This document shows positions 1 through 64,000 of a stretch of DNA of 64,000 nt, piece by piece (position 1 is the stretch's first letter; each line of letters begins with the position of its first letter). Under the pieces are notes generated by a model. That model saw nothing but the letters and a program-made list of their open reading frames with translations, was not told the DNA's origin and did not search any database. The DNA lies in contig CP131056.1 in NCBI GenBank assembly GCA_030657355.1, forward strand, positions 3,926,501 to 3,990,500. Direction: 5' to 3'. Both the position numbers and the translations under genes were made by a program. The stretch comes from Radicibacter daui (GTDB lineage: Bacteria > Pseudomonadota > Alphaproteobacteria > Radicibacterales > Radicibacteraceae).

Positions 1-387
1 AGTGCCTTCCAGGTCAGCCGCGAAGTGCGCCGGCCCATCGCCATGTTCGTCGACCAGTCCGACAGCTCGATGATCCGCCAGGCGGTGGAGGCCGGGGTTT
101 CCGCCTATGTGGTGGACGGACTGCGCAAGGAGCGCGTGCGCCCCATCGTCGACATGGCGATCTCGCGTTTTGCCGCGCTCGACCAGTTGACGCGCGAACG
201 CGACGAAGCCCGCAGCGCCCTTGCCGAACGCAAGCTGATTGACCGCGCCAAGGGCCTGCTCATGGACAAGCGCGGCATGAGCGAGGAGGAGGCCTACAAG
301 GCCATCCGCAGCGCCGCCATGCAGCAGAACCGCAAGATGGTGGAGATCGCCGAAAGTGTGATCACCGCCTTCCAGATGCAGCTTTGA
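1..387 (+). CDS. nasT: NasT-like ANTAR-domain response regulator (5' end missing)
   Basis: The reading frame is open to the left edge, so the gene begins outside the window. Visible are the end of a receiver-like domain and, from about position 230, a typical ANTAR RNA-binding domain (ERKLIDRAKGLL, then a helix with EEEAYKAIRSAAM). NasT proteins bind leader-RNA hairpins and cause antitermination of nitrate/nitrite assimilation operons; NasS holds them inactive until nitrate or nitrite appears. The nasS-like gene starts only 6 bases downstream, which supports this assignment. The receiver part is cut, so the phosphorylation site cannot be checked. Confidence 0.88.
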   Translation, partial: SAFQVSREVRRPIAMFVDQSDSSMIRQAVEAGVSAYVVDGLRKERVRPIVDMAISRFAALDQLTRERDEARSALAERKLIDRAKGLLMDKRGMSEEEAYKAIRSAAMQQNRKMVEIAESVITAFQMQL

Positions 388-393
388 GCCAAG

Positions 394-1644
394 ATGGCCG
401 GAGAAGCCGAAATGACGATCCGCCCCGACCGCAACATCGCGGCCCCTGATACCGGCCTGACGCCGCTGACCGTAGGCTTCGTGCCGCTCACCGACTGCGC
501 CAGCCTGGTGGCGGCCCGCGAAAAGGGCTTTGCGGCAGCCGAGGGCATCGATCTCCTTCTCGACCGGCAGCTGACCTGGGCGGCGGTGCGCGACAAGGTT
601 GCCTTTGGCCATCACGATGCCGCGCATCTGTTGGCCGGCCTGCCCATCGCACTCAGCCTCGGCGTCGGCGAGATGCGGGTGCCGATGATCGTGCCGATGG
701 CGCTGGGCACAGGCGGCAACGCCATCACCCTTTCGGCCCCGCTTTTCCGCCAGATGGGGCTGGTGGACCAGCCCACCAGCAGCGCCGGGCGCATCGCGGC
801 GGCTGCCGCTCTCGCCCGGCTGATCGCCGAGCGGCGGGAGCTGGGGTTGCAGCCGCTGCGCCTAGCCGCCGTCTACCCCTTCTCCAGCCATTATTACGAG
901 TTGCGTTACTGGCTTGCCTCCGGCGGCATCGACCCCGATCAGGATGTCGACATCGTCATCGTGTCCCCGCCGCGCATGGTGGAGCAAATGCGCATCGGCG
1001 CCATTGACGGCTTCTGCGTCGGCGAGCCGTGGAACCAGCTGGCTATCAGCGAGGGCATCGGCTGCATCGTCGCCACCAAGGCCGATATCTGGCCGCTCTG
1101 GCCGGAAAAGGTGCTGGCGATGCGCGAGGACCGCTGGCAGGAAAAGCCGGCAGCCATGGCCGCTCTGGTCCGCGCGCTGGTGAAGGCCGCCGCCTGGGCG
1201 CAAGACCCGGCCAACCGGCAGGAACTGGCGGGTTTGCTGGCGGCTCCACAGTATATCGGCGTGGACGCTGCGCTTCTGGAAGCCAACCTCGCCGACCGGC
1301 CGCACCTTGTCCCCGGCATGGAGGGAACCGCCATTGCCGGATACCACCTGTTCCACAGCCAGCAGGCAACCGTGCCCTTCGTGGAACACGCTGCCTGGCT
1401 TCATGCCCAGATGCGGCGCTGGGGGCAGGCGGCCGAACCGGCCAGCCAGACGGAGCTGGCCCGCATCTACCGGCCCGATCTTTACGCCGAAGCGCTGGGG
1501 ATCGAGCTGCCGGCCGCGCCCGCCGGCGGCTTCGGGCCGGCTTTTGGCGGCCCGCTCTTCAACCCGTCCGAGCCGGACGCCTATGTGGAAAGCTTCGAAA
1601 TTCGCCGCTCTCCCGTAAAAGCCCGGGCGAGCGCCGCGACGTGA
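394..1644 (+). CDS. nasS: NasS-like nitrate/nitrite sensor (NrtA/CmpA-type binding protein)
   Basis: A 416-residue protein of the NrtA/CmpA solute-binding family (LTVGFVPLTDCASLVAAREKGF near the start, HHDAAHLLAGLPIALSLG, SSHYYELRYWLASGGI). No signal peptide is visible, as expected for the cytoplasmic sensor NasS rather than a transport binding protein. Known NasS proteins bind nitrate or nitrite and then release NasT. It follows the nasT fragment by 6 bases and overlaps mobB by GTGA, so the four genes look like one transcript. An in-frame ATG at 412 is an alternative start. The nitrate reductase genes it would control are not in the window. Confidence 0.85.
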   Translation: MAGEAEMTIRPDRNIAAPDTGLTPLTVGFVPLTDCASLVAAREKGFAAAEGIDLLLDRQLTWAAVRDKVAFGHHDAAHLLAGLPIALSLGVGEMRVPMIVPMALGTGGNAITLSAPLFRQMGLVDQPTSSAGRIAAAAALARLIAERRELGLQPLRLAAVYPFSSHYYELRYWLASGGIDPDQDVDIVIVSPPRMVEQMRIGAIDGFCVGEPWNQLAISEGIGCIVATKADIWPLWPEKVLAMREDRWQEKPAAMAALVRALVKAAAWAQDPANRQELAGLLAAPQYIGVDAALLEANLADRPHLVPGMEGTAIAGYHLFHSQQATVPFVEHAAWLHAQMRRWGQAAEPASQTELARIYRPDLYAEALGIELPAAPAGGFGPAFGGPLFNPSEPDAYVESFEIRRSPVKARASAAT

Positions 1645-2198
1645 GCAAATCTCCCTCCTTCGCGCCCCATGGCGGTGTGCTTGGCATCACCGGCTTTTCC
1701 GGCAGCGGCAAGACCACGCTGCTGGAGCGGCTGATGCCGCAGCTGATCGAAGCCGGGCTCAGCCTTTCTTCCGTCAAGCATACCCATCACGACTTCGATC
1801 TCGACCGGCCGGGCAAGGACAGTTACCGGCACCGGCAGGCCGGCGCGCGGGAGGTGATGATCGGCTCCGGCACCCGCTGGGCCCTGATGCATGAGCTGCG
1901 CGGCGCCGAGGAATATGAGCTTGCCGCGCTGCTTGCCCGCATGAGCCCGGTCGATCTGGTGCTGGTGGAAGGCTTCAAGCGCGACCCGCACCCCAAGATC
2001 GAGGTCTGGCGGCCGCGCGCCACCAGCACCCCGCCGCTCTTTCCGCAGGATGGCAACATCATCGCGGTTGCCACCGACCAGCCTTTCGATCCCGACGGGA
2101 TGGGCCGGGCCGGGTTGCCGGTGCTGGATGTGGACGATGTGGAAGCCATCGCTGCCTTTGTTCTTGCCTGGCATGGCGACCGGAAGGCACAGCCATGA
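1641..2198 (+). CDS. mobB: Molybdopterin-guanine dinucleotide biosynthesis adaptor MobB
   Basis: A 185-residue P-loop protein that starts at the GTG overlapping the nasS stop codon. The Walker A motif GFSGSGKTT lies at about residues 18-26, followed by VKHTHHDFDLDRPGKDSYRHRQAGA and LVEGFKRDPHPKIEV, all typical of MobB. MobB binds GTP and assists MobA in attaching GMP to molybdopterin, giving the guanine dinucleotide cofactor used by nitrate reductase and other DMSO-reductase-family enzymes. Its place behind nasTS suggests that cofactor supply is co-expressed with nitrate sensing. A much longer open frame upstream is an antiparallel-free shadow of nasS and was not used. Confidence 0.93.
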   Translation: MSKSPSFAPHGGVLGITGFSGSGKTTLLERLMPQLIEAGLSLSSVKHTHHDFDLDRPGKDSYRHRQAGAREVMIGSGTRWALMHELRGAEEYELAALLARMSPVDLVLVEGFKRDPHPKIEVWRPRATSTPPLFPQDGNIIAVATDQPFDPDGMGRAGLPVLDVDDVEAIAAFVLAWHGDRKAQP

Positions 2199-2791
2199 GC
2201 GGCAGGCCGGCACTCGGCCTTATTCTGGCGGGCGGCGCCGGGCAGCGCATGGGCGGCAAAAAACCCTGGCGCCTGCTGGAAGGAAAACCGCTTATTGCCC
2301 ACATGGCCGCGCTTGCCGGCCCGCAGGTGGAGCGCCTTGCCATTGCCAGCAATGGTCCGGCAGCGGAGTTTGCCGCCTATAGCGATCTGGTGCTTGCCGA
2401 CCGGCCAGCGCCCGGCCTTGGCCCCCTCGGCGGAATTGCCGCCGGGCTGGCCGAGCTGACCGGCAGCGCGCCGGAGGGCTGGCTTGCCCTCTTTCCCGTC
2501 GATATGCCCCGCCTGCCGCCGGACCTTGCAGCCCGCCTGCTGGCCGCAGCAACCCGGGCGGGCGCACGCGGCGCCTATGCCCTGTGCGGGGCCAACGGGC
2601 ATTATCTGGCCGCGCTTTTCCACGCCAGCCTTGCGGCCAACGCACTGGCCCTTGCGGCAGGGCCGGACCGCAGGGTGCGCGCCCTGCATGCCGCTGCCGG
2701 CTCCGTTGCGCTTCAGTTCGGCGCAGCCGCCGCGCGTGCCTTTGCCGACCTCAACACCGCCGAGGCCATCAGTTCGGCCAGCGCCGGATAA
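2195..2791 (+). CDS. mobA: Molybdenum cofactor guanylyltransferase MobA
   Basis: A 198-residue nucleotidyltransferase beginning with an ATGA overlap with mobB. The N-terminus has the MobA signature GLILAGGAGQRMGGKKPW, and the metal-binding region FPVDMPRLPPDL follows at about residue 100. MobA transfers GMP from MgGTP to molybdenum-molybdopterin in the cytoplasm. The mobB-mobA overlap implies translational coupling. The product is of normal length for the family and no key motif is missing. It ends 6 bases before the convergent Lrp gene. Confidence 0.94.
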   Translation: MSGRPALGLILAGGAGQRMGGKKPWRLLEGKPLIAHMAALAGPQVERLAIASNGPAAEFAAYSDLVLADRPAPGLGPLGGIAAGLAELTGSAPEGWLALFPVDMPRLPPDLAARLLAAATRAGARGAYALCGANGHYLAALFHASLAANALALAAGPDRRVRALHAAAGSVALQFGAAAARAFADLNTAEAISSASAG

Positions 2792-2797
2792 CACCCG

Positions 2798-3265
2798 TCA
2801 GATCGGCAGCGGCCCGTCATTCTTGACCTCCTGCATCACCGCATAGGTGCGGGTTTCCTTCACGCCGGGGAAGGAAAGCAGGATGTCACCGAGAAAACGC
2901 CGATAGGTCGTCATGTCCGGCACGCGGGTCTTCAAGAGATAATCGAAGCCACCGGCCACCATATGGCACTCCAGCACTTCCGGCGCCTGCGCCACCGCTT
3001 CGGAAAAGCGGTCGAAGATATCCGGCGTGGTCTTGTCCAGCATCACTTCGACGAAGACCAGCAGGCCGAACCCCAGCAACTGCGGGTCGAGCCTGGCACC
3101 GAAGCCGGTGATGTAACCCTGTTTTTGCAGGCGTTTCACCCGATCACTGGTGGAGGTGGCGGCAAGGCCGATGCGCTCGGACAGCTCGATATTGGAAATG
3201 CGGCCATCCATCTGGAGGATGTTGAGGATATGCCGGTCTATCGGATCAAGATCCGTCATTTTCAC
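2798..3265 (-). CDS. Lrp/AsnC family transcriptional regulator
   Basis: A 155-residue Lrp/AsnC protein. Residues 5-65 form the winged helix-turn-helix (LDPIDRHILNILQMDGRISNIELSERIGL) and the rest is the ligand-binding RAM domain (FVEVMLD, VLECHMVAGGFDYLLKTRV, FPGVKETRTYAVMQEVK). Such regulators respond to amino acids. It is divergent from an aminotransferase gene across a 175-base AT-rich gap containing repeated GAAAAT elements, so it probably controls both itself and that gene. The exact amino acid effector cannot be read from the sequence. Confidence 0.93.
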   Translation of the reverse strand: MKMTDLDPIDRHILNILQMDGRISNIELSERIGLAATSTSDRVKRLQKQGYITGFGARLDPQLLGFGLLVFVEVMLDKTTPDIFDRFSEAVAQAPEVLECHMVAGGFDYLLKTRVPDMTTYRRFLGDILLSFPGVKETRTYAVMQEVKNDGPLPI

Positions 3266-3285
3266 GCCACATATTCTGAATGACC

Positions 3286-3329
3286 GGAAAATTATCGGTT
3301 ATCTGAAAATTTTGTCCAGAAAATATCGG
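3286..3329. promoter_or_regulatory. Candidate Lrp-type operator region
   Basis: The gap between the Lrp gene and the aminotransferase gene is much richer in AT than its surroundings. It carries three GAAAAT elements (at 3287, 3305 and 3319), two of them within the longer pair GGAAAATTATCGG and AGAAAATATCGG. Degenerate phased AT-rich repeats are common in Lrp binding regions. That this is the operator is inference from position and repetition. Confidence 0.4.
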
Positions 3330-3440
3330 GGTAGGAAATCCACTTCTGTCAGGGCATTGCAGAGCCGCCGGTTTGATGCTGCTATCGCCGCAGTTTCCCA
3401 TCCCGGCCACCCGGGCAACCCGCCCTCACCCGAGCCTTCC

Positions 3441-4613
3441 ATGACCCAGATCGCCGTCAACCCGCTGCTTGTTGCGACCGATGTTCCGCCTATTCCCGCG
3501 GCAGGGGCGTGGGCAAAGGCCTATGACGGTGCGCTGGGCCCGCTCATCAATCTGGCGCAGGCAGTGCCTGGCGCCCCGCCGCCGGCAGATTTTCTTGAAA
3601 AACTGGCCGCAGCCGCCGGCACCGGCGCAGCGGCCGCCTATGGCCCGATCCAGGGAGATGCGGTGCTGCGCGAGGCGCTGGCCGCAGACATCAACAGCTT
3701 TTACGGTGCGGCGGTCAGCGCGCAGAACATCACGATTACTGCCGGCTGCAACCAGGCCTTCTTCGTCACCATGATGGCGCTGGCGGCGGCGGGCGACGAT
3801 GTCATCCTACCGGCGCCCTGGTACTTCAACCACAAAATGACGCTCGACATGCTGGGCATCCGGGCAACACCGCTGCCGGCGCAGGCACAGAACGGCTTCG
3901 TGCCCTCCGCCGGGGAGGCGCGCGCCCTCATTGGCCCGCGCACCCGCGCCATTGTACTGGTGAGCCCCAATAACCCCACCGGCGCCACCTACCCGGCAGA
4001 AGTACTGGCCGCCTTTGCCGCGCTGGCGAAGGAAAAGAACATCGCTCTGGTGCTGGACGAGACCTACCGCGATTTCCTGCCCGAAGGCTGGGGCCAGCCG
4101 CACCAGCTGCTGGCAGTCCCGGACTGGGAGAGCCATCTGGTCCAGCTCTATTCCTTCTCCAAGGCCTATGCGATCCCCGGCCATCGCCTCGGCTCCGTCA
4201 CCGCCGCCCCGGCGCTGATCGACGAAATCGCCAAGGTGCTGGACTGCGTGCAGATCTGCCCGCCGCGCGCCGCGCAGGGTGTCGTTGCCTGGGCCATTCC
4301 GGCGCTTGCCGGCTGGCGGGAGGAAACCCGCGCCAGCATCAATGCCCGCGCGCGCCTGTTTGCCGAACAGATTGCCGCCGCGCCGGGCTGGAGCATCAGC
4401 GCGATGGGCGCCTATTTTGCCTTCGTGCGCCACCCGCTGCAGATGAGCGGCGAAGCGGTAGCCGAACAGCTTGCCAGCAAGGCCGGCCTCATCGCCCTGC
4501 CCGGCAGCTTCTTCGGCCCCGGGCAGGAAAGCCATCTGCGCTTTGCCTTCGCCAATGTGGAGGCCGCACAGCTTGCCCCGGTGGCAAAGCGGCTGCGGGC
4601 GATTTCAGGCTGA
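3441..4613 (+). CDS. PLP-dependent class I/II aminotransferase
   Basis: A 390-residue fold-type I aminotransferase. Start 3441 is chosen because homology-like sequence begins there; the frame is open further upstream into the divergent promoter. Key features are GPIQGDAVLREALA, SPNNPTGATYP, LDETYRDF and the PLP-lysine motif SFSKAYAIPGHRLG with the Schiff-base lysine at residue 241. The substrate cannot be assigned; the divergent Lrp regulator argues for an amino acid such as aspartate, alanine or a branched-chain or aromatic residue. The last 9 bases overlap the convergent LysR gene. Confidence 0.9.
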   Translation: MTQIAVNPLLVATDVPPIPAAGAWAKAYDGALGPLINLAQAVPGAPPPADFLEKLAAAAGTGAAAAYGPIQGDAVLREALAADINSFYGAAVSAQNITITAGCNQAFFVTMMALAAAGDDVILPAPWYFNHKMTLDMLGIRATPLPAQAQNGFVPSAGEARALIGPRTRAIVLVSPNNPTGATYPAEVLAAFAALAKEKNIALVLDETYRDFLPEGWGQPHQLLAVPDWESHLVQLYSFSKAYAIPGHRLGSVTAAPALIDEIAKVLDCVQICPPRAAQGVVAWAIPALAGWREETRASINARARLFAEQIAAAPGWSISAMGAYFAFVRHPLQMSGEAVAEQLASKAGLIALPGSFFGPGQESHLRFAFANVEAAQLAPVAKRLRAISG

Positions 4614-5519
4614 GGCCGCCGGCTTCTGCATCTGCGAGACAAAGCGCTCGATGAGCCAGCGTGCTGCCGGGCCCAGCGACGTATCCCGGCGGTAAAGCAG
4701 GCGGAAGCGGTAGGAAACAGCGCTCCATTCCGGTACGCCAAGCCGGATGAGGCGCCCGGCGGCGATATCCTCCCGCACCATCGGCTCCGGCATGGTCCCC
4801 CAGCCGATGCCGGCCAGCAGCAGCGCATGTTTGGCGCCCATATCGGCAAGGCGCCAGCTCTTGAGGCTGAAGACGGCAAAATCCTGCCCGCGCGTCAGCG
4901 CCGTGCGGTCGGTCAGCACCAGCTGGATATGATCGCGCACGGCGCCGGGCTCGAGCTGCCCTGCTGTCGCCAGCGGATGACGCGGCGCTGCCACCGGCAC
5001 CATCTCCACCTCCCCGACGCCGATCTGCTCCGTCGCCTCGGTGTTTGCCAGCATCGGCCCGGTGATACCGAGGGTGGCGGTGCGGTCAAGCACCAGCTGG
5101 GTTACACCGCCCAGCGTCTCCACATGCAGGCGCAAGGGCACGGTGGGGAAGGTTTCCTGAAAGCCCTGCAACGCATCGACCAGCCGCGGCGTCGGCAGCA
5201 TGACATCCACCGCCAGCGTCACTTCCGGCTCCAGCCCCTCCATCAGCCCCTGCACCCGCGCGCGCAGCATATCGACGCCGCGTATCACCCCGCGCGCTTC
5301 CCCCAGCACGGCAAGGCCGGCCTGCGTCAGCTCGGGCCTGCGGGTGGTGCCCCGGTCAAAAAGCGGGATGGCAAGCTGGGATTCCAGCGTGTCGATAGCG
5401 TAGCTGACGGCCGAGGTAGCGCGGCCAAGGCGACGGGCGGCGCCGGCAAAACTCCCCTCCTCCACCACCGCCAGCAACACCTGCAACTGGTCGAGTGTCG
5501 GCTGGCCGGGTCCACGCAT
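4605..5519 (-). CDS. LysR family transcriptional regulator (next to doxX)
   Basis: A 304-residue LysR regulator. The start at 5519 is preferred over 5561 because GGAGG lies 5 bases upstream and the helix-turn-helix begins just after it (LDQLQVLLAVVEEGSFAGAARRLGRATSAVSYAIDTLE). The C-terminal part is the usual periplasmic-binding-protein-like effector domain. It is transcribed away from the doxX gene across 200 bases that contain an inverted repeat, the classical LysR layout, so DoxX is the likely target. The effector is unknown. Confidence 0.92.
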   Translation of the reverse strand: MRGPGQPTLDQLQVLLAVVEEGSFAGAARRLGRATSAVSYAIDTLESQLAIPLFDRGTTRRPELTQAGLAVLGEARGVIRGVDMLRARVQGLMEGLEPEVTLAVDVMLPTPRLVDALQGFQETFPTVPLRLHVETLGGVTQLVLDRTATLGITGPMLANTEATEQIGVGEVEMVPVAAPRHPLATAGQLEPGAVRDHIQLVLTDRTALTRGQDFAVFSLKSWRLADMGAKHALLLAGIGWGTMPEPMVREDIAAGRLIRLGVPEWSAVSYRFRLLYRRDTSLGPAARWLIERFVSQMQKPAASA

Positions 5520-5565
5520 CGGGGCCTCCAAAGGGTCTGGTGACGGAACACAGTTATTCAAAAAA

Positions 5566-5603
5566 TCTGAAAAGACCGATCAATATTATCCCAGTTTTTC
5601 AGA
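5566..5603. promoter_or_regulatory. Inverted repeat between LysR and doxX
   Basis: The arms TCTGAAAA (5566-5573) and TTTTCAGA (5596-5603) are perfect inverted copies separated by 22 bases, in an AT-rich divergent promoter. Position and form fit a LysR recognition or activation site. Binding by this particular LysR is inference. Confidence 0.45.
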
Positions 5604-5719
5604 GATAAAAGAAAAGTTAGCTTCTGGCCATGGCCGCGGATGACCCCGCAAGGCACCGCGGCGCCCTGATGAACAGCAGCAGCCCGTTTCGGGCGCTCTT
5701 CGCAACAAGGAAGCTGATC

Positions 5720-6133
5720 ATGAACAACGCTCTCAACGGTCTCATCCCCGCCGCCGGCCGCCTGCTTCTGGCCGCCATCTTCCTCATCTCCGGCTTCGGC
5801 AAGATCACCGCCGCCGGCGCCACCATCGGCTATATCAGCTCGGTCGGCCTGCCGCTGCCGCAGGTGGCCCTCGTCATCGCTATCCTGGTTGAAGTCGGCG
5901 GCGGCCTGCTGCTGGTCCTCGGCCTGCAAGCCCGCCTTGTGGCCCTGGTGATGGCCGGTTTCACCGTGGTGACCGCCCTTGCCTTCCACAATGATTTCGC
6001 TGACCTCAACCAGCAGATCCACTTCCTGAAGAACATCTCCATGGCCGGTGGCCTGCTTCAGGTCGTGGCCTTCGGTGCCGGTGCCTGGAGCCTTGACGCC
6101 CGCCGCAACAAGCCGCTCCTCGCCGCCGCCTGA
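5720..6133 (+). CDS. DoxX family membrane protein
   Basis: A 137-residue membrane protein with four hydrophobic segments and the DoxX-type pattern AAGRLLLAAIFLISGFGKI near the start and FHNDFADLNQQIHFLKNISMAGGLL near the end. Start 5720 is preferred because AAGGAAG stands 6 bases upstream; the open frame extends to 5630 without good reason. DoxX-like proteins are inner-membrane proteins tied to oxidative stress or quinone/thiosulfate chemistry in different bacteria; the role here is unknown. It ends in a strong intrinsic terminator. Confidence 0.88.
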   Translation: MNNALNGLIPAAGRLLLAAIFLISGFGKITAAGATIGYISSVGLPLPQVALVIAILVEVGGGLLLVLGLQARLVALVMAGFTVVTALAFHNDFADLNQQIHFLKNISMAGGLLQVVAFGAGAWSLDARRNKPLLAAA

Positions 6134-6155
6134 TCCCCCTCCAGGCGGACGCACC

Positions 6156-6189
6156 AAAAACCCGCTGCGGGCGACCGCAGCGGGTTTTT
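6156..6189 (+). terminator. Intrinsic terminator after doxX
   Basis: A perfect 15-base-pair stem, AAAAACCCGCTGCGG pairing with its complement, around a GCGA loop and ending in TTTTT. The A-tract on the 5' side means it can also stop transcription from the other strand. Confidence 0.93.
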
Positions 6190-6308
6190 CTTTTGGCAAA
6201 ACTGGCACCGGAATAGAAACAATTCCCGCAAAAAGCGCGCCCGATCCATCTCCCCTCTCCGTATCAGCAAGGAGACCGCATCTCCAAAAATTCGCCGGCG
6301 GAGCCTTT

Positions 6309-7205
6309 ATGCTGTTCACAGACGTCTTCGTTGAGCCTTTTGCTCAGCATCCGCAGTGGGCCACTTTCCTGCCTGTACCGGCGCCCTTGGCGGAGGGAGA
6401 AAATCCCGGCGATTTGCTACCCGGACGGCACCTGCAACGGCAAGCCAGGCCAACGGATACGGCAAACAAGATCTGGAACCGCATCGCGCAGCGGATCAAC
6501 GCTTATCCCTATGCCACCAGCGATCAATGCAGTGAAAAACACTACCGCGACGTCTTCGAGTTCATTCGACTGAACACAGGTTCGATTGATCGTTTCGTTG
6601 AGTGCGGCGTTTTCCAGGGCGGGCTCAGTATCCTGCTTGCAGGCTGCGCCCTCGAATTCGACTTCCAGCTTGATCTGGTCGATATCGACCCTGCTGCTCT
6701 AAACGCAACCTTTCATCGGATACGCCTCACCTTTCCGGAGGCACTACCCAGAATCCGCCTCTTCCTTGGCGAGTTGCCGAACTATGTGAAGGCCTGTGTC
6801 CGGGAGCCGGACTTCCAAAACGCTGTCCTGCATCACGACGGCTCTCATCGCTTCAACATCGTCGTGAGGGATCTCGCCTCGCTGTTCTATGTGCGCTCGA
6901 AGTTACATGCGGTACTCATTCAGGACACCCATCTGAGGCATTCCGATCCGGCAAAATTCTGCTTCGTCGATGCTGCTGTGGCCGCCGTGTTCGGGCTCGA
7001 CCTGAAGTACCAGCCGATTGGTGTCACCTTCCACGCAACGACATTCCCCGAGCGCCTGAAGCGAGAGGGGGAACACGACGTCTACTTCGTAGGCGGCCTT
7101 TCGGAAGGAATGATGATTCCACTAGCGGAGAACAACTTTCTTTATCCGCACGCCCTGCACAGCATCGACGACTTCATCGCCTTCCCTGCGCCGCAGCCGA
7201 CATAA
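6309..7205 (+). CDS. Putative class I SAM-dependent methyltransferase (TylF/CmcI-like)
   Basis: A 298-residue soluble protein. Start 6309 is the first ATG after the terminator. Residues from about 93 read FVECGVFQGGLSILLAG, a SAM-binding glycine loop, followed by LVDIDPAALN; later HHDGSHRFNIVVRDLASLF resembles the metal-binding Asp/His region of TylF/CmcI-type O-methyltransferases. The gene uses visibly fewer GC-rich codons than its neighbours and stands alone between a terminator and a convergent LysR gene, which suggests transfer. The substrate is unknown and the family call is moderate. Confidence 0.55.
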   Translation: MLFTDVFVEPFAQHPQWATFLPVPAPLAEGENPGDLLPGRHLQRQARPTDTANKIWNRIAQRINAYPYATSDQCSEKHYRDVFEFIRLNTGSIDRFVECGVFQGGLSILLAGCALEFDFQLDLVDIDPAALNATFHRIRLTFPEALPRIRLFLGELPNYVKACVREPDFQNAVLHHDGSHRFNIVVRDLASLFYVRSKLHAVLIQDTHLRHSDPAKFCFVDAAVAAVFGLDLKYQPIGVTFHATTFPERLKREGEHDVYFVGGLSEGMMIPLAENNFLYPHALHSIDDFIAFPAPQPT

Positions 7206-7232
7206 TCCCGGCAAGGCGCGCGGCTTCGTCCT

Positions 7233-8144
7233 TTAAAGCGGCAGCGTGTCCCCCGCCGCCTCCAGCATCATGCTGCGGAAAATCTCGATAAAAGCCTCCG
7301 CCGCGCGCGACAACGGCTGGTCGGGAAGCGAGATGATGCCGTAATCGTCGTAACGCTGCGGCGAGAAGGGCCGCAGCTCGATATTCATGTGGGTGAAGAA
7401 GCAGGCGATCATCGTCGGCACGATGGCAATGCCGAGCCCCTCCGCCGCCAGTGCGCAGGCGGCCTCTGCCGAATGCACCTCGATACGGCAGCGATAGCGC
7501 GCCCCGGCGGTGCGCAGCGCATGTTCCAGCTCGTTGCGCCGGGTGCGCTGGCGGCCGAGCAGGATCAGCTCCGACTGGCTGAGATCCTGAAGGCCAATCG
7601 ACTGTTTTTCGGCCATCGGGTGACCCTTGCGGATCACGCAGCTGATACCGCCGCGCAGGATGGGCTGCACCCGGAAAGAATTTTCCTCCGGCTGCAGGCG
7701 GGCGAATCCCAGATCGGCAACCCGGCCCATCACCATGCGCTCGATGGCGTCGTAGGGGCCGGAGAGAATCTCCACCACCACCTTCGGCCGGTCAGCCAGA
7801 AAGGTGGAGACGACCCTCGGCAGGATGGTCGAGACCATGCTGTGGGCAAAGGCCACGCGCAGCAGCGTGTCTTGCCCCGCGCCGGCCTTGAGATCGGCGG
7901 CGCGGCGGCGCACGCGCAGCGCCATGTCGCTCAGCTCCTCCACCTCGCCGATCAGCGCATGCGCCTCCGGCCTCGGCACAAGGCGGCCCTTGTCGCGGAT
8001 GAAAAGCTCGAAGCCGATTTCCTCCTCAAGCCCGGTTAACTGGCGGCTGACAGCTGATTGCGAAAGCTGCAGCACAGCGGCTGCCCCCATGGTGGAGCCG
8101 CTCGCCATCACGGCGCGGAAGACTTCCAGCTGCTTGAGGTTCAT
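7233..8144 (-). CDS. LysR family transcriptional regulator (peptide importer locus)
   Basis: A 303-residue LysR protein with an N-terminal helix-turn-helix (MNLKQLEVFRAVMASGSTMGAAAVLQLSQSAVSRQLTGLE) and a full-length effector-binding domain. It is divergent from the ABC importer genes that begin at 8401, across a 256-base gap with an inverted repeat at 8281, so it is the likely regulator of the importer and the CocE-type hydrolase. No effector can be inferred. Confidence 0.92.
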   Translation of the reverse strand: MNLKQLEVFRAVMASGSTMGAAAVLQLSQSAVSRQLTGLEEEIGFELFIRDKGRLVPRPEAHALIGEVEELSDMALRVRRRAADLKAGAGQDTLLRVAFAHSMVSTILPRVVSTFLADRPKVVVEILSGPYDAIERMVMGRVADLGFARLQPEENSFRVQPILRGGISCVIRKGHPMAEKQSIGLQDLSQSELILLGRQRTRRNELEHALRTAGARYRCRIEVHSAEAACALAAEGLGIAIVPTMIACFFTHMNIELRPFSPQRYDDYGIISLPDQPLSRAAEAFIEIFRSMMLEAAGDTLPL

Positions 8145-8280
8145 CGCGCGGGCATCCCCTGCCGTTCCGGGCGGGCCTTAAGGAAAGGAGGGCATCCTAG
8201 AGAGGCCCCGGCCCCGATGTGAAGAGCCGATGACAACAAGCCGGCAAATGCATAGCTCCATGCGCGGCACTCATAATATT

Positions 8281-8295
8281 GCGCAAGCTTTGCGC
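8281..8295. promoter_or_regulatory. Inverted repeat in LysR/ABC importer divergent region
   Basis: GCGCAAGCTTTGCGC has perfect six-base arms around a three-base centre and lies 137 bases upstream of the LysR start and 106 bases before the first permease. It is a plausible LysR operator by position only. Nothing else of note is seen in 8145-8400. Confidence 0.4.
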
Positions 8296-8400
8296 CCGTT
8301 CCTAACCTGCCTGTAACAAACCAGAAAAAACTCCACACTGAACAGGTGGGACGGTGACTGTTTCTTCAGGCAAGCCATATCGGCAGGGCAAGGCCCGGCC

Positions 8401-9375
8401 ATGACGGTCTTCATCATCCGGCGATTGATGCAGGCACTGCTGGTGCTGTTCGTCACTTCGCTTATCGTCTTTCTCGGCGTCTATGCCATCGGCAACCCGA
8501 TCGACATTCTGGTACCGGATGATGCCACCGAGATGGAGCGCCAGCAGGCGATCCACTCTCTCGGGCTCGACCGCCCGTTGCCGGTGCAGTACGGCACCTT
8601 CCTGCTCCATGCGCTGCATGGCGACCTCGGCACCTCCTTCGTGTTCAACCAGCCTTCCATCAGCCTGATCCTCGACCGGCTGCCGGCAACGCTGGAACTG
8701 GCCTTCGTGGCGCTCTTCCTGGCCATCGTCATCGGCATGCCGCTCGGCATCATTGCTGGCCTCAAGCCTGGCAGCCGTTTTGATGAAGGGGTGATGACCA
8801 CCTCCATCCTCGGCTTCAGCCTGCCCAACTTCTGGCAGGGCATGATGCTGATCATGATCTTCTCGGTCTGGCTCGGCTGGCTGCCGTCAACCGGGCGCGG
8901 TCAGATGGGCAGCTTCCTCGGCATCCATTCCAGCCTGTTTACGCTGGATGGCCTTGCCCACCTCATCCTGCCGGCCATCAATCTCTCGCTCTTCAAGATC
9001 TCGCTCATCATCCGCCTGACGCGCACCGGTGTGCGCGAGACGATGCTGCTGGATTTCGTGAAGTTCGCCCGGGCCCGCGGCGTGCCGGAAACACGCATCG
9101 TCGTGGTGCATGTGCTGAAGAACATCCTCATCCCCATCGTCACCGTCGTGGGCATGGAGTTCGGCTCCATCATCGCCTTCGCCGTGGTGACGGAAACGAT
9201 CTTTGCATGGCCGGGCGTCGGCAAGCTGCTGATCGACGCGGTGATGCGGCTCGACCGGCCGGTGGTGGTCGCCTACATCCTCGTGGTGGTCGCCATGTTC
9301 ATCACCATCAATTTTGTGGTCGACCTCATCTACTCCCTGCTCGACCCGCGCATCCGTCTTGGAGGCGCCAAATGA
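8401..9375 (+). CDS. Peptide/nickel-type ABC transporter permease (DppB-like)
   Basis: A 324-residue inner-membrane permease of the DppB/OppB family: an N-terminal TM helix (FIIRRLMQALLVLFVTSLIVFLGVYAIG), a periplasmic segment, then five more TM helices. The EAA-type cytoplasmic loop is near LLDFVKFARARGVPETRIVVVHVLKN, and the C-terminus TETIFAWPGVGKLLIDAVMRLDRPVV is typical. It starts a five-gene importer and overlaps the next permease by ATGA. Confidence 0.93.
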   Translation: MTVFIIRRLMQALLVLFVTSLIVFLGVYAIGNPIDILVPDDATEMERQQAIHSLGLDRPLPVQYGTFLLHALHGDLGTSFVFNQPSISLILDRLPATLELAFVALFLAIVIGMPLGIIAGLKPGSRFDEGVMTTSILGFSLPNFWQGMMLIMIFSVWLGWLPSTGRGQMGSFLGIHSSLFTLDGLAHLILPAINLSLFKISLIIRLTRTGVRETMLLDFVKFARARGVPETRIVVVHVLKNILIPIVTVVGMEFGSIIAFAVVTETIFAWPGVGKLLIDAVMRLDRPVVVAYILVVVAMFITINFVVDLIYSLLDPRIRLGGAK

Positions 9376-10277
9376 GCTTCCTTGCCCGCCTGAAACCCGA
9401 TCCGGAAGGCGTGCTGGTGCAGGCCGCCAGCGGCATCCTGCGTAGCCCGCGCGCCGCTATCGCCGCCTTCGTCTGCCTCGCGCTCGTCCTCATCGCCCTC
9501 ATCGGCCCGTTCCTCGCGCCGCAGAACCCCTACGACCTCGCCTCGCTCGATATCATGGATGCGCGCCTCGCCCCGGGCGGGGAAAGCTTTGACGGCCATG
9601 TCTACTGGCTGGGCACCGACGGGCAGGGTCGCGACATGCTGTCGGCCATGATCTACGGCCTGCGCACCAGCCTCGGCGTCGGCCTTCTGGCCGGTGTCGT
9701 CGCCATGGGCGTGGGCACCACGCTCGGCCTCATCGCCGCCTATTTCGGTGGCCGCACCGATGCGCTGATCATGCGGGTCGTCGACCTGATGCTGGGTTTT
9801 CCCACCATCCTCGTCGCCCTCATGATGCTGGCAGTACTGGGGCAGGGCATCGGCAAGGTCATCCTCGCCCTTGTCATCGTGCAATGGGCCTTCTTTGCCC
9901 GCGCCGTGCGCAGCGCGGCGCTGGTGGAACGCGGCAAGGAATATGTCGAGGCGGCGATCTGCCTCGGCCTCAGCAAGCCGCGCATCCTCTTTGGCCAGTT
10001 GTTGCCCAACTGCCTGCCGCCGCTCATCGTCATCGCCACGCTGCAGGTCGCCAGCGCGATTGCCGCCGAAGCGACGCTGAGTTTCCTCGGCATCGGCCTG
10101 CCGATCACCCAGCCCTCGCTCGGCCTCCTCATCGCCAATGGCTATCAGGTGCTGCTGGCCGGGCTTTACTGGATCAGCGTTTTTCCGGGCGTACTGCTCG
10201 CGCTGCTCATCTTCTCCATCAACATCGTTGGCGACCGGTTGCGCGAAGTGCTCAACCCCCGCCTCGAACAGCGCTGA
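9372..10277 (+). CDS. Peptide/nickel-type ABC transporter permease (DppC-like)
   Basis: A 301-residue DppC/OppC-type permease starting at the ATGA overlap. It has the N-terminal TM and periplasmic region with HVYWLGTDGQGRDMLSAMIYGLRTSL, a hallmark of this family, and the EAA loop EYVEAAICLGLSKPRILFGQLLPN. It pairs with the upstream permease to form the channel for peptides or related cations. No defects are seen. Confidence 0.94.
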   Translation: MSFLARLKPDPEGVLVQAASGILRSPRAAIAAFVCLALVLIALIGPFLAPQNPYDLASLDIMDARLAPGGESFDGHVYWLGTDGQGRDMLSAMIYGLRTSLGVGLLAGVVAMGVGTTLGLIAAYFGGRTDALIMRVVDLMLGFPTILVALMMLAVLGQGIGKVILALVIVQWAFFARAVRSAALVERGKEYVEAAICLGLSKPRILFGQLLPNCLPPLIVIATLQVASAIAAEATLSFLGIGLPITQPSLGLLIANGYQVLLAGLYWISVFPGVLLALLIFSINIVGDRLREVLNPRLEQR

Positions 10278-10290
10278 GGGAGGGGTGGCC

Positions 10291-11283
10291 ATGAGCAATC
10301 CCGTGCTGCGCGTCGAGAACCTGCAAACCTGGTTCCACGGCAAGAAGGGCATCTCCAAGGCTGTCGACGGTGTTTCCTTCGAGGTCGGACGCGGCGAAAT
10401 CCTCGGCCTTGTCGGCGAGAGCGGTTCCGGCAAATCCATCACCGGCTTTTCCATCCTGCGCCTTCTGGATGCGCCGGGCCGGGTTGAAGGCGGGCGTATC
10501 CTCTTTCAGGGGCAGGACCTGCTGGCGCTGAAGGAAGAAGAGATGCGCGCCATCCGTGGCCGGCGCATCGCCATGATCTTCCAGGATCCGATGATGACGC
10601 TGAACCCGGTTCTGCGCATCGAAACCCAGATGGTGGAAACCATCCTTGTCCATGAAAAGGTCTCCCGCCAGGTCGCGTGGGAGCGGTGCCGCGATGCGCT
10701 GGGCATGGTTGGCATCCCGTCGCCGGAAGAGCGGCTGAAGGCCTACCCGCACCAGTTCTCCGGCGGCATGCGCCAGCGCGTTGCCATTGCCATGGCGCTG
10801 CTGCACCGGCCGGAACTCATCATCGCCGACGAGCCGACCACCGCGCTCGACGTTACCATCCAGTCGCAGATCCTGGCCCGCGTACAGGGGCTGGCGCGCG
10901 AGTTCGGCATGTCCCTCGTCTGGATCACCCATGATCTGGGCGTGGTCGCCGGCCTCGCAAACCGGGTGGCCGTCATGTATTCCGGCCGCATCGTCGAGAG
11001 CGGGCCGGTCGATGCGCTGCTCGACAATCCGGCCCACCCTTATACGCAAGGCCTGCTCGGCAGCATTCCAGCCAACATTCCGCGCGGGGAGCCACTGCGC
11101 CCCATCCGCGGCATGACCCCGCCGCCCCTGCTGCGCCCGAGCGGCTGCGCCTTCCGTACCCGCTGCGATTTCGCAACCGACGCCTGCCTTGCCGAGCCGG
11201 AGCCGACGGCCCGCGCCCTTGCCGGCGGCCTTGCCCGCGACTGGCGCTGTTTCCACCCCCGTCATGACCGGAGCGCGGCATGA
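10291..11283 (+). CDS. Peptide-type ABC transporter ATP-binding protein (DppD-like)
   Basis: A 330-residue ATPase. Start 10291 follows GGGAGGGG; the open frame upstream lies inside the permease gene. Walker [10 protein letters not shown]-loop [10 protein letters not shown], signature FSGGMRQRV, Walker [13 protein letters not shown] and H-loop THD are intact. The C-terminal oligopeptide/dipeptide extension contains the cysteine pattern [14 protein letters not shown], which binds an iron-sulfur cluster in some relatives. It overlaps the next ATPase gene by ATGA. Confidence 0.94.
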
Positions 11284-12326
11284 ATAGTCCTGCCAACTCC
11301 GCAGCCCCGCTCGTCAGCGCCGAGGGTGTCTCGCTGCGCTTCACCAGGCCGCTCGATCTGGCCGAAAAACTCGCGCGCCGCATCGGCGTGAAGGTGGATA
11401 ATCCCGTCGTCCATGCCGTGGACGGCGTCGATCTGGAAATCCGCCCCGGTGAGGTTGTCGGCCTTGTCGGCGAGAGCGGCTGCGGCAAATCCACCATCGG
11501 TCGGGTGCTGGCCGGCATCCTGCCGGCGAGTGACGGCGTGGTCAGCTGGAAAGGCAAGGCGCTTGCCGACCTGGCCCCGGCCGAAGCGCGCGCCGCCCGC
11601 CTTGCCGCGCAGATGATCTTTCAGGACCCGATGTCCTCGCTCAATCCGCGCAAGCGGGTGATCGACATCATCGGCGAGGCGCCAGTCTATCATGGCATCA
11701 TCCAGCGCCGGGAGAAGGAGGCCTATGTCAGCGCGCTTATGGAGCGCGTGGGCCTCGACCCATCCTTCCTGCAACGCTATCCGCACCAGTTCTCCGGCGG
11801 CCAGCGCCAGCGTATCGGCATTGCCCGGGCACTGGCGGTCAAGCCGCGGTTCCTCGTTTGCGACGAGTCCGTTGCCGCGCTCGACGTCTCCATCCAGGCG
11901 CAGATCCTGAACCTCTTCATGGAACTGCGGCGCGAGCTCGACCTTACCTACCTGTTCATCAGCCATGACCTCGGCGTGGTGCGCCACATCAGCGACCGGG
12001 TGGTGATCATGTATCTCGGCCGGGTGGTGGAAAGCGCCCCGGCAGCCGACCTCTTTGACCGGCCGAACCATCCCTATACCGCCGCGCTGCTGCGCGAGGT
12101 GCCGCGGCTCGATGCCCGCCACCGCAACTTCACCCCCATCGAGGGAGAGATCCCCTCCCCCATCAATCCGCCATCGGGCTGCCATTTCCATCCGCGCTGC
12201 CCGCACGCCTTTGCGCGCTGTTCGGCCGAACGGCCGGCCTTGCGCGAAATCGCGCCGAATCACCTTTCGGCGTGCCACCTGAACGACCGCGGCCAGCCGC
12301 TGCCGGCCGGGCTTCACGCCGGCTGA
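11280..12326 (+). CDS. Peptide-type ABC transporter ATP-binding protein (DppF-like)
   Basis: A 348-residue second ATPase of the importer. Walker A GESGCGKS, FQDPMSSLNP, signature FSGGQRQRI, Walker B FLVCDESVAALD and H-loop SHD are present, with a C-terminal CHFHPRCPHAFARC cluster region. The heterodimer with the preceding ATPase would drive uptake. The stop is 70 bases before the binding-protein gene. Confidence 0.94.
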   Translation: MNSPANSAAPLVSAEGVSLRFTRPLDLAEKLARRIGVKVDNPVVHAVDGVDLEIRPGEVVGLVGESGCGKSTIGRVLAGILPASDGVVSWKGKALADLAPAEARAARLAAQMIFQDPMSSLNPRKRVIDIIGEAPVYHGIIQRREKEAYVSALMERVGLDPSFLQRYPHQFSGGQRQRIGIARALAVKPRFLVCDESVAALDVSIQAQILNLFMELRRELDLTYLFISHDLGVVRHISDRVVIMYLGRVVESAPAADLFDRPNHPYTAALLREVPRLDARHRNFTPIEGEIPSPINPPSGCHFHPRCPHAFARCSAERPALREIAPNHLSACHLNDRGQPLPAGLHAG

Positions 12327-12396
12327 CAGGAAACCGGGCTCGTTCCCGACAACAAGAACAAGACCTCATGGGCTTCAAGGACAGAGGAGAACAGGC

Positions 12397-14001
12397 ATGA
12401 ACAAGGTTTCACGGACGTCCCGCAGCAAACTGCTGGCCTTCGGCGCCAGCCTGATGCTGGGCGTGAGCACACTTGCCACGGCACCGGCCTGGGCCGCCGG
12501 TCTGGTTATCGGCAGCTCGACAGAGCCGTCCGCCGTCGATCCGCTTTTTTCGCGCACCGGCAACAACCAGAACCTTGCCATGCAGGTCTTCGACCGGCTG
12601 GTGGTTCAGGACGAGAACCTGCAGCTTCACCCCGGCATCGCCAAATCCTGGGAAACCACGGGCCCGATGACCTGGCTGGTACATCTGCGCGATGATGTGA
12701 CCTTCCATGACGGCAACAAGCTGACAGCGGACGACATCATCTATTCGCTGGACCGGGCCAAGAATGTGCCCAACAGCCCCGCCCCGTTTACCGGTAACGT
12801 CGCCGCCATCGACAGCATGAAGGCGCTCGATCCCTACACCATCGAGTTCACCACCAAGGCACCGACGCCCGACTTCATCGAGCAGATCGGCCTTGTCTAC
12901 ATGCTTGAAAAGAAGGTCGCCGAAGGCGCCAGCATCGAGGATTACAACAGCGGCAAGGCAGCCGTCGGCACCGGTCCCTACAAGTTCAAGGAATGGGTGC
13001 CGGGTGATCATGTCACCCTCGTGCGCAATGACGCCTACTGGGACAAGAAGGCGGCCTACGACACCGTCACCATCAAGTTCATCTCCAACGACGCCGCCCG
13101 CGTGGCCGCCCTGCTTTCGGGCTCCGTGCAGCTGATCGACGCCGTCTCGCCGGTGGATGTCACCAAGCTTTCCGGTACGGCGGGCATCAAGGTGCACTCC
13201 ACCTCCTCCACCCGCATCATCTATATGGCGCTCGACAGCTCGCGTGACACGTCGCCCTTCATCACAGACCTCGACGGCAAACCCCTGACGCCGAACCCGC
13301 TGAAGAATGCCAAGGTCCGTCTCGCACTCTCCAAGCTCATCAATCGCGACGGCATTGTCGACCGCATCCTGAGCGGTGCGGGCCAGACCGCCGGCCAGCT
13401 GGTCCCCGAAGGGATCGGCGGTTACGTGCCGGACCTCAAGGCCGAGAGCTATGATGTCGACGGCGCCAAGAAGCTGCTGGCCGATGCCGGTTATCCGAAG
13501 GGCTTCGGCATCACCATCCACTCCTCCAACGACCGTTTCCCCGGCGATGGCGAAGTGGCACAGGCCATCGGCCAGATGTTCGCCCGCGGCGGGCTGAAGG
13601 TGAATGGCGTGGTGACGCAGCCCTATAACGTCTACGCCTCCGCCGCCGGCAAGCAGGAATTCAGCGCCTTTATCTTCTCGCTCGGCAACACCACGCCGAC
13701 GGCGATTACCGGCCTGCGCAACCTCCTGATGACCAAGAACAAGGAAGCCGGCACCGGCGGGTTCAACCGTGTTCAGTATTCCAATCCGGTGTTCGACAAC
13801 CTGATGCAGGACGTGCTGACCGAGTTCGACACCAATACCCGGATGACCGCAGTGCAGAACGCCACCCGCACCGTCATGCAGGATACGCCGTTCCTGCCGC
13901 TCTACTGGCAGAAGGTCTACTGGGCCTCCAAGGACGATGTGACCTACATCGCCAACAAGAGCGAAGACACGAGTGCCTACTTCGCGAGCCCCGCGAAGTA
14001 A
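12397..14001 (+). CDS. Peptide-type ABC transporter substrate-binding protein (SBP_bac_5)
   Basis: A 534-residue periplasmic protein with a signal peptide (SKLLAFGASLMLGVSTLATAPAWA, cleavage likely after AWA near residue 32). The mature part follows the family 5 pattern: SSTEPSAVDPLFSRTGNNQNLAMQVFDRLV, WLVHLRDDVTFHDGNKLTADDIIYSLDRA, AAVGTGPYKFKEW, and VRLALSKLINRDGIVD. A strong GAGGAGAA ribosome site precedes it. The importer most likely takes oligopeptides or a similar bulky solute; the hydrolase next door hints that esters or amidated compounds are handled. A terminator follows. Confidence 0.93.
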   Translation: MNKVSRTSRSKLLAFGASLMLGVSTLATAPAWAAGLVIGSSTEPSAVDPLFSRTGNNQNLAMQVFDRLVVQDENLQLHPGIAKSWETTGPMTWLVHLRDDVTFHDGNKLTADDIIYSLDRAKNVPNSPAPFTGNVAAIDSMKALDPYTIEFTTKAPTPDFIEQIGLVYMLEKKVAEGASIEDYNSGKAAVGTGPYKFKEWVPGDHVTLVRNDAYWDKKAAYDTVTIKFISNDAARVAALLSGSVQLIDAVSPVDVTKLSGTAGIKVHSTSSTRIIYMALDSSRDTSPFITDLDGKPLTPNPLKNAKVRLALSKLINRDGIVDRILSGAGQTAGQLVPEGIGGYVPDLKAESYDVDGAKKLLADAGYPKGFGITIHSSNDRFPGDGEVAQAIGQMFARGGLKVNGVVTQPYNVYASAAGKQEFSAFIFSLGNTTPTAITGLRNLLMTKNKEAGTGGFNRVQYSNPVFDNLMQDVLTEFDTNTRMTAVQNATRTVMQDTPFLPLYWQKVYWASKDDVTYIANKSEDTSAYFASPAK

Positions 14002-14057
14002 GAGCGCTTCTTATCCGATAGCCAGCCTGCCCCGGGGGTGCCTCCACGGGGCACCTA

Positions 14058-14098
14058 GAGGGGGCGGAAGGTCCGCCCTGACGCCCCCTCCTTTTCTC
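14058..14098 (+). terminator. Probable intrinsic terminator after the binding-protein gene
   Basis: GAGGGGGCG (14058-14066) pairs with CGCCCCCTC (14082-14090) and is followed by CTTTTCTC. A smaller hairpin, GGCGGA/TCCGCC, lies within. It probably attenuates read-through into the hydrolase gene. Confidence 0.6.
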
Positions 14099-14135
14099 TA
14101 TCCAGTGCATAATTCAAGGCAAGGAAGGCTCCGAC

Positions 14136-16049
14136 ATGCCGGCCGTTACCCAACTTACGCCGCCCCAGCTGCTCGATGACGGTGTCATCGTCCACCGCGA
14201 TGTCATGGTGACCATGCGCGATGGCGTGCGGCTGGCAACGGATGTCTATCGCCCGGCCGGCACTGACGAAAAACTGACGGGCGGCACGCTGCCGGTCATT
14301 CTGGAGCGCACGCCTTACGGCAAGGTGGAGCGCTCACGCTCCGAGATCGAGGTTGGCATGGACGGGCCGCGTACCCGCTCCGAGGTCGCCACCTACTTCG
14401 TGCGAGCGGGCTATGTGGTCATCTTCCAGGATTGCCGCGGCCGCTATAATTCCGAAGGCGAATTTACCAAGTATCTCTCCGAGGGGCCGGACGGTTTCGA
14501 CACCATGGAGTGGATCGTGGCCCAGCCCTGGTGCAATGGCCAGATCGGCACCATGGGGCTCTCCTATGCCGCCCATACCCAGGCCGCGCTCGCCTGCCTC
14601 AATCCACCGGGCCTTGCCTGCATGGTGATGGATAGCGGCGGATTTGCTTCCGCCTATCGCTGCGGCATCCGCCAGGGCGGCGCCTTCGAGCTCAAGCAGG
14701 CCACCTGGGCCTATCGCAGCGCCAAGGAGAGCCTCGCCGCCAAGAGCGACCCGAAGGTGCTGGCGGCGCTTGAAGCCGAGGATATCCACGACTGGTTCCG
14801 CCGCATGCCGTGGAGCGAGGGCAATTCGCCCGTCCGCCATGTGCCGGAATATGAGGAATATCTGCTCGACCAGTGGCGCCGCGGCAGTTTCGACGAGGCG
14901 TGGAAGACCGTCGGCATCTATATGGAAGGCCATTACGACAGCTTCCCCAAAGTGCCGGTGGTGCTGATGTCGAGCTGGTACGACGTCTATGTGCCTTCCA
15001 CGCTCGACAACTACGCCGGTCTGGCGCGGCTGGAAGGCCGGCCGATGCACCTGCTGATGGGCCCCTGGCTGCATGGCAACCGCAACACCACCTTTGCCGG
15101 CGATACCTCCTTTGGCCCCAACGCCACCATCGGCGGTAATGTGACGCCGAGCTGGCTGGAATTCCGCCGTCACTGGTTCGACCGCTGGCTCAAGGGGATT
15201 GCCCCGGCCAATGAAGATCCGCGCGTACGCCTGTTCCTGATGGGTGGCGGCAGCGGCAGACGCACGGCCGAAGGCCTGCTTGACCATGGCGGCGACTGGA
15301 TCAGCGCTGCCGACTGGCCACTGCCGGCCGCCCGTACCGAGAGCTATTACCTGCATGCCGACGGGTCGCTGAAAACCGCCGCTCCCTCCGGTGAGGCCGG
15401 TGTTCTCAGCTATGATTTCGACCCCGACAATCCCGTGCCGACCATCGGCGGGGCGCTGACCAGCGGCACGCCAATCTTTGAAGGCGGCGGCTTCAACCAG
15501 CGTGAAGAACCGCGCTTCTACGGCAGCCGCAATATGGGCCACGACCTTGCCGAGCGCGCGGATGTGCTGAGCTTCATGACCGAACCACTGGCCGAAGACA
15601 TGGCCGTGATCGGCCCCATCTCCGTCGATCTCTGGGTTTCCAGCGATGCACCGGACACCGACTTCACCGCCAAGCTGGTCGATGTCTATCCGCCCAGCGA
15701 GGATTATCCGGAAGGCTTCGCCCTTATCCTCAGCGACGGCATCTTCCGCTGCCGCTACCGTAATTCGTGGGAAAAGCCGGAACTGATCGGCTCGACCGAA
15801 CCCTTCCGCATCACCATCGAGCCCTTCGCCACCGCCAACCTGTTCAAGGCGGGCCACCGGCTGCGGCTCGACATCTCGTCGAGCAATTTCCCCAAGTTCG
15901 ACGTCAATCCCAACAGCGGCGAGCCGGAAGGTTATGCCGCCCACAAGCGGGTGGCGCACAACAGCGTCTTCTGCACCGGCACCCGGGCCTCAAGCCTCCA
16001 GCTGCCCGTGGTGCCGGTCCTGGCCATCACCCCGCTCGGCAAAGCCTGA
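14136..16049 (+). CDS. CocE/NonD family hydrolase (X-Pro dipeptidyl-peptidase S15-like)
   Basis: A 637-residue alpha/beta hydrolase of the CocE/NonD family. The opening VHRDVMVTMRDGVRLATDVYRPAG, the oxyanion-type FQDCRGRYNSEGEF and the nucleophile motif GLSYAAHTQ (serine in G-L-S-Y) are visible; SSWYDVYVPSTLDNY probably bears the acid and MGPWLHG the histidine. The C-terminal jelly-roll domain starts near VLSYDFDPDNPVPTIGG. No signal peptide is seen, so it should be cytoplasmic. Family members cut acyl esters, beta-lactam side chains or X-Pro peptides. It lies behind the peptide importer and probably processes the imported compound. Its end overlaps the convergent capA-like gene by 23 bases. 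Confidence 0.9.
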   Translation: MPAVTQLTPPQLLDDGVIVHRDVMVTMRDGVRLATDVYRPAGTDEKLTGGTLPVILERTPYGKVERSRSEIEVGMDGPRTRSEVATYFVRAGYVVIFQDCRGRYNSEGEFTKYLSEGPDGFDTMEWIVAQPWCNGQIGTMGLSYAAHTQAALACLNPPGLACMVMDSGGFASAYRCGIRQGGAFELKQATWAYRSAKESLAAKSDPKVLAALEAEDIHDWFRRMPWSEGNSPVRHVPEYEEYLLDQWRRGSFDEAWKTVGIYMEGHYDSFPKVPVVLMSSWYDVYVPSTLDNYAGLARLEGRPMHLLMGPWLHGNRNTTFAGDTSFGPNATIGGNVTPSWLEFRRHWFDRWLKGIAPANEDPRVRLFLMGGGSGRRTAEGLLDHGGDWISAADWPLPAARTESYYLHADGSLKTAAPSGEAGVLSYDFDPDNPVPTIGGALTSGTPIFEGGGFNQREEPRFYGSRNMGHDLAERADVLSFMTEPLAEDMAVIGPISVDLWVSSDAPDTDFTAKLVDVYPPSEDYPEGFALILSDGIFRCRYRNSWEKPELIGSTEPFRITIEPFATANLFKAGHRLRLDISSSNFPKFDVNPNSGEPEGYAAHKRVAHNSVFCTGTRASSLQLPVVPVLAITPLGKA

Positions 16050-17214
16050 TCAACGCTTTTTCCTCCGGGGCAAGGCCGGCGCACATATGCTCGCGCACAG
16101 CCTCTGCCGCGGCAGGATCAAGCGGCACCGGGGCCGGGGCGGCCTGCCCGTCCGCGAGCGGCGGACGCCCGGCGGAGATCGGCAGCAGATCGAAGCGCGT
16201 GCAGACCCCTTCTCCATCAAAATGGGCACGCGCCAGCGTGCTGGTCCACACATCCACGTCCTTTTCGGCATAGGTGGCGGTGCGCCTTGTGTGGAAGATG
16301 AAATTGCCGAGGCTGCCGAGGATCGGTCGGCCGTTATGGAAGGCGAGCCCCTGCAGCACCGGGGAGCCGGTACCGACGATCATGTCCGCCCCGGCATCGA
16401 CGAGCCGGCAAGCCAGCCTGCGCACCCAGTCCGGCATCTGGCCCCAGTTCGGGTCCCAGTGATGGCTGTGGAGGGCAATCGCCACCAGGTCGGCTTCGGC
16501 TTTTGCCGCTACCAGCGCCTCCAGCAGGGCACGCCAGTCCGCTACATCCGGCTCCCACCGGGCGGCAATATCCGCGCCCTGCCGCAGCTCGGTGCCGAAA
16601 AGTTCAAGTTTCGGCATCGCCCCCGATTGCTGGCGATATCCCACGGCGGCCCGGGCAGCCTCGCGCCGGTCATCGCCCAGCGCACTTACGATTTCTGCAA
16701 AACGCCGGTAGTCGGCTTCCGGCACCGTTACGATCCGGCGCATGCGCAATGGGCAGATGCCTGCTCTTCCCGTACCCGCATAATTGATATCCGGCTGCGG
16801 ACCGAGATCGACGGACAGCACGGCAACCGTACCGGCCGCCGTTGCCACATAGGCCGGCCGCAAGGCTGCGGCACTATCTTCCCCCGATCCGACGAGGGCG
16901 ATGCCCGCCTCCTGCGCGGCGGCATGGGTTGCGAGGATACCCGGCGGCCCGAGATCGAAAGCATGGTTGTTGGCGTGGGCAAGGGCGGCAAAGCCCATGG
17001 CCTTCAACGAGTGCAGGGCTTGCGGCCCGGTGCAATGCAGCGTCCTGGTTTTGGTGGGCCAGGCATCCGGCACCGCCAGCACCGCCTCGAAATTGGCGAG
17101 TGCCACATCCGCCCCGGTCAGGAAACCACGTACGGCCTGATAACCGGCCGAAGAAGAGTCGACCGCGCCATGCAGCAGGGCCTGCCCGGTTGCGGCGATG
17201 GAAAGCTGGGACAT
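16027..17214 (-). CDS. CapA family protein (metallophosphatase-like)
   Basis: A 395-residue protein of the CapA/PgsA family, recognised by VALANFEAVLAVPD, GFAALAHANNHAFDLGPPGILATH, ALHSHHWDPNWGQMPDWVRRLACRLVDAGADMIVGTGSPVLQG and a final NFIFHTR. The fold is calcineurin-like. The usual N-terminal aspartate motif (GDVML-like) is replaced by ATGQALLHG, so metal binding may differ. No signal peptide is seen, unlike capsule-forming CapA. The role is unknown; proximity to the hydrolase is the only clue. Confidence 0.82.
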   Translation of the reverse strand: MSQLSIAATGQALLHGAVDSSSAGYQAVRGFLTGADVALANFEAVLAVPDAWPTKTRTLHCTGPQALHSLKAMGFAALAHANNHAFDLGPPGILATHAAAQEAGIALVGSGEDSAAALRPAYVATAAGTVAVLSVDLGPQPDINYAGTGRAGICPLRMRRIVTVPEADYRRFAEIVSALGDDRREAARAAVGYRQQSGAMPKLELFGTELRQGADIAARWEPDVADWRALLEALVAAKAEADLVAIALHSHHWDPNWGQMPDWVRRLACRLVDAGADMIVGTGSPVLQGLAFHNGRPILGSLGNFIFHTRRTATYAEKDVDVWTSTLARAHFDGEGVCTRFDLLPISAGRPPLADGQAAPAPVPLDPAAAEAVREHMCAGLAPEEKALIRLCRAG

Positions 17215-17342
17215 GGCGGAAGGCGCCTGATTGTGGGGTGGATCGTCCCGGCAAGACTACCCTGCCCCGCCCCGGCGCGCGACGCCAATTTACGGAATAT
17301 CTCTAAATTAATCTGCTATTTTCAAACACTTAGCGCATAACC

Positions 17343-18014
17343 CTATGCAGCTTCGGCATAGGCATACTGGCCGCCGGTTTCCAGCGCGCGCTGATAGGCC
17401 GGGCGGGCATGGATGGTCTTCAGGAAGCTGGTTAGCACCGGCCTTGTGCGGGCAGAGCCGCGCGAGGCGGCCACTTCTACCGGAAAGCTCATCATGATGT
17501 CGGCAGCGCTGAATTCAGGGCCGGCAAACCAGCCCGTCGCCGCCAGTTCCTTCTCCCAGTAATCCTGATGCAGCCTGAGCTGCGGTTCGACGAAACCGGC
17601 AAGGGCCCCTGTTGCCAGCTTCTGGGCCAATCCACGCATGAACCACGGCACCTGACGCGGCAGGCGCATGAAGACAAGTTTCAAGAGCAGCGGCGGCATG
17701 GCGGAGCCTTCGGCGTAATGCATCCAGTATCTGAGGCGCAGCCACTGGTCGCTGCCGGCGGCGGCACACAGATCGTGATGGCCCACCTTTGCCAGCAGAT
17801 ATTCGAAGATGGCGCCGGTTTCCGCGATCACCGCATTGCCATCGGTCAGTACCGGCGATTTGCCGAGCGGATGCACCGCCTTGAGTTCCGGCGGTGCCAG
17901 CAGCGTCGCCGGGTCGCGCTGATAGGTCTTGAGCTCATAGGGCAGTCCCAACTCTTCCAGCAGCCAGAGCACGCGCTGGGATCGCGAGTTGTTGAGATGA
18001 TGGACGGTAATCAT
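17343..18014 (-). CDS. Glutathione S-transferase
   Basis: A 223-residue GST. The start at 18014 is chosen because the thioredoxin-like N-domain begins there (MITVHHLNNSRSQRVLWLLEELGLPYEL); it includes LGKSPVLTDGNAVIAETGAIFEYLL, the glutathione-binding region, and the helical C-domain follows (FAGPEFSAADIMMSFPVE). The frame remains open far upstream, antisense to the next gene, but that part has no protein character. Cytoplasmic detoxification is the general role; the natural substrate is unknown. Confidence 0.93.
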   Translation of the reverse strand: MITVHHLNNSRSQRVLWLLEELGLPYELKTYQRDPATLLAPPELKAVHPLGKSPVLTDGNAVIAETGAIFEYLLAKVGHHDLCAAAGSDQWLRLRYWMHYAEGSAMPPLLLKLVFMRLPRQVPWFMRGLAQKLATGALAGFVEPQLRLHQDYWEKELAATGWFAGPEFSAADIMMSFPVEVAASRGSARTRPVLTSFLKTIHARPAYQRALETGGQYAYAEAA

Positions 18015-18162
18015 CGGCCCCTCCCCGAAGCTGCGACAACTTGGCGCAAACTGAGCGCACATCATTCTAACCGGCAGAACCGGGGCAGGATCAACCACTC
18101 CTGGCTTTTGCGCCAGTGCGCCGCGCCTTTGGCTTTTCCATTCTCGATTGCTCCGGCACCGA

Positions 18163-18187
18163 TTGCAATTGCAAGTGAGTTGCGTTA
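18163..18187. promoter_or_regulatory. Candidate iron-regulator (Fur-like) box upstream of the cytochrome/FTR1 locus
   Basis: TTGCAATTGCAA (18163-18174) is a perfect palindrome and overlaps GCAAGTGAGTTGC (18171-18183), whose outer GCAA and TTGC are inverted. Overlapping GCAA/TTGC hexamers of this type resemble Fur-family boxes. It lies 92 bases upstream of the secreted-protein gene in the 264-base gap from the divergent GST gene. Iron control is inference. Confidence 0.4.
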
Positions 18188-18278
18188 ACGCTGCTTTCAG
18201 TTTCGCGACCGCCTTTGCAGGCGGAGAAGCGGCCCGGGGAGCGGGGCTGCCATGAGAACATGAGGGGATGACCGAGCA

Positions 18279-20303
18279 ATGAAACTGAACCGAATTCTGC
18301 TGCTGACCAGCGCTTCCGCGGCCCTGATGGCCGGCCAGGCTCTGGCCGCCGGCGACAAGGTCACCGTTGCCGATGGCCGCTTTGATACCGCCGGCAGCAT
18401 GATCGCCTATACCGAGTTCGAGCTTTCCGGCGAGCCGATGGCCGAGAGCCTTGGCCTCGACCTCGATGTGCTTGATCCGAACACGCTGAACCAGCCTTCC
18501 GCCTTCGACTATTCGGCCGGCATCGAAAGCTACGAATATTCCGAAGAAGCGATGTATGCGGTCAACTACCAGTCGAAGATGGGCCCGCATCTGGCCAACG
18601 GCCTGCTGAACGCCAAGCGCGGCGGCACGCCGGAAGCCCTCGGCAACCGTTTCATCGAACTGACCAAGGCTGTCGGCTTCTCTGCCGATGAACTGCCGCT
18701 CAACCTCTATCCGATCACCCTGCCCTACGCGGCCGGCGTGCCGGAATATGCCGGCCCGGTCGACACCGCTCCGGTCAACGGCGATGACGTGACCGTCACC
18801 ACCGCCGCCGGTACCGCCAAGGACCTGAAGACTGTCGTGCCGGCCTACTTCCGCGATTATGGCAGCCTTGCCTGGCGCGAGGATGGCATGGACAAGGCCT
18901 TCACCCCCGCCGCTACCGGCGCGGAGATGCTGAAGGATGTGATGTGGTCGCAGGATTTCCTCGGCGGCATGCATGTCATCGACACCGATGAGGAAGTCGA
19001 GGCCGACAGCGCCACCATGGACCAGGATGGCAAGCATGCCCTGGGCGTTTCCGCTGCCGACGGCGTCAATGGCGTTGTCCTCACCGAGATCACCTGGGAC
19101 AAGCTGCTGACCCTGCGCGACGAGCTGGCCTATGACGGCAAGAAGCTCGGCGCCGCTCTCGGCCCGGACTACGACCCCACGAAGGGCCCCGTCTGGTTCC
19201 CGGCCCGCATCGACGTGACCGAGGCGGAGAAGAACGGCCTGAAGGCCATCGGCTCGCTGAAGGTGGCGGACGGTGCCTCCACCCTGCGCAACACCTGGGC
19301 CCTCCTGTGGCCGCTGAGCGAGGCTTATGCCTATACCGATCAGCGCTCCGCCAATCCGAATGCCAACCCGGCCTTCCGCGCCGTGTTTGACGGCGCCCCG
19401 TTTGCTGCCGCCCCGGAAACCAACACCAACGACACTCCGGCAGACGACGTGAAGGCGGACGACCCGTTCTCCCTCGTCTCCACGCTGGTCGGCGCCGAGT
19501 TCAAGAACCTCGACGCACTGCATTTCAATGCCAAGGCCGGCACTTTTGTTGATGGCTGGAAGGACGGCAAGCAGTCGGACAGCGTCACCACCTATGACGC
19601 CGCCTACACGCTGGTCGCCCTGCAGATCTTCGAGCGGGCGCAGGATGCCCTGCCGGTCGGTTACGCCTCGGGCGACTCCGCCGACGGCATCACCACCGAA
19701 GCCGGCACCCGCGCGCTTGACCTGATCAAGGCCGAAGCCGACTTCATCCTCGCCAAGGCAATCGGCAAGGACGGTCTTGCGGCTGACAGCGTGAGCGTGG
19801 GTGGCAAGGCTTCGGCCGGCCAGTCGCTCGCCACGCAGTTCGCGGTGATCCGCGGCCTCGGCGCTGCCTTCAAGGCCACCAGCGATGACCGCTATCGTGA
19901 GGCGGCGCGCAAGCTCTACCTCGCCGTTGAAGGCAAGATGGTCGACAAGAACGGCATCTTCGTCGAGGTGAAGGGCAACACCACCTACACGCCCTGGACC
20001 AACGCTGCCGTTAGCGGCGGCCTGCGCGAACTCATGCTCACCTTCGTGAACAGCGAAGGCGAGAAGGAGCCGGCGCTGGACCTCGCCAACCTGACCAAGC
20101 GCTACGAAACCTGGTTCCACACCGTCATCAATGGCGGCGCGCAGCGGGCCGAGTGGCTGGGTGACAGCGGCGAGAATGTCGTCGATGGCGACACCACCGG
20201 CGACACCGACGAGGATGGCGTCAAGCAGGTAACCGCTGCCGGCGGGGCCCATGGCGTGGCCCAGGTAATGGCTGCGGCCGTCAGTGTGACTGCGGCACGG
20301 TAA
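18279..20303 (+). CDS. Secreted/periplasmic acidic protein of unknown family (iron-locus first gene)
   Basis: A 674-residue protein with a clear signal peptide (ILLLTSASAALMAGQALA, cleavage after residue 23). I do not recognise the family. The mature protein is rich in Asp, Ala and Gly. It has a mid-region linker with Asn/Asp/Pro (about 380-395), a helical region with repeated-hairpin character (about 420-610), and near residues 635-650 an Asp-rich stretch containing DTDEDG, which looks like a calcium-binding DxDxDG loop. Its position ahead of the cytochrome and FTR1 genes suggests a periplasmic metal-handling or scaffold role; this is inference. A hairpin follows, so it may be expressed more strongly than the genes behind it. 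The opposite strand is also open over its whole length, a codon-bias shadow. Confidence 0.8.
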   Translation: MKLNRILLLTSASAALMAGQALAAGDKVTVADGRFDTAGSMIAYTEFELSGEPMAESLGLDLDVLDPNTLNQPSAFDYSAGIESYEYSEEAMYAVNYQSKMGPHLANGLLNAKRGGTPEALGNRFIELTKAVGFSADELPLNLYPITLPYAAGVPEYAGPVDTAPVNGDDVTVTTAAGTAKDLKTVVPAYFRDYGSLAWREDGMDKAFTPAATGAEMLKDVMWSQDFLGGMHVIDTDEEVEADSATMDQDGKHALGVSAADGVNGVVLTEITWDKLLTLRDELAYDGKKLGAALGPDYDPTKGPVWFPARIDVTEAEKNGLKAIGSLKVADGASTLRNTWALLWPLSEAYAYTDQRSANPNANPAFRAVFDGAPFAAAPETNTNDTPADDVKADDPFSLVSTLVGAEFKNLDALHFNAKAGTFVDGWKDGKQSDSVTTYDAAYTLVALQIFERAQDALPVGYASGDSADGITTEAGTRALDLIKAEADFILAKAIGKDGLAADSVSVGGKASAGQSLATQFAVIRGLGAAFKATSDDRYREAARKLYLAVEGKMVDKNGIFVEVKGNTTYTPWTNAAVSGGLRELMLTFVNSEGEKEPALDLANLTKRYETWFHTVINGGAQRAEWLGDSGENVVDGDTTGDTDEDGVKQVTAAGGAHGVAQVMAAAVSVTAAR

Positions 20304-20310
20304 CGCGGCA

Positions 20311-20360
20311 GGGCTCCGCAGGGCGCTTCATGCGCTCCGTGCGGAGCTCCTAGCCCTTTT
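20311..20360 (+). terminator. Hairpin with T-run after the secreted-protein gene
   Basis: GCTCCGCA (20313-20320) pairs with TGCGGAGC (20340-20347), with a further GCGC/GCGC pairing inside, and TTTT follows at 20357-20360. It could be a partial terminator that lowers expression of the cytochrome and FTR1 genes relative to the first gene. A second GC-rich stem (20377-20407) lies just behind it without a T-run. Confidence 0.5.
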
Positions 20361-20487
20361 GTCAGCTTGCGATTCCGGGCCGGTTCCCTAAAAAGGGGCA
20401 CCGGCCCGATTGCGTTTGAGAAGCAGCCTCAAAACCGCTCCCAAGGAATTTCGGGCCACCGCTCCAGTCTGGATAACCGCCTTTCCC

Positions 20488-23400
20488 ATGTCCGCCCCCT
20501 CCACCACAGGCCAGTACGAGCAGATGCTGAAGCGTCTGAGCCTCTGGCGCTGGCTGGGCTTTCAGTCGAAGCCGGTGGAGCTGGTGCTGTATTTTCTGGC
20601 GGTCAGCGGCCTCATGATGTGGAGCGGTTTTGGCATTGAGTGGCCGATCTTCCGCTCCGCGCTCTTCGTCCATGCGCTGGTCGCGATTCTCTTCTTTCCG
20701 CTTTTCGTGGTGCCCTTCTGGCTCTCGCATCGCGAGCTGCTGGCCAAGAAGCGCAAACCCTTGCAGACGATCACCGGCCGTGTGCTCGAGTTCGTCATTG
20801 CCGCCATCTTCCTGACCGGCCTGTGGCTGGTCTTCTTCGGCAATCCGGGCAATGCGGCGGGCGGCGTTGCCCACTGGGTTCACCTGCTGCTGGCCGTGCC
20901 CTTTACCGCACTGCTGGTGGTGCATGCCTGGCGCTTCAGCGCGCTGCGGCGGGCCTTCTGGCTGGTGCTGCTGGCACTCGCCGTCATCCTGCTGGTCTCG
21001 CCCGCCTTCGCGGCCGCGGACGAGCAGGTGCCGGTGGCGGTGCGCAGCACGTCGCTTGCCGCCACCGCCGATGGGAAGCGCCTCTTCAGCGCCAATTTCG
21101 AAGCCGGCAGCCTGTCGGTAATCGAGCGGGAAAGCGGCAAGCTGCTGATGGAAAAAGCGCTCGGCCGCGATATCGAGCGCGTGGCGCTGGCTGAGGCGGA
21201 TGGGCTGGTCGCGGCGACAGACTCGCTCGGCGGCAAACTGCATATCCTGAAGCTGAATGACCTTTCCGGCGTTGCGGATGTCGAGACCGGTGGACGCCCG
21301 TGGGGCGTGGTGTTTGATGCCCGCAACCACCTGTTCTGGGTCACGCTGTTTGAAGGCGCACGCCTTCTCGGCATCGATGAGAGCGGCAAGATCGCCGTTG
21401 ACATGGCCGTTACCGAAACGCCGCGCGGCCTTGCGCTGCTGGCCGACGGGCGGCTGCTCATCACCCACGCCATGGTCGGCAAGGTGTCGATCTACGATAC
21501 CAAAAGCCTGCCACTGAAACTCCTCACCACCATCACGCTGGAAGAGGAGGAAGACCCGGACCAGACCGTTTCCCAGGGCAAACCGCGCCAGCTCGACAAC
21601 ATCGCCATCAGCCCCGATGGCACCGAAGCCTGGCTGCCGCACCTCCTGTGGAATTTCGATCACCCGTTCCAGTTCCAGTCGACGGTCTTTCCCGCCGTCT
21701 CCTTGCTGTCGCTGAAACCAGGCGACGAGCACGAGGTCGCCTCCCGCCGCAAGCAGCTTTTCCAGCAGATCAACATCCTGGAAGACGGGGTGCGCACCCG
21801 CATCGTCTCCAACCCCTATGACGCGCGCTTTTCCGCCGATGGCCACAAGGTCTTCGTGACCCTGGCGGGCAGCGAGGATCTGGTGGTCTTCGACCGCTCG
21901 CGCTCCAAACCCATCGCGAAGGAGGAGCGGCGCGACCGCCGCAACGGCAAGGAAGAGCTGGGCGCCAAGGCGGTGCAGATCTACCGCCACCTGCCCGGCG
22001 ATAATCCGCGCGGCCTGCAGGTGCTGGGCGACGACATCTATGTCCAGAACGCCATGAGCCTGGATATGAGCCATCTGACCACCGGCGGCCGCGGCAGCTT
22101 TGCCAAGGTGTCGCCGGTGAAGGATGACTTTGCCCGGCTGACGGAAAAGGACGCTCTTTCCGGCGATGAACGTCAGGGCCTGCGCCTCTTCAACAGCGCC
22201 AACACCGACGATTTCCCCGACCGGCCGATGGCGGGCGATTTCTGGATGAGCTGCGGCAGCTGCCATACCGATGGCTTCAACTTCACCAACGGCTACCTCT
22301 TCCGCGATACACCGACCGACAAGTTCGGCAATGCCGTCATCGGCCATGACCCAATGAAGAGCATGGTGGGCGGCGACTTCATCGCCGACTATTTGCGCAT
22401 GGTGCGCGATACCCAGGGCGGCATGGGCGGCGACACTCGCTTCGGCACCCCCGTCACCGATCCCGACAAGCCGGACGATGCCGCGCGCCAGATGATGGAA
22501 AAGCTCCATCTCTATGTCACCGCGCAGCAGAACCTGCCCTACCTCTCCACCTGGCTGCGCCTCGATGGCGAGGACAAGTATGTCCACAAGGGCGACTGGG
22601 TGAGTTCAGGCGCCTGCGCGTCCTGCCACACCGATATCTTCAAACAGTGGGCGGACAGCAATCACCGGCTGATGGGGGCTTCCAACCCCTATTACATGGT
22701 GGCCGAAAATCTGGCCGCCAAGCTGGAAGGCGAAGGTTTCCGCCAGTGGTGCATGGGCTGCCACATGCCCGATTCCGTCATGTCCGGCATTAAATCCTCC
22801 GCCGGCCCCAATGACATGTTCGAAAAAGGTGGCAAGAAGCTGCTGGCCGATATCGGCCACCCGCAGGTGGAAGAAGGTACCGGCTGCCTTTCCTGCCACC
22901 GCATCACCAGGCTGGAGGATGCCGGCATCGCCGGCGGCGCCAATGCCAGCTACACGGTGAACCTCAAGGACCGGCCGAAATACCTCTTCGAGCATGATGC
23001 CAATCCGGTGCTGCGCTGGCTCGGCAACCGCCAGATCGAGGCGGCGCCGGACACGCACGCCAAGTCCTACCAGCAGGGTTTTTATTCAAGCTCCGCCTTC
23101 TGCGGCTCCTGCCATGGCGAGTTTGCGCCCGGCACCGGCTCGCTGGTGGTGGAAACCTATAATGAATGGCAACAATCGCCCTTCAACACGCCGGACAACC
23201 CTGCCACCAACCGCACCTGCCAGGACTGCCACATGCATGCCGATGCGGCACAGATCGGCACCGACATTCCCGGCCAGTCCACCGATGGCGGCCCGGTGAA
23301 GGCCAATGTCTTCACCCACCAGTTCACCGGCGCGAACTACCACCTCGTGGGCCTGCGCAACCCGGACCTCAAGGCTCAGAGCCTTGCCCTGCTGCGCACC

Positions 23401-23880
23401 GCGGCCAAACTCAGCCTGTCGCGCACGGCGGACAGTTTCACCGTGCGGGTGGACAATGTCGGTGCCGGACACCGGCTGCCGACCGGCGTTGCCGATTTCC
23501 GCCAGATGTGGCTTGAAGTGAGCGTGACCGACGCCACCGGCCGCGAGGTGCTCTCCAGCGGCAAGCTGGCGGCCGACGGCACCGTGCCGGTGGATGCCCG
23601 CCTGTTCCACAAGGTTTTTGGCCGTCATGACGGCACGCAGCTTGGTTTTGATTTCTGGCGCTACGAAAAGATGCTGGAAGATACCCGCATCCCGCCGGGC
23701 GGCCACCGTGACGAACGTTATACCCTTCCCGCCGATACGGTCTTTCCCGTGCAGGCGAAGGTGCGGCTCATGTTCCGCATCTATCCGCAGCACATGACCG
23801 ATGTCGTCCGTCAAACCTATCCCGACCTGCCGAACCCCGAAGCTGTCGAAATGGCCTCGGCTACGGCCACTCTGGAGTAA
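20488..23880 (+). CDS. Membrane hexahaem cytochrome: b-type-like TM domain + beta-propeller + six CXXCH
   Basis: A 1130-residue protein from the ATG at 20488; the frame is open to 20410 but only with a TTG start. Residues 30-150 hold four TM helices with histidines at 62, 81, 129, 132 and 146 (132 and 146 are 14 apart), suggesting b-haem ligands. A fifth hydrophobic segment (about 154-175, ending SPAFAA) leads out of the membrane. Residues about 185-540 show propeller-like repeats (RPWGVVFDARNHLFWVTL, PRGLALLADGRLLIT, IAISPDGTEAWLP, DARFSADGHKVFVTL). Six haem c motifs begin at 589, 710, 755, 800, 872 and 911. The C-terminal part has VDNVGAGHRLPTG, seen in multihaem cytochromes. It should carry electrons between the quinone pool and periplasmic substrates. 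FTR1 is the next gene, 11 bases away. Confidence 0.85.
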   Translation: MSAPSTTGQYEQMLKRLSLWRWLGFQSKPVELVLYFLAVSGLMMWSGFGIEWPIFRSALFVHALVAILFFPLFVVPFWLSHRELLAKKRKPLQTITGRVLEFVIAAIFLTGLWLVFFGNPGNAAGGVAHWVHLLLAVPFTALLVVHAWRFSALRRAFWLVLLALAVILLVSPAFAAADEQVPVAVRSTSLAATADGKRLFSANFEAGSLSVIERESGKLLMEKALGRDIERVALAEADGLVAATDSLGGKLHILKLNDLSGVADVETGGRPWGVVFDARNHLFWVTLFEGARLLGIDESGKIAVDMAVTETPRGLALLADGRLLITHAMVGKVSIYDTKSLPLKLLTTITLEEEEDPDQTVSQGKPRQLDNIAISPDGTEAWLPHLLWNFDHPFQFQSTVFPAVSLLSLKPGDEHEVASRRKQLFQQINILEDGVRTRIVSNPYDARFSADGHKVFVTLAGSEDLVVFDRSRSKPIAKEERRDRRNGKEELGAKAVQIYRHLPGDNPRGLQVLGDDIYVQNAMSLDMSHLTTGGRGSFAKVSPVKDDFARLTEKDALSGDERQGLRLFNSANTDDFPDRPMAGDFWMSCGSCHTDGFNFTNGYLFRDTPTDKFGNAVIGHDPMKSMVGGDFIADYLRMVRDTQGGMGGDTRFGTPVTDPDKPDDAARQMMEKLHLYVTAQQNLPYLSTWLRLDGEDKYVHKGDWVSSGACASCHTDIFKQWADSNHRLMGASNPYYMVAENLAAKLEGEGFRQWCMGCHMPDSVMSGIKSSAGPNDMFEKGGKKLLADIGHPQVEEGTGCLSCHRITRLEDAGIAGGANASYTVNLKDRPKYLFEHDANPVLRWLGNRQIEAAPDTHAKSYQQGFYSSSAFCGSCHGEFAPGTGSLVVETYNEWQQSPFNTPDNPATNRTCQDCHMHADAAQIGTDIPGQSTDGGPVKANVFTHQFTGANYHLVGLRNPDLKAQSLALLRTAAKLSLSRTADSFTVRVDNVGAGHRLPTGVADFRQMWLEVSVTDATGREVLSSGKLAADGTVPVDARLFHKVFGRHDGTQLGFDFWRYEKMLEDTRIPPGGHRDERYTLPADTVFPVQAKVRLMFRIYPQHMTDVVRQTYPDLPNPEAVEMASATATLE

Positions 23881-23891
23881 GAGCGCATATC

Positions 23892-24710
23892 ATGCTGGCG
23901 AGTTTTCTCATCACGCTGCGCGAGGGCCTCGAGGCCTTTTTGCTGGTTGGCATCATCCTGGCCTATCTGCGCAAGCTGGGGGCGGAGCGATATTCCGACT
24001 GGATCTATGCCGGCGTCGGTGCGGGCCTCGTTGCCTCCGTGGGCGCGGCGTTCGTCTTCCAGTTCGTGGTCAGCCAGTTTCACAGCGAGTATTACCGTAC
24101 GCTGCTGATGATCGTGATCCTGCTGTTTGCTGCCCTCGTCCTCAGCTACATGGCGGTATGGATGGGCAAGCAGGCCAAGGCGCATACCGAGGAAGTGAAG
24201 CGCCAGCTTGAAGGCTATGTCAGCGCCGGCAATGTGATGGGCATGGTTATGCTCGCCTTCATCGCCGTGCTGCGCGAAGGCATCGAGACGGTGCTGTTCT
24301 TCTCCGCCCTCATGTATTCCGGCCAGGGCGTTACGCTCCAGCAAGGTGTCATTGGCGCTCTCGCCGGGCTTTTTGCCGCCGTCCTGCTGGTATGGGTGCT
24401 GATGCGCGGCACCCGCCGCCTGCCGCTGCAGCCCTTCTTCCGCTACTCCGCCCTGCTCATCATTATTATCGCCGCCGGCCTGCTGGGCTCCAGCGTCAAC
24501 ATGATGCAGTCGGCGGAGCTCATCACCGTCGGCACCCAGCCGCTGTTCGATATCTCCCATATCCTCAGCGACCAGGGATTCATCGGCACGTTCCTGCGCG
24601 CCCTCTTCGGCTACAACAGCTCGCCTACGCCGGTGCAGTTCAGCGCCTGGGCCGTCTATCTCATCATCGCCATCACCATGTGGCGGCGGACCTATGCGCG
24701 ACCTGCGTGA
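23892..24710 (+). CDS. FTR1 family iron permease
   Basis: A 272-residue membrane protein with about seven TM helices and both defining REXXE motifs: REGLE at residues 10-14 and REGIE at 128-132. FTR1-type permeases import iron after oxidation of Fe(II) by a partner (multicopper oxidase in fungi, EfeO/EfeB in bacteria). No EfeO or EfeB homologue is next to it; the partner here is likely the hexahaem cytochrome directly upstream. It lacks the long N-terminal periplasmic domain of some bacterial FTR1 proteins, which may be supplied by the separate small helical protein at 26172. Its end overlaps the FAD oxidoreductase gene by 17 bases. Confidence 0.92.
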   Translation: MLASFLITLREGLEAFLLVGIILAYLRKLGAERYSDWIYAGVGAGLVASVGAAFVFQFVVSQFHSEYYRTLLMIVILLFAALVLSYMAVWMGKQAKAHTEEVKRQLEGYVSAGNVMGMVMLAFIAVLREGIETVLFFSALMYSGQGVTLQQGVIGALAGLFAAVLLVWVLMRGTRRLPLQPFFRYSALLIIIIAAGLLGSSVNMMQSAELITVGTQPLFDISHILSDQGFIGTFLRALFGYNSSPTPVQFSAWAVYLIIAITMWRRTYARPA

Positions 24711-26145
24711 TGGCGCGCTGACGCAAGGCACCCCGCCGGGCGCCAGCGGTGGGCGCCCGCGTCATGTCGTCATCATCGGCGCCGGCCCGGCCGGCCTTAC
24801 CGCCGCGCACCGGCTTGCGCGCGAGGGGGTGCGGGTCACCATCCTTGAAAAGCGCCAGAGCCTCGGCGGGCTCGGCGGCACGACGGTCTTTGAGGGCAAA
24901 CACGGTACCTACCGCTTCGATTTCGGCGGCCATCGTTTCATCACCCGCAATGCCGGGCTCCTGCAACTGGTCGAGGAGCTGGTGGCGGACGACCTGCTGA
25001 CCGCCAGCCGGGCCAGCGTCATCCGCCTTGGCGGGCGGATTTATGACTATCCGCTCGCCATCGGCAACCTGCTGAAATCCGCCCCGCCGTCGCTGCTGCT
25101 GGGGGCGGCGCGTGATGTCTCCGCCATGCTGCTGGGCCTTGCCCGCGCCACGCCCGGCGATGATTTCGCCAGCTGGACAGAGGCGCGCTTCGGCCCCACC
25201 CTCTACCGTACCTTCTTTGAAGGCTATACCGCCAAGCTCTGGGGTGTGCCGCCCACGCAACTTTCCGCCGACTGGGCGGAGCAGCGCATCAGCCTTGTCG
25301 ATCTGCGCGACGTGCTGCGCCGGCTTTTGCCGGGCGCCGCCAACAACCCGCGCACCTATGCCCGCTCCTACCGTTATCCACGCCTCGGCTTCGGCATGAT
25401 CTTCGAGCGGCTGGCAGCGGCGGTGGAAAAGCTGGGCGGCGCCTTGCGCTGCGGAACGACCATCACCGGCTTCAGCCAAAGCGCCGGCAACATCACCGCC
25501 GTCGAGACCACAGACGGGCCGGTGGCCTGCGATGCCGTCATCTCCTCCATGCCGCTGCCGGAAATGGTGCGGATGACGGGCGGGGAAAGCAGCCTCGGAT
25601 TCCGGGGCCTGCGTTTCTTCAACATGCCGATGGCAGTGGAAAACGTCTCGCCCTGGACCTGGCAGTACCTCTCCGACCCCGACATGCTGGCAACCCGCCT
25701 GCAGGAGCCGCGCCGCCGCTCGCCGGAAATGGCGCCTGAAGGCATGAGCTCGCTGATGCTGGAGATCCCTTGCGATCCCGGCAGCGCGATGTGGGAGATG
25801 GAAGACGAAGCGCTCTTCCCCCGCGTACAGGCGGACCTCGCCCGCCTTGGCATCGACCCGGCGAAGGCGACCGGAGAATGTTTCAGCGTACGCACGCCCT
25901 ACGCCTATCCGCTGCTGACCGTGGGATATGAAAAGCAGCAGCAGGCTGCCATCCGGCACCTTGCGCGCTTTGCCAATCTCTATCAGTGCGGCCGGCAGGC
26001 AACCTTCCGCTACGTCTTTACCGACACGGCGATGGAGATGGGGCTGATGGCGGCCGAAGGGCTGCTGGAAGGCCACGACCGCCGCGCAGAAATCTACAAT
26101 CACCGCAATGAAAAGCAGGTGATCGAGGTCGAGAGCATCGCCTGA
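24694..26145 (+). CDS. FAD-dependent oxidoreductase (amine-oxidase/UDP-galactopyranose mutase-like)
   Basis: A 483-residue flavoprotein. A Rossmann FAD site (HVVIIGAGPAGLTAAHRLAREGVRVTILEK) lies at about residues 24-53, followed by FDFGGHRFIT, the pattern of amine-oxidase-superfamily proteins related to UDP-galactopyranose mutase and protoporphyrinogen oxidase, and FFEGYTAKLWGVPPTQLS. No signal peptide is seen, so it is probably cytoplasmic. It starts inside the FTR1 gene, implying coupled translation. Why such an enzyme sits in an iron locus is unclear; with the GT-C-like gene at the end it may act on a sugar or lipid carrier. The true substrate is not known. Confidence 0.78.
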   Translation: MRDLRDGALTQGTPPGASGGRPRHVVIIGAGPAGLTAAHRLAREGVRVTILEKRQSLGGLGGTTVFEGKHGTYRFDFGGHRFITRNAGLLQLVEELVADDLLTASRASVIRLGGRIYDYPLAIGNLLKSAPPSLLLGAARDVSAMLLGLARATPGDDFASWTEARFGPTLYRTFFEGYTAKLWGVPPTQLSADWAEQRISLVDLRDVLRRLLPGAANNPRTYARSYRYPRLGFGMIFERLAAAVEKLGGALRCGTTITGFSQSAGNITAVETTDGPVACDAVISSMPLPEMVRMTGGESSLGFRGLRFFNMPMAVENVSPWTWQYLSDPDMLATRLQEPRRRSPEMAPEGMSSLMLEIPCDPGSAMWEMEDEALFPRVQADLARLGIDPAKATGECFSVRTPYAYPLLTVGYEKQQQAAIRHLARFANLYQCGRQATFRYVFTDTAMEMGLMAAEGLLEGHDRRAEIYNHRNEKQVIEVESIA

Positions 26146-26171
26146 TGATGAAGCAAGAGGGGCCTGCCACC

Positions 26172-26753
26172 ATGAAGATGATCCGCTTGTTCGCCGCCGC
26201 CATCGCCCTTGCCCTGGCAGCCGCTACCGCCGCCCTGCCGCAGCCTGCCGCCGCCTATTCCTACGCCGCCGCCGGCAAGGAGCCGATGCTGGACGGGCGC
26301 GAGGCCATTCTCTCCGCTGTGCAGAAGGGTGACTGGGACAGCGTTGGCCAGAGCGTCACCGGCCTTCAGGGCGAGATCGCCTATCTCGACGAGAACGAGG
26401 CCAAGGGCATCAAGGCCGAGTTCGACAAGGCGGTAACCGACAAGAGCGCCGATCAGATGAGCGCTGCGCTCAACCGGGCCTTCGTGGCGGAGATCGAGCG
26501 CCGCCTCAACGGCGCAAAGGACAATCTCAAGGACTACCAGACCGCCAAGGTGCTGGTGGTCAAGGCCAAGCTCTTCTTCGATGCCTTCTCCGGCGATCTC
26601 GATCCGGCCAAACGCAAGACCGCCGATGCCGGGCTCAATCAGGCGCTGGAAGCCATCGGCAATCCCGGCATCTTCGGTGCCGGCTCCAAACCCGCCAATC
26701 CGGAAGCCTTCCAGGCGGCGGAAGACAGTATCCTGACCGCCCTTCGCGGCTGA
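26172..26753 (+). CDS. Small periplasmic helical protein of unknown function
   Basis: A 193-residue protein with a signal peptide (MIRLFAAAIALALAAATAALPQPAAA). The start at 26172 is preferred because GAGGGG lies 9 bases upstream; an ATG at 26145 overlaps the previous stop as TGATG and is an alternative. The mature part is mostly amphipathic helix, with KGDWDSVGQSVTGLQGEIAYLDENEAKGIK and KDNLKDYQTAKVLVVKAKLFFDAFSG. I do not recognise a named family. It resembles in general character the helical periplasmic domains that accompany FTR1 permeases, so a role in delivering iron is a reasonable guess. Confidence 0.65.
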   Translation: MKMIRLFAAAIALALAAATAALPQPAAAYSYAAAGKEPMLDGREAILSAVQKGDWDSVGQSVTGLQGEIAYLDENEAKGIKAEFDKAVTDKSADQMSAALNRAFVAEIERRLNGAKDNLKDYQTAKVLVVKAKLFFDAFSGDLDPAKRKTADAGLNQALEAIGNPGIFGAGSKPANPEAFQAAEDSILTALRG

Positions 26754-26760
26754 GGCCCCG

Positions 26761-28074
26761 ATGCCGGCAAAAGCAATAAAACCGGCATGGGCAGCCCTGC
26801 TGCTGCTCCATGCTGCTTTTGCCGTCTGGCTGCTGCACCACCCGCCGGGCCTTGGCTCCGATGATGCGCTGTTCTTCGCGAACGGCCTCTCCCGCTTCAG
26901 CCTTGCCGAGTTTTCTCCGCATTTTCCGGGATATCCCGGCTTCATCCTGCTGGGCCGGTTCGCCGCCCTGCTGACCGGCGATGCGGCGGCTGCCTTGCGG
27001 GCCGTAACACTGATTTCCACCCTCTCCCTGCCGGCAGCCGCCGCATGGTGTGCGGCCGGCTTTGCCCCGCCGGACGTGCGGCAGGAGGCCGCCTTTTCCG
27101 GCTGGCTGCTGGTTCTGCTGCTGCCGCTCGCCCCGGTGCTGGCGCTTTCCCAGCTTTCCGACCCCGCCGGGCTTTTGTTCCTGCTGCTCGCCCTCGCCTG
27201 CGCCGTGCGCGGGCGGGCGTTTACCGCCGGCCTTCTGCTCGGCGTCGCTTTTTGCTGCCGCCCCTCCTATGCGCCGGTCATGGCCGCACTGGCGCTCGCC
27301 GCCCTCGTGCTCGACTGGCGGCAGGGGCTACGCCTGATCGCCGGTGCGGCGCTGATCGCCCTGCCCGCTTATGGCGTGGTGATCGTCAAGGAAGGGCCGT
27401 TCTTCTTTGAAGAGGCGCTGCGTTTTACCGAAGGGCATGTCACCGTCTGGGGCCACACTGCTTTCAGTGCGGACAGCCTCAGCTGGCGGGTGGCGCTCGG
27501 CGCTATTCCCGGTGCCCTGCTGCTGGCCAGCCTCTCGACATTCGCCAGCCTGTGGGCACTCGCCGGGGCTGATCCGCAGGCCCGCTGGCGCCGGGCTCTG
27601 GTTATGCTCTGGGCCGTGGGCACCTTCTGGTCGCTGCTGATGCAAAACCCGGACAATCTGCGCCACATGGCCCTGCCGCTGCTGCTTGCCTTGCTGCTGG
27701 CCGCAAGTCTGCCGGGTGCCCACGCAAGGCGCAGCTTTACCAGCGGCCTCCTCACCCTTCAGGCCGCGATCTGGCTGCTCGCCGTCAACCCGGCCACCTT
27801 CTGGGCCGCCCCGCTGGATGCTGCGGTGCGTTTTCTTTCCAGCGAACCACCCGGCGCCGTTGCCACCAATTATGGCGTCGAGCTGCTGCGGGCCGAACTG
27901 CCGGAGCAGCGCATCTATGACGCCTGGTATGCCGCCCATGCCGCCGAGGGCCTGCGCCGTGCCGGCGGCGGCTGGCGGCTGACCGGCACGAAACCGCTGG
28001 CTGACCGGCATGCCGCCTCCTTCCCCGGCCGTTTCCCGGGCGAACGCTCTCTCTGGCTCTACCGCGAGCCTTGA
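26761..28074 (+). CDS. Polytopic membrane protein, GT-C glycosyltransferase-like
   Basis: A 437-residue protein with about ten hydrophobic helices. The first periplasmic loop has GLGSDDALFFANGLSRFSLAEFSPHFPGYPGFILLGR, where the paired aspartates and the HFPGYPG stretch resemble the catalytic loop of GT-C (ArnT/PMT-like) glycosyltransferases. It follows the small periplasmic gene by 7 bases and is the last gene of the set. Together with the UDP-galactopyranose-mutase-like flavoprotein it suggests a glycan or lipid modification step inside the iron locus. The assignment is by fold pattern only. Confidence 0.6.
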   Translation: MPAKAIKPAWAALLLLHAAFAVWLLHHPPGLGSDDALFFANGLSRFSLAEFSPHFPGYPGFILLGRFAALLTGDAAAALRAVTLISTLSLPAAAAWCAAGFAPPDVRQEAAFSGWLLVLLLPLAPVLALSQLSDPAGLLFLLLALACAVRGRAFTAGLLLGVAFCCRPSYAPVMAALALAALVLDWRQGLRLIAGAALIALPAYGVVIVKEGPFFFEEALRFTEGHVTVWGHTAFSADSLSWRVALGAIPGALLLASLSTFASLWALAGADPQARWRRALVMLWAVGTFWSLLMQNPDNLRHMALPLLLALLLAASLPGAHARRSFTSGLLTLQAAIWLLAVNPATFWAAPLDAAVRFLSSEPPGAVATNYGVELLRAELPEQRIYDAWYAAHAAEGLRRAGGGWRLTGTKPLADRHAASFPGRFPGERSLWLYREP

Positions 28075-28157
28075 GGCGGCCCCAGGCCCTAGCCTCTCAA
28101 AAAACGGCTGCGCAAAACAGGAGGCGCCGCAGGCCCGGCCGGCGCATGATGGCGCCT

Positions 28158-29612
28158 ATGAGCCTCACCGACGATTTCATGTATCAGCGCATGATGGAGC
28201 GCGATGCCGCCTATGACGGGCGCTTCATCACCGGCGTGCTGACCACCGGCATTTACTGCCTGCCCTCCTGCACCGCGCGCAAGCCGCTGCGCGGAAACGT
28301 GAAATTCTTCCATCTTGAAGATGAGGCCAAAGCCGCGGGCCTGCGCCCTTGCAAGCGCTGCCGGCCGGAACTCTTCTATCGCGGCGAGGATTGGGACCGT
28401 TCCCTTTATGAAGGGCTGACGGCGCGGGTTGCCGCAAACCCTGCCCGGTTTGCCGATGCCGAAGCGCTGGCTGCCGCCTGCGGGGTGAGCGCCGGCAAGC
28501 TGGGGCAACTCTTCCGCGACCATGCCCATCTCACCCCCGCTGCCTGGCTAAAGCGCGCCCGTATCCGCCACGCAGCCAAACGCCTGCGGGAACCCGGCGG
28601 GCGTATTGTCGATATCGGCCTTGAGGCGGGCTTCGAGAGCGAATCCGCTTTCTACCGCCAGTTCGGCCTGTGGATGGCCATGGCGCCCGGCGCCTATCGC
28701 GCCCTTGGCGAGAGCGGCGACGGCCGCTTTACCCTCACCCTACCGGAAGGGTACCGCACCGGCGAACTCATCGCCTATCACGGGCGCGATGCCCAAAGCC
28801 TCAGCGAGCGGGTAACCGGCAGCTTGCTACAAAAGGCGTTGCTACTAGGGGGCAAACCGGCGCTGCTGGAGATTGATCTGGCGGAAAGCGCCGGGGCCGT
28901 TCCTCAGGCTCATTGCCGGCTCACCGGGTCGGACGATCTTTTCGCGGCCCATGCCACCGCCCTGCGCCTGCTTGGCCTCACACAGGATCCTGCACCCTTT
29001 GAAGGACGTGCGGCGCTGGCGAAGCCCTTCGCCAGCCTGATTGCCGCACGGCCGGGCCTGCGCGTGCCGCTGACAGCGACGATTTTCGAGGCGCTCAGCT
29101 GGGCCATCATCGGCCAGCAGATCAACCTCGCTTTCGCCATGGCGCTGCGCCGCAGCCTGATTGCCAAAGTGGGCGTGCTGCATGAGCCGAGCGGCCTCTA
29201 CGCCCATCCGGAGCCCGCAGCCGTTGCGGCGCTGAGCGTGGAGGAACTGACGGCCGAGCGTTATTCCCGCTCCAAGGCCCAGTATCTGATCGGGGCCGCA
29301 GCAGCGGTAACCGACGGCCGGCTGCCGCTGGAAGCGCTGGAACAAGGCTCTGCCCAGACTATCGAAGCGGCGCTCACCGCCATTCGCGGCCTCGGCCCCT
29401 GGACGGCACGCTATACGCTGATGCGGGGCTTTGGCCTTGCCGATGCCGCGCCGATTGGCGATTCCGGCTTGTCGACGGCGCTGCAGCAGATGCACGGTCT
29501 GGAAGCCCGGCCCGATGCCAGGGAGACGGAGCTGCTGATGGCGCCCTATTCGCCCCACCGCAGCCTTGCCACCTGCCATCTGTGGCTGAGCCTGACCAAG
29601 GACGCCGGATGA
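28158..29612 (+). CDS. alkA: AdaN-AraC-AlkA fusion: alkylation sensor and 3-methyladenine DNA glycosylase
   Basis: A 484-residue three-part protein. Residues 1-80 are an Ada N-terminal zinc domain with GIYCLPSCTARKPLRGNVKFF and LRPCKRC, giving the four cysteines, including the methyl acceptor. An AraC helix-turn-helix follows (ADAEALAAACGVSAGKLGQLFRDH, IVDIGLEAGFESESAFYRQF). The rest is AlkA: a domain from TLPEGYR, then the HhH-GPD part with LSWAIIGQQINLAFA and IRGLGPWTARYTLMRGFGLAD, where the catalytic aspartate lies. It removes alkylated bases and probably senses methyl phosphotriesters. In-frame ATGs at 28146 and 28149 are alternative starts. It overlaps the next gene by ATGA. Confidence 0.9.
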   Translation: MSLTDDFMYQRMMERDAAYDGRFITGVLTTGIYCLPSCTARKPLRGNVKFFHLEDEAKAAGLRPCKRCRPELFYRGEDWDRSLYEGLTARVAANPARFADAEALAAACGVSAGKLGQLFRDHAHLTPAAWLKRARIRHAAKRLREPGGRIVDIGLEAGFESESAFYRQFGLWMAMAPGAYRALGESGDGRFTLTLPEGYRTGELIAYHGRDAQSLSERVTGSLLQKALLLGGKPALLEIDLAESAGAVPQAHCRLTGSDDLFAAHATALRLLGLTQDPAPFEGRAALAKPFASLIAARPGLRVPLTATIFEALSWAIIGQQINLAFAMALRRSLIAKVGVLHEPSGLYAHPEPAAVAALSVEELTAERYSRSKAQYLIGAAAAVTDGRLPLEALEQGSAQTIEAALTAIRGLGPWTARYTLMRGFGLADAAPIGDSGLSTALQQMHGLEARPDARETELLMAPYSPHRSLATCHLWLSLTKDAG

Positions 29613-30109
29613 TGGAAGAGATCTGGGGCAGCTTTACCACCCCCGTCGGCACCGCCGTTGCGTGGGTGACGCCCGATGGCAGCCTGACGCGCTTCTGGAC
29701 CAACGCCCGCAGCCTGCCCAAGGGCGGTCGGCGTGACGATGGCGCAATCGCGCATGTCAAAACCGAGGTCGACGAATATTTTGCCGGCGCCCGCAAGGAT
29801 TTCACCCTGCCACTGGCGGCGGACGGCACCCCGTTCCAGAAGCAGGTCTGGGCAGAGCTTTGCCGTATCCCCTTCGGCGAAACCATCAGTTACCTGACGC
29901 TTGCCACCCGCGTGGGCGACCCCGGCGCCGCGCGTGCCGTTGGCCATGCCAATGGCCGCAACCCCATTGGCCTCATCGTGCCCTGCCATCGCGTGATCGG
30001 CGCCAACGGCACGCTCACCGGTTATGCGGGCGGCCTGCCGCTGAAGCAGGCCCTGCTGGAATTCGAATCCGGCCAGCCAAGCCTTTTCCCCTTCACCTCC
30101 CTCAGCTAG
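29609..30109 (+). CDS. ogt: Methylated-DNA-[protein]-cysteine S-methyltransferase
   Basis: A 166-residue alkyltransferase with the active-site motif IVPCHRVIG, where the cysteine accepts the methyl group from O6-methylguanine, and the helix-turn-helix region GTPFQKQVWAELCRIPFGETISYLTLA. It starts at the ATGA overlap with the AlkA fusion. The pair restores what is elsewhere one Ada protein plus AlkA. A second ATG at 29612 is possible. Confidence 0.93.
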   Translation: MMEEIWGSFTTPVGTAVAWVTPDGSLTRFWTNARSLPKGGRRDDGAIAHVKTEVDEYFAGARKDFTLPLAADGTPFQKQVWAELCRIPFGETISYLTLATRVGDPGAARAVGHANGRNPIGLIVPCHRVIGANGTLTGYAGGLPLKQALLEFESGQPSLFPFTSLS

Positions 30110-30139
30110 GCTCGCGCCCTGATTTTGAAGGGAAAGAGA

Positions 30140-30550
30140 ATGCCGCAGTTCCTGGGCGCGCTGACGCTGCTGGTGCGTGATTATGATGAGGCGATTGCCT
30201 GGTACACCGGCACTCTGGGCTTCACGCTGGTGGAAGATACCGAGCTTGCCCCGGGCAAACGCTGGGTTCTGGTGGCCCCGCCGGGCGCGAGCGCCGATGC
30301 CGGGCAGACCCGCCTGCTGCTGGCCCGCGCGGCAAACCCGGAGCAGGAAACCCAGATCGGTTGCCAGGCGGGCGGGCGCGTCTTTCTTTTCCTCCATACC
30401 GATGATTTTGCCCGTGACCATGCGGCGATGAAGGCGCGCGGCGTGACCTTCCTGGAAGAGCCGCGCCATGAAAGCTATGGCAGCGTCGCCGTGTTCGAGG
30501 ACCTCTATGGCAATCGCTGGGATCTGCTGGGGCTGAAGCCGAAAGGCTGA
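30140..30550 (+). CDS. VOC (glyoxalase/bleomycin-resistance) family protein
   Basis: A 136-residue VOC protein with one glyoxalase-type module pair: LTLLVRDYDEAIAWYTGTLGFTLVEDTEL and VAVFEDLYGNRWDLL, where the terminal glutamate is a usual metal ligand. Start 30140 has GGGAAAGAG just upstream; a TTG at 30125 is unlikely. The substrate cannot be told. It is 30 bases behind the methyltransferase gene and may be part of that transcript. Confidence 0.85.
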   Translation: MPQFLGALTLLVRDYDEAIAWYTGTLGFTLVEDTELAPGKRWVLVAPPGASADAGQTRLLLARAANPEQETQIGCQAGGRVFLFLHTDDFARDHAAMKARGVTFLEEPRHESYGSVAVFEDLYGNRWDLLGLKPKG

Positions 30551-30605
30551 TCCGGCCAGCATCCCGCGCTGCATTGCTGCCGCAGCTTCCTCCTGCTACA
30601 TTGAC

Positions 30606-30622
30606 CCTACCATTTCGGTAGG
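30606..30622. promoter_or_regulatory. Rrf2-type operator, copy 1 (autoregulation)
   Basis: CCTACCATTTCGGTAGG is an inverted repeat with six-base arms and a five-base centre, placed directly after a TTGACC -35-like element at 30601. The same arrangement recurs upstream of the sulfate importer at 31185. It lies 27 bases before the Rrf2 start codon. Confidence 0.7.
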
Positions 30623-30648
30623 AATTAGGGCCGCAGGGCGAACCCCCC

Positions 30649-31113
30649 GTGATCACGCAAAAAGCCAGATATGCCTTCCGCGCCCTCTTCGCCCTCGCCG
30701 AAGCCGGGGCGGACGAGACGCTGTTCATCTCCGACATCGCGGAATCGCGGCGGATCCCGCGCAAGTTCCTCGAGCAGATCCTGCTCGATCTCAAGCATCA
30801 CGGCGTGGTTGCCAGCCGGCGCGGCAAAAATGGCGGGTATGCGCTGCTGCTGGCGCCGGCCGAGATTACCTTCGGCCGGGTCTTGCGCATTTTCGACGGC
30901 CCCCTCGCCCCGCTGCCCTGCCTCAGCCGCATGGCCTATCGCCGCTGCGAGGATTGCGACGATGAAGAAAGCTGCTCCATGCGGCGGGTTTTTTCCGTCG
31001 CCTACCAGCGCAGTGTCGATGTTCTGGACAGCACCACCCTTGCCGATGCCATGGCATCGGGAAGTCTGCCGTTTGACAATGATGACGGCGAACCGACCCA
31101 ACTCACCGCCTAA
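30649..31113 (+). CDS. Rrf2 family regulator of sulfate/cysteine supply (probable)
   Basis: A 154-residue Rrf2 protein starting at a GTG. The winged helix is at the N-terminus (MITQKARYAFRALFALAEA, ISDIAESRRIPRKFLEQILLDLKHHGVVASRRGKNGGYALL). A later segment, LPCLSRMAYRRCEDCDDEESC, holds four cysteines spaced C-x8-C-x2-C-x5-C, which could bind an iron-sulfur cluster. An almost identical palindrome stands before this gene and before the sulfate importer leader, so it probably represses both in response to cysteine, O-acetylserine or redox state. The signal is inferred. Confidence 0.9.
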   Translation: MITQKARYAFRALFALAEAGADETLFISDIAESRRIPRKFLEQILLDLKHHGVVASRRGKNGGYALLLAPAEITFGRVLRIFDGPLAPLPCLSRMAYRRCEDCDDEESCSMRRVFSVAYQRSVDVLDSTTLADAMASGSLPFDNDDGEPTQLTA

Positions 31114-31184
31114 CCGGCTGATTTTGCATTAAAATTAAATTCTCTCATTTCACGTGTTTCTTTTGTCTTTTAACTCCATTGACT

Positions 31185-31199
31185 CTACCTTTTTAGTAG
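31185..31199. promoter_or_regulatory. Rrf2-type operator, copy 2, in the sulfate importer promoter
   Basis: CTACCTTTTTAGTAG matches the core CTACC-N5-RGTAG of the copy at 30606 and again follows a TTGAC element (TTGACT, 31179-31184), with TTAGCG at 31202 in the place of a -10. The operator thus fills the promoter spacer, a repressor position. The stretch 31114-31490 has no long gene; it holds this promoter, the leader peptide and the attenuator-like hairpin. Confidence 0.68.
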
Positions 31200-31240
31200 T
31201 GTTAGCGTTTTTCTCGTCCAAGATGAGGAGGACTGAAAGC

Positions 31241-31327
31241 ATGACTGACCGCTTCAGGCTCTTTTGCCCGCCCCGCACCGTAACGGCGGCCTGCATCGCT
31301 CCCTGCGGCACCTGCCGCTGCTGCTGA
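31241..31327 (+). CDS. Cysteine-rich leader peptide upstream of the sulfate importer
   Basis: A 28-codon reading frame from ATG 31241 to TGA 31325-31327, with an excellent ribosome site GAGGAGG at 31225-31231. Six of 28 residues are cysteine (positions 9, 18, 22, 25, 27, 28), ending in CGTCRCC right at the stop codon. A GC-rich hairpin with T-run begins 9 bases after the stop. Runs of codons for the pathway end product just before a terminator are the hallmark of ribosome-mediated attenuation, as in trp and his leaders, and short cysteine-rich leaders precede sulfur genes in other bacteria. Low charged cysteinyl-tRNA would stall ribosomes here and favour sulfate uptake. The frame is too short for standard gene finders. 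Confidence 0.75.
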   Translation: MTDRFRLFCPPRTVTAACIAPCGTCRCC

Positions 31328-31335
31328 GGCAGCCC

Positions 31336-31372
31336 GCCCCGGCCTCCGTCCCGGAGGGCCGGGGCCCCTTTT
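31336..31372 (+). terminator. Attenuator-like terminator behind the cysteine-rich leader
   Basis: A 13-base-pair stem with one bulged G (GCCCCGGCCTCCG, 31336-31348, pairing with 31352-31365) around a TCC loop, then CCCTTTTCC. It lies between the leader stop codon and the sulfate-binding protein gene, so conditional termination is likely. A competing CTGCC/GGCAG pairing overlaps the last cysteine codons and the stop. Confidence 0.68.
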
Positions 31373-31490
31373 CCGATCCCGACTGAACCGGCCAATCCTG
31401 AAGCCGGCAGTGTGCCCAGATTTCACATGCACATTTGCGTGTTGATTGATTTTGAACGGCTAAAATCCGTTAAATAGGTGGAGCCTGAAG

Positions 31491-32585
31491 ATGCACAGTT
31501 ACCCCTATTCCCGTGCCGCGACGCCGGCCGCTCTGGCCGAGGATGGCCGGCAGCGCCGCGCTTCCCTGCTGCGCCTTGCCTTTGTCGCGCTGGTCGCCGC
31601 CGCGACGATTGCCGCAACCGGCCTTGCCGCCCGCAGCGCCCGCGCCGATCAGACGCTGCTCAACGTTTCCTACGATCCGACGCGCGAGCTCTACCAGGCC
31701 TATAACGAGCTGTTCGCCAGACACTGGAAAGAAGTGAAGGGCGAAGATGTGACCCTCCAGGCTTCCCATGGCGGCTCCGGCGCCCAGGCGCGCTCCGTCA
31801 TCGACGGGCTGGAGGCGGATGTGGTGACGCTGGCGCTGGCCGCCGACATCACCGCGATTGCCGACAAGACCGGCAAGCTGCCGGCGGACTGGCAGGCCCG
31901 CCTGCCCCACAACAGCTCGCCCTACACCTCCACCATCGTGTTCCTCGTGCGCAAGGGTAACCCCAAGGGCGTCAAGGACTGGGGCGATCTGGTAAAGCCG
32001 GGCGTCGAGGTCATCACCCCGAACCCGAAGACCTCCGGCGGTGCCCGCTGGAACTATCTGGCTGCCTGGGCCTGGGCGGAGGACCAGTACAAAGGCGATG
32101 ACGCAAAGGTCCGCGACTATATCAAGACGCTGCTGACCCATGTTCCGGTGCTGGATAGCGGCGCGCGCGGCGCCACCACCACCTTCGTCCAGCGCGGCCT
32201 CGGCGATGTGCTGCTGGCGTGGGAGAACGAAGCTTTCCTGGCCATCAACGAGCTTGGTCCCGACCAGTTCGAGATCGTGGTGCCCTCGATCAGCATCCTT
32301 GCCGAACCGCCGGTCGCCGTGGTGGACGCCAACGCCAAGGCGCATGGCACCGAGGAACTGGCCAAGACCTATCTCGACTATCTCTATTCGCCCGAAGCCC
32401 AGAAGCTGATCGCAAAGAACTACTACCGCCCCGTAGACCCCGCCGCTGCCGATCCGGAAGACCTGAAGCGCTTCCCGGCACTGAAGCTGGTGACCATCGA
32501 CAAGGATTTTGGCGGCTGGGTGAAGGCGCAGAAGGAGCATTTCGCCGACGGAGGCAGCTTTGACCAGCTCTACCAGCCGAAATGA
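31491..32585 (+). CDS. cysP: Sulfate/thiosulfate ABC transporter substrate-binding protein
   Basis: A 364-residue CysP/Sbp-type periplasmic protein. A long positively charged N-terminus precedes the signal peptide ([27 protein letters not shown]), with cleavage near residue 52. The mature start [25 protein letters not shown] and the anion-binding sequence [30 protein letters not shown] are diagnostic. CysP and Sbp cannot be separated on sequence alone. It is the first gene of the importer and lies 119 bases after the attenuator hairpin. Confidence 0.94.
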
Positions 32586-32595
32586 GCCGGTCTTG

Positions 32596-33459
32596 ATGAC
32601 AGATACGACATTTGAAGCCGCACAAAAGCGGGGGCGCCACCGGCGTCCCCGTAATGTGCTTCCCGGGTTCGGCCCGGCACTGGGTTTTACCACCGCCTAT
32701 CTCAGCCTCATCGTGCTCATCCCGCTGGCCGTGCTGTTCGGCTGGAGCCTGTCGGGCGGGGTTGCCGCGTTCATCGAGCTTGCCACGCGCGAGCGCACAC
32801 TGGCGGCACTGCGCCTCAGCTTTGGCGGTGCGGCGATTGCGGCCGGCATCAACATGGTCTTCGGTCTGCTGGTGGCCTGGGTGCTGAGCCGATACAGCTT
32901 TCCCGGCCGCAAGCTCATCGACGCGATGGTGGATCTGCCCTTTGCCTTGCCCACCGCCGTCGCCGGTATCTCACTGGCAACGCTCTACGGCCCCAAGGGC
33001 TGGATCGGCGGTTTTCTGGCGGATTACGGGATCAAGGTCGCTTTCACCCCGCTCGGGGTCATCGTTGCGCTTACCTTCGTCGGCCTGCCCTTCGTCGTGC
33101 GCACCGTGCAGCCGGTGCTGGAGGATCTCGACCGGCAATATGAGGAAGCCGCCGCCACGCTCGGCGCCGGCCGGTTGCAGACAGTGCGGCATGTGCTGCT
33201 GCCCGCGCTTTTCCCCAGCCTGCTCACCGGCTTTGCCATGGCCCTTGCCCGTGGCATCGGCGAATACGGCTCGGTGATCTTCATCGCCGGCAACCTGCCG
33301 ATGCGCTCCGAGATCGCGCCGCTGCTCATCGTCATCAAGCTCGAGGAGTTCGACTATCGCGGCGCCACCGTGGTGGCGGCAACGATGCTCATCCTCTCCT
33401 TCCTCATGCTGCTGGCAGTCAATCTGCTGCAGGCATGGACCCGCCGGCACAGCGCCTGA
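32596..33459 (+). CDS. cysT: Sulfate ABC transporter permease CysT
   Basis: A 287-residue permease from the ATG at 32596, 10 bases after cysP. It has six TM helices, with PGFGPALGFTTAYLSLIVLIPLAVLF near the start, LPTAVAGISLATLYGPKGWIG and the EAA loop DRQYEEAAATLGAGRLQTVRHVLLPAL. ARGIGEYGSVIFIAGNLP is typical of CysT/CysU. It forms the sulfate channel with CysW. An upstream in-frame start inside cysP is less likely. Confidence 0.94.
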   Translation: MTDTTFEAAQKRGRHRRPRNVLPGFGPALGFTTAYLSLIVLIPLAVLFGWSLSGGVAAFIELATRERTLAALRLSFGGAAIAAGINMVFGLLVAWVLSRYSFPGRKLIDAMVDLPFALPTAVAGISLATLYGPKGWIGGFLADYGIKVAFTPLGVIVALTFVGLPFVVRTVQPVLEDLDRQYEEAAATLGAGRLQTVRHVLLPALFPSLLTGFAMALARGIGEYGSVIFIAGNLPMRSEIAPLLIVIKLEEFDYRGATVVAATMLILSFLMLLAVNLLQAWTRRHSA

Positions 33460-33467
33460 GGCTCCCC

Positions 33468-34382
33468 ATGATCGATACCCTCGCCCACGCTTCCCTTCCG
33501 CCGCCGCCAAAACCCCACGAGCTTGCCACCGCTCGCGCTGTCACCCGCGCCGCCACCGGCGAGGCCCCGGCCATCCGGCTGCTGCTCATCGCTGCCGCCA
33601 TTCTTTTCCTCACCCTCTTTCTCTTTGCCCCGCTGGCGCTCGTCTTCACCGAAGCGCTGCGGCAAGGCGTAGTGAAGTTCATCGGCGCCCTGACGCAGAA
33701 GGAGGCGCTGGCCGCCATCCGGCTGACGCTGATTACCGCCGGCATCTCGGTGCCGCTGAACCTTGCCTTCGGCCTTGCCGCGGCCTGGGCCATCGCGCGG
33801 TTCCGCTTCCCCGGTAAAAGCCTGCTGCTCACCCTCATCGACCTGCCCTTTTCCGTCTCACCGGTCATTTCCGGGCTCGTCTTCGTGCTTATCTTTGGCG
33901 CGCAGTCGCTGATCGGGCCCTGGCTTTCCGCCCATGGCATCAAGATCGTATTTGCCCTGCCGGGCATCGTGCTGGCGACGATCTTCGTGACCCTGCCCTT
34001 CGTGGCGCGCGAGCTTATTCCGCTGATGCAGGAACAGGGCGCCGACCAGGAAGAGGCCGCCCTCTCCCTCGGGGCCAGCGGCTGGCAGACCTTCTGGCAT
34101 GTCACCCTGCCCAATGTGCGCTGGGGGGTGCTTTACGGCGTGCTGCTCTGCAATGCCAGGGCGATGGGCGAATTCGGTGCCGTGTCGGTGATTTCCGGCC
34201 ATGTGCGGGGGCTGACCAACACCATCCCGCTGCATGTGGAAGTGCTCTACAACGAGTACGCCTTCTCCGCCGCCTTCGCGATGGCCTCGCTGCTGGCGCT
34301 GCTCGCGCTCGTCACCCTCGCGCTCAAGACCTTTCTGGAATGGCGCTTTGCCGGTGAGCTCGCCAATGGCCTGCGCCATTAG
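33468..34382 (+). CDS. cysW: Sulfate ABC transporter permease CysW
   Basis: A 304-residue permease beginning 8 bases after cysT. After a hydrophilic, proline-rich N-terminus come six TM helices. ITAGISVPLNLAFGLAAAWAIARF, DLPFSVSPVISGLVFVLIFG, the EAA loop DQEEAALSLGASGWQTFWHVTLPN and RAMGEFGAVSVISGHVRG identify CysW. The start codon at 33468 was chosen because it avoids overlap with cysT. Confidence 0.94.
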   Translation: MIDTLAHASLPPPPKPHELATARAVTRAATGEAPAIRLLLIAAAILFLTLFLFAPLALVFTEALRQGVVKFIGALTQKEALAAIRLTLITAGISVPLNLAFGLAAAWAIARFRFPGKSLLLTLIDLPFSVSPVISGLVFVLIFGAQSLIGPWLSAHGIKIVFALPGIVLATIFVTLPFVARELIPLMQEQGADQEEAALSLGASGWQTFWHVTLPNVRWGVLYGVLLCNARAMGEFGAVSVISGHVRGLTNTIPLHVEVLYNEYAFSAAFAMASLLALLALVTLALKTFLEWRFAGELANGLRH

Positions 34383-34427
34383 GCCTGCTCCCTGACGCCT
34401 TTTTCCCTCTCTCAAGGACGGTTTTCC

Positions 34428-35474
34428 ATGGAAATCAGCATCAAGGGCGTGCGCAAGGAATTTGGCTCTGTGGCGGCCCTGCGCGGCGTCGATCTCGACA
34501 TCGCCTCGGGCGAACTGGTTGCGCTGCTCGGCCCGTCCGGCTCCGGCAAGACGACGCTGCTGCGCCTCATCGCCGGACTGGAATATCCCGAAGGCGGACA
34601 GATCCTGTTCGGCGGAGAGGATGCCTCCCTGCTGCCAGTCAAGAACCGCAATGTCGGCTTCGTCTTCCAGCATTATGCGCTCTTTCGCCATATGACGGTC
34701 GCCGACAACATCTCCTTCGGGCTTCGGGTGCGCTCCGCCCGCCGCCGGCCGGCGCGCGAGGCCATTGACGCACGGGTGCGTGAACTCCTGTCGCTGGTTC
34801 AGCTGCCGGATATCGGCGAGCGCTACCCTCACCAGCTCTCCGGCGGGCAGCGCCAGCGTGTTGCCCTTGCCCGCGCCATGGCCATCGACCCCGCCGTGCT
34901 GCTGCTGGACGAACCCTTCGGTGCGCTCGATGCCCAGGTGCGCAAGGATCTGCGGCGCTGGCTGCGGGAGCTGCATGCCGAAACCCGCCACACCACCGTC
35001 TTCGTGACCCATGACCAGGAAGAAGCGCTGGAGCTTGCCGACCGGGTGGTGGTGATGAACCACGGCGTCATCGAGCAGTCCGGCCGGCCGGAGGAACTTT
35101 ACCGGCATCCCTCCTCCGCCTTCGTCTTCGGTTTCCTCGGCAGCGCCAACATCTTCCCGGCACGGGTCAGCGCCGGGGCGGTGCATCTGGAGGGCATGGA
35201 GCGCCCCTTCGCCCCCGCCCCCGCCGGCCAGCCGGACGGGCGCTATCGCCTCTTCGTGCGCCCGCACGACCTGCGCCCCACTGACCAGCCGGGGCTCGGT
35301 TTTGTCGGCGTAGTGCAGGAGGCGCGGTTTCTGGAAGGCATCCACCGTATCGCGATTGCCATCACCGGTCGCCGCGACCCGGTGGAACTGCACCTGCCGG
35401 CACATGAAACGCCGCCGGCCGCCGGTTCCCGCATCCATCTGGCGAGCGAGCGTTTCGGGCTGTTCGCGGCGTGA
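34428..35474 (+). CDS. cysA: Sulfate/thiosulfate ABC transporter ATP-binding protein CysA
   Basis: A 348-residue ATPase with Walker [11 protein letters not shown]-loop [20 protein letters not shown], signature LSGGQRQRV, Walker [13 protein letters not shown] and H-loop [20 protein letters not shown]. The C-terminal domain is a regulatory TOBE-like region. It completes the sulfate importer. AAGGA lies about 10 bases before the start. Confidence 0.95.
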
Positions 35475-35523
35475 AACCGGCCTTAGATAAGGAGCTCATC
35501 GGGCTCTACGGGGCGGTTTCGGC

Positions 35524-37290
35524 ATGACGGTCCAGCAGGGCCTTTTGCTTCTCATCCTTGCCGGCACCCTCGCTGCCTTCATCAGCGAGCGCTGGCGGTA
35601 TGACGTCATCGCCCTTTCCAGCCTGATGCTGTGCGTGGTGACGGGCCTTATCGCCCCCGGCGTGGCGTTCGACGGGCTGTCGAGCCCGGCCGTGCTCACC
35701 GTCATCGGTGTGCTGCTGATGGCACAGGCGGTGACCGTCAGCGGTTATATCGACCGGGCGGCCCGCCAGCTCTCCCGGCACCTGAAACGCGACAGCTCGG
35801 TTCTCGCCGCCCTCTGCCTGACGGGCGCCGCCCTTTCCGCCGTCATGAACAATGTCGGCGCGCTGGCGATCATGATGCCGATCGCGCTCGGCATCTGCCG
35901 GCGGCGGCGCATGGCGCCCGGCCTGGTGCTGATGCCGCTTTCCTTTGCCACGCTGCTCGGCGGCATGGTGACGGCCATCGGCACCCCGCCCAACCTCATC
36001 ATCTCGCAGCTGCGCGAGCGCTGGATGGGGGCGCCGTTCGGCTTTTTTGACTTTACCCGCCTTGGCCTGCCCATCGCCCTTGCCGGTATCGCCTGGCTTG
36101 TACTCGTCGGCTACCGCGTTATCCCGGCCGGAAACCGCAAGCGCAGGGGCGACGACGGCGAGGAGGCGGAAGCCGCCATCGAGGAGGCGCCCGGCGATTT
36201 TCTCATCGAACTGGTGGTGGAGCCGGACGGCCTTTTGGAAGGCATGAGCCTTGCCGCCGCCGAGGCCGATCTCGGCATCCGCCTGCACACGGTGGTGCGC
36301 GGCAGCGTGCGCCTGTTCGGCCGGCGGCAGAACCTGCAGCTCGCCGCCAACGACATTATCGTGGTGGAGGCAAGCCTGCCGGTCATCGAAGGGCTGGTGG
36401 CCCGCGACGGGGTAAGCGTACGCGGCGCCATGCCGGCCGATGGCAGGCTGGTTGCCGCCGTCATTACCCCGTCCAGCATCGCCGTCGGCTCCAACCTGCA
36501 TTCGCTTGATCTGGAAGCGCGCTGGGGGGTAGAGGTGGTGGCCGCCGCCCGGGCGGAACGGCGGGTGGAAGGGCGTCTTGCCGACGCAGCCTTCGGCATT
36601 GGCGACGTGCTGCTGTTTTCTGGCCCCAGCGATGCCATCGCCACGGCGCTGTCGGATCTTTCCTGCCTGCCGGTGGCCGGGCGCGAGCTGCCGATGCGCG
36701 GGCGCCGCTCGCCGCTGCCGCTCTTCGTCTTTGCTGCCGCCATCCTCATCTCGGCCTTCGGCTGGCTGCCGGCACAGGTGAGTTTCATTGGCGCGGCGCT
36801 GCTGCTCGGCATCAGCGGCACCATCTCCCGCCGGGATGTGCTCTCCAACATCAACTGGAGCATCGTCATCATGCTGGCGGCGCTGATCCCGGTGGGTCAG
36901 GCGCTGGAGAGCACGGGTACGGCCCGGCTGCTGGCCCATGGCCTCGCTTCTCTCGCTGCACCCGGCGGGCCGCTTCTGCTACTGGCGCTTACCCTGCTGA
37001 TCACGCTGGTGCTGACGCCGCTGCTCAACAACGCCGCCACCGTGCTGCTCGTCGCCCCCATCGTGGCGGAAGCGGCAACGGGCGCGGGTTACTCGCCGGA
37101 TACCTTCCTGATGGCGGTGGCAATTTCCGCCTCGACGGACTTCCTCACCCCCATCGGCCACCACAACAATGCGCTCATCATGGGGCCAGGGGGTTATCGC
37201 TTCGGTGATTACTGGCGCCCGGGGCTGCCGCTGACGCTGATCGTCTGCGCGCTTGTGTTGTGGCTCGCCCCGCTGTTCTGGCCGTTCTGA
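35524..37290 (+). CDS. SLC13 family anion permease with TrkA-C domains
   Basis: A 588-residue membrane protein with two sets of TM helices around two cytoplasmic TrkA-C-type domains (about residues 215-380; FLIELVVEPDGLLEGMSLAAAEADLGIRL and PSSIAVGSNLHSLDLEARWGVEVVAAAR). The SLC13/DASS motif region is visible as VMNNVGALAIMMPIALG with ATAIGTPPNLIISQ-like AIGTPPNLIISQ, and again as LNNAATVLLVAPIV. It follows cysA by 49 bases, so a sulfate or related anion role is likely. Its end is 11 bases from the convergent glpK. Confidence 0.88.
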   Translation: MTVQQGLLLLILAGTLAAFISERWRYDVIALSSLMLCVVTGLIAPGVAFDGLSSPAVLTVIGVLLMAQAVTVSGYIDRAARQLSRHLKRDSSVLAALCLTGAALSAVMNNVGALAIMMPIALGICRRRRMAPGLVLMPLSFATLLGGMVTAIGTPPNLIISQLRERWMGAPFGFFDFTRLGLPIALAGIAWLVLVGYRVIPAGNRKRRGDDGEEAEAAIEEAPGDFLIELVVEPDGLLEGMSLAAAEADLGIRLHTVVRGSVRLFGRRQNLQLAANDIIVVEASLPVIEGLVARDGVSVRGAMPADGRLVAAVITPSSIAVGSNLHSLDLEARWGVEVVAAARAERRVEGRLADAAFGIGDVLLFSGPSDAIATALSDLSCLPVAGRELPMRGRRSPLPLFVFAAAILISAFGWLPAQVSFIGAALLLGISGTISRRDVLSNINWSIVIMLAALIPVGQALESTGTARLLAHGLASLAAPGGPLLLLALTLLITLVLTPLLNNAATVLLVAPIVAEAATGAGYSPDTFLMAVAISASTDFLTPIGHHNNALIMGPGGYRFGDYWRPGLPLTLIVCALVLWLAPLFWPF

Positions 37291-37301
37291 TCAGTTGCCA
37301 A

Positions 37302-38792
37302 TCAAGTGCTGGTCAGGGTGCGCCGCACGGCATCGCGCCAGCCGGCAAGCGCCTTCTGGCGGGTGGCGGCATCCATCTTCGGCTCAAACCGGCTCTCGCG
37401 GCGCCAGCTGGCGGCAAAGCCCTCCGCATCCGGCCACACACCGGAATGGTGGCCGGCAAGCCATGCAGCGCCCAATGCAGTCGTCTCCAGTACATGCGGC
37501 CGGTCGACCGGAGCATCGAGAATGTCGGCAAGGCGCTGCATGGTCCAGTCGCTGGCGACCATGCCGCCATCCACGCGCAGGATGGTGTCGCTGGCAGGCG
37601 CCCAGTCGCCATGCATAGCGTCCAGCAGATCGGCTGTCTGGTAACAGACCGCCTCCAGCGCCGCGCGGGCAAACTCGGCCGGGCCGGTATTGCGCGTCAG
37701 CCCATAGATGGCGCCGCGCGCATCGGCATCCCAGTGCGGCGCGCCGAGACCAGTAAAGGCCGGCACCAGATAGATGTTCTGCTGCGGATCGGCCTTTTCG
37801 GCCAGCAGGCCGCTGTCGCTTGCCTTGGCAATGATGCCGAGGCCATCGCGCAGCCACTGCACGGCAGCACCGGCGATGAAGATCGAGCCTTCCAGCGCAT
37901 AGGTTACCTTGCCATCCAGCTGATAGGCGATGGTGGTGAGCAGCCGGTTCTTCGAGCGCACTGGCTCGCTGCCGGTGTTGAGAATGGCAAAGCAGCCGGT
38001 GCCGTAAGTGGATTTGAGCATGCCCGGGCTGAAACAGGCCTGGCCGACGGTGGCCGCCTGCTGGTCGCCGGCAACGCCGCCGATGGTGATCGGTGCGCCG
38101 AGGATATCGGCACTGATCGTACCGAAATCGGCCGAACTGTCGCGCACCTCGGGCAGCAGGCTTGCCGGTACGCCGAGCAGCTTCATCAGCTCCTCGTCCC
38201 AGCAACCGCGGCGGATATCGTAAAGCAGCGTGCGTGAGGCGTTGGTGGCATCGGTGGCGTGCACCTTGCCGCCGGTAAGGCGCCAGACAAGCCAGCTATC
38301 CACCGTGCCAAAGGCCAGCTCTCCGCGCTCGGCGCGGGCCCGCGCGCCTTCCACATTGTCGAGGATCCAGCTGATCTTGGTGCCGGAGAAATAGGGATCG
38401 AGCAGCAGGCCAGTGCGCTCGCTCACCATCGCCTCCGCCCCGTCGGCGCGCAGTTTTTCGCAGAAGCGTGCGGTGCGGCGGTCCTGCCAGACGATGGCGG
38501 GGCAGATTGCCTTGCCGGTCGCACGGTCCCAGATCACCACAGTTTCGCGCTGGTTGGTAATGCCGGCCGCGGCGATATCGCCGGCCTTGAGGCCCGCTTT
38601 CTCCAGTGCGCCGCGCATCGTCTCGATGACGGTGCGGATCAAATCTTCCGCATCATGTTCCACCCAGCCCGATTGCGGATAGTGCTGGGCAAATTCCTGC
38701 TGGGCGGAGCCCGCGATCCGGTACTGGCCGTCAAAAATAATGGCGCGGCTCGACGTCGTGCCCTGATCGATGGCGAGAATGTAACCGGACAT
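37302..38792 (-). CDS. glpK: Glycerol kinase GlpK
   Basis: A 496-residue FGGY-family kinase: [18 protein letters not shown] at the start, [30 protein letters not shown], and later [21 protein letters not shown] and [22 protein letters not shown]. It phosphorylates glycerol to glycerol-3-phosphate in the cytoplasm. It is the last gene of the glycerol cluster, separated from glpV by 136 bases that contain a stem-loop. Confidence 0.96.
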
Positions 38793-38871
38793 GCTGTCTC
38801 CACACCCCTGGTCTCTTGCCGCCCCTTACCGGGGCGTCCGTTACAGCAAATACCAGATTTTCAGAAAGGTA

Positions 38872-38897
38872 AGGGAACCGGGTTGCCCCGGTTCCCT
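38872..38897 (-). terminator. Stem-loop between glpV and glpK
   Basis: AGGGAACCGGG and its exact complement form an 11-base-pair stem around a four-base loop. Read on the minus strand it lies just after glpV and is followed only by a weak TACCTTTC tract, so it may be a leaky terminator or an mRNA-stabilising stem that sets the high level of binding protein relative to glpK. Confidence 0.55.
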
Positions 38898-38928
38898 CCC
38901 CCCGAAAAGCCGTTCAGAAGCCTGCTGC

Positions 38929-40650
38929 TTACTTCTTCTCGGCAGTTTCCCAGCTCTTGACCAGTTCGTCATAGTCGACGGTGATCGGCGTGGGCTTCTC
39001 ATTCGCCAGCTTGGGCTTCGGCGAGCCCGGCTGGTCGAGCCAGTACTGACGGTCCTTGACCGGGTTCAGCTTCGGACCGCATTCGCCCTGCACGCCGGAA
39101 CGCTCGATGCGGCTCATGACCTGGTCCTGCGCCTGGGCGAGGGCGGTCATGGCTTCCTGGGCGGACTTGGCGCCAGACGAGGCGTCACCGATGTTCTGCC
39201 ACCACAGCTGCGCCAGCTTCGGATAGTCCGGCACGTTGGTGCCGGTCGGGGTCCACTGGACACGGGCCGGGGAACGGTAGAACTCAACGAGGCCGCCCAG
39301 CTGCGGCGCCCGCTCGGTGAAGGACTTGTCGTGGATGTCGCTGTCACGAATGATCGTGAGACCGACATGGCTCTTCTTCAGCGACACAGTCTTGGAGACG
39401 GTGAACTGGGCATAGAGCCAGGCCGCCTTGGCGCGGTCGACCGGGGTGGACTTCATGAGCGTCCACGAACCGGCATCCTGGTAACCCAGCTTCTGGCCTT
39501 CTTCCCAATAGGCGCCATGCGGGCTGGGAGCCATGCGCCACTTCGGCGTGCCATCGCCGTTCATCACCGGCAGGCCGGGCTTGACCATGTCGGCGGTGAA
39601 GGCGGTGTACCAGAAGATCTGCTGGGCGACGTTACCCTGGGCCGGCACCGGGCCGGATTCGGAGAAGGTCATGCCCTGCGCCTCTGGCGGCGCATACTTC
39701 TTCAGCCAGTCGAGATACTTCTCGATGGAGTAGACGGCAGCCGGGCCATCGGTGGCACCGCCACGCTCGACGGAAGAGCCAACCGGACGGCAGCCATCGA
39801 CGCGGATGCCCCATTCGTCAACCGGCAGGCCGTTCGGGATACCCTTGTCGCCAGCGCCGGCCATCGAGAGCCAGGCGTCGGTGAAGCGCCAGCCCAGCGA
39901 CGGGTCTTTCTTGCCATAATCCATATGGCCGTAGACCTTGACGCCGTTGATTTCCTTGATGTCGTTGGTGAAGAAATCGGCGATGTCCTCGTAGGCCGAC
40001 CAGTTGACCGGCACGCCGAGGTCATAACCATACTTGGCCTTGAACTTGGCCTTGATGTCCGGGTTCGTGAACCAGTCGTAACGGAACCAGTAGAGGTTCG
40101 CGAACTGCTGGTCCGGCAGCTGGTAGAGCTTGCCGTCCGGAGCGGTGGTGAAAGACTTGCCGATGAAGTCGTCCACATCCAGCATCGGGTCGGTAACGTC
40201 CTTGCCCTCGCCGGCCATCCAGTCGGTGAGGTTGCGCACCTGCTTGTAGCGGAAGTGCGTACCGATCAGGTCGCTGTCGTTGATGTAGGCGTCATAGAGA
40301 TTGTTGCCGGTCTGCATCTGGGTCTGCAGCTTTTCGACAACGTCGCCTTCACCGATGATGTCGTGCACCACCTTGATGCCGGTGATTTCCTCGAAGGCCT
40401 TGGCGAGGGTCTTCGATTCATATTCATGCGTCGTGATGGTCTCGGAGACGACCTTGATCTCCATGCCCTTGTAGGGCTGGGCCGCCTTGATGAACCAGTC
40501 CATTTCCTTCATCTGATCCTCTTTGGAGAGGGTCGAAGGCTGGAACTCACTGTCGATCCACTTCTTGGCGGCATCCATGTCGGCGTGGGCATGACCCGCC
40601 GCCATCAGGATGACAGCCGCGGCTGCCGATGTTAGCAAAGACCGCTTCAT
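38929..40650 (-). CDS. glpV: Glycerol ABC transporter substrate-binding protein GlpV
   Basis: A 573-residue periplasmic binding protein with signal peptide MKRSLLTSAAAAVILMAAGHAHA. The start at 40650 is supported by GGGAGG 8 bases upstream. It is of the long extracellular solute-binding type found in the glycerol importer of Rhizobium leguminosarum (AKKWIDSEFQPSTLSKEDQMKEMDWFI, FANLYWFRYDWF). It delivers glycerol to the GlpP/GlpQ permeases. Confidence 0.9.
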   Translation of the reverse strand: MKRSLLTSAAAAVILMAAGHAHADMDAAKKWIDSEFQPSTLSKEDQMKEMDWFIKAAQPYKGMEIKVVSETITTHEYESKTLAKAFEEITGIKVVHDIIGEGDVVEKLQTQMQTGNNLYDAYINDSDLIGTHFRYKQVRNLTDWMAGEGKDVTDPMLDVDDFIGKSFTTAPDGKLYQLPDQQFANLYWFRYDWFTNPDIKAKFKAKYGYDLGVPVNWSAYEDIADFFTNDIKEINGVKVYGHMDYGKKDPSLGWRFTDAWLSMAGAGDKGIPNGLPVDEWGIRVDGCRPVGSSVERGGATDGPAAVYSIEKYLDWLKKYAPPEAQGMTFSESGPVPAQGNVAQQIFWYTAFTADMVKPGLPVMNGDGTPKWRMAPSPHGAYWEEGQKLGYQDAGSWTLMKSTPVDRAKAAWLYAQFTVSKTVSLKKSHVGLTIIRDSDIHDKSFTERAPQLGGLVEFYRSPARVQWTPTGTNVPDYPKLAQLWWQNIGDASSGAKSAQEAMTALAQAQDQVMSRIERSGVQGECGPKLNPVKDRQYWLDQPGSPKPKLANEKPTPITVDYDELVKSWETAEKK

Positions 40651-40733
40651 AACGTTGACCTCCCAAGGTTTGTTGTTGTGCTGCACGCGGGGTGGCCATG
40701 GGCTAGACGGCCACCCCGCACCTCTTTAAAGCC

Positions 40734-41015
40734 TCATACCCAGCGGAAAACGCACGCGGCGTAGACCAGGCACAAGACAAGAGCCCACCAGAGGTTCGGG
40801 CCGACGAGCCCGAGCCACGCAAGACAGATGAAGGCGCTGCCGAGCAGCGAGAGAAAGAGACGGTCGCCGCGCGTCGTCTCGAAGCGCAGCAGCCCGACCC
40901 GGGGGCTGCCGCCGGGCGCGAAGTACTCCCACACCCCCATACCCAGCAGCAGCAGGAAGACGACGCCGAAGAAGGCGGCGGTCGGCCCCGTCCAGGCCAT
41001 CCAGGAAAAGTCCAT
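40734..41015 (-). CDS. glpU: Small membrane protein GlpU (DUF2160-like)
   Basis: A 93-residue protein with three hydrophobic segments (AAFFGVVFLLLLGMGVWEYF, LFLSLLGSAFICLAWLGLVG, LWWALVLCLVYAACVFRWV). It occupies the place of the small gene called glpU in rhizobial glycerol clusters, between glpQ and glpV. The function is unknown, but the conserved position suggests an accessory subunit of the importer. Confidence 0.85.
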   Translation of the reverse strand: MDFSWMAWTGPTAAFFGVVFLLLLGMGVWEYFAPGGSPRVGLLRFETTRGDRLFLSLLGSAFICLAWLGLVGPNLWWALVLCLVYAACVFRWV

Positions 41016-41030
41016 GACGCGTCGTCCTCC

Positions 41031-41912
<882 letters not shown>

Positions 41913-41947
41913 CTCTTTATCCTCAAGCTCGTATCAGCCATGGCGCC

Positions 41948-42817
<870 letters not shown>

Positions 42818-42822
42818 GGTCC

Positions 42823-43896
42823 TCAGCCCTCCGCTTCGACGAGGTGGGAGTTGTGGTAGATGTTGAGTTTGCCGGGCTCGAAGAGGGCACGCGGCTCTGC
42901 CGGGATCGGCATGCCTTCCGGCACCACGGCGTTGAGGTCATGTCCGCCGAGCGTGCCGCGCACGACGCGGTAGCGCCCGACATCCAGCACGGAGCGCACC
43001 TGGATCGGCAGGCCCGAGGCGTCGTCCGTCAGCAGCACGAATTCCGGACGGATGCCGGCCTCGACCTTGCCGGGCAGCGGACGATAACGCCCTTCCAGCG
43101 GCAGACGGTGACCGGCGATAACGGCGCCGCCATCTTCCAGCGCGCAAGGCAGCACATTCATGCCCGGGGAGCCGATGAAGTAGCCGACGAAGGTATGGCG
43201 CGGCTTTTCGAACAGCTCTTCGGGTGTGCCCACCTGCACCACCTCGCCGCCATACATGACGACGACCTTGTCGGCGAAGGTGAGCGCCTCAGTCTGGTCA
43301 TGCGTCACATAGACCATGGTGAAGCCGAAGCGGCGGTGCAGCTGCTTGAGCTGGGAGCGCAGCACCCACTTCATATGCGGGTCGATGACCGTCAGCGGTT
43401 CGTCGAACAGGATGGCGTTGACGTCCGAGCGCACAAGGCCGCGGCCGAGCGAAATCTTCTGCTTTTCGTCTGCCGTGAGGCCGCGCGCCTTGCGGTCTGC
43501 CTTGGCGGTCAGGTCCAGCATCTCCAGCGTCTCGGCGACACGCTTCTTGATGTCAGCCTCCGGCACCCGGCGGTTCCGGAGCGGGAATGCCAGGTTTTCG
43601 CGCACCGTCATGGTGTCGTAGATGACCGGGAACTGGAACACCTGCGCGATGTTGCGCGCCTCGGTGGCAAGGCTGGTGACATCGCGCCCGTCAAACAGCA
43701 CCTGCCCGTGCGAAGGGGTCATCAGGCCGGAGATGATGTTGAGCAGCGTGGTCTTGCCGCAGCCGGAAGGCCCCAGCAGGGCATAGGCGCTGCCATCTTC
43801 CCAGGTCTGGTGTACTTCGCGCAGGGCGAAGTCCGCCTCGCTCTTCGGGTCGGGATTATAGGAGTGGGCGATATGGTCGAGATTGATGCGGGCCAT
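42823..43896 (-). CDS. glpT: Glycerol ABC transporter ATP-binding protein GlpT
   Basis: A 357-residue MalK-like ATPase: Walker A GPSGCGKTT, FQFPVIYDTMTVRENLAFPL, Walker B AILFDEPLTVID and H-loop THDQTEALTFADKVVVMYGG, with a C-terminal TOBE domain. The signature motif is degenerate (LTADEKQKISLG in place of LSGGQ), as is known for one ATPase of this rhizobial pair. It shares the rhizobial name glpT, which is not the enterobacterial glycerol-3-phosphate antiporter. Confidence 0.9.
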   Translation of the reverse strand: MARINLDHIAHSYNPDPKSEADFALREVHQTWEDGSAYALLGPSGCGKTTLLNIISGLMTPSHGQVLFDGRDVTSLATEARNIAQVFQFPVIYDTMTVRENLAFPLRNRRVPEADIKKRVAETLEMLDLTAKADRKARGLTADEKQKISLGRGLVRSDVNAILFDEPLTVIDPHMKWVLRSQLKQLHRRFGFTMVYVTHDQTEALTFADKVVVMYGGEVVQVGTPEELFEKPRHTFVGYFIGSPGMNVLPCALEDGGAVIAGHRLPLEGRYRPLPGKVEAGIRPEFVLLTDDASGLPIQVRSVLDVGRYRVVRGTLGGHDLNAVVPEGMPIPAEPRALFEPGKLNIYHNSHLVEAEG

Positions 43897-43910
43897 TTCT
43901 CAGCGCCTCC

Positions 43911-44993
43911 TCAAGCCGCTGCGCCGCCGGGAGCCACCACAAGGCGGCCACCGGGCTCGAAGACAAACAGCTGCTCGGGGTTCAGGTAGAGCGTGATCTG
44001 CTCTCCGGTGTCGTGATTGTGCACGCCGGCCGTCAGCGCCACCCAGCGGGCGCCGGCAAAATCGGCATGGATGAAGCTTTCGGAACCGGTGATTTCCGTC
44101 ACCGCCACCCGCATCTCCAACGGCACGCCGCCTGCCCTCGGGTTGGCGGCATGCAAATGGTGCGGGCGCACGCCGAGCAGATAGCTGCCATCGGCAATCG
44201 TGGCGGCGCCGTGCGGCAGTGGCAGACGGTGCCCGTCGCCCAGCAGCAGGGCCCCACCCTGCTTTTTCGCCTCGATGAGGTTGAGCGGCGGATCGGAGAA
44301 GGTCTGGGCGGTCAGAAGGTCGTTCGGCCGGTTGAACACCTCGATGGTGCGACCGAACTGGGTCACCCGGCCCTCATGCAGTGTGGCGGTATTGCCGCCC
44401 AGCAGGATGGCCTCCGACGGCTCCGTCGTCGCATAGACGAAGATGGCGCCGGTTTCGGCAAAGAGGCGCGGCAGTTCCTCGCGCAGTTCTTCACGCAGCT
44501 TGTAGTCAAGATTGGCCAGCGGCTCGTCGAGCAGCACAAGATCGGCGCCCTTCACGATGGCGCGGGCAAGCGCCGTGCGCTGCTGCTGGCCGCCGGAAAG
44601 GTTGAGCGGCGTGCGATCCAGATAGGGGGTGAGCTTCAGAAGCTCGGCCGCCTCGCGCACCCGCTTGTCGATAGTGCCCTTGTCCACGCCGGCCACGCGC
44701 ATCGGCGAGGCGATGTTTTCGTAGACCGTGAGCGCCGGATAGTTGATGAACTGCTGATAGACCATCGCGACATTGCGCTGGCGCACCGGCACACCCACGA
44801 CACTGCCGCCATCGAACAGGATTTCCCCGTCCGTCGGCTGGTCAAGGCCTGCCATCAGCCGCATCAGCGTAGTCTTGCCCGACAGGGTCGGCCCCAGCAG
44901 GACATTGAGCGAGCCGCGTTCCAGGGTCAGCGACACATCGGCGATGTGCGTCGCAGCCCCTACCCGCTTGCTCACATTCCTCATCTCAAGCAT
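43911..44993 (-). CDS. glpS: Glycerol ABC transporter ATP-binding protein GlpS
   Basis: A 360-residue MalK-like ATPase. The ATG at 44993 is chosen over the TTG at 45029. It has GPTLSGKTT as Walker A (with Thr-Leu in place of the usual residues), YQQFINYPALTVYENIASPM, signature LSGGQQQRT, Walker B LVLLDEPLANLD, but in place of the H-loop histidine reads YATTEPSEAILLGG. So GlpS keeps the signature and lacks the histidine, while GlpT has the reverse; the two probably form one complementary asymmetric pair. Confidence 0.9.
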   Translation of the reverse strand: MLEMRNVSKRVGAATHIADVSLTLERGSLNVLLGPTLSGKTTLMRLMAGLDQPTDGEILFDGGSVVGVPVRQRNVAMVYQQFINYPALTVYENIASPMRVAGVDKGTIDKRVREAAELLKLTPYLDRTPLNLSGGQQQRTALARAIVKGADLVLLDEPLANLDYKLREELREELPRLFAETGAIFVYATTEPSEAILLGGNTATLHEGRVTQFGRTIEVFNRPNDLLTAQTFSDPPLNLIEAKKQGGALLLGDGHRLPLPHGAATIADGSYLLGVRPHHLHAANPRAGGVPLEMRVAVTEITGSESFIHADFAGARWVALTAGVHNHDTGEQITLYLNPEQLFVFEPGGRLVVAPGGAAA

Positions 44994-45062
44994 TCGCCCG
45001 GTCTTTCCCTCAACTGAACCTTTGTCCAAACCGGACCTGCGCTCACGGCAGGCCCTGTTCGC

Positions 45063-46583
45063 TCACATGCCCTCTGCGCCGCCCTGCCCCGTCCGGCGAT
45101 CCGCCATCCAGGCCTCGAGCGCGGCAATCTCCTCGGCGCTCATTACCAGCCCCAGCTTGGTGCGCCGCCAGACCACATCCTCGGCGCTCACCGCCCATTC
45201 ATGGTCCATCTGCCAGGCAACCTCGCGCTCATAGAGATCGGCGCCGAAATGGCGGCCGAGATCGCTGGCGCGGGTAGTGCCGGCCAGAAGCGTTGCGGCT
45301 TCCGTGCCGTAGAGGCGCACAAGGCGGCGAGCCTGCCGCTCCGACAGGAAACTGTGCTGGGATTTGATGCGGGCTGCGAGGCTGTCGAACCCGTTGACCG
45401 GGAAATCCCCGCCCGGCAGCGAGGCGCCGTGGGTCCAGGGATTGCCGCGCTTGCCGAGCACATCCTCAACCTTTTCCAGCACGGATTCCGCAAGGCGCCG
45501 GTAGGTCGTGATCTTGCCGCCGAAGATGTTGATAAGCGCGCCGTCATCGGCGCTGCCGTCCACCTTCAGCACATAGTCGCGCGTGGCTTCCTGTGCCTTG
45601 GAGGCGCCGTCGTCATAGAGCGGGCGCACGCCGGAATAGGTCCACACGATCTGTTCGGACGTCACCTTGCGGGTGAAATACTCGCTGGCGGCGTTGCAGA
45701 GATAATCAACCTCCGCCTCGGTGATGTGCACCTTGGCCGGGTCGCCGCGATAATCCTGATCGGTGGTGCCGATGAGGGTGAAATCCTGCTCATACGGGAT
45801 GGCGAAGATGATGCGCCCGTCGGCATTCTGGAAGATGTAGCAGCGGTTATGGTCGTAGAGCTTGCGCACCACGATGTGGCTGCCCTGGACGAGGCGCACA
45901 TTGTGGGCGGAGTTGTTGCCGAGCGCGCCGCCGATGATGGTATCGACCCAGGGGCCGGCCGCGTTGACCAGCAGCCGTGCCGTCACGTCGCGCCGTGCGC
46001 CGGTCAGCTCGTCCTTTAGGGTGATGCGCCAGTGGCCCTTTTCCCGGACCGCCTTCTCCACCCGGGTGCGGGTGTTGATCTCGACGCCGCGCGCTGCGGC
46101 ATCACGGGCATTCAGCACCACAAGGCGCGCGTCATTGACCCAGCAGTCGGAATATTCAAAGGCCTTGCGGCTGCCCGGCTTCAGTGGCCGGCCAACCTCG
46201 TCGGAGGCGAGATCCAGCGAGCGGGTGGCCGGTAGCAGCTTGCGGCCGCCCAGATGGTCGTAAAGGAAGAGGCCGAGACGCAGCAGCCACGCGGGGCGCA
46301 GGCCCTCGTGATGGGGCAGCACGAAGCGCAGCGGCCAGATGATGTGCGGGGCATTGGCCCACAAGACTTCGCGTTCCATCAGCGCCTCGCGCACCAGCCG
46401 GAACTCGTAATGTTCCAGATAGCGCAGGCCGCCATGGATCAGCTTGGTGGAACCGGAAGAGGTGCCGCTGGCAAGGTCGCGCATCTCGGCAAGGCAGACG
46501 GAAAAACCCCGCCCGACAGCGTCGCGTGCAATGCCGCACCCATTGATGCCGCCACCAATGATGAAAAGATCGAAATCGGCCAC
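45063..46583 (-). CDS. glpD: Aerobic glycerol-3-phosphate dehydrogenase GlpD
   Basis: A 506-residue FAD enzyme: FDLFIIGGGINGCGIARDAVGRGFSVCL at the N-terminus, ASGTSSGSTKLIHGGLRYLEHYEFRLVREAL, LLVNAAGPWVDTI and YEQDFTLIGTTDQDYRGDP. It oxidises glycerol-3-phosphate to dihydroxyacetone phosphate and passes electrons to quinone at the membrane. It is the first structural gene of the glycerol operon and has repeated CGAAA operators directly upstream. Confidence 0.96.
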   Translation of the reverse strand: MADFDLFIIGGGINGCGIARDAVGRGFSVCLAEMRDLASGTSSGSTKLIHGGLRYLEHYEFRLVREALMEREVLWANAPHIIWPLRFVLPHHEGLRPAWLLRLGLFLYDHLGGRKLLPATRSLDLASDEVGRPLKPGSRKAFEYSDCWVNDARLVVLNARDAAARGVEINTRTRVEKAVREKGHWRITLKDELTGARRDVTARLLVNAAGPWVDTIIGGALGNNSAHNVRLVQGSHIVVRKLYDHNRCYIFQNADGRIIFAIPYEQDFTLIGTTDQDYRGDPAKVHITEAEVDYLCNAASEYFTRKVTSEQIVWTYSGVRPLYDDGASKAQEATRDYVLKVDGSADDGALINIFGGKITTYRRLAESVLEKVEDVLGKRGNPWTHGASLPGGDFPVNGFDSLAARIKSQHSFLSERQARRLVRLYGTEAATLLAGTTRASDLGRHFGADLYEREVAWQMDHEWAVSAEDVVWRRTKLGLVMSAEEIAALEAWMADRRTGQGGAEGM

Positions 46584-46654
46584 CTTGGCCGTCCTCCCCG
46601 TGTCTTTTTGACCTGCGTTATTTTCTCGCAGGCTCAGTGACCGGGAGTGTTTGG

Positions 46655-46710
46655 CGAAATCAATCGCGCGTCAATCGAAATTTTCGAAAGCCTAATCGCG
46701 CACTTCGAAA
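46655..46710. promoter_or_regulatory. GlpR-type operator array upstream of glpD
   Basis: Four CGAAA elements begin at 46655, 46676, 46685 and 46706; the central pair forms the palindrome CGAAATTTTCG (46676-46686), and the outer spacings are both 21 bases, two helical turns. Similar TTTCG/CGAAA elements occur in the glpR/SDR gap. DeoR-family repressors use TTCG-type repeats. Confidence 0.6.
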
Positions 46711-46721
46711 TGCACAGCTGT

Positions 46722-47483
46722 TCATCGCCCGGTCTCGAGGATACGCACCTCATTCTCCTCGGCGATCCGCCGGATGGAGGGTACGTAGCACTCGTCGGTC
46801 ACGAAGGTATCGACCTGCGACAGGTGGCCGATGCGTACCGGCGCCGTCCGCTCGAATTTCGTGGAGTCGGAAACCAGGATCACATGGCGGGCATTTTCGA
46901 TGATCGCCTGCGCCACCTTTACCTCGCGATAATCATAGTCCAGCAGCGCGCCATCCTCGTCGATCGCCGAAGCGCCGATGATGGCGAAATCGACCTTGAA
47001 CTGGCGGATGAAATCGACTGCGGCCTCGCCCACGATCCCGCCATCGGCATGGCGCAGCACACCGCCGGCAATCACCACCTCGATGGAAGGGTGCATACGC
47101 ATCGTATTGGCAACATTGATATTATTGGTGATGACCATCAGGCCGCTATGCTGCAAAAGCGCCTGCGCCACCGCCTCGGTCGTGGTGCCGATATTGATGA
47201 ACAGCGAGGCCGAGTTGGGGATGAGTTCCGCTGCCTTCTGCCCGATGGCCGCCTTCTCATGGCTGGCGATTACCCGACGGGCCTCATAACCCACATTCTC
47301 GACGCCCGAGGTCAGCACCGCGCCGCCATGAATGCGCGTCAGCAGCTTGCGGTCGCATAGCTCGTTGAGGTCCTTGCGGATGGTCTGCGGGCTCACCGAA
47401 AAATGGGCGGCAAGTTCCTCGACATTCACCCGGCCAACCTGGCGGGCAAAATCGATGATGGCGTTCTGACGGGCTTGCAACAT
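46722..47483 (-). CDS. glpR: DeoR family regulator, probable glycerol repressor GlpR
   Basis: A 253-residue DeoR protein: MLQARQNAIIDFARQVGRVNVEELAAHFSVSPQTIRKDLNELCDRKLL is the helix-turn-helix, and FINIGTTTEAVAQALL with VITNNINVANTM form the sugar-phosphate-binding site. The start at 47483 is chosen from the domain boundary; the frame stays open upstream into the divergent gene. It leads the glycerol cluster. The ligand is likely glycerol-3-phosphate, by analogy with GlpR. Confidence 0.92.
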   Translation of the reverse strand: MLQARQNAIIDFARQVGRVNVEELAAHFSVSPQTIRKDLNELCDRKLLTRIHGGAVLTSGVENVGYEARRVIASHEKAAIGQKAAELIPNSASLFINIGTTTEAVAQALLQHSGLMVITNNINVANTMRMHPSIEVVIAGGVLRHADGGIVGEAAVDFIRQFKVDFAIIGASAIDEDGALLDYDYREVKVAQAIIENARHVILVSDSTKFERTAPVRIGHLSQVDTFVTDECYVPSIRRIAEENEVRILETGR

Positions 47484-47504
47484 GGTTGCGGCGCTTTCAT
47501 TTTT

Positions 47505-47559
47505 TTCGAAGCCGTATAAAAACGAAACTAACGCCATTTTCGGAAATGTTACATCGAAA
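47505..47559. promoter_or_regulatory. Second TTTCG/CGAAA array, glpR/SDR divergent region
   Basis: TTCGAA (47505), CGAAA (47523), TTTCG (47538) and CGAAA (47555) lie in the 100-base gap between glpR and the SDR gene. They match the elements before glpD, suggesting autoregulation by GlpR and control of the SDR gene. Confidence 0.5.
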
Positions 47560-47583
47560 ACAACGGGTGAGGGGGAGGAACGG

Positions 47584-48372
47584 ATGACAAACCACGGATA
47601 CGCCTCAAATCTTTTTGCCAGAGAGCAGGTCGTCGTTACCGGCGCACGCCGTGGAATCGGCGCTGCGGTGGCACGCGCGTTTCTAGCAACCGGCGCGCGG
47701 GTTTTCGCCCATAGCGGGATAACGAAAGCCGGCAACGAGGACGAGCTGCTGGCCGGGCTCGATGAAGAATCGCGCTCCCGCCTCACCCTCGCCGAGGGCG
47801 ATCTGGCAAGCGAGGAAGGCTGCTTGCAACTGGCCGCCGCGATAAAGGCGGCCTTCGACCGGGTGGATGTGCTGGTCAACAACGCCGGCACCATGCTGGG
47901 CCGCAAGCCGGCGGCGGAGATGGATGCCGGCCATTATGCGCAGGTTGTCGACCTGAATGCCCGCTCGGCTGTGCTGCTGACCGGCGAACTCATTCCGCTG
48001 CTCGCGCGTTCCGGCCATGGTGCCATCGTCAACACCAGCTCGATCTCGGCACGCACCGGCGGCAGCCCCGGCTCTTCCGTCTACAGCGCGGCCAAGGCCT
48101 TCATCACCACCTGGACCCGGGCACTGGCCCGCGAGCTTGCCCCGCAGGGCATCCGTGCCAATGTGGTATCTCCCGGCACGATCATGACAGACTTTCACCG
48201 CCGTTATTCTACACCGGAGAAGCTGACGGCCACGGCGGCGGGAATACCGCTCGGCCGTCTCGGCACGGCGGAGGACTGTGCCGGCGCCTATCTTTTCCTG
48301 AGTTCCGCGACCCTCAGCGGCTACATCACGGGGCAGGTCATCGAGGTTAATGGCGGCCAGCTGATGGCATGA
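47584..48372 (+). CDS. SDR family oxidoreductase
   Basis: A 262-residue short-chain dehydrogenase. NAD(P) site VVVTGARRGIGAAVARAFL, NNAGTM, and the catalytic Ser-Tyr-Lys in NTSSISARTGGSPGSSVYSAAKAF are intact; NVVSPGTIMTDFH and ITGQVIEVNGGQLM complete it. The start follows GGGGGAGGAA. It is divergent from glpR and shares its operator region, so it may act on a polyol related to glycerol metabolism; the substrate is unknown. Confidence 0.92.
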   Translation: MTNHGYASNLFAREQVVVTGARRGIGAAVARAFLATGARVFAHSGITKAGNEDELLAGLDEESRSRLTLAEGDLASEEGCLQLAAAIKAAFDRVDVLVNNAGTMLGRKPAAEMDAGHYAQVVDLNARSAVLLTGELIPLLARSGHGAIVNTSSISARTGGSPGSSVYSAAKAFITTWTRALARELAPQGIRANVVSPGTIMTDFHRRYSTPEKLTATAAGIPLGRLGTAEDCAGAYLFLSSATLSGYITGQVIEVNGGQLMA

Positions 48373-48421
48373 GCCTGAGAAATCGCCCCCGACAACGGCT
48401 TTGACAGGAGAGTTCAAGACA

Positions 48422-48988
48422 ATGTCCCATCCCCGCCCGATCAAACTCGGCATTCTTCTCGGCAGCCTGCGCAGGGGCTCCTTCCATGGCGCTGTTGCCC
48501 GCGCCCTGCCCGGTCTTGCCCCGGATGGCGTGACAATCAGCCAGCTACCGAGCTTTCGTGACTTTCCGATCTATGATGCCGACATCCAGGCAGAGGGCAT
48601 TCCCGGCCCGGTCGAACTGCTGGCCGAGGCCATTCGCAGTGTGGACGGTGTGGTGATCGTGACGCCGGAATATAATTATTCCGTACCCGGCGGCCTGAAG
48701 AACGCCCTCGACTGGGTTTCTCGTCTGCAGCCGCAGCCTTTTGCCGGCAAGCCCGTCGCCATCCAGAGCGGCTCCATCGGTCCCATCGCCGGCTCGCGCG
48801 CGCAGTATCACCTGCGCCAGATCATGGTCTTCCTCGACGCGCTGGTACTCAACAAGCCGGAGATCATGATCGGCACCATCCAGAGCAAGCTGGACGAAAC
48901 CACCGGCGAGCTCAGCGACGAGACGACCCGCGGCTTCATCGGCAAGCAGCTGGAGGCCTTCGCCGCCTACGTGCGCAAGGTCGGCTGA
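48422..48988 (+). CDS. NADPH-dependent FMN reductase family protein
   Basis: A 188-residue flavodoxin-fold protein: LGILLGSLRRGSFHGAVARAL binds the FMN phosphate and VIVTPEYNYSVPGGLKNALDWVSR the isoalloxazine. Related proteins reduce quinones, azo dyes or chromate. AGGAGAG precedes the start by about 10 bases. It is 49 bases behind the SDR gene and probably co-transcribed. Confidence 0.92.
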   Translation: MSHPRPIKLGILLGSLRRGSFHGAVARALPGLAPDGVTISQLPSFRDFPIYDADIQAEGIPGPVELLAEAIRSVDGVVIVTPEYNYSVPGGLKNALDWVSRLQPQPFAGKPVAIQSGSIGPIAGSRAQYHLRQIMVFLDALVLNKPEIMIGTIQSKLDETTGELSDETTRGFIGKQLEAFAAYVRKVG

Positions 48989-49113
48989 CCGCAACGCCCG
49001 CGGCCCTCTTTCTTGTGGCCCCCTTCGCGGACAGGCCGGCCCGGGCAAGCTAGTCTTGTTCAAGTCGGGCCAGCCCGCGGAGGGCACCCCACCGGAGGGA
49101 AGGGAAGCACTTC

Positions 49114-50136
49114 ATGCGCTACAAGACACTCGGCAATTCCGGACTGCTGGTCTCGGAACTTTGCCTCGGCACCATGACCTTTGGCGGCAAGGGGTTCTGG
49201 ACCGCCATCGGTGCGCTGGATCAGTCAGTTGCCGATGGCATCGTTGCCCATGCGCTGGAAGGTGGCATCAATTTCATCGACACGGCCGATGTTTATTCCG
49301 AGGGGCTGTCGGAGGAAATTACCGGCCGCGCCATCAAGAATTCCGGCCGGGCCCGCAGCGACGTTGTGCTGGCCACCAAGGTCTTCGGCAAGATGGGCGA
49401 CGGGCAGAATGATCGCGGCGCCTCGCGCGGCCACATCATGGATGGCGTCAAGGCCAGCCTGAAGCGCCTCGGCACCGACTATATCGACCTCTACCAGATC
49501 CACGCATTCGACCCGTTGACCCCGATCGAGGAAACGGTAAGAGCGCTCAGCGATCTCGTCCAGCAAGGGCACATCCGCTATTTCGGCTTTTCCAACTGGC
49601 CAGCCTGGGCGCTGATGAAGTCACTCGGCATTGCCGACAAGGGCGGCTGGACACGCCCGGTTACCCTGCAGGCCTACTACACCATCGCCGGACGTGATCT
49701 TGAGCGGGAGATCGTGCCGCTGATGGAGGCGGAAAAGCTGGGCCTCATGGTGTGGAGCCCGCTGGCAGGCGGCCTGCTGTCGGGCAAATACAGCCGGGAC
49801 GGCGGCGGCCCGGAAGGCTCGCGCCGGGTCAGCTTCGATTTCCCGCCGGTCAACAAGGAGCGTGCGTTCGACTGCATCGACGCCATGCGTCCGACAGCCG
49901 AGGCGCGGGGCGTCTCCGTTGCCCGCATTGCCCTTGCCTGGCTGCTTCACCGCCAATCGGTGATGTCCGTCATCATCGGGGCGAAAAACACCGACCAGCT
50001 GGCGGACAATCTCGCCGCCACCGAAATCCGCCTGACGGCGGAAGAGATGACCGCGCTCGACAGTGTAAGCGCACTGCCGCCGGAATATCCGGGATGGATG
50101 ATTGCCCGGCAGTCCGGCGACCGCAAAGCCGGCTGA
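49114..50136 (+). CDS. Aldo/keto reductase
   Basis: A 340-residue TIM-barrel reductase: GTMTFGGKGFWTAIG, NFIDTADVYSEGLSEEI with the catalytic Asp and Tyr, VVLATKVFG with the lysine, DYIDLYQIHAFD with the histidine, and the NADPH site near VMSVIIGAKNTDQLADNLAA. GGAAGGGAAG stands before the start. It follows the FMN reductase by 125 bases. The substrate is unknown. Confidence 0.94.
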   Translation: MRYKTLGNSGLLVSELCLGTMTFGGKGFWTAIGALDQSVADGIVAHALEGGINFIDTADVYSEGLSEEITGRAIKNSGRARSDVVLATKVFGKMGDGQNDRGASRGHIMDGVKASLKRLGTDYIDLYQIHAFDPLTPIEETVRALSDLVQQGHIRYFGFSNWPAWALMKSLGIADKGGWTRPVTLQAYYTIAGRDLEREIVPLMEAEKLGLMVWSPLAGGLLSGKYSRDGGGPEGSRRVSFDFPPVNKERAFDCIDAMRPTAEARGVSVARIALAWLLHRQSVMSVIIGAKNTDQLADNLAATEIRLTAEEMTALDSVSALPPEYPGWMIARQSGDRKAG

Positions 50137-50158
50137 CCGGGTCCGGAACAGCAGGCGG

Positions 50159-51142
50159 CTATTCGGCCGCCTGCTGCCCCCGGTAACCGACATCCACCGA
50201 GACGCTGCCGCGCACCACGCGGGAGACGCAGGCGCACATCTTGCGGTTCTGCACCTGCTGCTCGCCGCTCAGAAACACATCGCGGTGGTCGACAATGCCA
50301 TCGCAGCCGAGGATATCGACGGCACAGAGCCCGCACTCCCCGCGCAGGCAGTCATACATCATCTCCACCCCCGCCTCCTGCAAGGCGGCGAGCATGGTCT
50401 TGTTCTCCGGCACCACCACCTCGCGGCCGAGATTGGGCACGCGCACGGTAAAGGCCTCGGCGGCGTAGCGGCCGCTGTTGCCGAAGGTCTCGTAGCGTAG
50501 CTTGCCGGCCGGCCGGCCGCTACCGGCCCAGGCGCGTTTCACCGCCTCCAGAAGGCCAATGGGCCCGCACACATAGGCTTCGCCCTCCGGGTGCAGGCGG
50601 GCAATTTCCGCCGCCACATCCAGCCACTCATTCTCGGCATTGCTGAAGGTGGCGAGCCTGTCGCCCAGCGCCGCAGCCAGCAGCCCGGCATAGGGCATGT
50701 CATCCCTGCTGCGCGCGGTGTAGACCATACGCATCGGCGCTGCCTGTCCGGCAAGCGCGAAGGCCATGCCGACCATCGGCGTAATGCCGATGCCGCCGGC
50801 AATCAGCAAATAGTCCGGCCGCCCGAACCCGAGCTCGAAATGATTGCGCGGACGCGTCATGCGGATGCGCGCGCCGGGAGCAAGGCTCCACATATAGCGC
50901 GAGCCGCCGCGACTCTCCGGCAACAGCTTGACGGCAATGCGATAGACCTCGCCTGGCCGGCCCACCAGCGAATAGGAACGCGTATCGGGCAGCCCGTCGA
51001 TCAGCACGGAAAAGTTCACATGCGCGCCGGGGCCATAAGCCTCCACGCCGCCTTCGGGCACCAGCTCGATTTCCCGCACCGTGCTGCCAACATCAGCCAC
51101 GGCACGCACGGTGGCATCCAGCCATTCCTCATGAAAACGCAT
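50159..51142 (-). CDS. Phthalate-dioxygenase-type reductase (VanB-like), FAD and [2Fe-2S]
   Basis: A 327-residue reductase with, in order, an FMN/FAD-binding barrel (TRSYSLVGRPGEVYRIAVK), an NAD-binding domain (LLIAGGIGITPMVGMAFALA) and a plant-type ferredoxin domain (CLRGECGLC with a fourth cysteine in MCACVSR). It passes electrons from NADH to a Rieske oxygenase, very probably the product of the gene at 51981, with the GntR gene in between. The layout resembles vanillate demethylase clusters. Confidence 0.92.
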   Translation of the reverse strand: MRFHEEWLDATVRAVADVGSTVREIELVPEGGVEAYGPGAHVNFSVLIDGLPDTRSYSLVGRPGEVYRIAVKLLPESRGGSRYMWSLAPGARIRMTRPRNHFELGFGRPDYLLIAGGIGITPMVGMAFALAGQAAPMRMVYTARSRDDMPYAGLLAAALGDRLATFSNAENEWLDVAAEIARLHPEGEAYVCGPIGLLEAVKRAWAGSGRPAGKLRYETFGNSGRYAAEAFTVRVPNLGREVVVPENKTMLAALQEAGVEMMYDCLRGECGLCAVDILGCDGIVDHRDVFLSGEQQVQNRKMCACVSRVVRGSVSVDVGYRGQQAAE

Positions 51143-51211
51143 CGTCCACCTTCCCTAAACGTTCTTTTTTGTCTCTTTTTATAAGCGTGCTTCTGTTTTT
51201 GAGGCTTCAGG

Positions 51212-51946
51212 TCAGACCGCTGCTGCCAGCCGGAAAAGCGAGGCTCCCGGCACCCTCTCAAAGCCCTGCCTTGTGTTAAGGGCGATCTCCAGATTGCGGC
51301 GGGCCACACGCGAATGTTCCCGTGCCAGCGCTTCCGCCCGCGTGCCTTCACCGGCCGCCACCGCCTCGACGATGGCGCGGTGATGCTCCTGCGCGATCAC
51401 CAGAATCTCGCGCGATTCCGGCAGCTCCGACTGTACAAAGACAAAGGCATTGGGCGAGGCGAATGGCAGGGTCATGATCTGGTCGACAGCGCGCTGCACC
51501 ACCCTGCTGCCGGAAAGGGCAATCAGCTCGGTGTGGAAACGCTCATTGAGCCGGACATAGTCGTAGAAATCATCGCCCGACAGCCGGTGCCGGCGGATGA
51601 GCGTATCGAGGGCGCCCACGCAGTCGCGGATTTCAGCAAGCCGCTCGCGCTTGCCCTCCGGCCGCCGCTCGGCGGCGAGGCGGGCAGCCATCCCCTCCAG
51701 CGTGCCGCGCAGTTCGATAGCGTCGAAGATTTCCGTCTCGGTAAAACCGCGCACGGCGTAGCCGCCATTGGCCGTTACCTCGACAAGCCCTTCCGCCTCC
51801 AGCTTGACGAGCGCCATGCGCAGCGGGGTGCGGGAAACCCCCAGCTTCTCCACCAGCGGCAGTTCGGAGAGTTTTTCACCCGGCGGCAGCTCACCGCTGA
51901 GGATGAGGTCGCGCAGCTCAAGCAGGGCCTTGACCGTCTGGGACAT
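51212..51946 (-). CDS. GntR family regulator (FCD type) of the Rieske locus
   Basis: A 244-residue regulator with a GntR winged helix (LRDLILSGELPPGEKLSELPLVEKLGVSRTPLRMALVKLEAEGLVEV) and an all-helical FCD ligand domain with the metal-binding pattern NERFHTELI and HHRAIVEAV. It lies between the oxygenase and the reductase genes, so it probably controls them. A GntR-like palindrome is found upstream of the oxygenase. The inducer is unknown. Confidence 0.92.
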   Translation of the reverse strand: MSQTVKALLELRDLILSGELPPGEKLSELPLVEKLGVSRTPLRMALVKLEAEGLVEVTANGGYAVRGFTETEIFDAIELRGTLEGMAARLAAERRPEGKRERLAEIRDCVGALDTLIRRHRLSGDDFYDYVRLNERFHTELIALSGSRVVQRAVDQIMTLPFASPNAFVFVQSELPESREILVIAQEHHRAIVEAVAAGEGTRAEALAREHSRVARRNLEIALNTRQGFERVPGASLFRLAAAV

Positions 51947-51980
51947 GGGGAACCTCTTTCGTCGCTATCGGCAAGCCGGC

Positions 51981-53033
51981 CTATTCAGCCGCCACGAGGC
52001 GCGGTCCGGCTTCTGCTTCCACCATCTGGTCGATCAGACGGCGCGCCCACATGGCGCCGGCATCAATGTTGAGGTTGTAGAATTCCCGCCCCGGATTGTC
52101 GTCGATGGCCTGCTGCTGGGCTTCCAGGATCAGTTCATCCTCATGGAAGATGCGCGTGACACCCTCGCGCAGTTCCGCCGTCCGCCGCTGGGACTTGAGG
52201 TCGTAGTTGCGGCAGAAGGACCAGAAATAAAGGCAGGTCTTGTCCGTCTCCGGCGTGATGGTGTTGAGCACATAGCCGTTGACGCCCTGGCTGCGGTCGC
52301 CTCCCGGCGCCCCGGTGCCGGCCGGCGCCACGCCAACATCGATATTGACGGTGCAGGGTGCCTGGAAGGTGATGATCTGCCAGCGGTCAACCGGACCCGG
52401 CTTGCCAAGCTGCGCGGCCCAGAAGGGCGGCGGCTCGATGCCTTCCATCCAGCGCGCGACGGTGACGGAATTTTCGCCGTGATAGGTATCGAACGGCGCC
52501 TCGGCCACCGCCTCGTTGCCGATGCTGGAGCCATGCACGAAGGTTTCGTGCGTCAAATCCATCAGGTTGTCGACGACCAGGCGATAGTCGCACTTCACCC
52601 GGATAACCTTGCCATCACCAGCCCAGTCGGGATCGTGATTCCAGTGCATGTCCGGCACCCTGGCCGGATCGGCCAACGCCGGGTCTCCCATCCACACCCA
52701 CAGGAAACGGTGCTTTTCCACCACCGGATAGCTGCGCACGCAGGCGGAGGGGTTGATGGTTTCCTGCGACGGCATATGGGTGCAGCGGCCCTCGCTGTTG
52801 TATACAAGGCCGTGATACCCGCACACCAGCTCATCGCCCTTGAGCCGCCCCTTCGAGAGCGGCAGCAGCCGGTGCCAGCACGCATCCTCCAGCGCCACCG
52901 CCTTGCCGTCGGAGCGGCGATAAAGCACGAGTTTCTTGTTGCAGATGGTGACGGGCTTCAGCTCCCGCCGCAAATCCACATCCCAGGACGCCACATACCA
53001 GGCGTTCATCGGAAAGGGGGGCTTTTCCGCCAT
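51981..53033 (-). CDS. Rieske aromatic ring-hydroxylating-type oxygenase, alpha subunit (VanA-like)
   Basis: A 350-residue oxygenase. Start 53033 is preferred (GAGG 4 bases upstream); ATG at 53048 is possible. The Rieske [2Fe-2S] ligands are ACWHR and CGYHG (C-x-H and C-x2-H). The mononuclear iron site is DNLMDLTHETFVHG (the two histidines) with an acidic ligand downstream. The length and single-subunit form fit vanillate O-demethylase oxygenase and similar demethylases or hydroxylases. With the reductase it would act on a methoxylated or N-methylated aromatic or heterocycle; adjacency to the biuret genes leaves a nitrogenous substrate open. Confidence 0.9.
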   Translation of the reverse strand: MAEKPPFPMNAWYVASWDVDLRRELKPVTICNKKLVLYRRSDGKAVALEDACWHRLLPLSKGRLKGDELVCGYHGLVYNSEGRCTHMPSQETINPSACVRSYPVVEKHRFLWVWMGDPALADPARVPDMHWNHDPDWAGDGKVIRVKCDYRLVVDNLMDLTHETFVHGSSIGNEAVAEAPFDTYHGENSVTVARWMEGIEPPPFWAAQLGKPGPVDRWQIITFQAPCTVNIDVGVAPAGTGAPGGDRSQGVNGYVLNTITPETDKTCLYFWSFCRNYDLKSQRRTAELREGVTRIFHEDELILEAQQQAIDDNPGREFYNLNIDAGAMWARRLIDQMVEAEAGPRLVAAE

Positions 53034-53104
53034 CGTCCTCACTCCCATTAATCGCGCGGATCTCAAAACGGTCCGCTTTAGGGAAATGAGGATACATTTT
53101 TGAA

Positions 53105-53120
53105 TTTCTGTATACAGAAA
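53105..53120. promoter_or_regulatory. GntR-type operator upstream of the Rieske oxygenase
   Basis: TTTCTGTATACAGAAA is a perfect 16-base palindrome with the GTATAC core common to FCD-type GntR operators. It lies 72 bases upstream of the oxygenase start. Confidence 0.62.
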
Positions 53121-53181
53121 ATTTGAAAATCAGCGGAAACACCCCCTCCCAGAGCCGTCCGGCGTGCTGTTTCGGACAAAA

Positions 53182-53194
53182 CTGAATACAGAAA
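53182..53194. promoter_or_regulatory. Second, partial GntR-type site
   Basis: CTGAATACAGAAA matches the right part of the palindrome at 53108-53120 at 12 of 13 positions and lies exactly 74 bases (about seven helical turns) away. This suggests cooperative or looping repression; the left arm is poor. Confidence 0.42.
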
Positions 53195-53203
53195 CCGGAA
53201 GAC

Positions 53204-53578
53204 TCAGGCTTCCAGCATCTCCACGGCACGCTCCCAGATGAGCAGGGCGATACAGCCCTCCCGGCTGCTAACCTTGTGCTCGCTGCCCGGCGCATTCACG
53301 ACCAGCGTGCCGACGGGGTAGTGGCCGAATTCATCCTGCTGGGCACCTTCCAGCACCAGAATATGCTCATAGCCGACATGGCGATGGCGCGGCACATCGG
53401 CGCCGGGTTGATAGCGCAGGAAGGCCGCAGCCGGCCCGCCGCCCTCCGTGCGGTAAAGCCAGGCAGCCTCCACGCCGGGGCGGAAGAATTGCCAGTCGAG
53501 CGCGGCACGCCGGGCGGGGTCGTCAAGGATGGCAGCCAGAACCTGCATGCCAGCAGGAAGCGAGGCGGTATCCGGCAT
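53204..53578 (-). CDS. Cupin domain protein (ChrR-like)
   Basis: A 124-residue cupin with ADVPRHRHVGYEHILVLEGAQQDEFGHYPVGTLVVNAPGSEHKV; the His, His, Glu and last His form the metal site. The fold resembles the C-terminal cupin of ChrR. It starts by ATGA overlap with the hydrolase gene, making it the last gene of the biuret operon. Its function is unknown: it could bind a ligand, or be a small isomerase or stress sensor. Confidence 0.8.
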   Translation of the reverse strand: MPDTASLPAGMQVLAAILDDPARRAALDWQFFRPGVEAAWLYRTEGGGPAAAFLRYQPGADVPRHRHVGYEHILVLEGAQQDEFGHYPVGTLVVNAPGSEHKVSSREGCIALLIWERAVEMLEA

Positions 53579-54252
53579 CAGACAGTCTCCAGCGCAGCAG
53601 TAACGGCAGCCAGCGGCGCGGCCCAGCCGACGATGCCGCCCTGCGCCACAATCATCTCGATGGCGGCTTTCTTGAATTCAGGGAAGTAACTGGCTGTCGC
53701 TTCCTCCACCAATAGCCCCTCATAACCCCGGTCATTGGCCTCGCGCATGGTGGTCTGCACGCAGACTTCCGTGGTTACGCCGGCAAAGAGCAGATGGGTG
53801 ATACCCAGATTGCGTAGCACGCTGTCGAGCCCGGTGGCATGGAAAGCGCCCTTGCCGGGTTTGTCGATCACCACCTCGCCCGGTAGCGGCGCCACTTCCG
53901 GCACAATCTCGCCGCCCGGCTCTCCAGCGACCAGAATGCGCCCCATCGGCCCTTCATCGCCGATGCGCAAAGACCCGCCACCGCGCCGGCGCTTGGCGGG
54001 CGGACAATCGGCAAGATCGGGGCTGTGCAACTCGCGCGTATGAATGACCGGCAAGCCGGCCTTTCGGGCCGCCGCCAGCAGGGTGGCGGTTGCCGCGATG
54101 CTCGGCGCCAGCTGGGAGACATCGTTGCCGAGCGCCGCCCCGAAACCGCCGGGCTCCAGAAAGTCGCGCTGCATATCGATGACGATGAGGCCGAGCTTTC
54201 CCGTCGGCGCTTCGAAGCCATAGGGCCGCGCCTTGATGGCGATGGTTGTCAT
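53578..54252 (-). CDS. Isochorismatase-family cysteine hydrolase, BiuH paralogue (possible triuret hydrolase)
   Basis: A 224-residue cysteine hydrolase; start 54252 is chosen from the domain boundary. The catalytic triad is visible as D26 ([10 protein letters not shown]), K131 (IDKPGKGAF) and C164 ([20 protein letters not shown]). It shares much of its sequence with BiuH encoded two genes upstream ([36 protein letters not shown]), so substrates should be related ureides. Triuret hydrolase TrtA is a known BiuH relative; this gene is a candidate. It overlaps the cupin gene by ATGA. Confidence 0.85.
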
Positions 54253-54268
54253 GCGCCCTTCCCTTTCC

Positions 54269-55825
54269 TCAATGCCCGGCCATGGCGCGGCCAATGGCGA
54301 CCCGGTCGGCACCCGCCGTCGGCACCTCCAGCGCAATCGCCCCATCCGACATCACCAGCAGCCGGTCGGAAAGCTCCAGCAACTCGTCCAGATCCTCGCT
54401 CACCAGCAGCACCGCCGCACCGCGATTGCGCGCCGCCATGATCTGGCCGTGGATTTCAGCCACCGCCGCAAAATCGAGCCCGAAGACCGGATTGGCGACG
54501 ACAAGAATATCCACCGCCTCCCCCAGTTCCCGGCCGAGGATCGCGCGCTGCACATTGCCGCCGGAAAGGGTGCCGATGGCGGCGTCCGGCCCCTGCGTCT
54601 TGACGTTATAGCGCTCGATAAGGGCAAGCGCCGCCTCGCGGATCGCCTTGCGGCTCAGCCATCCGCCCCGCCTGCTGCTGAAAGGTGGAGTGTCAAAGCG
54701 GCGAAAGGCCATGTTCTCCGCCACGCTCATGCGTGCGACGCTGGCATTGCGCAGCGGCTCCTCCGGCAGCAGCGCCATGCGGTGACGGCGGGTTTCCTCC
54801 CGCGTCGCGCCGAATTTTTCGCCATGCACCAGCACCTCGCCGGCGCTCGCCTTGCGCTGTCCGGCCAGCACTTCAACGAGCTGGATCTGGCCATTGCCGG
54901 AAACACCGGCAATGCCGACGATCTCGCCGGCCTTCACGGCAAAACTCACCTCGCGCAGGGCATCGGTGCCGGAATCATCTTCCGCGCAGATGCCCTTAAG
55001 CTCCAGGCGGGTATGGGCGTCGGCAGGGGCGGCCAGGCGGCTGACGCTGCCGGCAACTTCCTTTGCGCCGATCATCAACTGGGCAAGATCATCAATGCCG
55101 AGATCGGCAACGCTTCCGCCGCCCACCAGCTTGCCCCGGCGCAGCACCGACACATCGTCGGCAAAGGCCGTCACCTCACGGAACTTGTGGGTGATGATAA
55201 GCACGGTGATATCCCCGGCTGCCGCCATCTTGCGGATGAGGCCCAGGATCTCGTCCGCCTCCCCTGGCGTCAGTACCGAGGTCGGCTCGTCGAGGATGAG
55301 GAAGCGGCTGTCGAGATAGAGCTGCTTGAGGATTTCGGCCTTCTGCTTCTCGCCGGCCGCCAGCAGCGCCACCGGCCGGTCGAGCGGAACGCCAAAGGGC
55401 ATGCGGGAGAGAAACTCTTCCATCACCCGCCGCTCGGCTGCCCAGTCGATGATTGCCGGCACATCCGCGCGCGCCATCACCAGATTTTCCAGCACCGTCA
55501 TGCTGGGGACGAGGGTGAAGTGCTGATAGACCATGCCGAGGCCGAGCGCATGGGCATCGCGCGGATTGCCGATCTCGCGTTCGCGATCTTCCACCACCAC
55601 GCTGCCTTCATCGGGGCGGTAGTAGCCCATGATGCATTTGACGAGCGTGCTCTTGCCGGCGCCGTTTTCGCCCAGCAGCGCATGCACCGTGCCGGGGCGG
55701 ATGCGGATGCTGACGGCATCGAGCGCGGTAAAGCTGCCGAAGCGCTTGGTGATAGAGACGGTCTCCACCGAAAGCGCGCGCGGCGCGGCGGCTTCGGGTG
55801 GAGGCGGAGGAAGGATGGCGTTCAT
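54269..55825 (-). CDS. BMP-type ABC transporter ATP-binding protein (two ATPase domains)
   Basis: A 518-residue tandem ATPase of the nucleoside/sugar importer kind. Domain 1: Walker [28 protein letters not shown], Walker [14 protein letters not shown]. Domain 2 has degenerate Walker A (GVSGNGQIQ), the family signature [14 protein letters not shown], and a degenerate Walker B ([12 protein letters not shown]). Start 55825 is the ATGA overlap with biuH. It energises import with the two permeases and the BMP binding protein. Confidence 0.93.
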
Positions 55826-56529
55826 GGCAGCGCCTCGATGATCGCCGCCGAACTGGAAACGCTGCCGAACACACCGCCCTGCATCTTCACCATCTTGATG
55901 GCATGGGCGTGGTTGGCCGGGTCCGTCGCCCCGCAGCAATCTTCCACGATCACGCACTCAAAACCGCGGTCATTGGCTTCGCGCATGGTGGTGTGCACGC
56001 ACACATCGGTGGTGATGCCGGTGAGGATGATGTTCTCGATGCCGCGCGTGCGCAGGATGAGTTCAAGATCGGTGGCGCAGAAGCTGCCCTTGCCCGGCTT
56101 GTCGATGATGGGCTCGCCGGGCAGTGGCGCCAGTTCCGGAATGATCTCCCAGCCCGGCTCTCCGCGGACCAGAATGCGCCCGCAAGGCCCGGGGTCGCCG
56201 ATGCCGGCGCCGATCTGGCGCGAGCGCCAGCGTTTGTTGGCCGGCAGGTCGGAAAGGTCCGGCCGGTGGCCTTCGCGGGTATGGATGATGTGGTAACCCT
56301 TGGCCCGCATGGCGGCCAGCAGCTTGCGGATCGGCTCCAGCGGTGCCCGGGTCAGCGAGAGGTCATAACCCATCTGGTCGACATAACCGCCGGGGCCGCA
56401 GAAATCGGTCTGCATGTCGATGATGATGAGGGCGGTGTTCTCGGGACGCAGGTCGCCATTGTAGGGCCAGGCATAAGGTTCGGCGGCGACGTAGTGGCCG
56501 GCCTTCTGATCAGGACTGATCTGGTTCAT
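55822..56529 (-). CDS. biuH: Biuret hydrolase (biuret amidohydrolase) BiuH
   Basis: A 235-residue cysteine hydrolase very close in length and sequence pattern to the Rhizobium leguminosarum biuret hydrolase ([50 protein letters not shown]). The triad D38, K144 and C177 is shifted by two from the published D36, K142 and C175. It converts biuret to allophanate and ammonia in the cytoplasm. Its place inside the importer operon, with the allophanate hydrolase divergent, makes a complete biuret pathway. Confidence 0.92.
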
Positions 56530-56545
56530 GGCGGAAGTCTCCCCT

Positions 56546-57475
56546 TTAGCGGGTCACGCTGAGTTCGGCGGGCGCCCCGGCAAGGCGCCGGCGCGAGGAG
56601 GAAGACGCCACCATGATGATGAGCGTCAGGATGTAGGGGGCAGCGTTGAAGAGGTAATAACCCTGCGTCACGCCCACGGCCTGCAAGGCCGGCCCGAGCG
56701 CACCGGCCCCGCCGAAAAGCAGCGAGGCATAAAGGCAATAAAGCGGGTTCCAGCGCGCGAAGATGACGAGCGCCACGGCGGTGATGCCCTGCCCGCTGGA
56801 GAGTCCCTCGTTCCAGCTGCCGGGGTAATAGAGCGAGAGGAACGAGCCGCCGATACCGGCCAGAAAACCGCCCGCCACCGTTGCCAGCACCCGCACGGTA
56901 TTGGCGTTGTAGCCCATGGCGCGGGCAGCATCGGCGCTGTCGCCCACCATGCGCACGATGAGACCCCAGCGCGTATTGCGAAACGCCCACATCATGGCCG
57001 GCGCCAGGATAATACCGACGATGAAGAGCGGATTGATCTTCAGCGCTTCCTGCACCTGCGGAATGTCGCTCCACCAGCCGAAATTGATCGAGGGCAGATT
57101 TTCCACCGCCGGCTGAATCAGCGGCTTGCCGAGGAAGAAGGCAAGCCCGGTGCCCAGCATCATGAGCGCGATGCCGAGCGCAATGTCATTGACCTTGGGC
57201 AGGCTGCACAGCACCCCGTGCAACAGGCCGAAGAGCGAGCCGACGACGCCCGCCGCCAGCACGCCAAGCCAGAGCGAGCCGGACAGCCAGGCAACGCCGT
57301 AACCGCTCATGGCCCCCATCACCAAGGTGCCTTCAAGGCCGAGATTGATGCGGCCGCTGCGCTCGGTCAGGCACTCGCCGAGGCTGACAAAGAGAAAGGG
57401 CGTGGAGACACGGATGGCACCGGCGATAACCGCCAGTGGCACCCCGACCCACCCGATGGCTTCAGGCGTTGCCAT
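56546..57475 (-). CDS. BMP-type ABC transporter permease 2
   Basis: A 309-residue permease of the nucleoside importer family with eight to ten TM helices: [68 protein letters not shown] and [25 protein letters not shown] are typical. It starts 3 bases after the stop of permease 1 and ends 16 bases before biuH. Confidence 0.92.
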
Positions 57476-57478
57476 GGT

Positions 57479-58576
57479 TCAGCTCCTTTGCGGGCGAAGG
57501 CGCAGGAAAGAGGCCAGCGAAAGCCGCGGCACTGCAAGGCGCCCATAGAGCATTTCACTTGCCAGCAGCACGACGAAGAGGATGCCCTGCAGCACCAGTA
57601 CTGTGGCATCGGGCAGATCGAGCCGGCGTTGCAGCAGTCCGCCGCTTGCCGCAATTCCGCCCAGCAGCACCGCCACCGGGATAACGGCGATCGGGTTCTG
57701 TCGGGCGAGGAAGGCAACAAGAATGCCGCCGGTGCCGTACCCCGCCACCAGCGAGGCATTGGCCCGGCCTTGCACGGCCGCCACCTCCACCATGCCGGCA
57801 AGGCCGGCAGCCGCGCCGCCAAGAAAGGTAACCGCCAGAACGAGAAAGCCGACCGGCAGGCCGACAAGTTTGGCCGTGCGCGCATTGCCGCCCACGATGC
57901 GGGCGGCAAAACCGAAGCTGGTGTGGAACATCAAAAGCCAGGTCAGCACGCAGAAGATCAGGCCGAACACCAACCCCCAATGCACGTCCATGCCGGGGAT
58001 GGTGCCGATCATGTAGACATCGCCTATAGCGCCGGTGGAGGGTTTGTTGAGGCTGGCCGGATCGCGCATCGGCCCTTCGACCATCTGGTTCATCACCGCG
58101 ATGGCGATGTAGCTGAGCAGCAGGCTGGCGATGGTTTCATTGACGCCGCGCCAGTGGCGCAGCGCCCCGGCCAGCGCCACAAAAAGCCCGCCGGCTATCA
58201 TGCCCGCCAGCGCCATGACCAACTGGGTGAGGAAAACCGGCGCCCCCATGCCGACCAGCGGCAAACCTGCGGCAACAGCCACCAGCCCGCCCATCACCAG
58301 CGCCCCTTCGGCACCGATGATCACCATGCCCATCTGTGCCGGCAGCGCCGTGCACAGGGCGGTCAGCAGCAGCGGCGCTGCGCGTTGCAGGGTATTCTGC
58401 AGCGAAAACCAAGTGCCGAAAGCCCCCTTGTACATGAGGGCATAAACTTCGAGCGGGTTCACCCCGGCAAGCGCAACGAACCCCGCAAAAAGCAGGGCAC
58501 TTGCCAGAATGGCAATGAGCGGCACCAGCAGGACCTCCACCGGCCCGCCGGTGGCCATCTTCGCAACAATACGCAT
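57479..58576 (-). CDS. BMP-type ABC transporter permease 1
   Basis: A 365-residue permease of the same family: VLLVPLIAILASALLFAGFVALAGVNPLEVYALMYKGAFGTWFSLQNTLQRAAPLLLTALCTALPAQMGMVIIGAEGALVMGG is split over its first helices, with NETIASLLLSYIAIAVMNQMVEGP following. It heterodimerises with permease 2. It lies 94 bases behind the binding protein gene. Confidence 0.92.
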   Translation of the reverse strand: MRIVAKMATGGPVEVLLVPLIAILASALLFAGFVALAGVNPLEVYALMYKGAFGTWFSLQNTLQRAAPLLLTALCTALPAQMGMVIIGAEGALVMGGLVAVAAGLPLVGMGAPVFLTQLVMALAGMIAGGLFVALAGALRHWRGVNETIASLLLSYIAIAVMNQMVEGPMRDPASLNKPSTGAIGDVYMIGTIPGMDVHWGLVFGLIFCVLTWLLMFHTSFGFAARIVGGNARTAKLVGLPVGFLVLAVTFLGGAAAGLAGMVEVAAVQGRANASLVAGYGTGGILVAFLARQNPIAVIPVAVLLGGIAASGGLLQRRLDLPDATVLVLQGILFVVLLASEMLYGRLAVPRLSLASFLRLRPQRS

Positions 58577-58670
58577 GGGTGGGGGCCCTCCTTTATCGGG
58601 AAAGCGCCCCGGACTGCCGCCTCAATGAAGGCAGCAGCCCGGAACCGGTTGATAGCGCGAAGAAGAGAAA

Positions 58671-59792
58671 TCAGGAGGTCGAGCCGACGACCCCTTCCAC
58701 CAGATAATCCATGGATTCGAGCGCGATATCGGTCTGCCCCTGCGACACGCCGCTATCGATCACCATCTTGCCGGTGTTGCTCTTGATCGGGCCCTTGTAG
58801 ATGACGAAATCGCCGGCCATGAACTTGTCGTAGACGCTGTCGGCATGCTTGCGCGCCTCGTCCGAGACCGGAGCGCCATAGGCGGAGCGTTTGACGATGC
58901 CTTCCTTGAGGCCGCCGCGCAGCATGTTGGGCACCTTCTCGCCCTTCTGGATCATGGTGACGTAGTCGGTATAGACCTTCTCCCAGTTCCATTCGGCGCC
59001 GGTGAGATAGCCCTTGGGGGCGAGCGCCGCCTGGCTGGCATGATAACCGCACACGAACATGCCGCGCGTCTCCGCCGTCTCGACCAGCACCTTGGGGCTG
59101 TCGACATGGCAGGTGATGACGTCGATGCCCTGGTCAGCAAGGCTGTTGGTGGCTTCCGCTTCCTTGACCGGCATCGACCAGTCGCCGGTGAAGATCACCT
59201 GGGTGGTGATCGTCGGGTCGACCGAGCGGGCGCCGAGGGTGAAGGAGTTGATGTTGCGCAGCACCTGCGGAATGGGCTTGGCGGCAACAAAACCCATCTT
59301 CTTGGTCTTGCTGGTATAGGCAGCAACGATGCCGGAGAGATACTGCGCCTCGTCGATATAGCCGAAATAGCTGCCGACATTGGCGGGCCCGCCCTCTTTC
59401 CACAGGCCGCCGCAATGCAGGAAGGTCACGTCCTTGTATTTGGGCGCAAGCTTCAGGATATGCGGGTCGTAATAACCGAAGGAGGTCGGGAACAGGAGGC
59501 TTGCACCGTCGAGATTGATCATGCTCTCCATGGTCTTCTCGACATCGATGGTCTCGGGCACCTTCTCCTCTTCGACCACCTTCACCCCGGCCATCTTCTT
59601 GACCGCGGCGGCGCCTTCAGCGTGCGACTGGTTGTAGCCATAGTCATCGCGCGGGCCGACATAGATGAAGCCGATGGTGAGCGTGGCGGCGCGGGCGGTG
59701 CCGAAGCGCAGGCCGGAGGAAAGTGCCCCTCCGATACCGAATGCGGTGGCGCCCTTGAGCAGGGAGCGGCGGTTGATGGCACTGCTGGTCAT
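58671..59792 (-). CDS. BMP family ABC transporter substrate-binding protein
   Basis: A 373-residue periplasmic protein with a Tat-like signal (NRRSLLKGATAFGIGGALSSG, cleavage near residue 35). The mature part starts LTIGFIYVGPRDDYGYNQSHAEGA, the BMP/PnrA pattern. BMP proteins normally bind purine nucleosides, but the operon context argues for biuret or a related ureide. It is the first gene of the operon, downstream of the ATTGCATGCAAT sites. Confidence 0.92.
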   Translation of the reverse strand: MTSSAINRRSLLKGATAFGIGGALSSGLRFGTARAATLTIGFIYVGPRDDYGYNQSHAEGAAAVKKMAGVKVVEEEKVPETIDVEKTMESMINLDGASLLFPTSFGYYDPHILKLAPKYKDVTFLHCGGLWKEGGPANVGSYFGYIDEAQYLSGIVAAYTSKTKKMGFVAAKPIPQVLRNINSFTLGARSVDPTITTQVIFTGDWSMPVKEAEATNSLADQGIDVITCHVDSPKVLVETAETRGMFVCGYHASQAALAPKGYLTGAEWNWEKVYTDYVTMIQKGEKVPNMLRGGLKEGIVKRSAYGAPVSDEARKHADSVYDKFMAGDFVIYKGPIKSNTGKMVIDSGVSQGQTDIALESMDYLVEGVVGSTS

Positions 59793-59879
59793 GGCAATGA
59801 AGTCCCCTCAGCAAGACATTGAAGCCAGTCGGGCGGCCCCCATCAGCGTCAAGCGCTGCCGGTCGCTCCTGTCGGCCAT

Positions 59880-59891
59880 ATTGCATGCAAT
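59880..59891. promoter_or_regulatory. GntR operator, copy A (biuret importer side)
   Basis: ATTGCATGCAAT, a perfect 12-base palindrome 88 bases upstream of the binding-protein start. An identical copy stands at 60145. The 442-base gap 59793-60234 holds these sites, an AT-rich centre (about 59900-60060) and no gene. Confidence 0.72.
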
Positions 59892-59948
59892 GTGCCAATG
59901 ACTCATTTTTTCATTTATCTAATTGATTTTTAAAGATTTAAATAAAAT

Positions 59949-59965
59949 TGCATATTTTATATGCA
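59949..59965. promoter_or_regulatory. GntR-like site, middle copy
   Basis: TGCATATTTTATATGCA has TGCATA/TATGCA arms around a five-base centre, in the AT-rich middle of the divergent region. It keeps the TGCA half-sites of the two perfect palindromes with wider spacing, and may be a weaker or differently oriented site. Confidence 0.45.
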
Positions 59966-60144
59966 TTCCATAAAACAGACTTACTGAGCAAAATTTAGAC
60001 TTTTTGGAATTTGCATTCTGATTCATGGTTATTTTTTAAACACAGCCGTTCTGAAAAATCGACCTGTGGAACGACAATGTCCTTGATAACCGCCATATGG
60101 CGTGCCTTTTGCTACGGGAGATCAGCCTGAAGAGTGCCGATTAA

Positions 60145-60156
60145 ATTGCATGCAAT
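60145..60156. promoter_or_regulatory. GntR operator, copy B (GntR/atzF side)
   Basis: ATTGCATGCAAT, identical to the copy at 59880, 78 bases before the GntR start codon. Two identical 12-base palindromes at either end of one divergent promoter region make a regulator-binding role very likely. Confidence 0.72.
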
Positions 60157-60234
60157 CTTCACGGCGAGATTGGTGCGCTGCGGCAACTGCCCTAAGCTGA
60201 CACCGGACAAGTGAGTGACAGAGGGGCCATGTTG

Positions 60235-60957
60235 ATGACGCCAGAGGGTATGGAACAGGCAGCTCCCCCCCGCCTTGCCAGAGGTGCGCAGTCCGGCGAT
60301 ATCGCCCGCCTGGTGGCGGAGCAGATCGTGAGCGGCCAGATGGAACCGGGGCTGCGGCTGGATGAACATGGCCTCGCCCGGAGCTTCGGCGTCTCCCGCA
60401 CACCGGTGCGCGAGGCGCTGGGCCAGCTTTGCGCCATGGGCCTTGCCGAACGCCGACCGCACCGGGGCGTCTTTGTTGCCGCCCTTTCGGTCACCCGCCT
60501 GCAGGACATGTTCGAAACCATGGCCGAGCTGGAGGCCTCCGCCTCCCGTCTTGCCACCCTCAACATGACGCCGGCCGAACGCCAGCAGCTGGAGACCATG
60601 CATCTGGATTCCGCCGCCCTCGTCAAGGCCGGGGCGATGGAGGCCTATGCCGCCTTCAACATCGAGTTTCATCAGGCGCTCTATGCCGGCAGTCACAACA
60701 GCTTCCTGCTCGAGCTGGTGGAGGCGACGCGCAACCGCCTTGCCCCCTTCCGCCGCGCCCAGTTCAGCGTGCTCGGCCGCCTTGCCCATTCCTATGAGGA
60801 ACATGATGCCGTCGTTCGCGCCATCCTGCGCGGCGACAGCGACGCAGCCGCACGGGCCATTCGCGCCCATGTGCTGACCGTCAGCGCCGCCTCGGCAGAA
60901 TATGTCTCCACCTACGGCCCCGGCTTCGGCGACAAGGGCCCGGGAGATGCGGAGTAA
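60235..60957 (+). CDS. GntR family regulator (FCD type) of the biuret locus
   Basis: A 240-residue regulator. The ATG at 60235 is preferred because GAGGGG lies 8 bases upstream; ATG 60229 and GTG 60211 are alternatives. The winged helix reads IARLVAEQIVSGQMEPGLRLDEHGLARSFGVSRTPVREALGQL, and the FCD domain has FNIEFHQALYAGSHNSFLLELVE and HDAVVRAILRGD with its histidine ligands. It is divergent from the biuret importer and 6 bases ahead of the allophanate hydrolase gene, so it should control both. The inducer may be biuret or allophanate. Confidence 0.92.
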   Translation: MTPEGMEQAAPPRLARGAQSGDIARLVAEQIVSGQMEPGLRLDEHGLARSFGVSRTPVREALGQLCAMGLAERRPHRGVFVAALSVTRLQDMFETMAELEASASRLATLNMTPAERQQLETMHLDSAALVKAGAMEAYAAFNIEFHQALYAGSHNSFLLELVEATRNRLAPFRRAQFSVLGRLAHSYEEHDAVVRAILRGDSDAAARAIRAHVLTVSAASAEYVSTYGPGFGDKGPGDAE

Positions 60958-60963
60958 TCAAGC

Positions 60964-62802
60964 ATGAGCGACCAGCGGCCCGATCTTGCCATCCCCGCCC
61001 TGCGCGATGCCTATCGCGGCGGTACGCTGACCCCGGCCCGTCTCGTTCCCGAGCTTATGGCCGCCATCCGCCGCCATGCCGAAAGGGACCCGGCCGTCTG
61101 GATTTACCTGCGCCCGGAAGCCGACATCCTTGCCGAAGCGGAGGCTCTTGCCCGGCAGGGGGCCCAGGCCTTGCCACTTTACGGCATCCCCTTCGCCATC
61201 AAGGACAATATCGATGCCGGCGGCATGCCAACCACGGCGGCCTGCCCGGAATTTACCTATGTGGCCGGCAAAGATGCTGCCGTGGTGGAGCGGCTGCGCA
61301 AGGCCGGCGCCCTGCTGATCGGCAAAACCAATCTCGACCAGTTCGCGACCGGCCTTAACGGCACCCGCTCCCCTTATGGCGCCCCGCGTAACCCGCTTAA
61401 TCCCGAGTTCGTCTCGGGTGGCTCCAGCTCGGGCTCGGCGGCGGCCGTCTCCGCCGGGCTCGTCAGCTTCTCGCTGGGCACCGACACGGCCGGCTCCGGC
61501 CGGGTGCCCGCCGCCTTCTGTAATCTCATCGGCCTCAAACCCACGCGCGGGCTCATTCCGGCAACCGGCGTGGTGCCGGCCTGCCGGTCACTCGATTGCG
61601 TCTCGATTTTTGCGCTGACGGCGGATGATGCCGCCAACGTGCTTGCCATCGCCGCCGGCCCGGATGCAGGCGATCCCTATTCCCGCCCGGCGCCCGCAGC
61701 CGCCGGCATCGGCGCCCTGCTGACCGAACCGCCCGCCCGCTTCACCTTTGGTGTGCCCCGCGCTGCCGACCTTGCCTTCTTTGGCGATGAGGAAGCGGCT
61801 ACCGGCTTCTCTGACGCCGTGCACCGCCTCTCAGCCCTCGGCGGTGAGCCGGTCGAGATTGATCTCACGCCTTTTCTGGAGACGGCCCGCCTTCTTTATG
61901 AAGGCCCCTGGGTCGCCGAACGGACGGCCGCAATCGGCGATTTTCTGGCGAAGAACCCCACCGCCGGCCATCCCGTTGTACGCAGGATCGTGGAAGGCGG
62001 CGTGCCGGCCACGGCCGTTTCTGCATTCCGTGCCCAGTACCGGCTCGAAGAGCTGCGCCGCCTCTGCGATGCCAGCTGGCGCACGCTCGATTTCATTCTG
62101 ACCCCTACTGCCGGCACCAGCTACACGGTCGCGGAGATGGAGGCGGACCCGATCCGCCTGAACAGCAATCTGGGCTACTACACAAACTTCGTGAACCTGC
62201 TGGATTATGCGGCCATCGCAGTGCCGACCGGCCACATGCGGGGCGGGGCCGGTTTCGGTGTCACCTTCATCGCCCCGGCCTTTACCGACCCCTGGCTGCT
62301 GAGCCTTGCCGATGCCCTGCACCGGCAAGCGGGCCTGCCAGCCGGCGCCACCGACCGTCCGCTGGCCCGCCCGGCGGCCCGTCGGCCCGCGCCGCTCGCC
62401 GGCCCCGGCCGCATCGCCGTTGCCGTCGTCGGAGCGCATATGCGCGGCCTGCCACTCAGCCGCCAGCTTACCGAAATCGATGGCCGCTTCATCCGCGAAG
62501 CCCGCACGGCGCCTTGTTACCGGCTCTACGCCTTCGATGCGCTGATGCCGGCGCGACCCGGGCTTGTACGCACGGCGGAAGACGGCGGCGCCATCGCACT
62601 GGAAATCTGGGATGTGCCCGCTGCCGCCTTCGGCGGGTTCGTGGCCGGCATCGGCTCCCCGCTCGGCATTGGCCGCATCCGCCTGGAAGATGGCGACGAG
62701 GTTGCCGGTTTCCTGTGCGAGGCAACCGCCATCCGCGGCACCCGGGAAATCACCGCCCTTGGCGGCTGGCGCGCCTACCTGGACACGGTCGCTGCAAGGT
62801 AG
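60964..62802 (+). CDS. atzF: Allophanate hydrolase AtzF
   Basis: A 612-residue enzyme with an amidase-signature domain (1 to about 455) and the C-terminal domain seen in AtzF (from about 475). The catalytic Lys-Ser-Ser triad is K80 (IPFAIKDNID), S154 (in GGSSSGSAAAV) and S178 (GTDTAGSGRVPAAF); the 74- and 24-residue spacings match those of Pseudomonas AtzF. It splits allophanate to ammonia and carbon dioxide. It is likely co-transcribed with the GntR gene and completes the biuret pathway started by BiuH. Confidence 0.93.
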   Translation: MSDQRPDLAIPALRDAYRGGTLTPARLVPELMAAIRRHAERDPAVWIYLRPEADILAEAEALARQGAQALPLYGIPFAIKDNIDAGGMPTTAACPEFTYVAGKDAAVVERLRKAGALLIGKTNLDQFATGLNGTRSPYGAPRNPLNPEFVSGGSSSGSAAAVSAGLVSFSLGTDTAGSGRVPAAFCNLIGLKPTRGLIPATGVVPACRSLDCVSIFALTADDAANVLAIAAGPDAGDPYSRPAPAAAGIGALLTEPPARFTFGVPRAADLAFFGDEEAATGFSDAVHRLSALGGEPVEIDLTPFLETARLLYEGPWVAERTAAIGDFLAKNPTAGHPVVRRIVEGGVPATAVSAFRAQYRLEELRRLCDASWRTLDFILTPTAGTSYTVAEMEADPIRLNSNLGYYTNFVNLLDYAAIAVPTGHMRGGAGFGVTFIAPAFTDPWLLSLADALHRQAGLPAGATDRPLARPAARRPAPLAGPGRIAVAVVGAHMRGLPLSRQLTEIDGRFIREARTAPCYRLYAFDALMPARPGLVRTAEDGGAIALEIWDVPAAAFGGFVAGIGSPLGIGRIRLEDGDEVAGFLCEATAIRGTREITALGGWRAYLDTVAAR

Positions 62803-62849
62803 GCCGGCGCCCGGCTCATCAGACATTCCGCTCAAAGAGCGCAAAAAGA

Positions 62850-62876
62850 ACGGGGCGCCGACAATCGGCGCCCCGT
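62850..62876 (-). terminator. Intrinsic terminator of the Liv-type binding protein gene
   Basis: ACGGGGCGCCGA and its exact complement form a 12-base-pair stem around a three-base loop. On the minus strand it is followed by TCTTTTTGC, so it ends the gene at 62924. On the plus strand there is no T-run, though the hairpin may still protect the atzF message. Confidence 0.85.
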
Positions 62877-62923
62877 CCCCCCGTCTTGCCCCAAAAGGAA
62901 GGGGGCGCGAAGCCCCCTGCCTC

Positions 62924-64000
62924 TTAGCTCTTCACGTAGTCGTACTTGCCGCTCAGCCACTCATAGACAACGTAGCCCGGGAGGGTAACGTCGCCCTTGC
63001 CGTTGAAGGACAGCTTGCCCAGAACGGTGTCGAAGCTCATGCCGCTCTTCAGCACTTCGGCAACCTTCTCGGCGTCGGTGGTGCCAGCCTTGGTGGCAGC
63101 CTGCACGTAAACCTGGATGGCGGCGTAGGTGTAGAGCACATAGCCTTCCGGCTCGACGCCGGCAGCCTTGAACTCGGCAACGACGCTGGCAGCAGCCGGG
63201 TTCTTGCGCGGGTCGGGCGAGAAGGTCATGAGGGTGCCTTCGCCGGCGTCGCCGGTGATGGCCCAGTACTCGTCGGTCACGAGCGCGTCACCCGACATCA
63301 GGGTGGCCTTCATGCCCTGGTCGCGCATCTGGCGCACGATAAGGCCGGCTTCCGGATGGTAACCACCGACATAGACCACATCGATGTTCTCGGCCTTCAG
63401 CTTGGACACGAGAGCGGTGTAGTCCTTTTCACCGGCGGTGTAGGCTTCGTACATGGCCGGCTTGCCGCCGAGGCCCTGGTACGTCGCCATGGTGGCATCG
63501 GCGAGGCCCTTACCATAGGCCGACTTGTCGTGCAGGAAGGCGACCTTCTTGCCCGCGAAGTGGTCCATCAGGTACTTGCCGGCAACTTCGCCCTGCTGGT
63601 CGTCACGACCGCAGACGCGGAAGGTGTTCCAGCTGCCTTCGTCGGTGTACTTCGGATTGGTCGAAGCCGGGGTGATCTGCAGCACGCCCTCTTCGGAATA
63701 GACGGCGGAAGCCGGGATCGAGGAACCCGAGCAGAAGTGGCCGGCCATGAAGACCACGCCCTTGCTGACCATCTGGTTAGCAACGGCGACAGCCTGCTTC
63801 GGGTCGCAAGCGTCGTCGCCGACTTCCAGCGTCAGCTTGCCACCGAGCAGACCGCCGGCAGCGTTGAGGTCCTTGACGGCCTGCTCGGCGCCAACCTTCA
63901 TCTGCTGGCCGAAAGCGGCGTACTGACCGGTCATCGGACCGGCGGTGCCGATCGCGGTGTCAGCCGCGTGAGCGGAGGTCGCCGCTGCGGCGAGGAGGCC
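62924..64000 (-). CDS. Branched-chain amino acid-type ABC transporter substrate-binding protein (5' end missing)
   Basis: The frame runs off the right edge; the visible upstream part, GLLAAAATSAHAADTAIG, is the end of a signal peptide. The mature protein is LivJ/LivK-like: GPMTGQYAAFGQQMKVGAEQAVKDLNAAGG, CDPKQAVAVANQMVSKGVVFMAGHFCSGSSIPASAVYSEEGV, and YTAGEKDYTALVSKLKAENIDVVYVGGYHPEAGLIVRQMRD. It should bind a branched-chain or other neutral amino acid in the periplasm. The Liv permeases and ATPases are not in the window. Confidence 0.93.
   Translation of the reverse strand, partial: GLLAAAATSAHAADTAIGTAGPMTGQYAAFGQQMKVGAEQAVKDLNAAGGLLGGKLTLEVGDDACDPKQAVAVANQMVSKGVVFMAGHFCSGSSIPASAVYSEEGVLQITPASTNPKYTDEGSWNTFRVCGRDDQQGEVAGKYLMDHFAGKKVAFLHDKSAYGKGLADATMATYQGLGGKPAMYEAYTAGEKDYTALVSKLKAENIDVVYVGGYHPEAGLIVRQMRDQGMKATLMSGDALVTDEYWAITGDAGEGTLMTFSPDPRKNPAAASVVAEFKAAGVEPEGYVLYTYAAIQVYVQAATKAGTTDAEKVAEVLKSGMSFDTVLGKLSFNGKGDVTLPGYVVYEWLSGKYDYVKS

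Follow-up and report, generated by a model that had tools for sequence, protein, structure and literature searches.

The window analyzed here, a stretch of DNA of 64 kb, contains a set of genes for sulfate import preceded by the gene of an Rrf2-family regulator and, between the two, by a short open reading frame (ORF) rich in cysteine codons (Table 1). The initial annotation had placed this ORF upstream of sulfate uptake genes, and profile matches identify the latter as specifying a sulfate substrate-binding protein (SBP), the permeases CysT and CysW, and the ATPase CysA. Directly 3′ of the CysA gene lies the gene of a DASS/CitMHS-type anion symporter with TrkA-C domains (35524–37290), which may give the operon a second transporter for sulfate or anions.

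Table 1. Features of the sulfate importer locus and its leader (positions are those of the window).
Feature	Position	Strand	Basis
TTGACC-CTACC-N5-GGTAG, −35-like box overlapping a palindrome before the Rrf2 gene (putative autoregulatory operator)	30601..30621	+	sequence
Gene for a 154-aa transcriptional regulator of the Rrf2 family, immediately upstream	30649..31113	+	Pfam PF02082 1.2e-34; TIGR00738 3.9e-31
TTGACT-CTACC-N5-AGTAG, same arrangement 5′ of the leader ORF (putative promoter of the sulfate operon under Rrf2 control)	31179..31199	+	sequence; promoter activity presumed
Shine-Dalgarno AGGAGG of the leader ORF	31226..31231	+	sequence; 9-nt spacer to ATG 31241
Leader ORF, 28 codons, MTDRFRLFCPPRTVTAACIAPCGTCRCC, six Cys codons	31241..31327	+	sequence, shuffles, genome scan
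Anti-RBS element CUUCAGGCUC in leader codons 4–7, just 5′ of the first Cys codon	31252..31261	+	perfect 10-bp complement of 31481–31490
Small stem GCGGCA-CC-UGCCGC over Cys codon 25	31307..31320	+	MFE
GC-rich hairpin, 13 pairs, one bulge, tail CCCUUUUCC: weak intrinsic terminator or structural hairpin	31336..31365	+	folding
Ribosome-binding region of the SBP gene, AGGUGGAGCCUGAAG; 31481–31490 paired by the anti-RBS	31476..31490	+	sequence, folding
Sulfate ABC transporter substrate-binding protein (sbp/cysP type)	31491..32585	+	NF008022 2.1e-145; TIGR00971 4.3e-140
Sulfate permease CysT	32596..33459	+	TIGR02139 4.5e-118
Sulfate permease CysW	33435..34382	+	TIGR02140 1.2e-119
Sulfate importer ATPase CysA	34428..35474	+	TIGR00968 4.4e-110

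The leader ORF runs from the ATG at 31241 to a TGA at 31325–31327 and specifies the peptide MTDRFRLFCPPRTVTAACIAPCGTCRCC. The description given in the initial annotation, of 28 codons with a consensus ribosome site, six cysteines, and the last three of these within four codons of the stop, is correct in each respect: the site reads AGGAGG, and the Cys codons occupy positions 9 (31265–31267), 18, 22, 25, 27, and 28. Its richness in cysteine is beyond chance. Among dinucleotide shuffles of the 377-nt gap, ORFs led by a Shine-Dalgarno (SD) sequence and possessing at least six Cys codons arose with a frequency of 0.0002, and those with three Cys in the last eight codons with a frequency of 0.001. 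Shuffling of the whole window yielded 0.275 ORFs of the latter kind on both strands together, and none of the former. A scan of both strands of the 64 kb revealed a single SD-led, Cys-tailed short ORF, the one described here; across 916 kb of the same genome there are three, of which it is the richest in Cys, the other two possessing fewer and less regularly placed Cys codons. The ORF, with its strong SD sequence, has the appearance of a translated frame. Neither NCBIfam nor Pfam holds a model matching the peptide; no Rfam family reached its gathering threshold in the window, where the best sub-threshold matches were noise, and BLAST of the leader against plasmids returned short chance matches only.

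The hairpin that follows begins at the ninth base past the leader stop and has, folded alone, an energy of −26.7 kcal/mol. It had been described as terminator-like and as lying 9 bases after the stop; its position and stem are as claimed, and the term terminator-like is generous because the tail is CCCUUUUCC. Our terminator scan, for which at least five T in eight were demanded, did not list it. Hairpins between convergent genes of this genome, on the other hand, often carry only four to five T, and the tail of the leader hairpin is close to that of these usual terminators, so that some premature termination may occur at 31336–31365. This bears on a classical transcription attenuation in the manner of trp and his, in which the hairpin would end transcription under ample cysteine, and stalling of ribosomes at Cys codons would keep it from doing so. 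Besides a stable hairpin directly after the leader ORF and the modest T content of the genome's own terminators, such a scheme has a precedent in uORFC-8-2 upstream of the cysS gene of Rhodobacterales, which combines tandem Cys codons with an intrinsic terminator (PMC8632094). Against it speaks equilibrium folding ahead of a stalled ribosome, in which the hairpin forms with a probability of ~1 whether the stall is placed at codon 9, 18, 22, 25, 27, or 28, and in which no antiterminator exclusive of the hairpin was found for any of these positions. In transcripts ending before the 3′ arm has been made, only weak alternative pairs reach the 5′ arm. The Cys codons of the tail lie so near the hairpin that no antiterminator arm would fit, and a ribosome resting on them would reach no farther than 31336 and leave the stem free. 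With its poor U-tract added, the terminator–antiterminator switch of the initial annotation is thus unsupported, and we consider control by transcription termination rather unlikely.

A different use of the leader is indicated by the complementarity between its codons 4–7 and the start of the first importer gene. The element CUUCAGGCUC (31252–31261) pairs without mismatch with GAGCCUGAAG (31481–31490), the ten bases directly before the AUG of sbp, and ensemble folding of the whole leader gives this pairing a probability of 0.95–1.0 with the 3′-end of the transcript at 31495, 31540, or 31560. A perfect run of 10 bp was obtained with 0.0007 of the shuffled ORFs and 0.003 of the shuffled leaders; when the segment preceding the first Cys codon was itself shuffled, none of 500 sequences paired as well. 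Within a sample of genes from the same genome, a run of at least 10 bp with the upstream 235 nt was present in two of 171. If duplex energy is the only measure, the p value from shuffling is no better than 0.03, and the element was found after looking.

The anti-RBS element ends three bases 5′ of the first Cys codon, and therefore a ribosome waiting at codon 9 would cover it. Masking the corresponding footprint (31248–31278) abolished the pairing in silico and raised the unpaired fraction of 31484–31493 from ~0.12 to 0.5–0.7, part of the freed ribosome-binding site then pairing locally with 31498–31504. A ribosome stalled at the tail cluster alone would leave the element itself uncovered, and stalling there would have to act through ribosomes queued behind it. 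Translational attenuators of the leader-peptide type are recognized by a leader that pairs with the ribosome-binding site of the next gene and by the disruption of this pairing when a ribosome occupies the control codon; in silico, the present leader does the first and responds in the second way. What the complementarity suggests is attenuation at the level of translation, relieved when ribosomes stall at Cys codons; a terminator mechanism is less likely than this one.

That the Cys cluster abuts the stop codon and that 163 nt of untranslated RNA precede sbp would also suit Rho-dependent polarity. Here, release of the ribosome at the stop would expose 31328–31490 to Rho and ribosomes stalled at the Cys tail would shield the RNA, in a manner resembling tnaC; Rho has been proposed to act on actinobacterial cys leaders which lack terminators (PMC1262725). 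The stretch in question is, against this, rich in predicted hairpins, and we regard Rho-dependent control as quite improbable.

At the level of transcription, the locus possesses two copies of an unusual arrangement. In ~0.9 Mb of the genome, a TTGAC box followed immediately by the palindrome CTACC-N5-RGTAG was found at just two places, flanking the Rrf2 gene: one before that gene and the other before the leader. The pattern suggests that the Rrf2 protein represses its own gene as well as the promoter of the sulfate operon. The two near-identical sites are likely operators of this regulator; a consensus promoter scan found no promoter at 31179–31199. The regulator itself matches Rrf2 superfamily models best; IscR and CymR models come next, with scores under their cut-offs. 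It carries a Cys-rich segment, CLSRMAYRRCEDCDDEESC, which is kept in relatives adjoining sulfate-binding genes and is compatible with possible Fe-S or thiol sensing. Could the repressor alone account for regulation, the leader peptide being a chance ORF? Of 110 other loci, 27 have an Rrf2 relative close to the sulfate-binding gene, nearly all of them without a Cys-rich upstream ORF (uORF), and the exclusive placement of the palindromes agrees with such a scheme. It is opposed by the shuffle and genome statistics of the leader ORF, by its strong SD sequence, and by distance: in several Alphaproteobacteria CTA-N8-10-TAG palindromes, the closest comparable operators, lie 25–110 nt 5′ of the gene, whereas here 291 nt separate operator and sbp, the palindrome being 306 nt away, with the leader in between. 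Control by the repressor alone is accordingly very unlikely, slightly more so than the action of Rho.

One question to be answered is whether comparable leaders exist elsewhere. No SD-led ORF with a Cys tail was detected within 1.5 kb at any of ~110 sulfate-binding-protein loci in other genomes. In the same genome as the window, no convincing Cys leader was seen at the cysD/H, sulfite reductase, or Cys/Met PLP enzyme loci, nor at a second sulfate/thiosulfate-binding gene (L002; G000:C1:893011–894015), which has the end of an AraC-like regulator gene upstream. One further locus, L105, has a weakly initiated Cys-rich ORF, MTQSPARNLLRSLCRRDICCRFF, and led to an alphaproteobacterial family, here called f66. 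Its Cys-rich uORFs (loci L156–L162, L174–L176, L178, L180, L217, and L218), of which MTRPTLLLRSTCRCGMCRRT, MPGGRLRHRCCCCA, and MPFPTPTLDRPSRRPRCCCCCRA are examples, are followed by a gene for a small protein of ~65 residues and then by a sulfur gene. This protein (MSEPFIVEIWGEPAGIVLREGNAFRFHA...; L105:1273–1470 and its f66 homologs) has no NCBIfam match at E 1e-10, and it is the product of the first gene of otherwise unrelated operons, concerned with sulfate, sulfonate, MetY, arabinonate dehydratase, and a protein that we take, from a reading of its sequence, to be carboxymuconolactone-decarboxylase-like. It may couple leaders to operons.

A Cys-rich uORF is present at 13 of the 63 f66 loci of the small protein. 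These uORFs precede sulfate SBPs (six), SsuA-like SBPs (two), and MetY (two, with the runs CCCC and CCCCC), as well as one SfnB-like oxidoreductase, one MgtC-like gene, and one permease that we take, from a reading of its sequence, to be TauE/SafE-like. None of the 63 loci has such a uORF before arabinonate/dihydroxy-acid dehydratase or other common neighbors. With sulfur genes defined as those for SBP, SsuA-like, CysH, MetY, and SfnB-like proteins, the uORF is found at 11 of 13 sulfur loci vs. 2 of 50 others (Fisher 9e-9, an optimistic value because the loci share ancestry). These data also bear on the notion that the peptide senses metal or redox state through its thiols and not the supply of cysteine. 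Cysteine-rich peptides in general can bind metal, and the leader peptide contains CGTC and CRCC motifs; the leader nevertheless precedes genes for sulfate uptake rather than metal genes, and in f66 the Cys uORFs track sulfur genes while the sequence outside the Cys codons drifts. Sensing of metal or redox state is, in our opinion, hardly credible, and sensing of cysteine, summed over all leader-based mechanisms, is likely.

The f66 leaders resemble that of the sulfate importer in pairing as well. Their pre-Cys segments pair with their own ribosome-binding sites better than with swapped ones (permutation p 0.011 without the window, 0.004 with it). The mean pairing of the ribosome-binding site to the pre-Cys segment is at least 0.5 in nine of 14 leaders, that in the window being 0.73 and that at six control loci 0.00; five of the 14 leaders lack the pairing. 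The swap permutation was used in place of a consensus structure since the spacing varies, for which reason a MAFFT/RNAalifold consensus of the f66 leaders revealed no covarying helix. Similar GCGGCAYGUGCCGC stems occur in f66 leaders, and the stem in the window is not a significant match to the covariance model, R1, built on that family: the match in the leader (9.0 bits, E 1.1, 31304–31327) was the third of eight in the window. Under stricter filters R1 had no match in the same genome, and among 385 alphaproteobacterial genomes strong matches were confined to f66. Weaker matches at L283, L288, and L292 were rejected, as they lie out of frame inside coding genes. The leader of the window and those of f66 hence have an architecture in common, and homology between them is not supported by R1. 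We tentatively propose, with a confidence somewhat short of even, that both belong to a class, recurrent in Alphaproteobacteria, of translational attenuators which are gated by cysteine and carry an anti-Shine-Dalgarno segment within the leader ORF, just 5′ of the first Cys codon; the sulfate operon described here and the f66 leaders (sulfate, sulfonate, MetY, SfnB-like) would be independent or very diverged examples.

From the observed ORF, its enrichment in Cys, its complementarity to the start of sbp, and the predicted equilibrium stability of that pairing we infer translation of the ORF, stalling within it, and the direction of control. The leader is, by an estimate slightly above even, a leader-peptide attenuator through which the sulfate importer operon responds to cysteine, acting most likely at the initiation of translation of the first gene. 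Transcription would start at the Rrf2-controlled promoter. With charged tRNA-Cys plentiful, ribosomes would run through the leader ORF, and codons 4–7 would then pair with 31481–31490 and block the ribosome site of sbp. When cysteine is scarce, ribosomes would stop at Cys codon 9 or queue behind the Cys cluster 22–28; those stopped or queued would cover the anti-RBS and the importer would be translated. The GC-rich hairpin may contribute premature termination, or serve as a spacer. More sulfate importer is thus probably made when cysteine is short. Of the cysteine attenuation that had been surmised for this locus, a Cys-rich leader beyond chance and its parallels in f66 support the principle; the trp-type mechanism is not supported.

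The kind of regulation is already established. Leader peptides rich in Cys are best known from Actinobacteria, and the literature searched yielded one for Alphaproteobacteria, that of cysS in Rhodobacterales; none was found there before an alphaproteobacterial sulfate importer, which does not prove absence. The present locus adds a sulfate importer leader, with a concrete RNA switch of somewhat unusual layout, and points to a family, f66, in which Cys-rich leaders recur across sulfur operons. Short ORFs with Cys codons could flag genes for sulfur limitation.

The f66 leaders are like that of the window in that a short ORF has its Cys codons toward the end and contains a small GCGGCANNUGCCGC stem, the segment before these codons is complementary to the ribosome site downstream, and a GC hairpin separates ORF and gene. 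They differ in the ~65-residue protein interposed before the sulfur gene, in a weak SD sequence, and in the distance from uORF to the next start codon (60–93 nt vs. 163 nt). The logic proposed for the sulfate importer is that of ermC and ermB, where the RNA of the leader ORF keeps the following gene's ribosome site hidden as long as no ribosome has stalled within that ORF; stalling is there brought about by antibiotic and nascent peptide, whereas here it would result from a lack of Cys-tRNA.

For actinobacterial cys operons, leader ORFs with Cys tails and without terminators have been predicted (Seliverstov 2005, PMC1262725). Mycobacterial leaders were subsequently tested by Canestrari 2020, a study which PMC9094748 and PMC13236596 cite and describe in terms of cysteine-responsive attenuation and, in M. 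smegmatis, attenuation of translation. These polycysteine leaders share with the window a short ORF with Cys codons clustered toward its 3′-end, a position before sulfur or cysteine operons and, as described, cysteine-responsive attenuation without an obvious terminator. The mycobacterial ORFs are leaderless, whereas that of the window has an AGGAGG site; the organisms belong to different phyla and no sequence relation has been shown. Within the Alphaproteobacteria, uORFC-8-2 upstream of cysS is known from 145 examples in Rhodobacterales, with tandem Cys codons 14–15, a clear run of U, and an intrinsic terminator, and ribosome-mediated attenuation has been proposed for it (PMC8632094). It too is a uORF with Cys codons followed by a hairpin, and it controls cysteinyl-tRNA synthetase, while the leader described here adjoins a sulfate importer. 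Judged by the description in that paper, the latter is set apart by its dispersed Cys codons, its poor U-tract, and the pairing of its anti-RBS element with the ribosome site of sbp.
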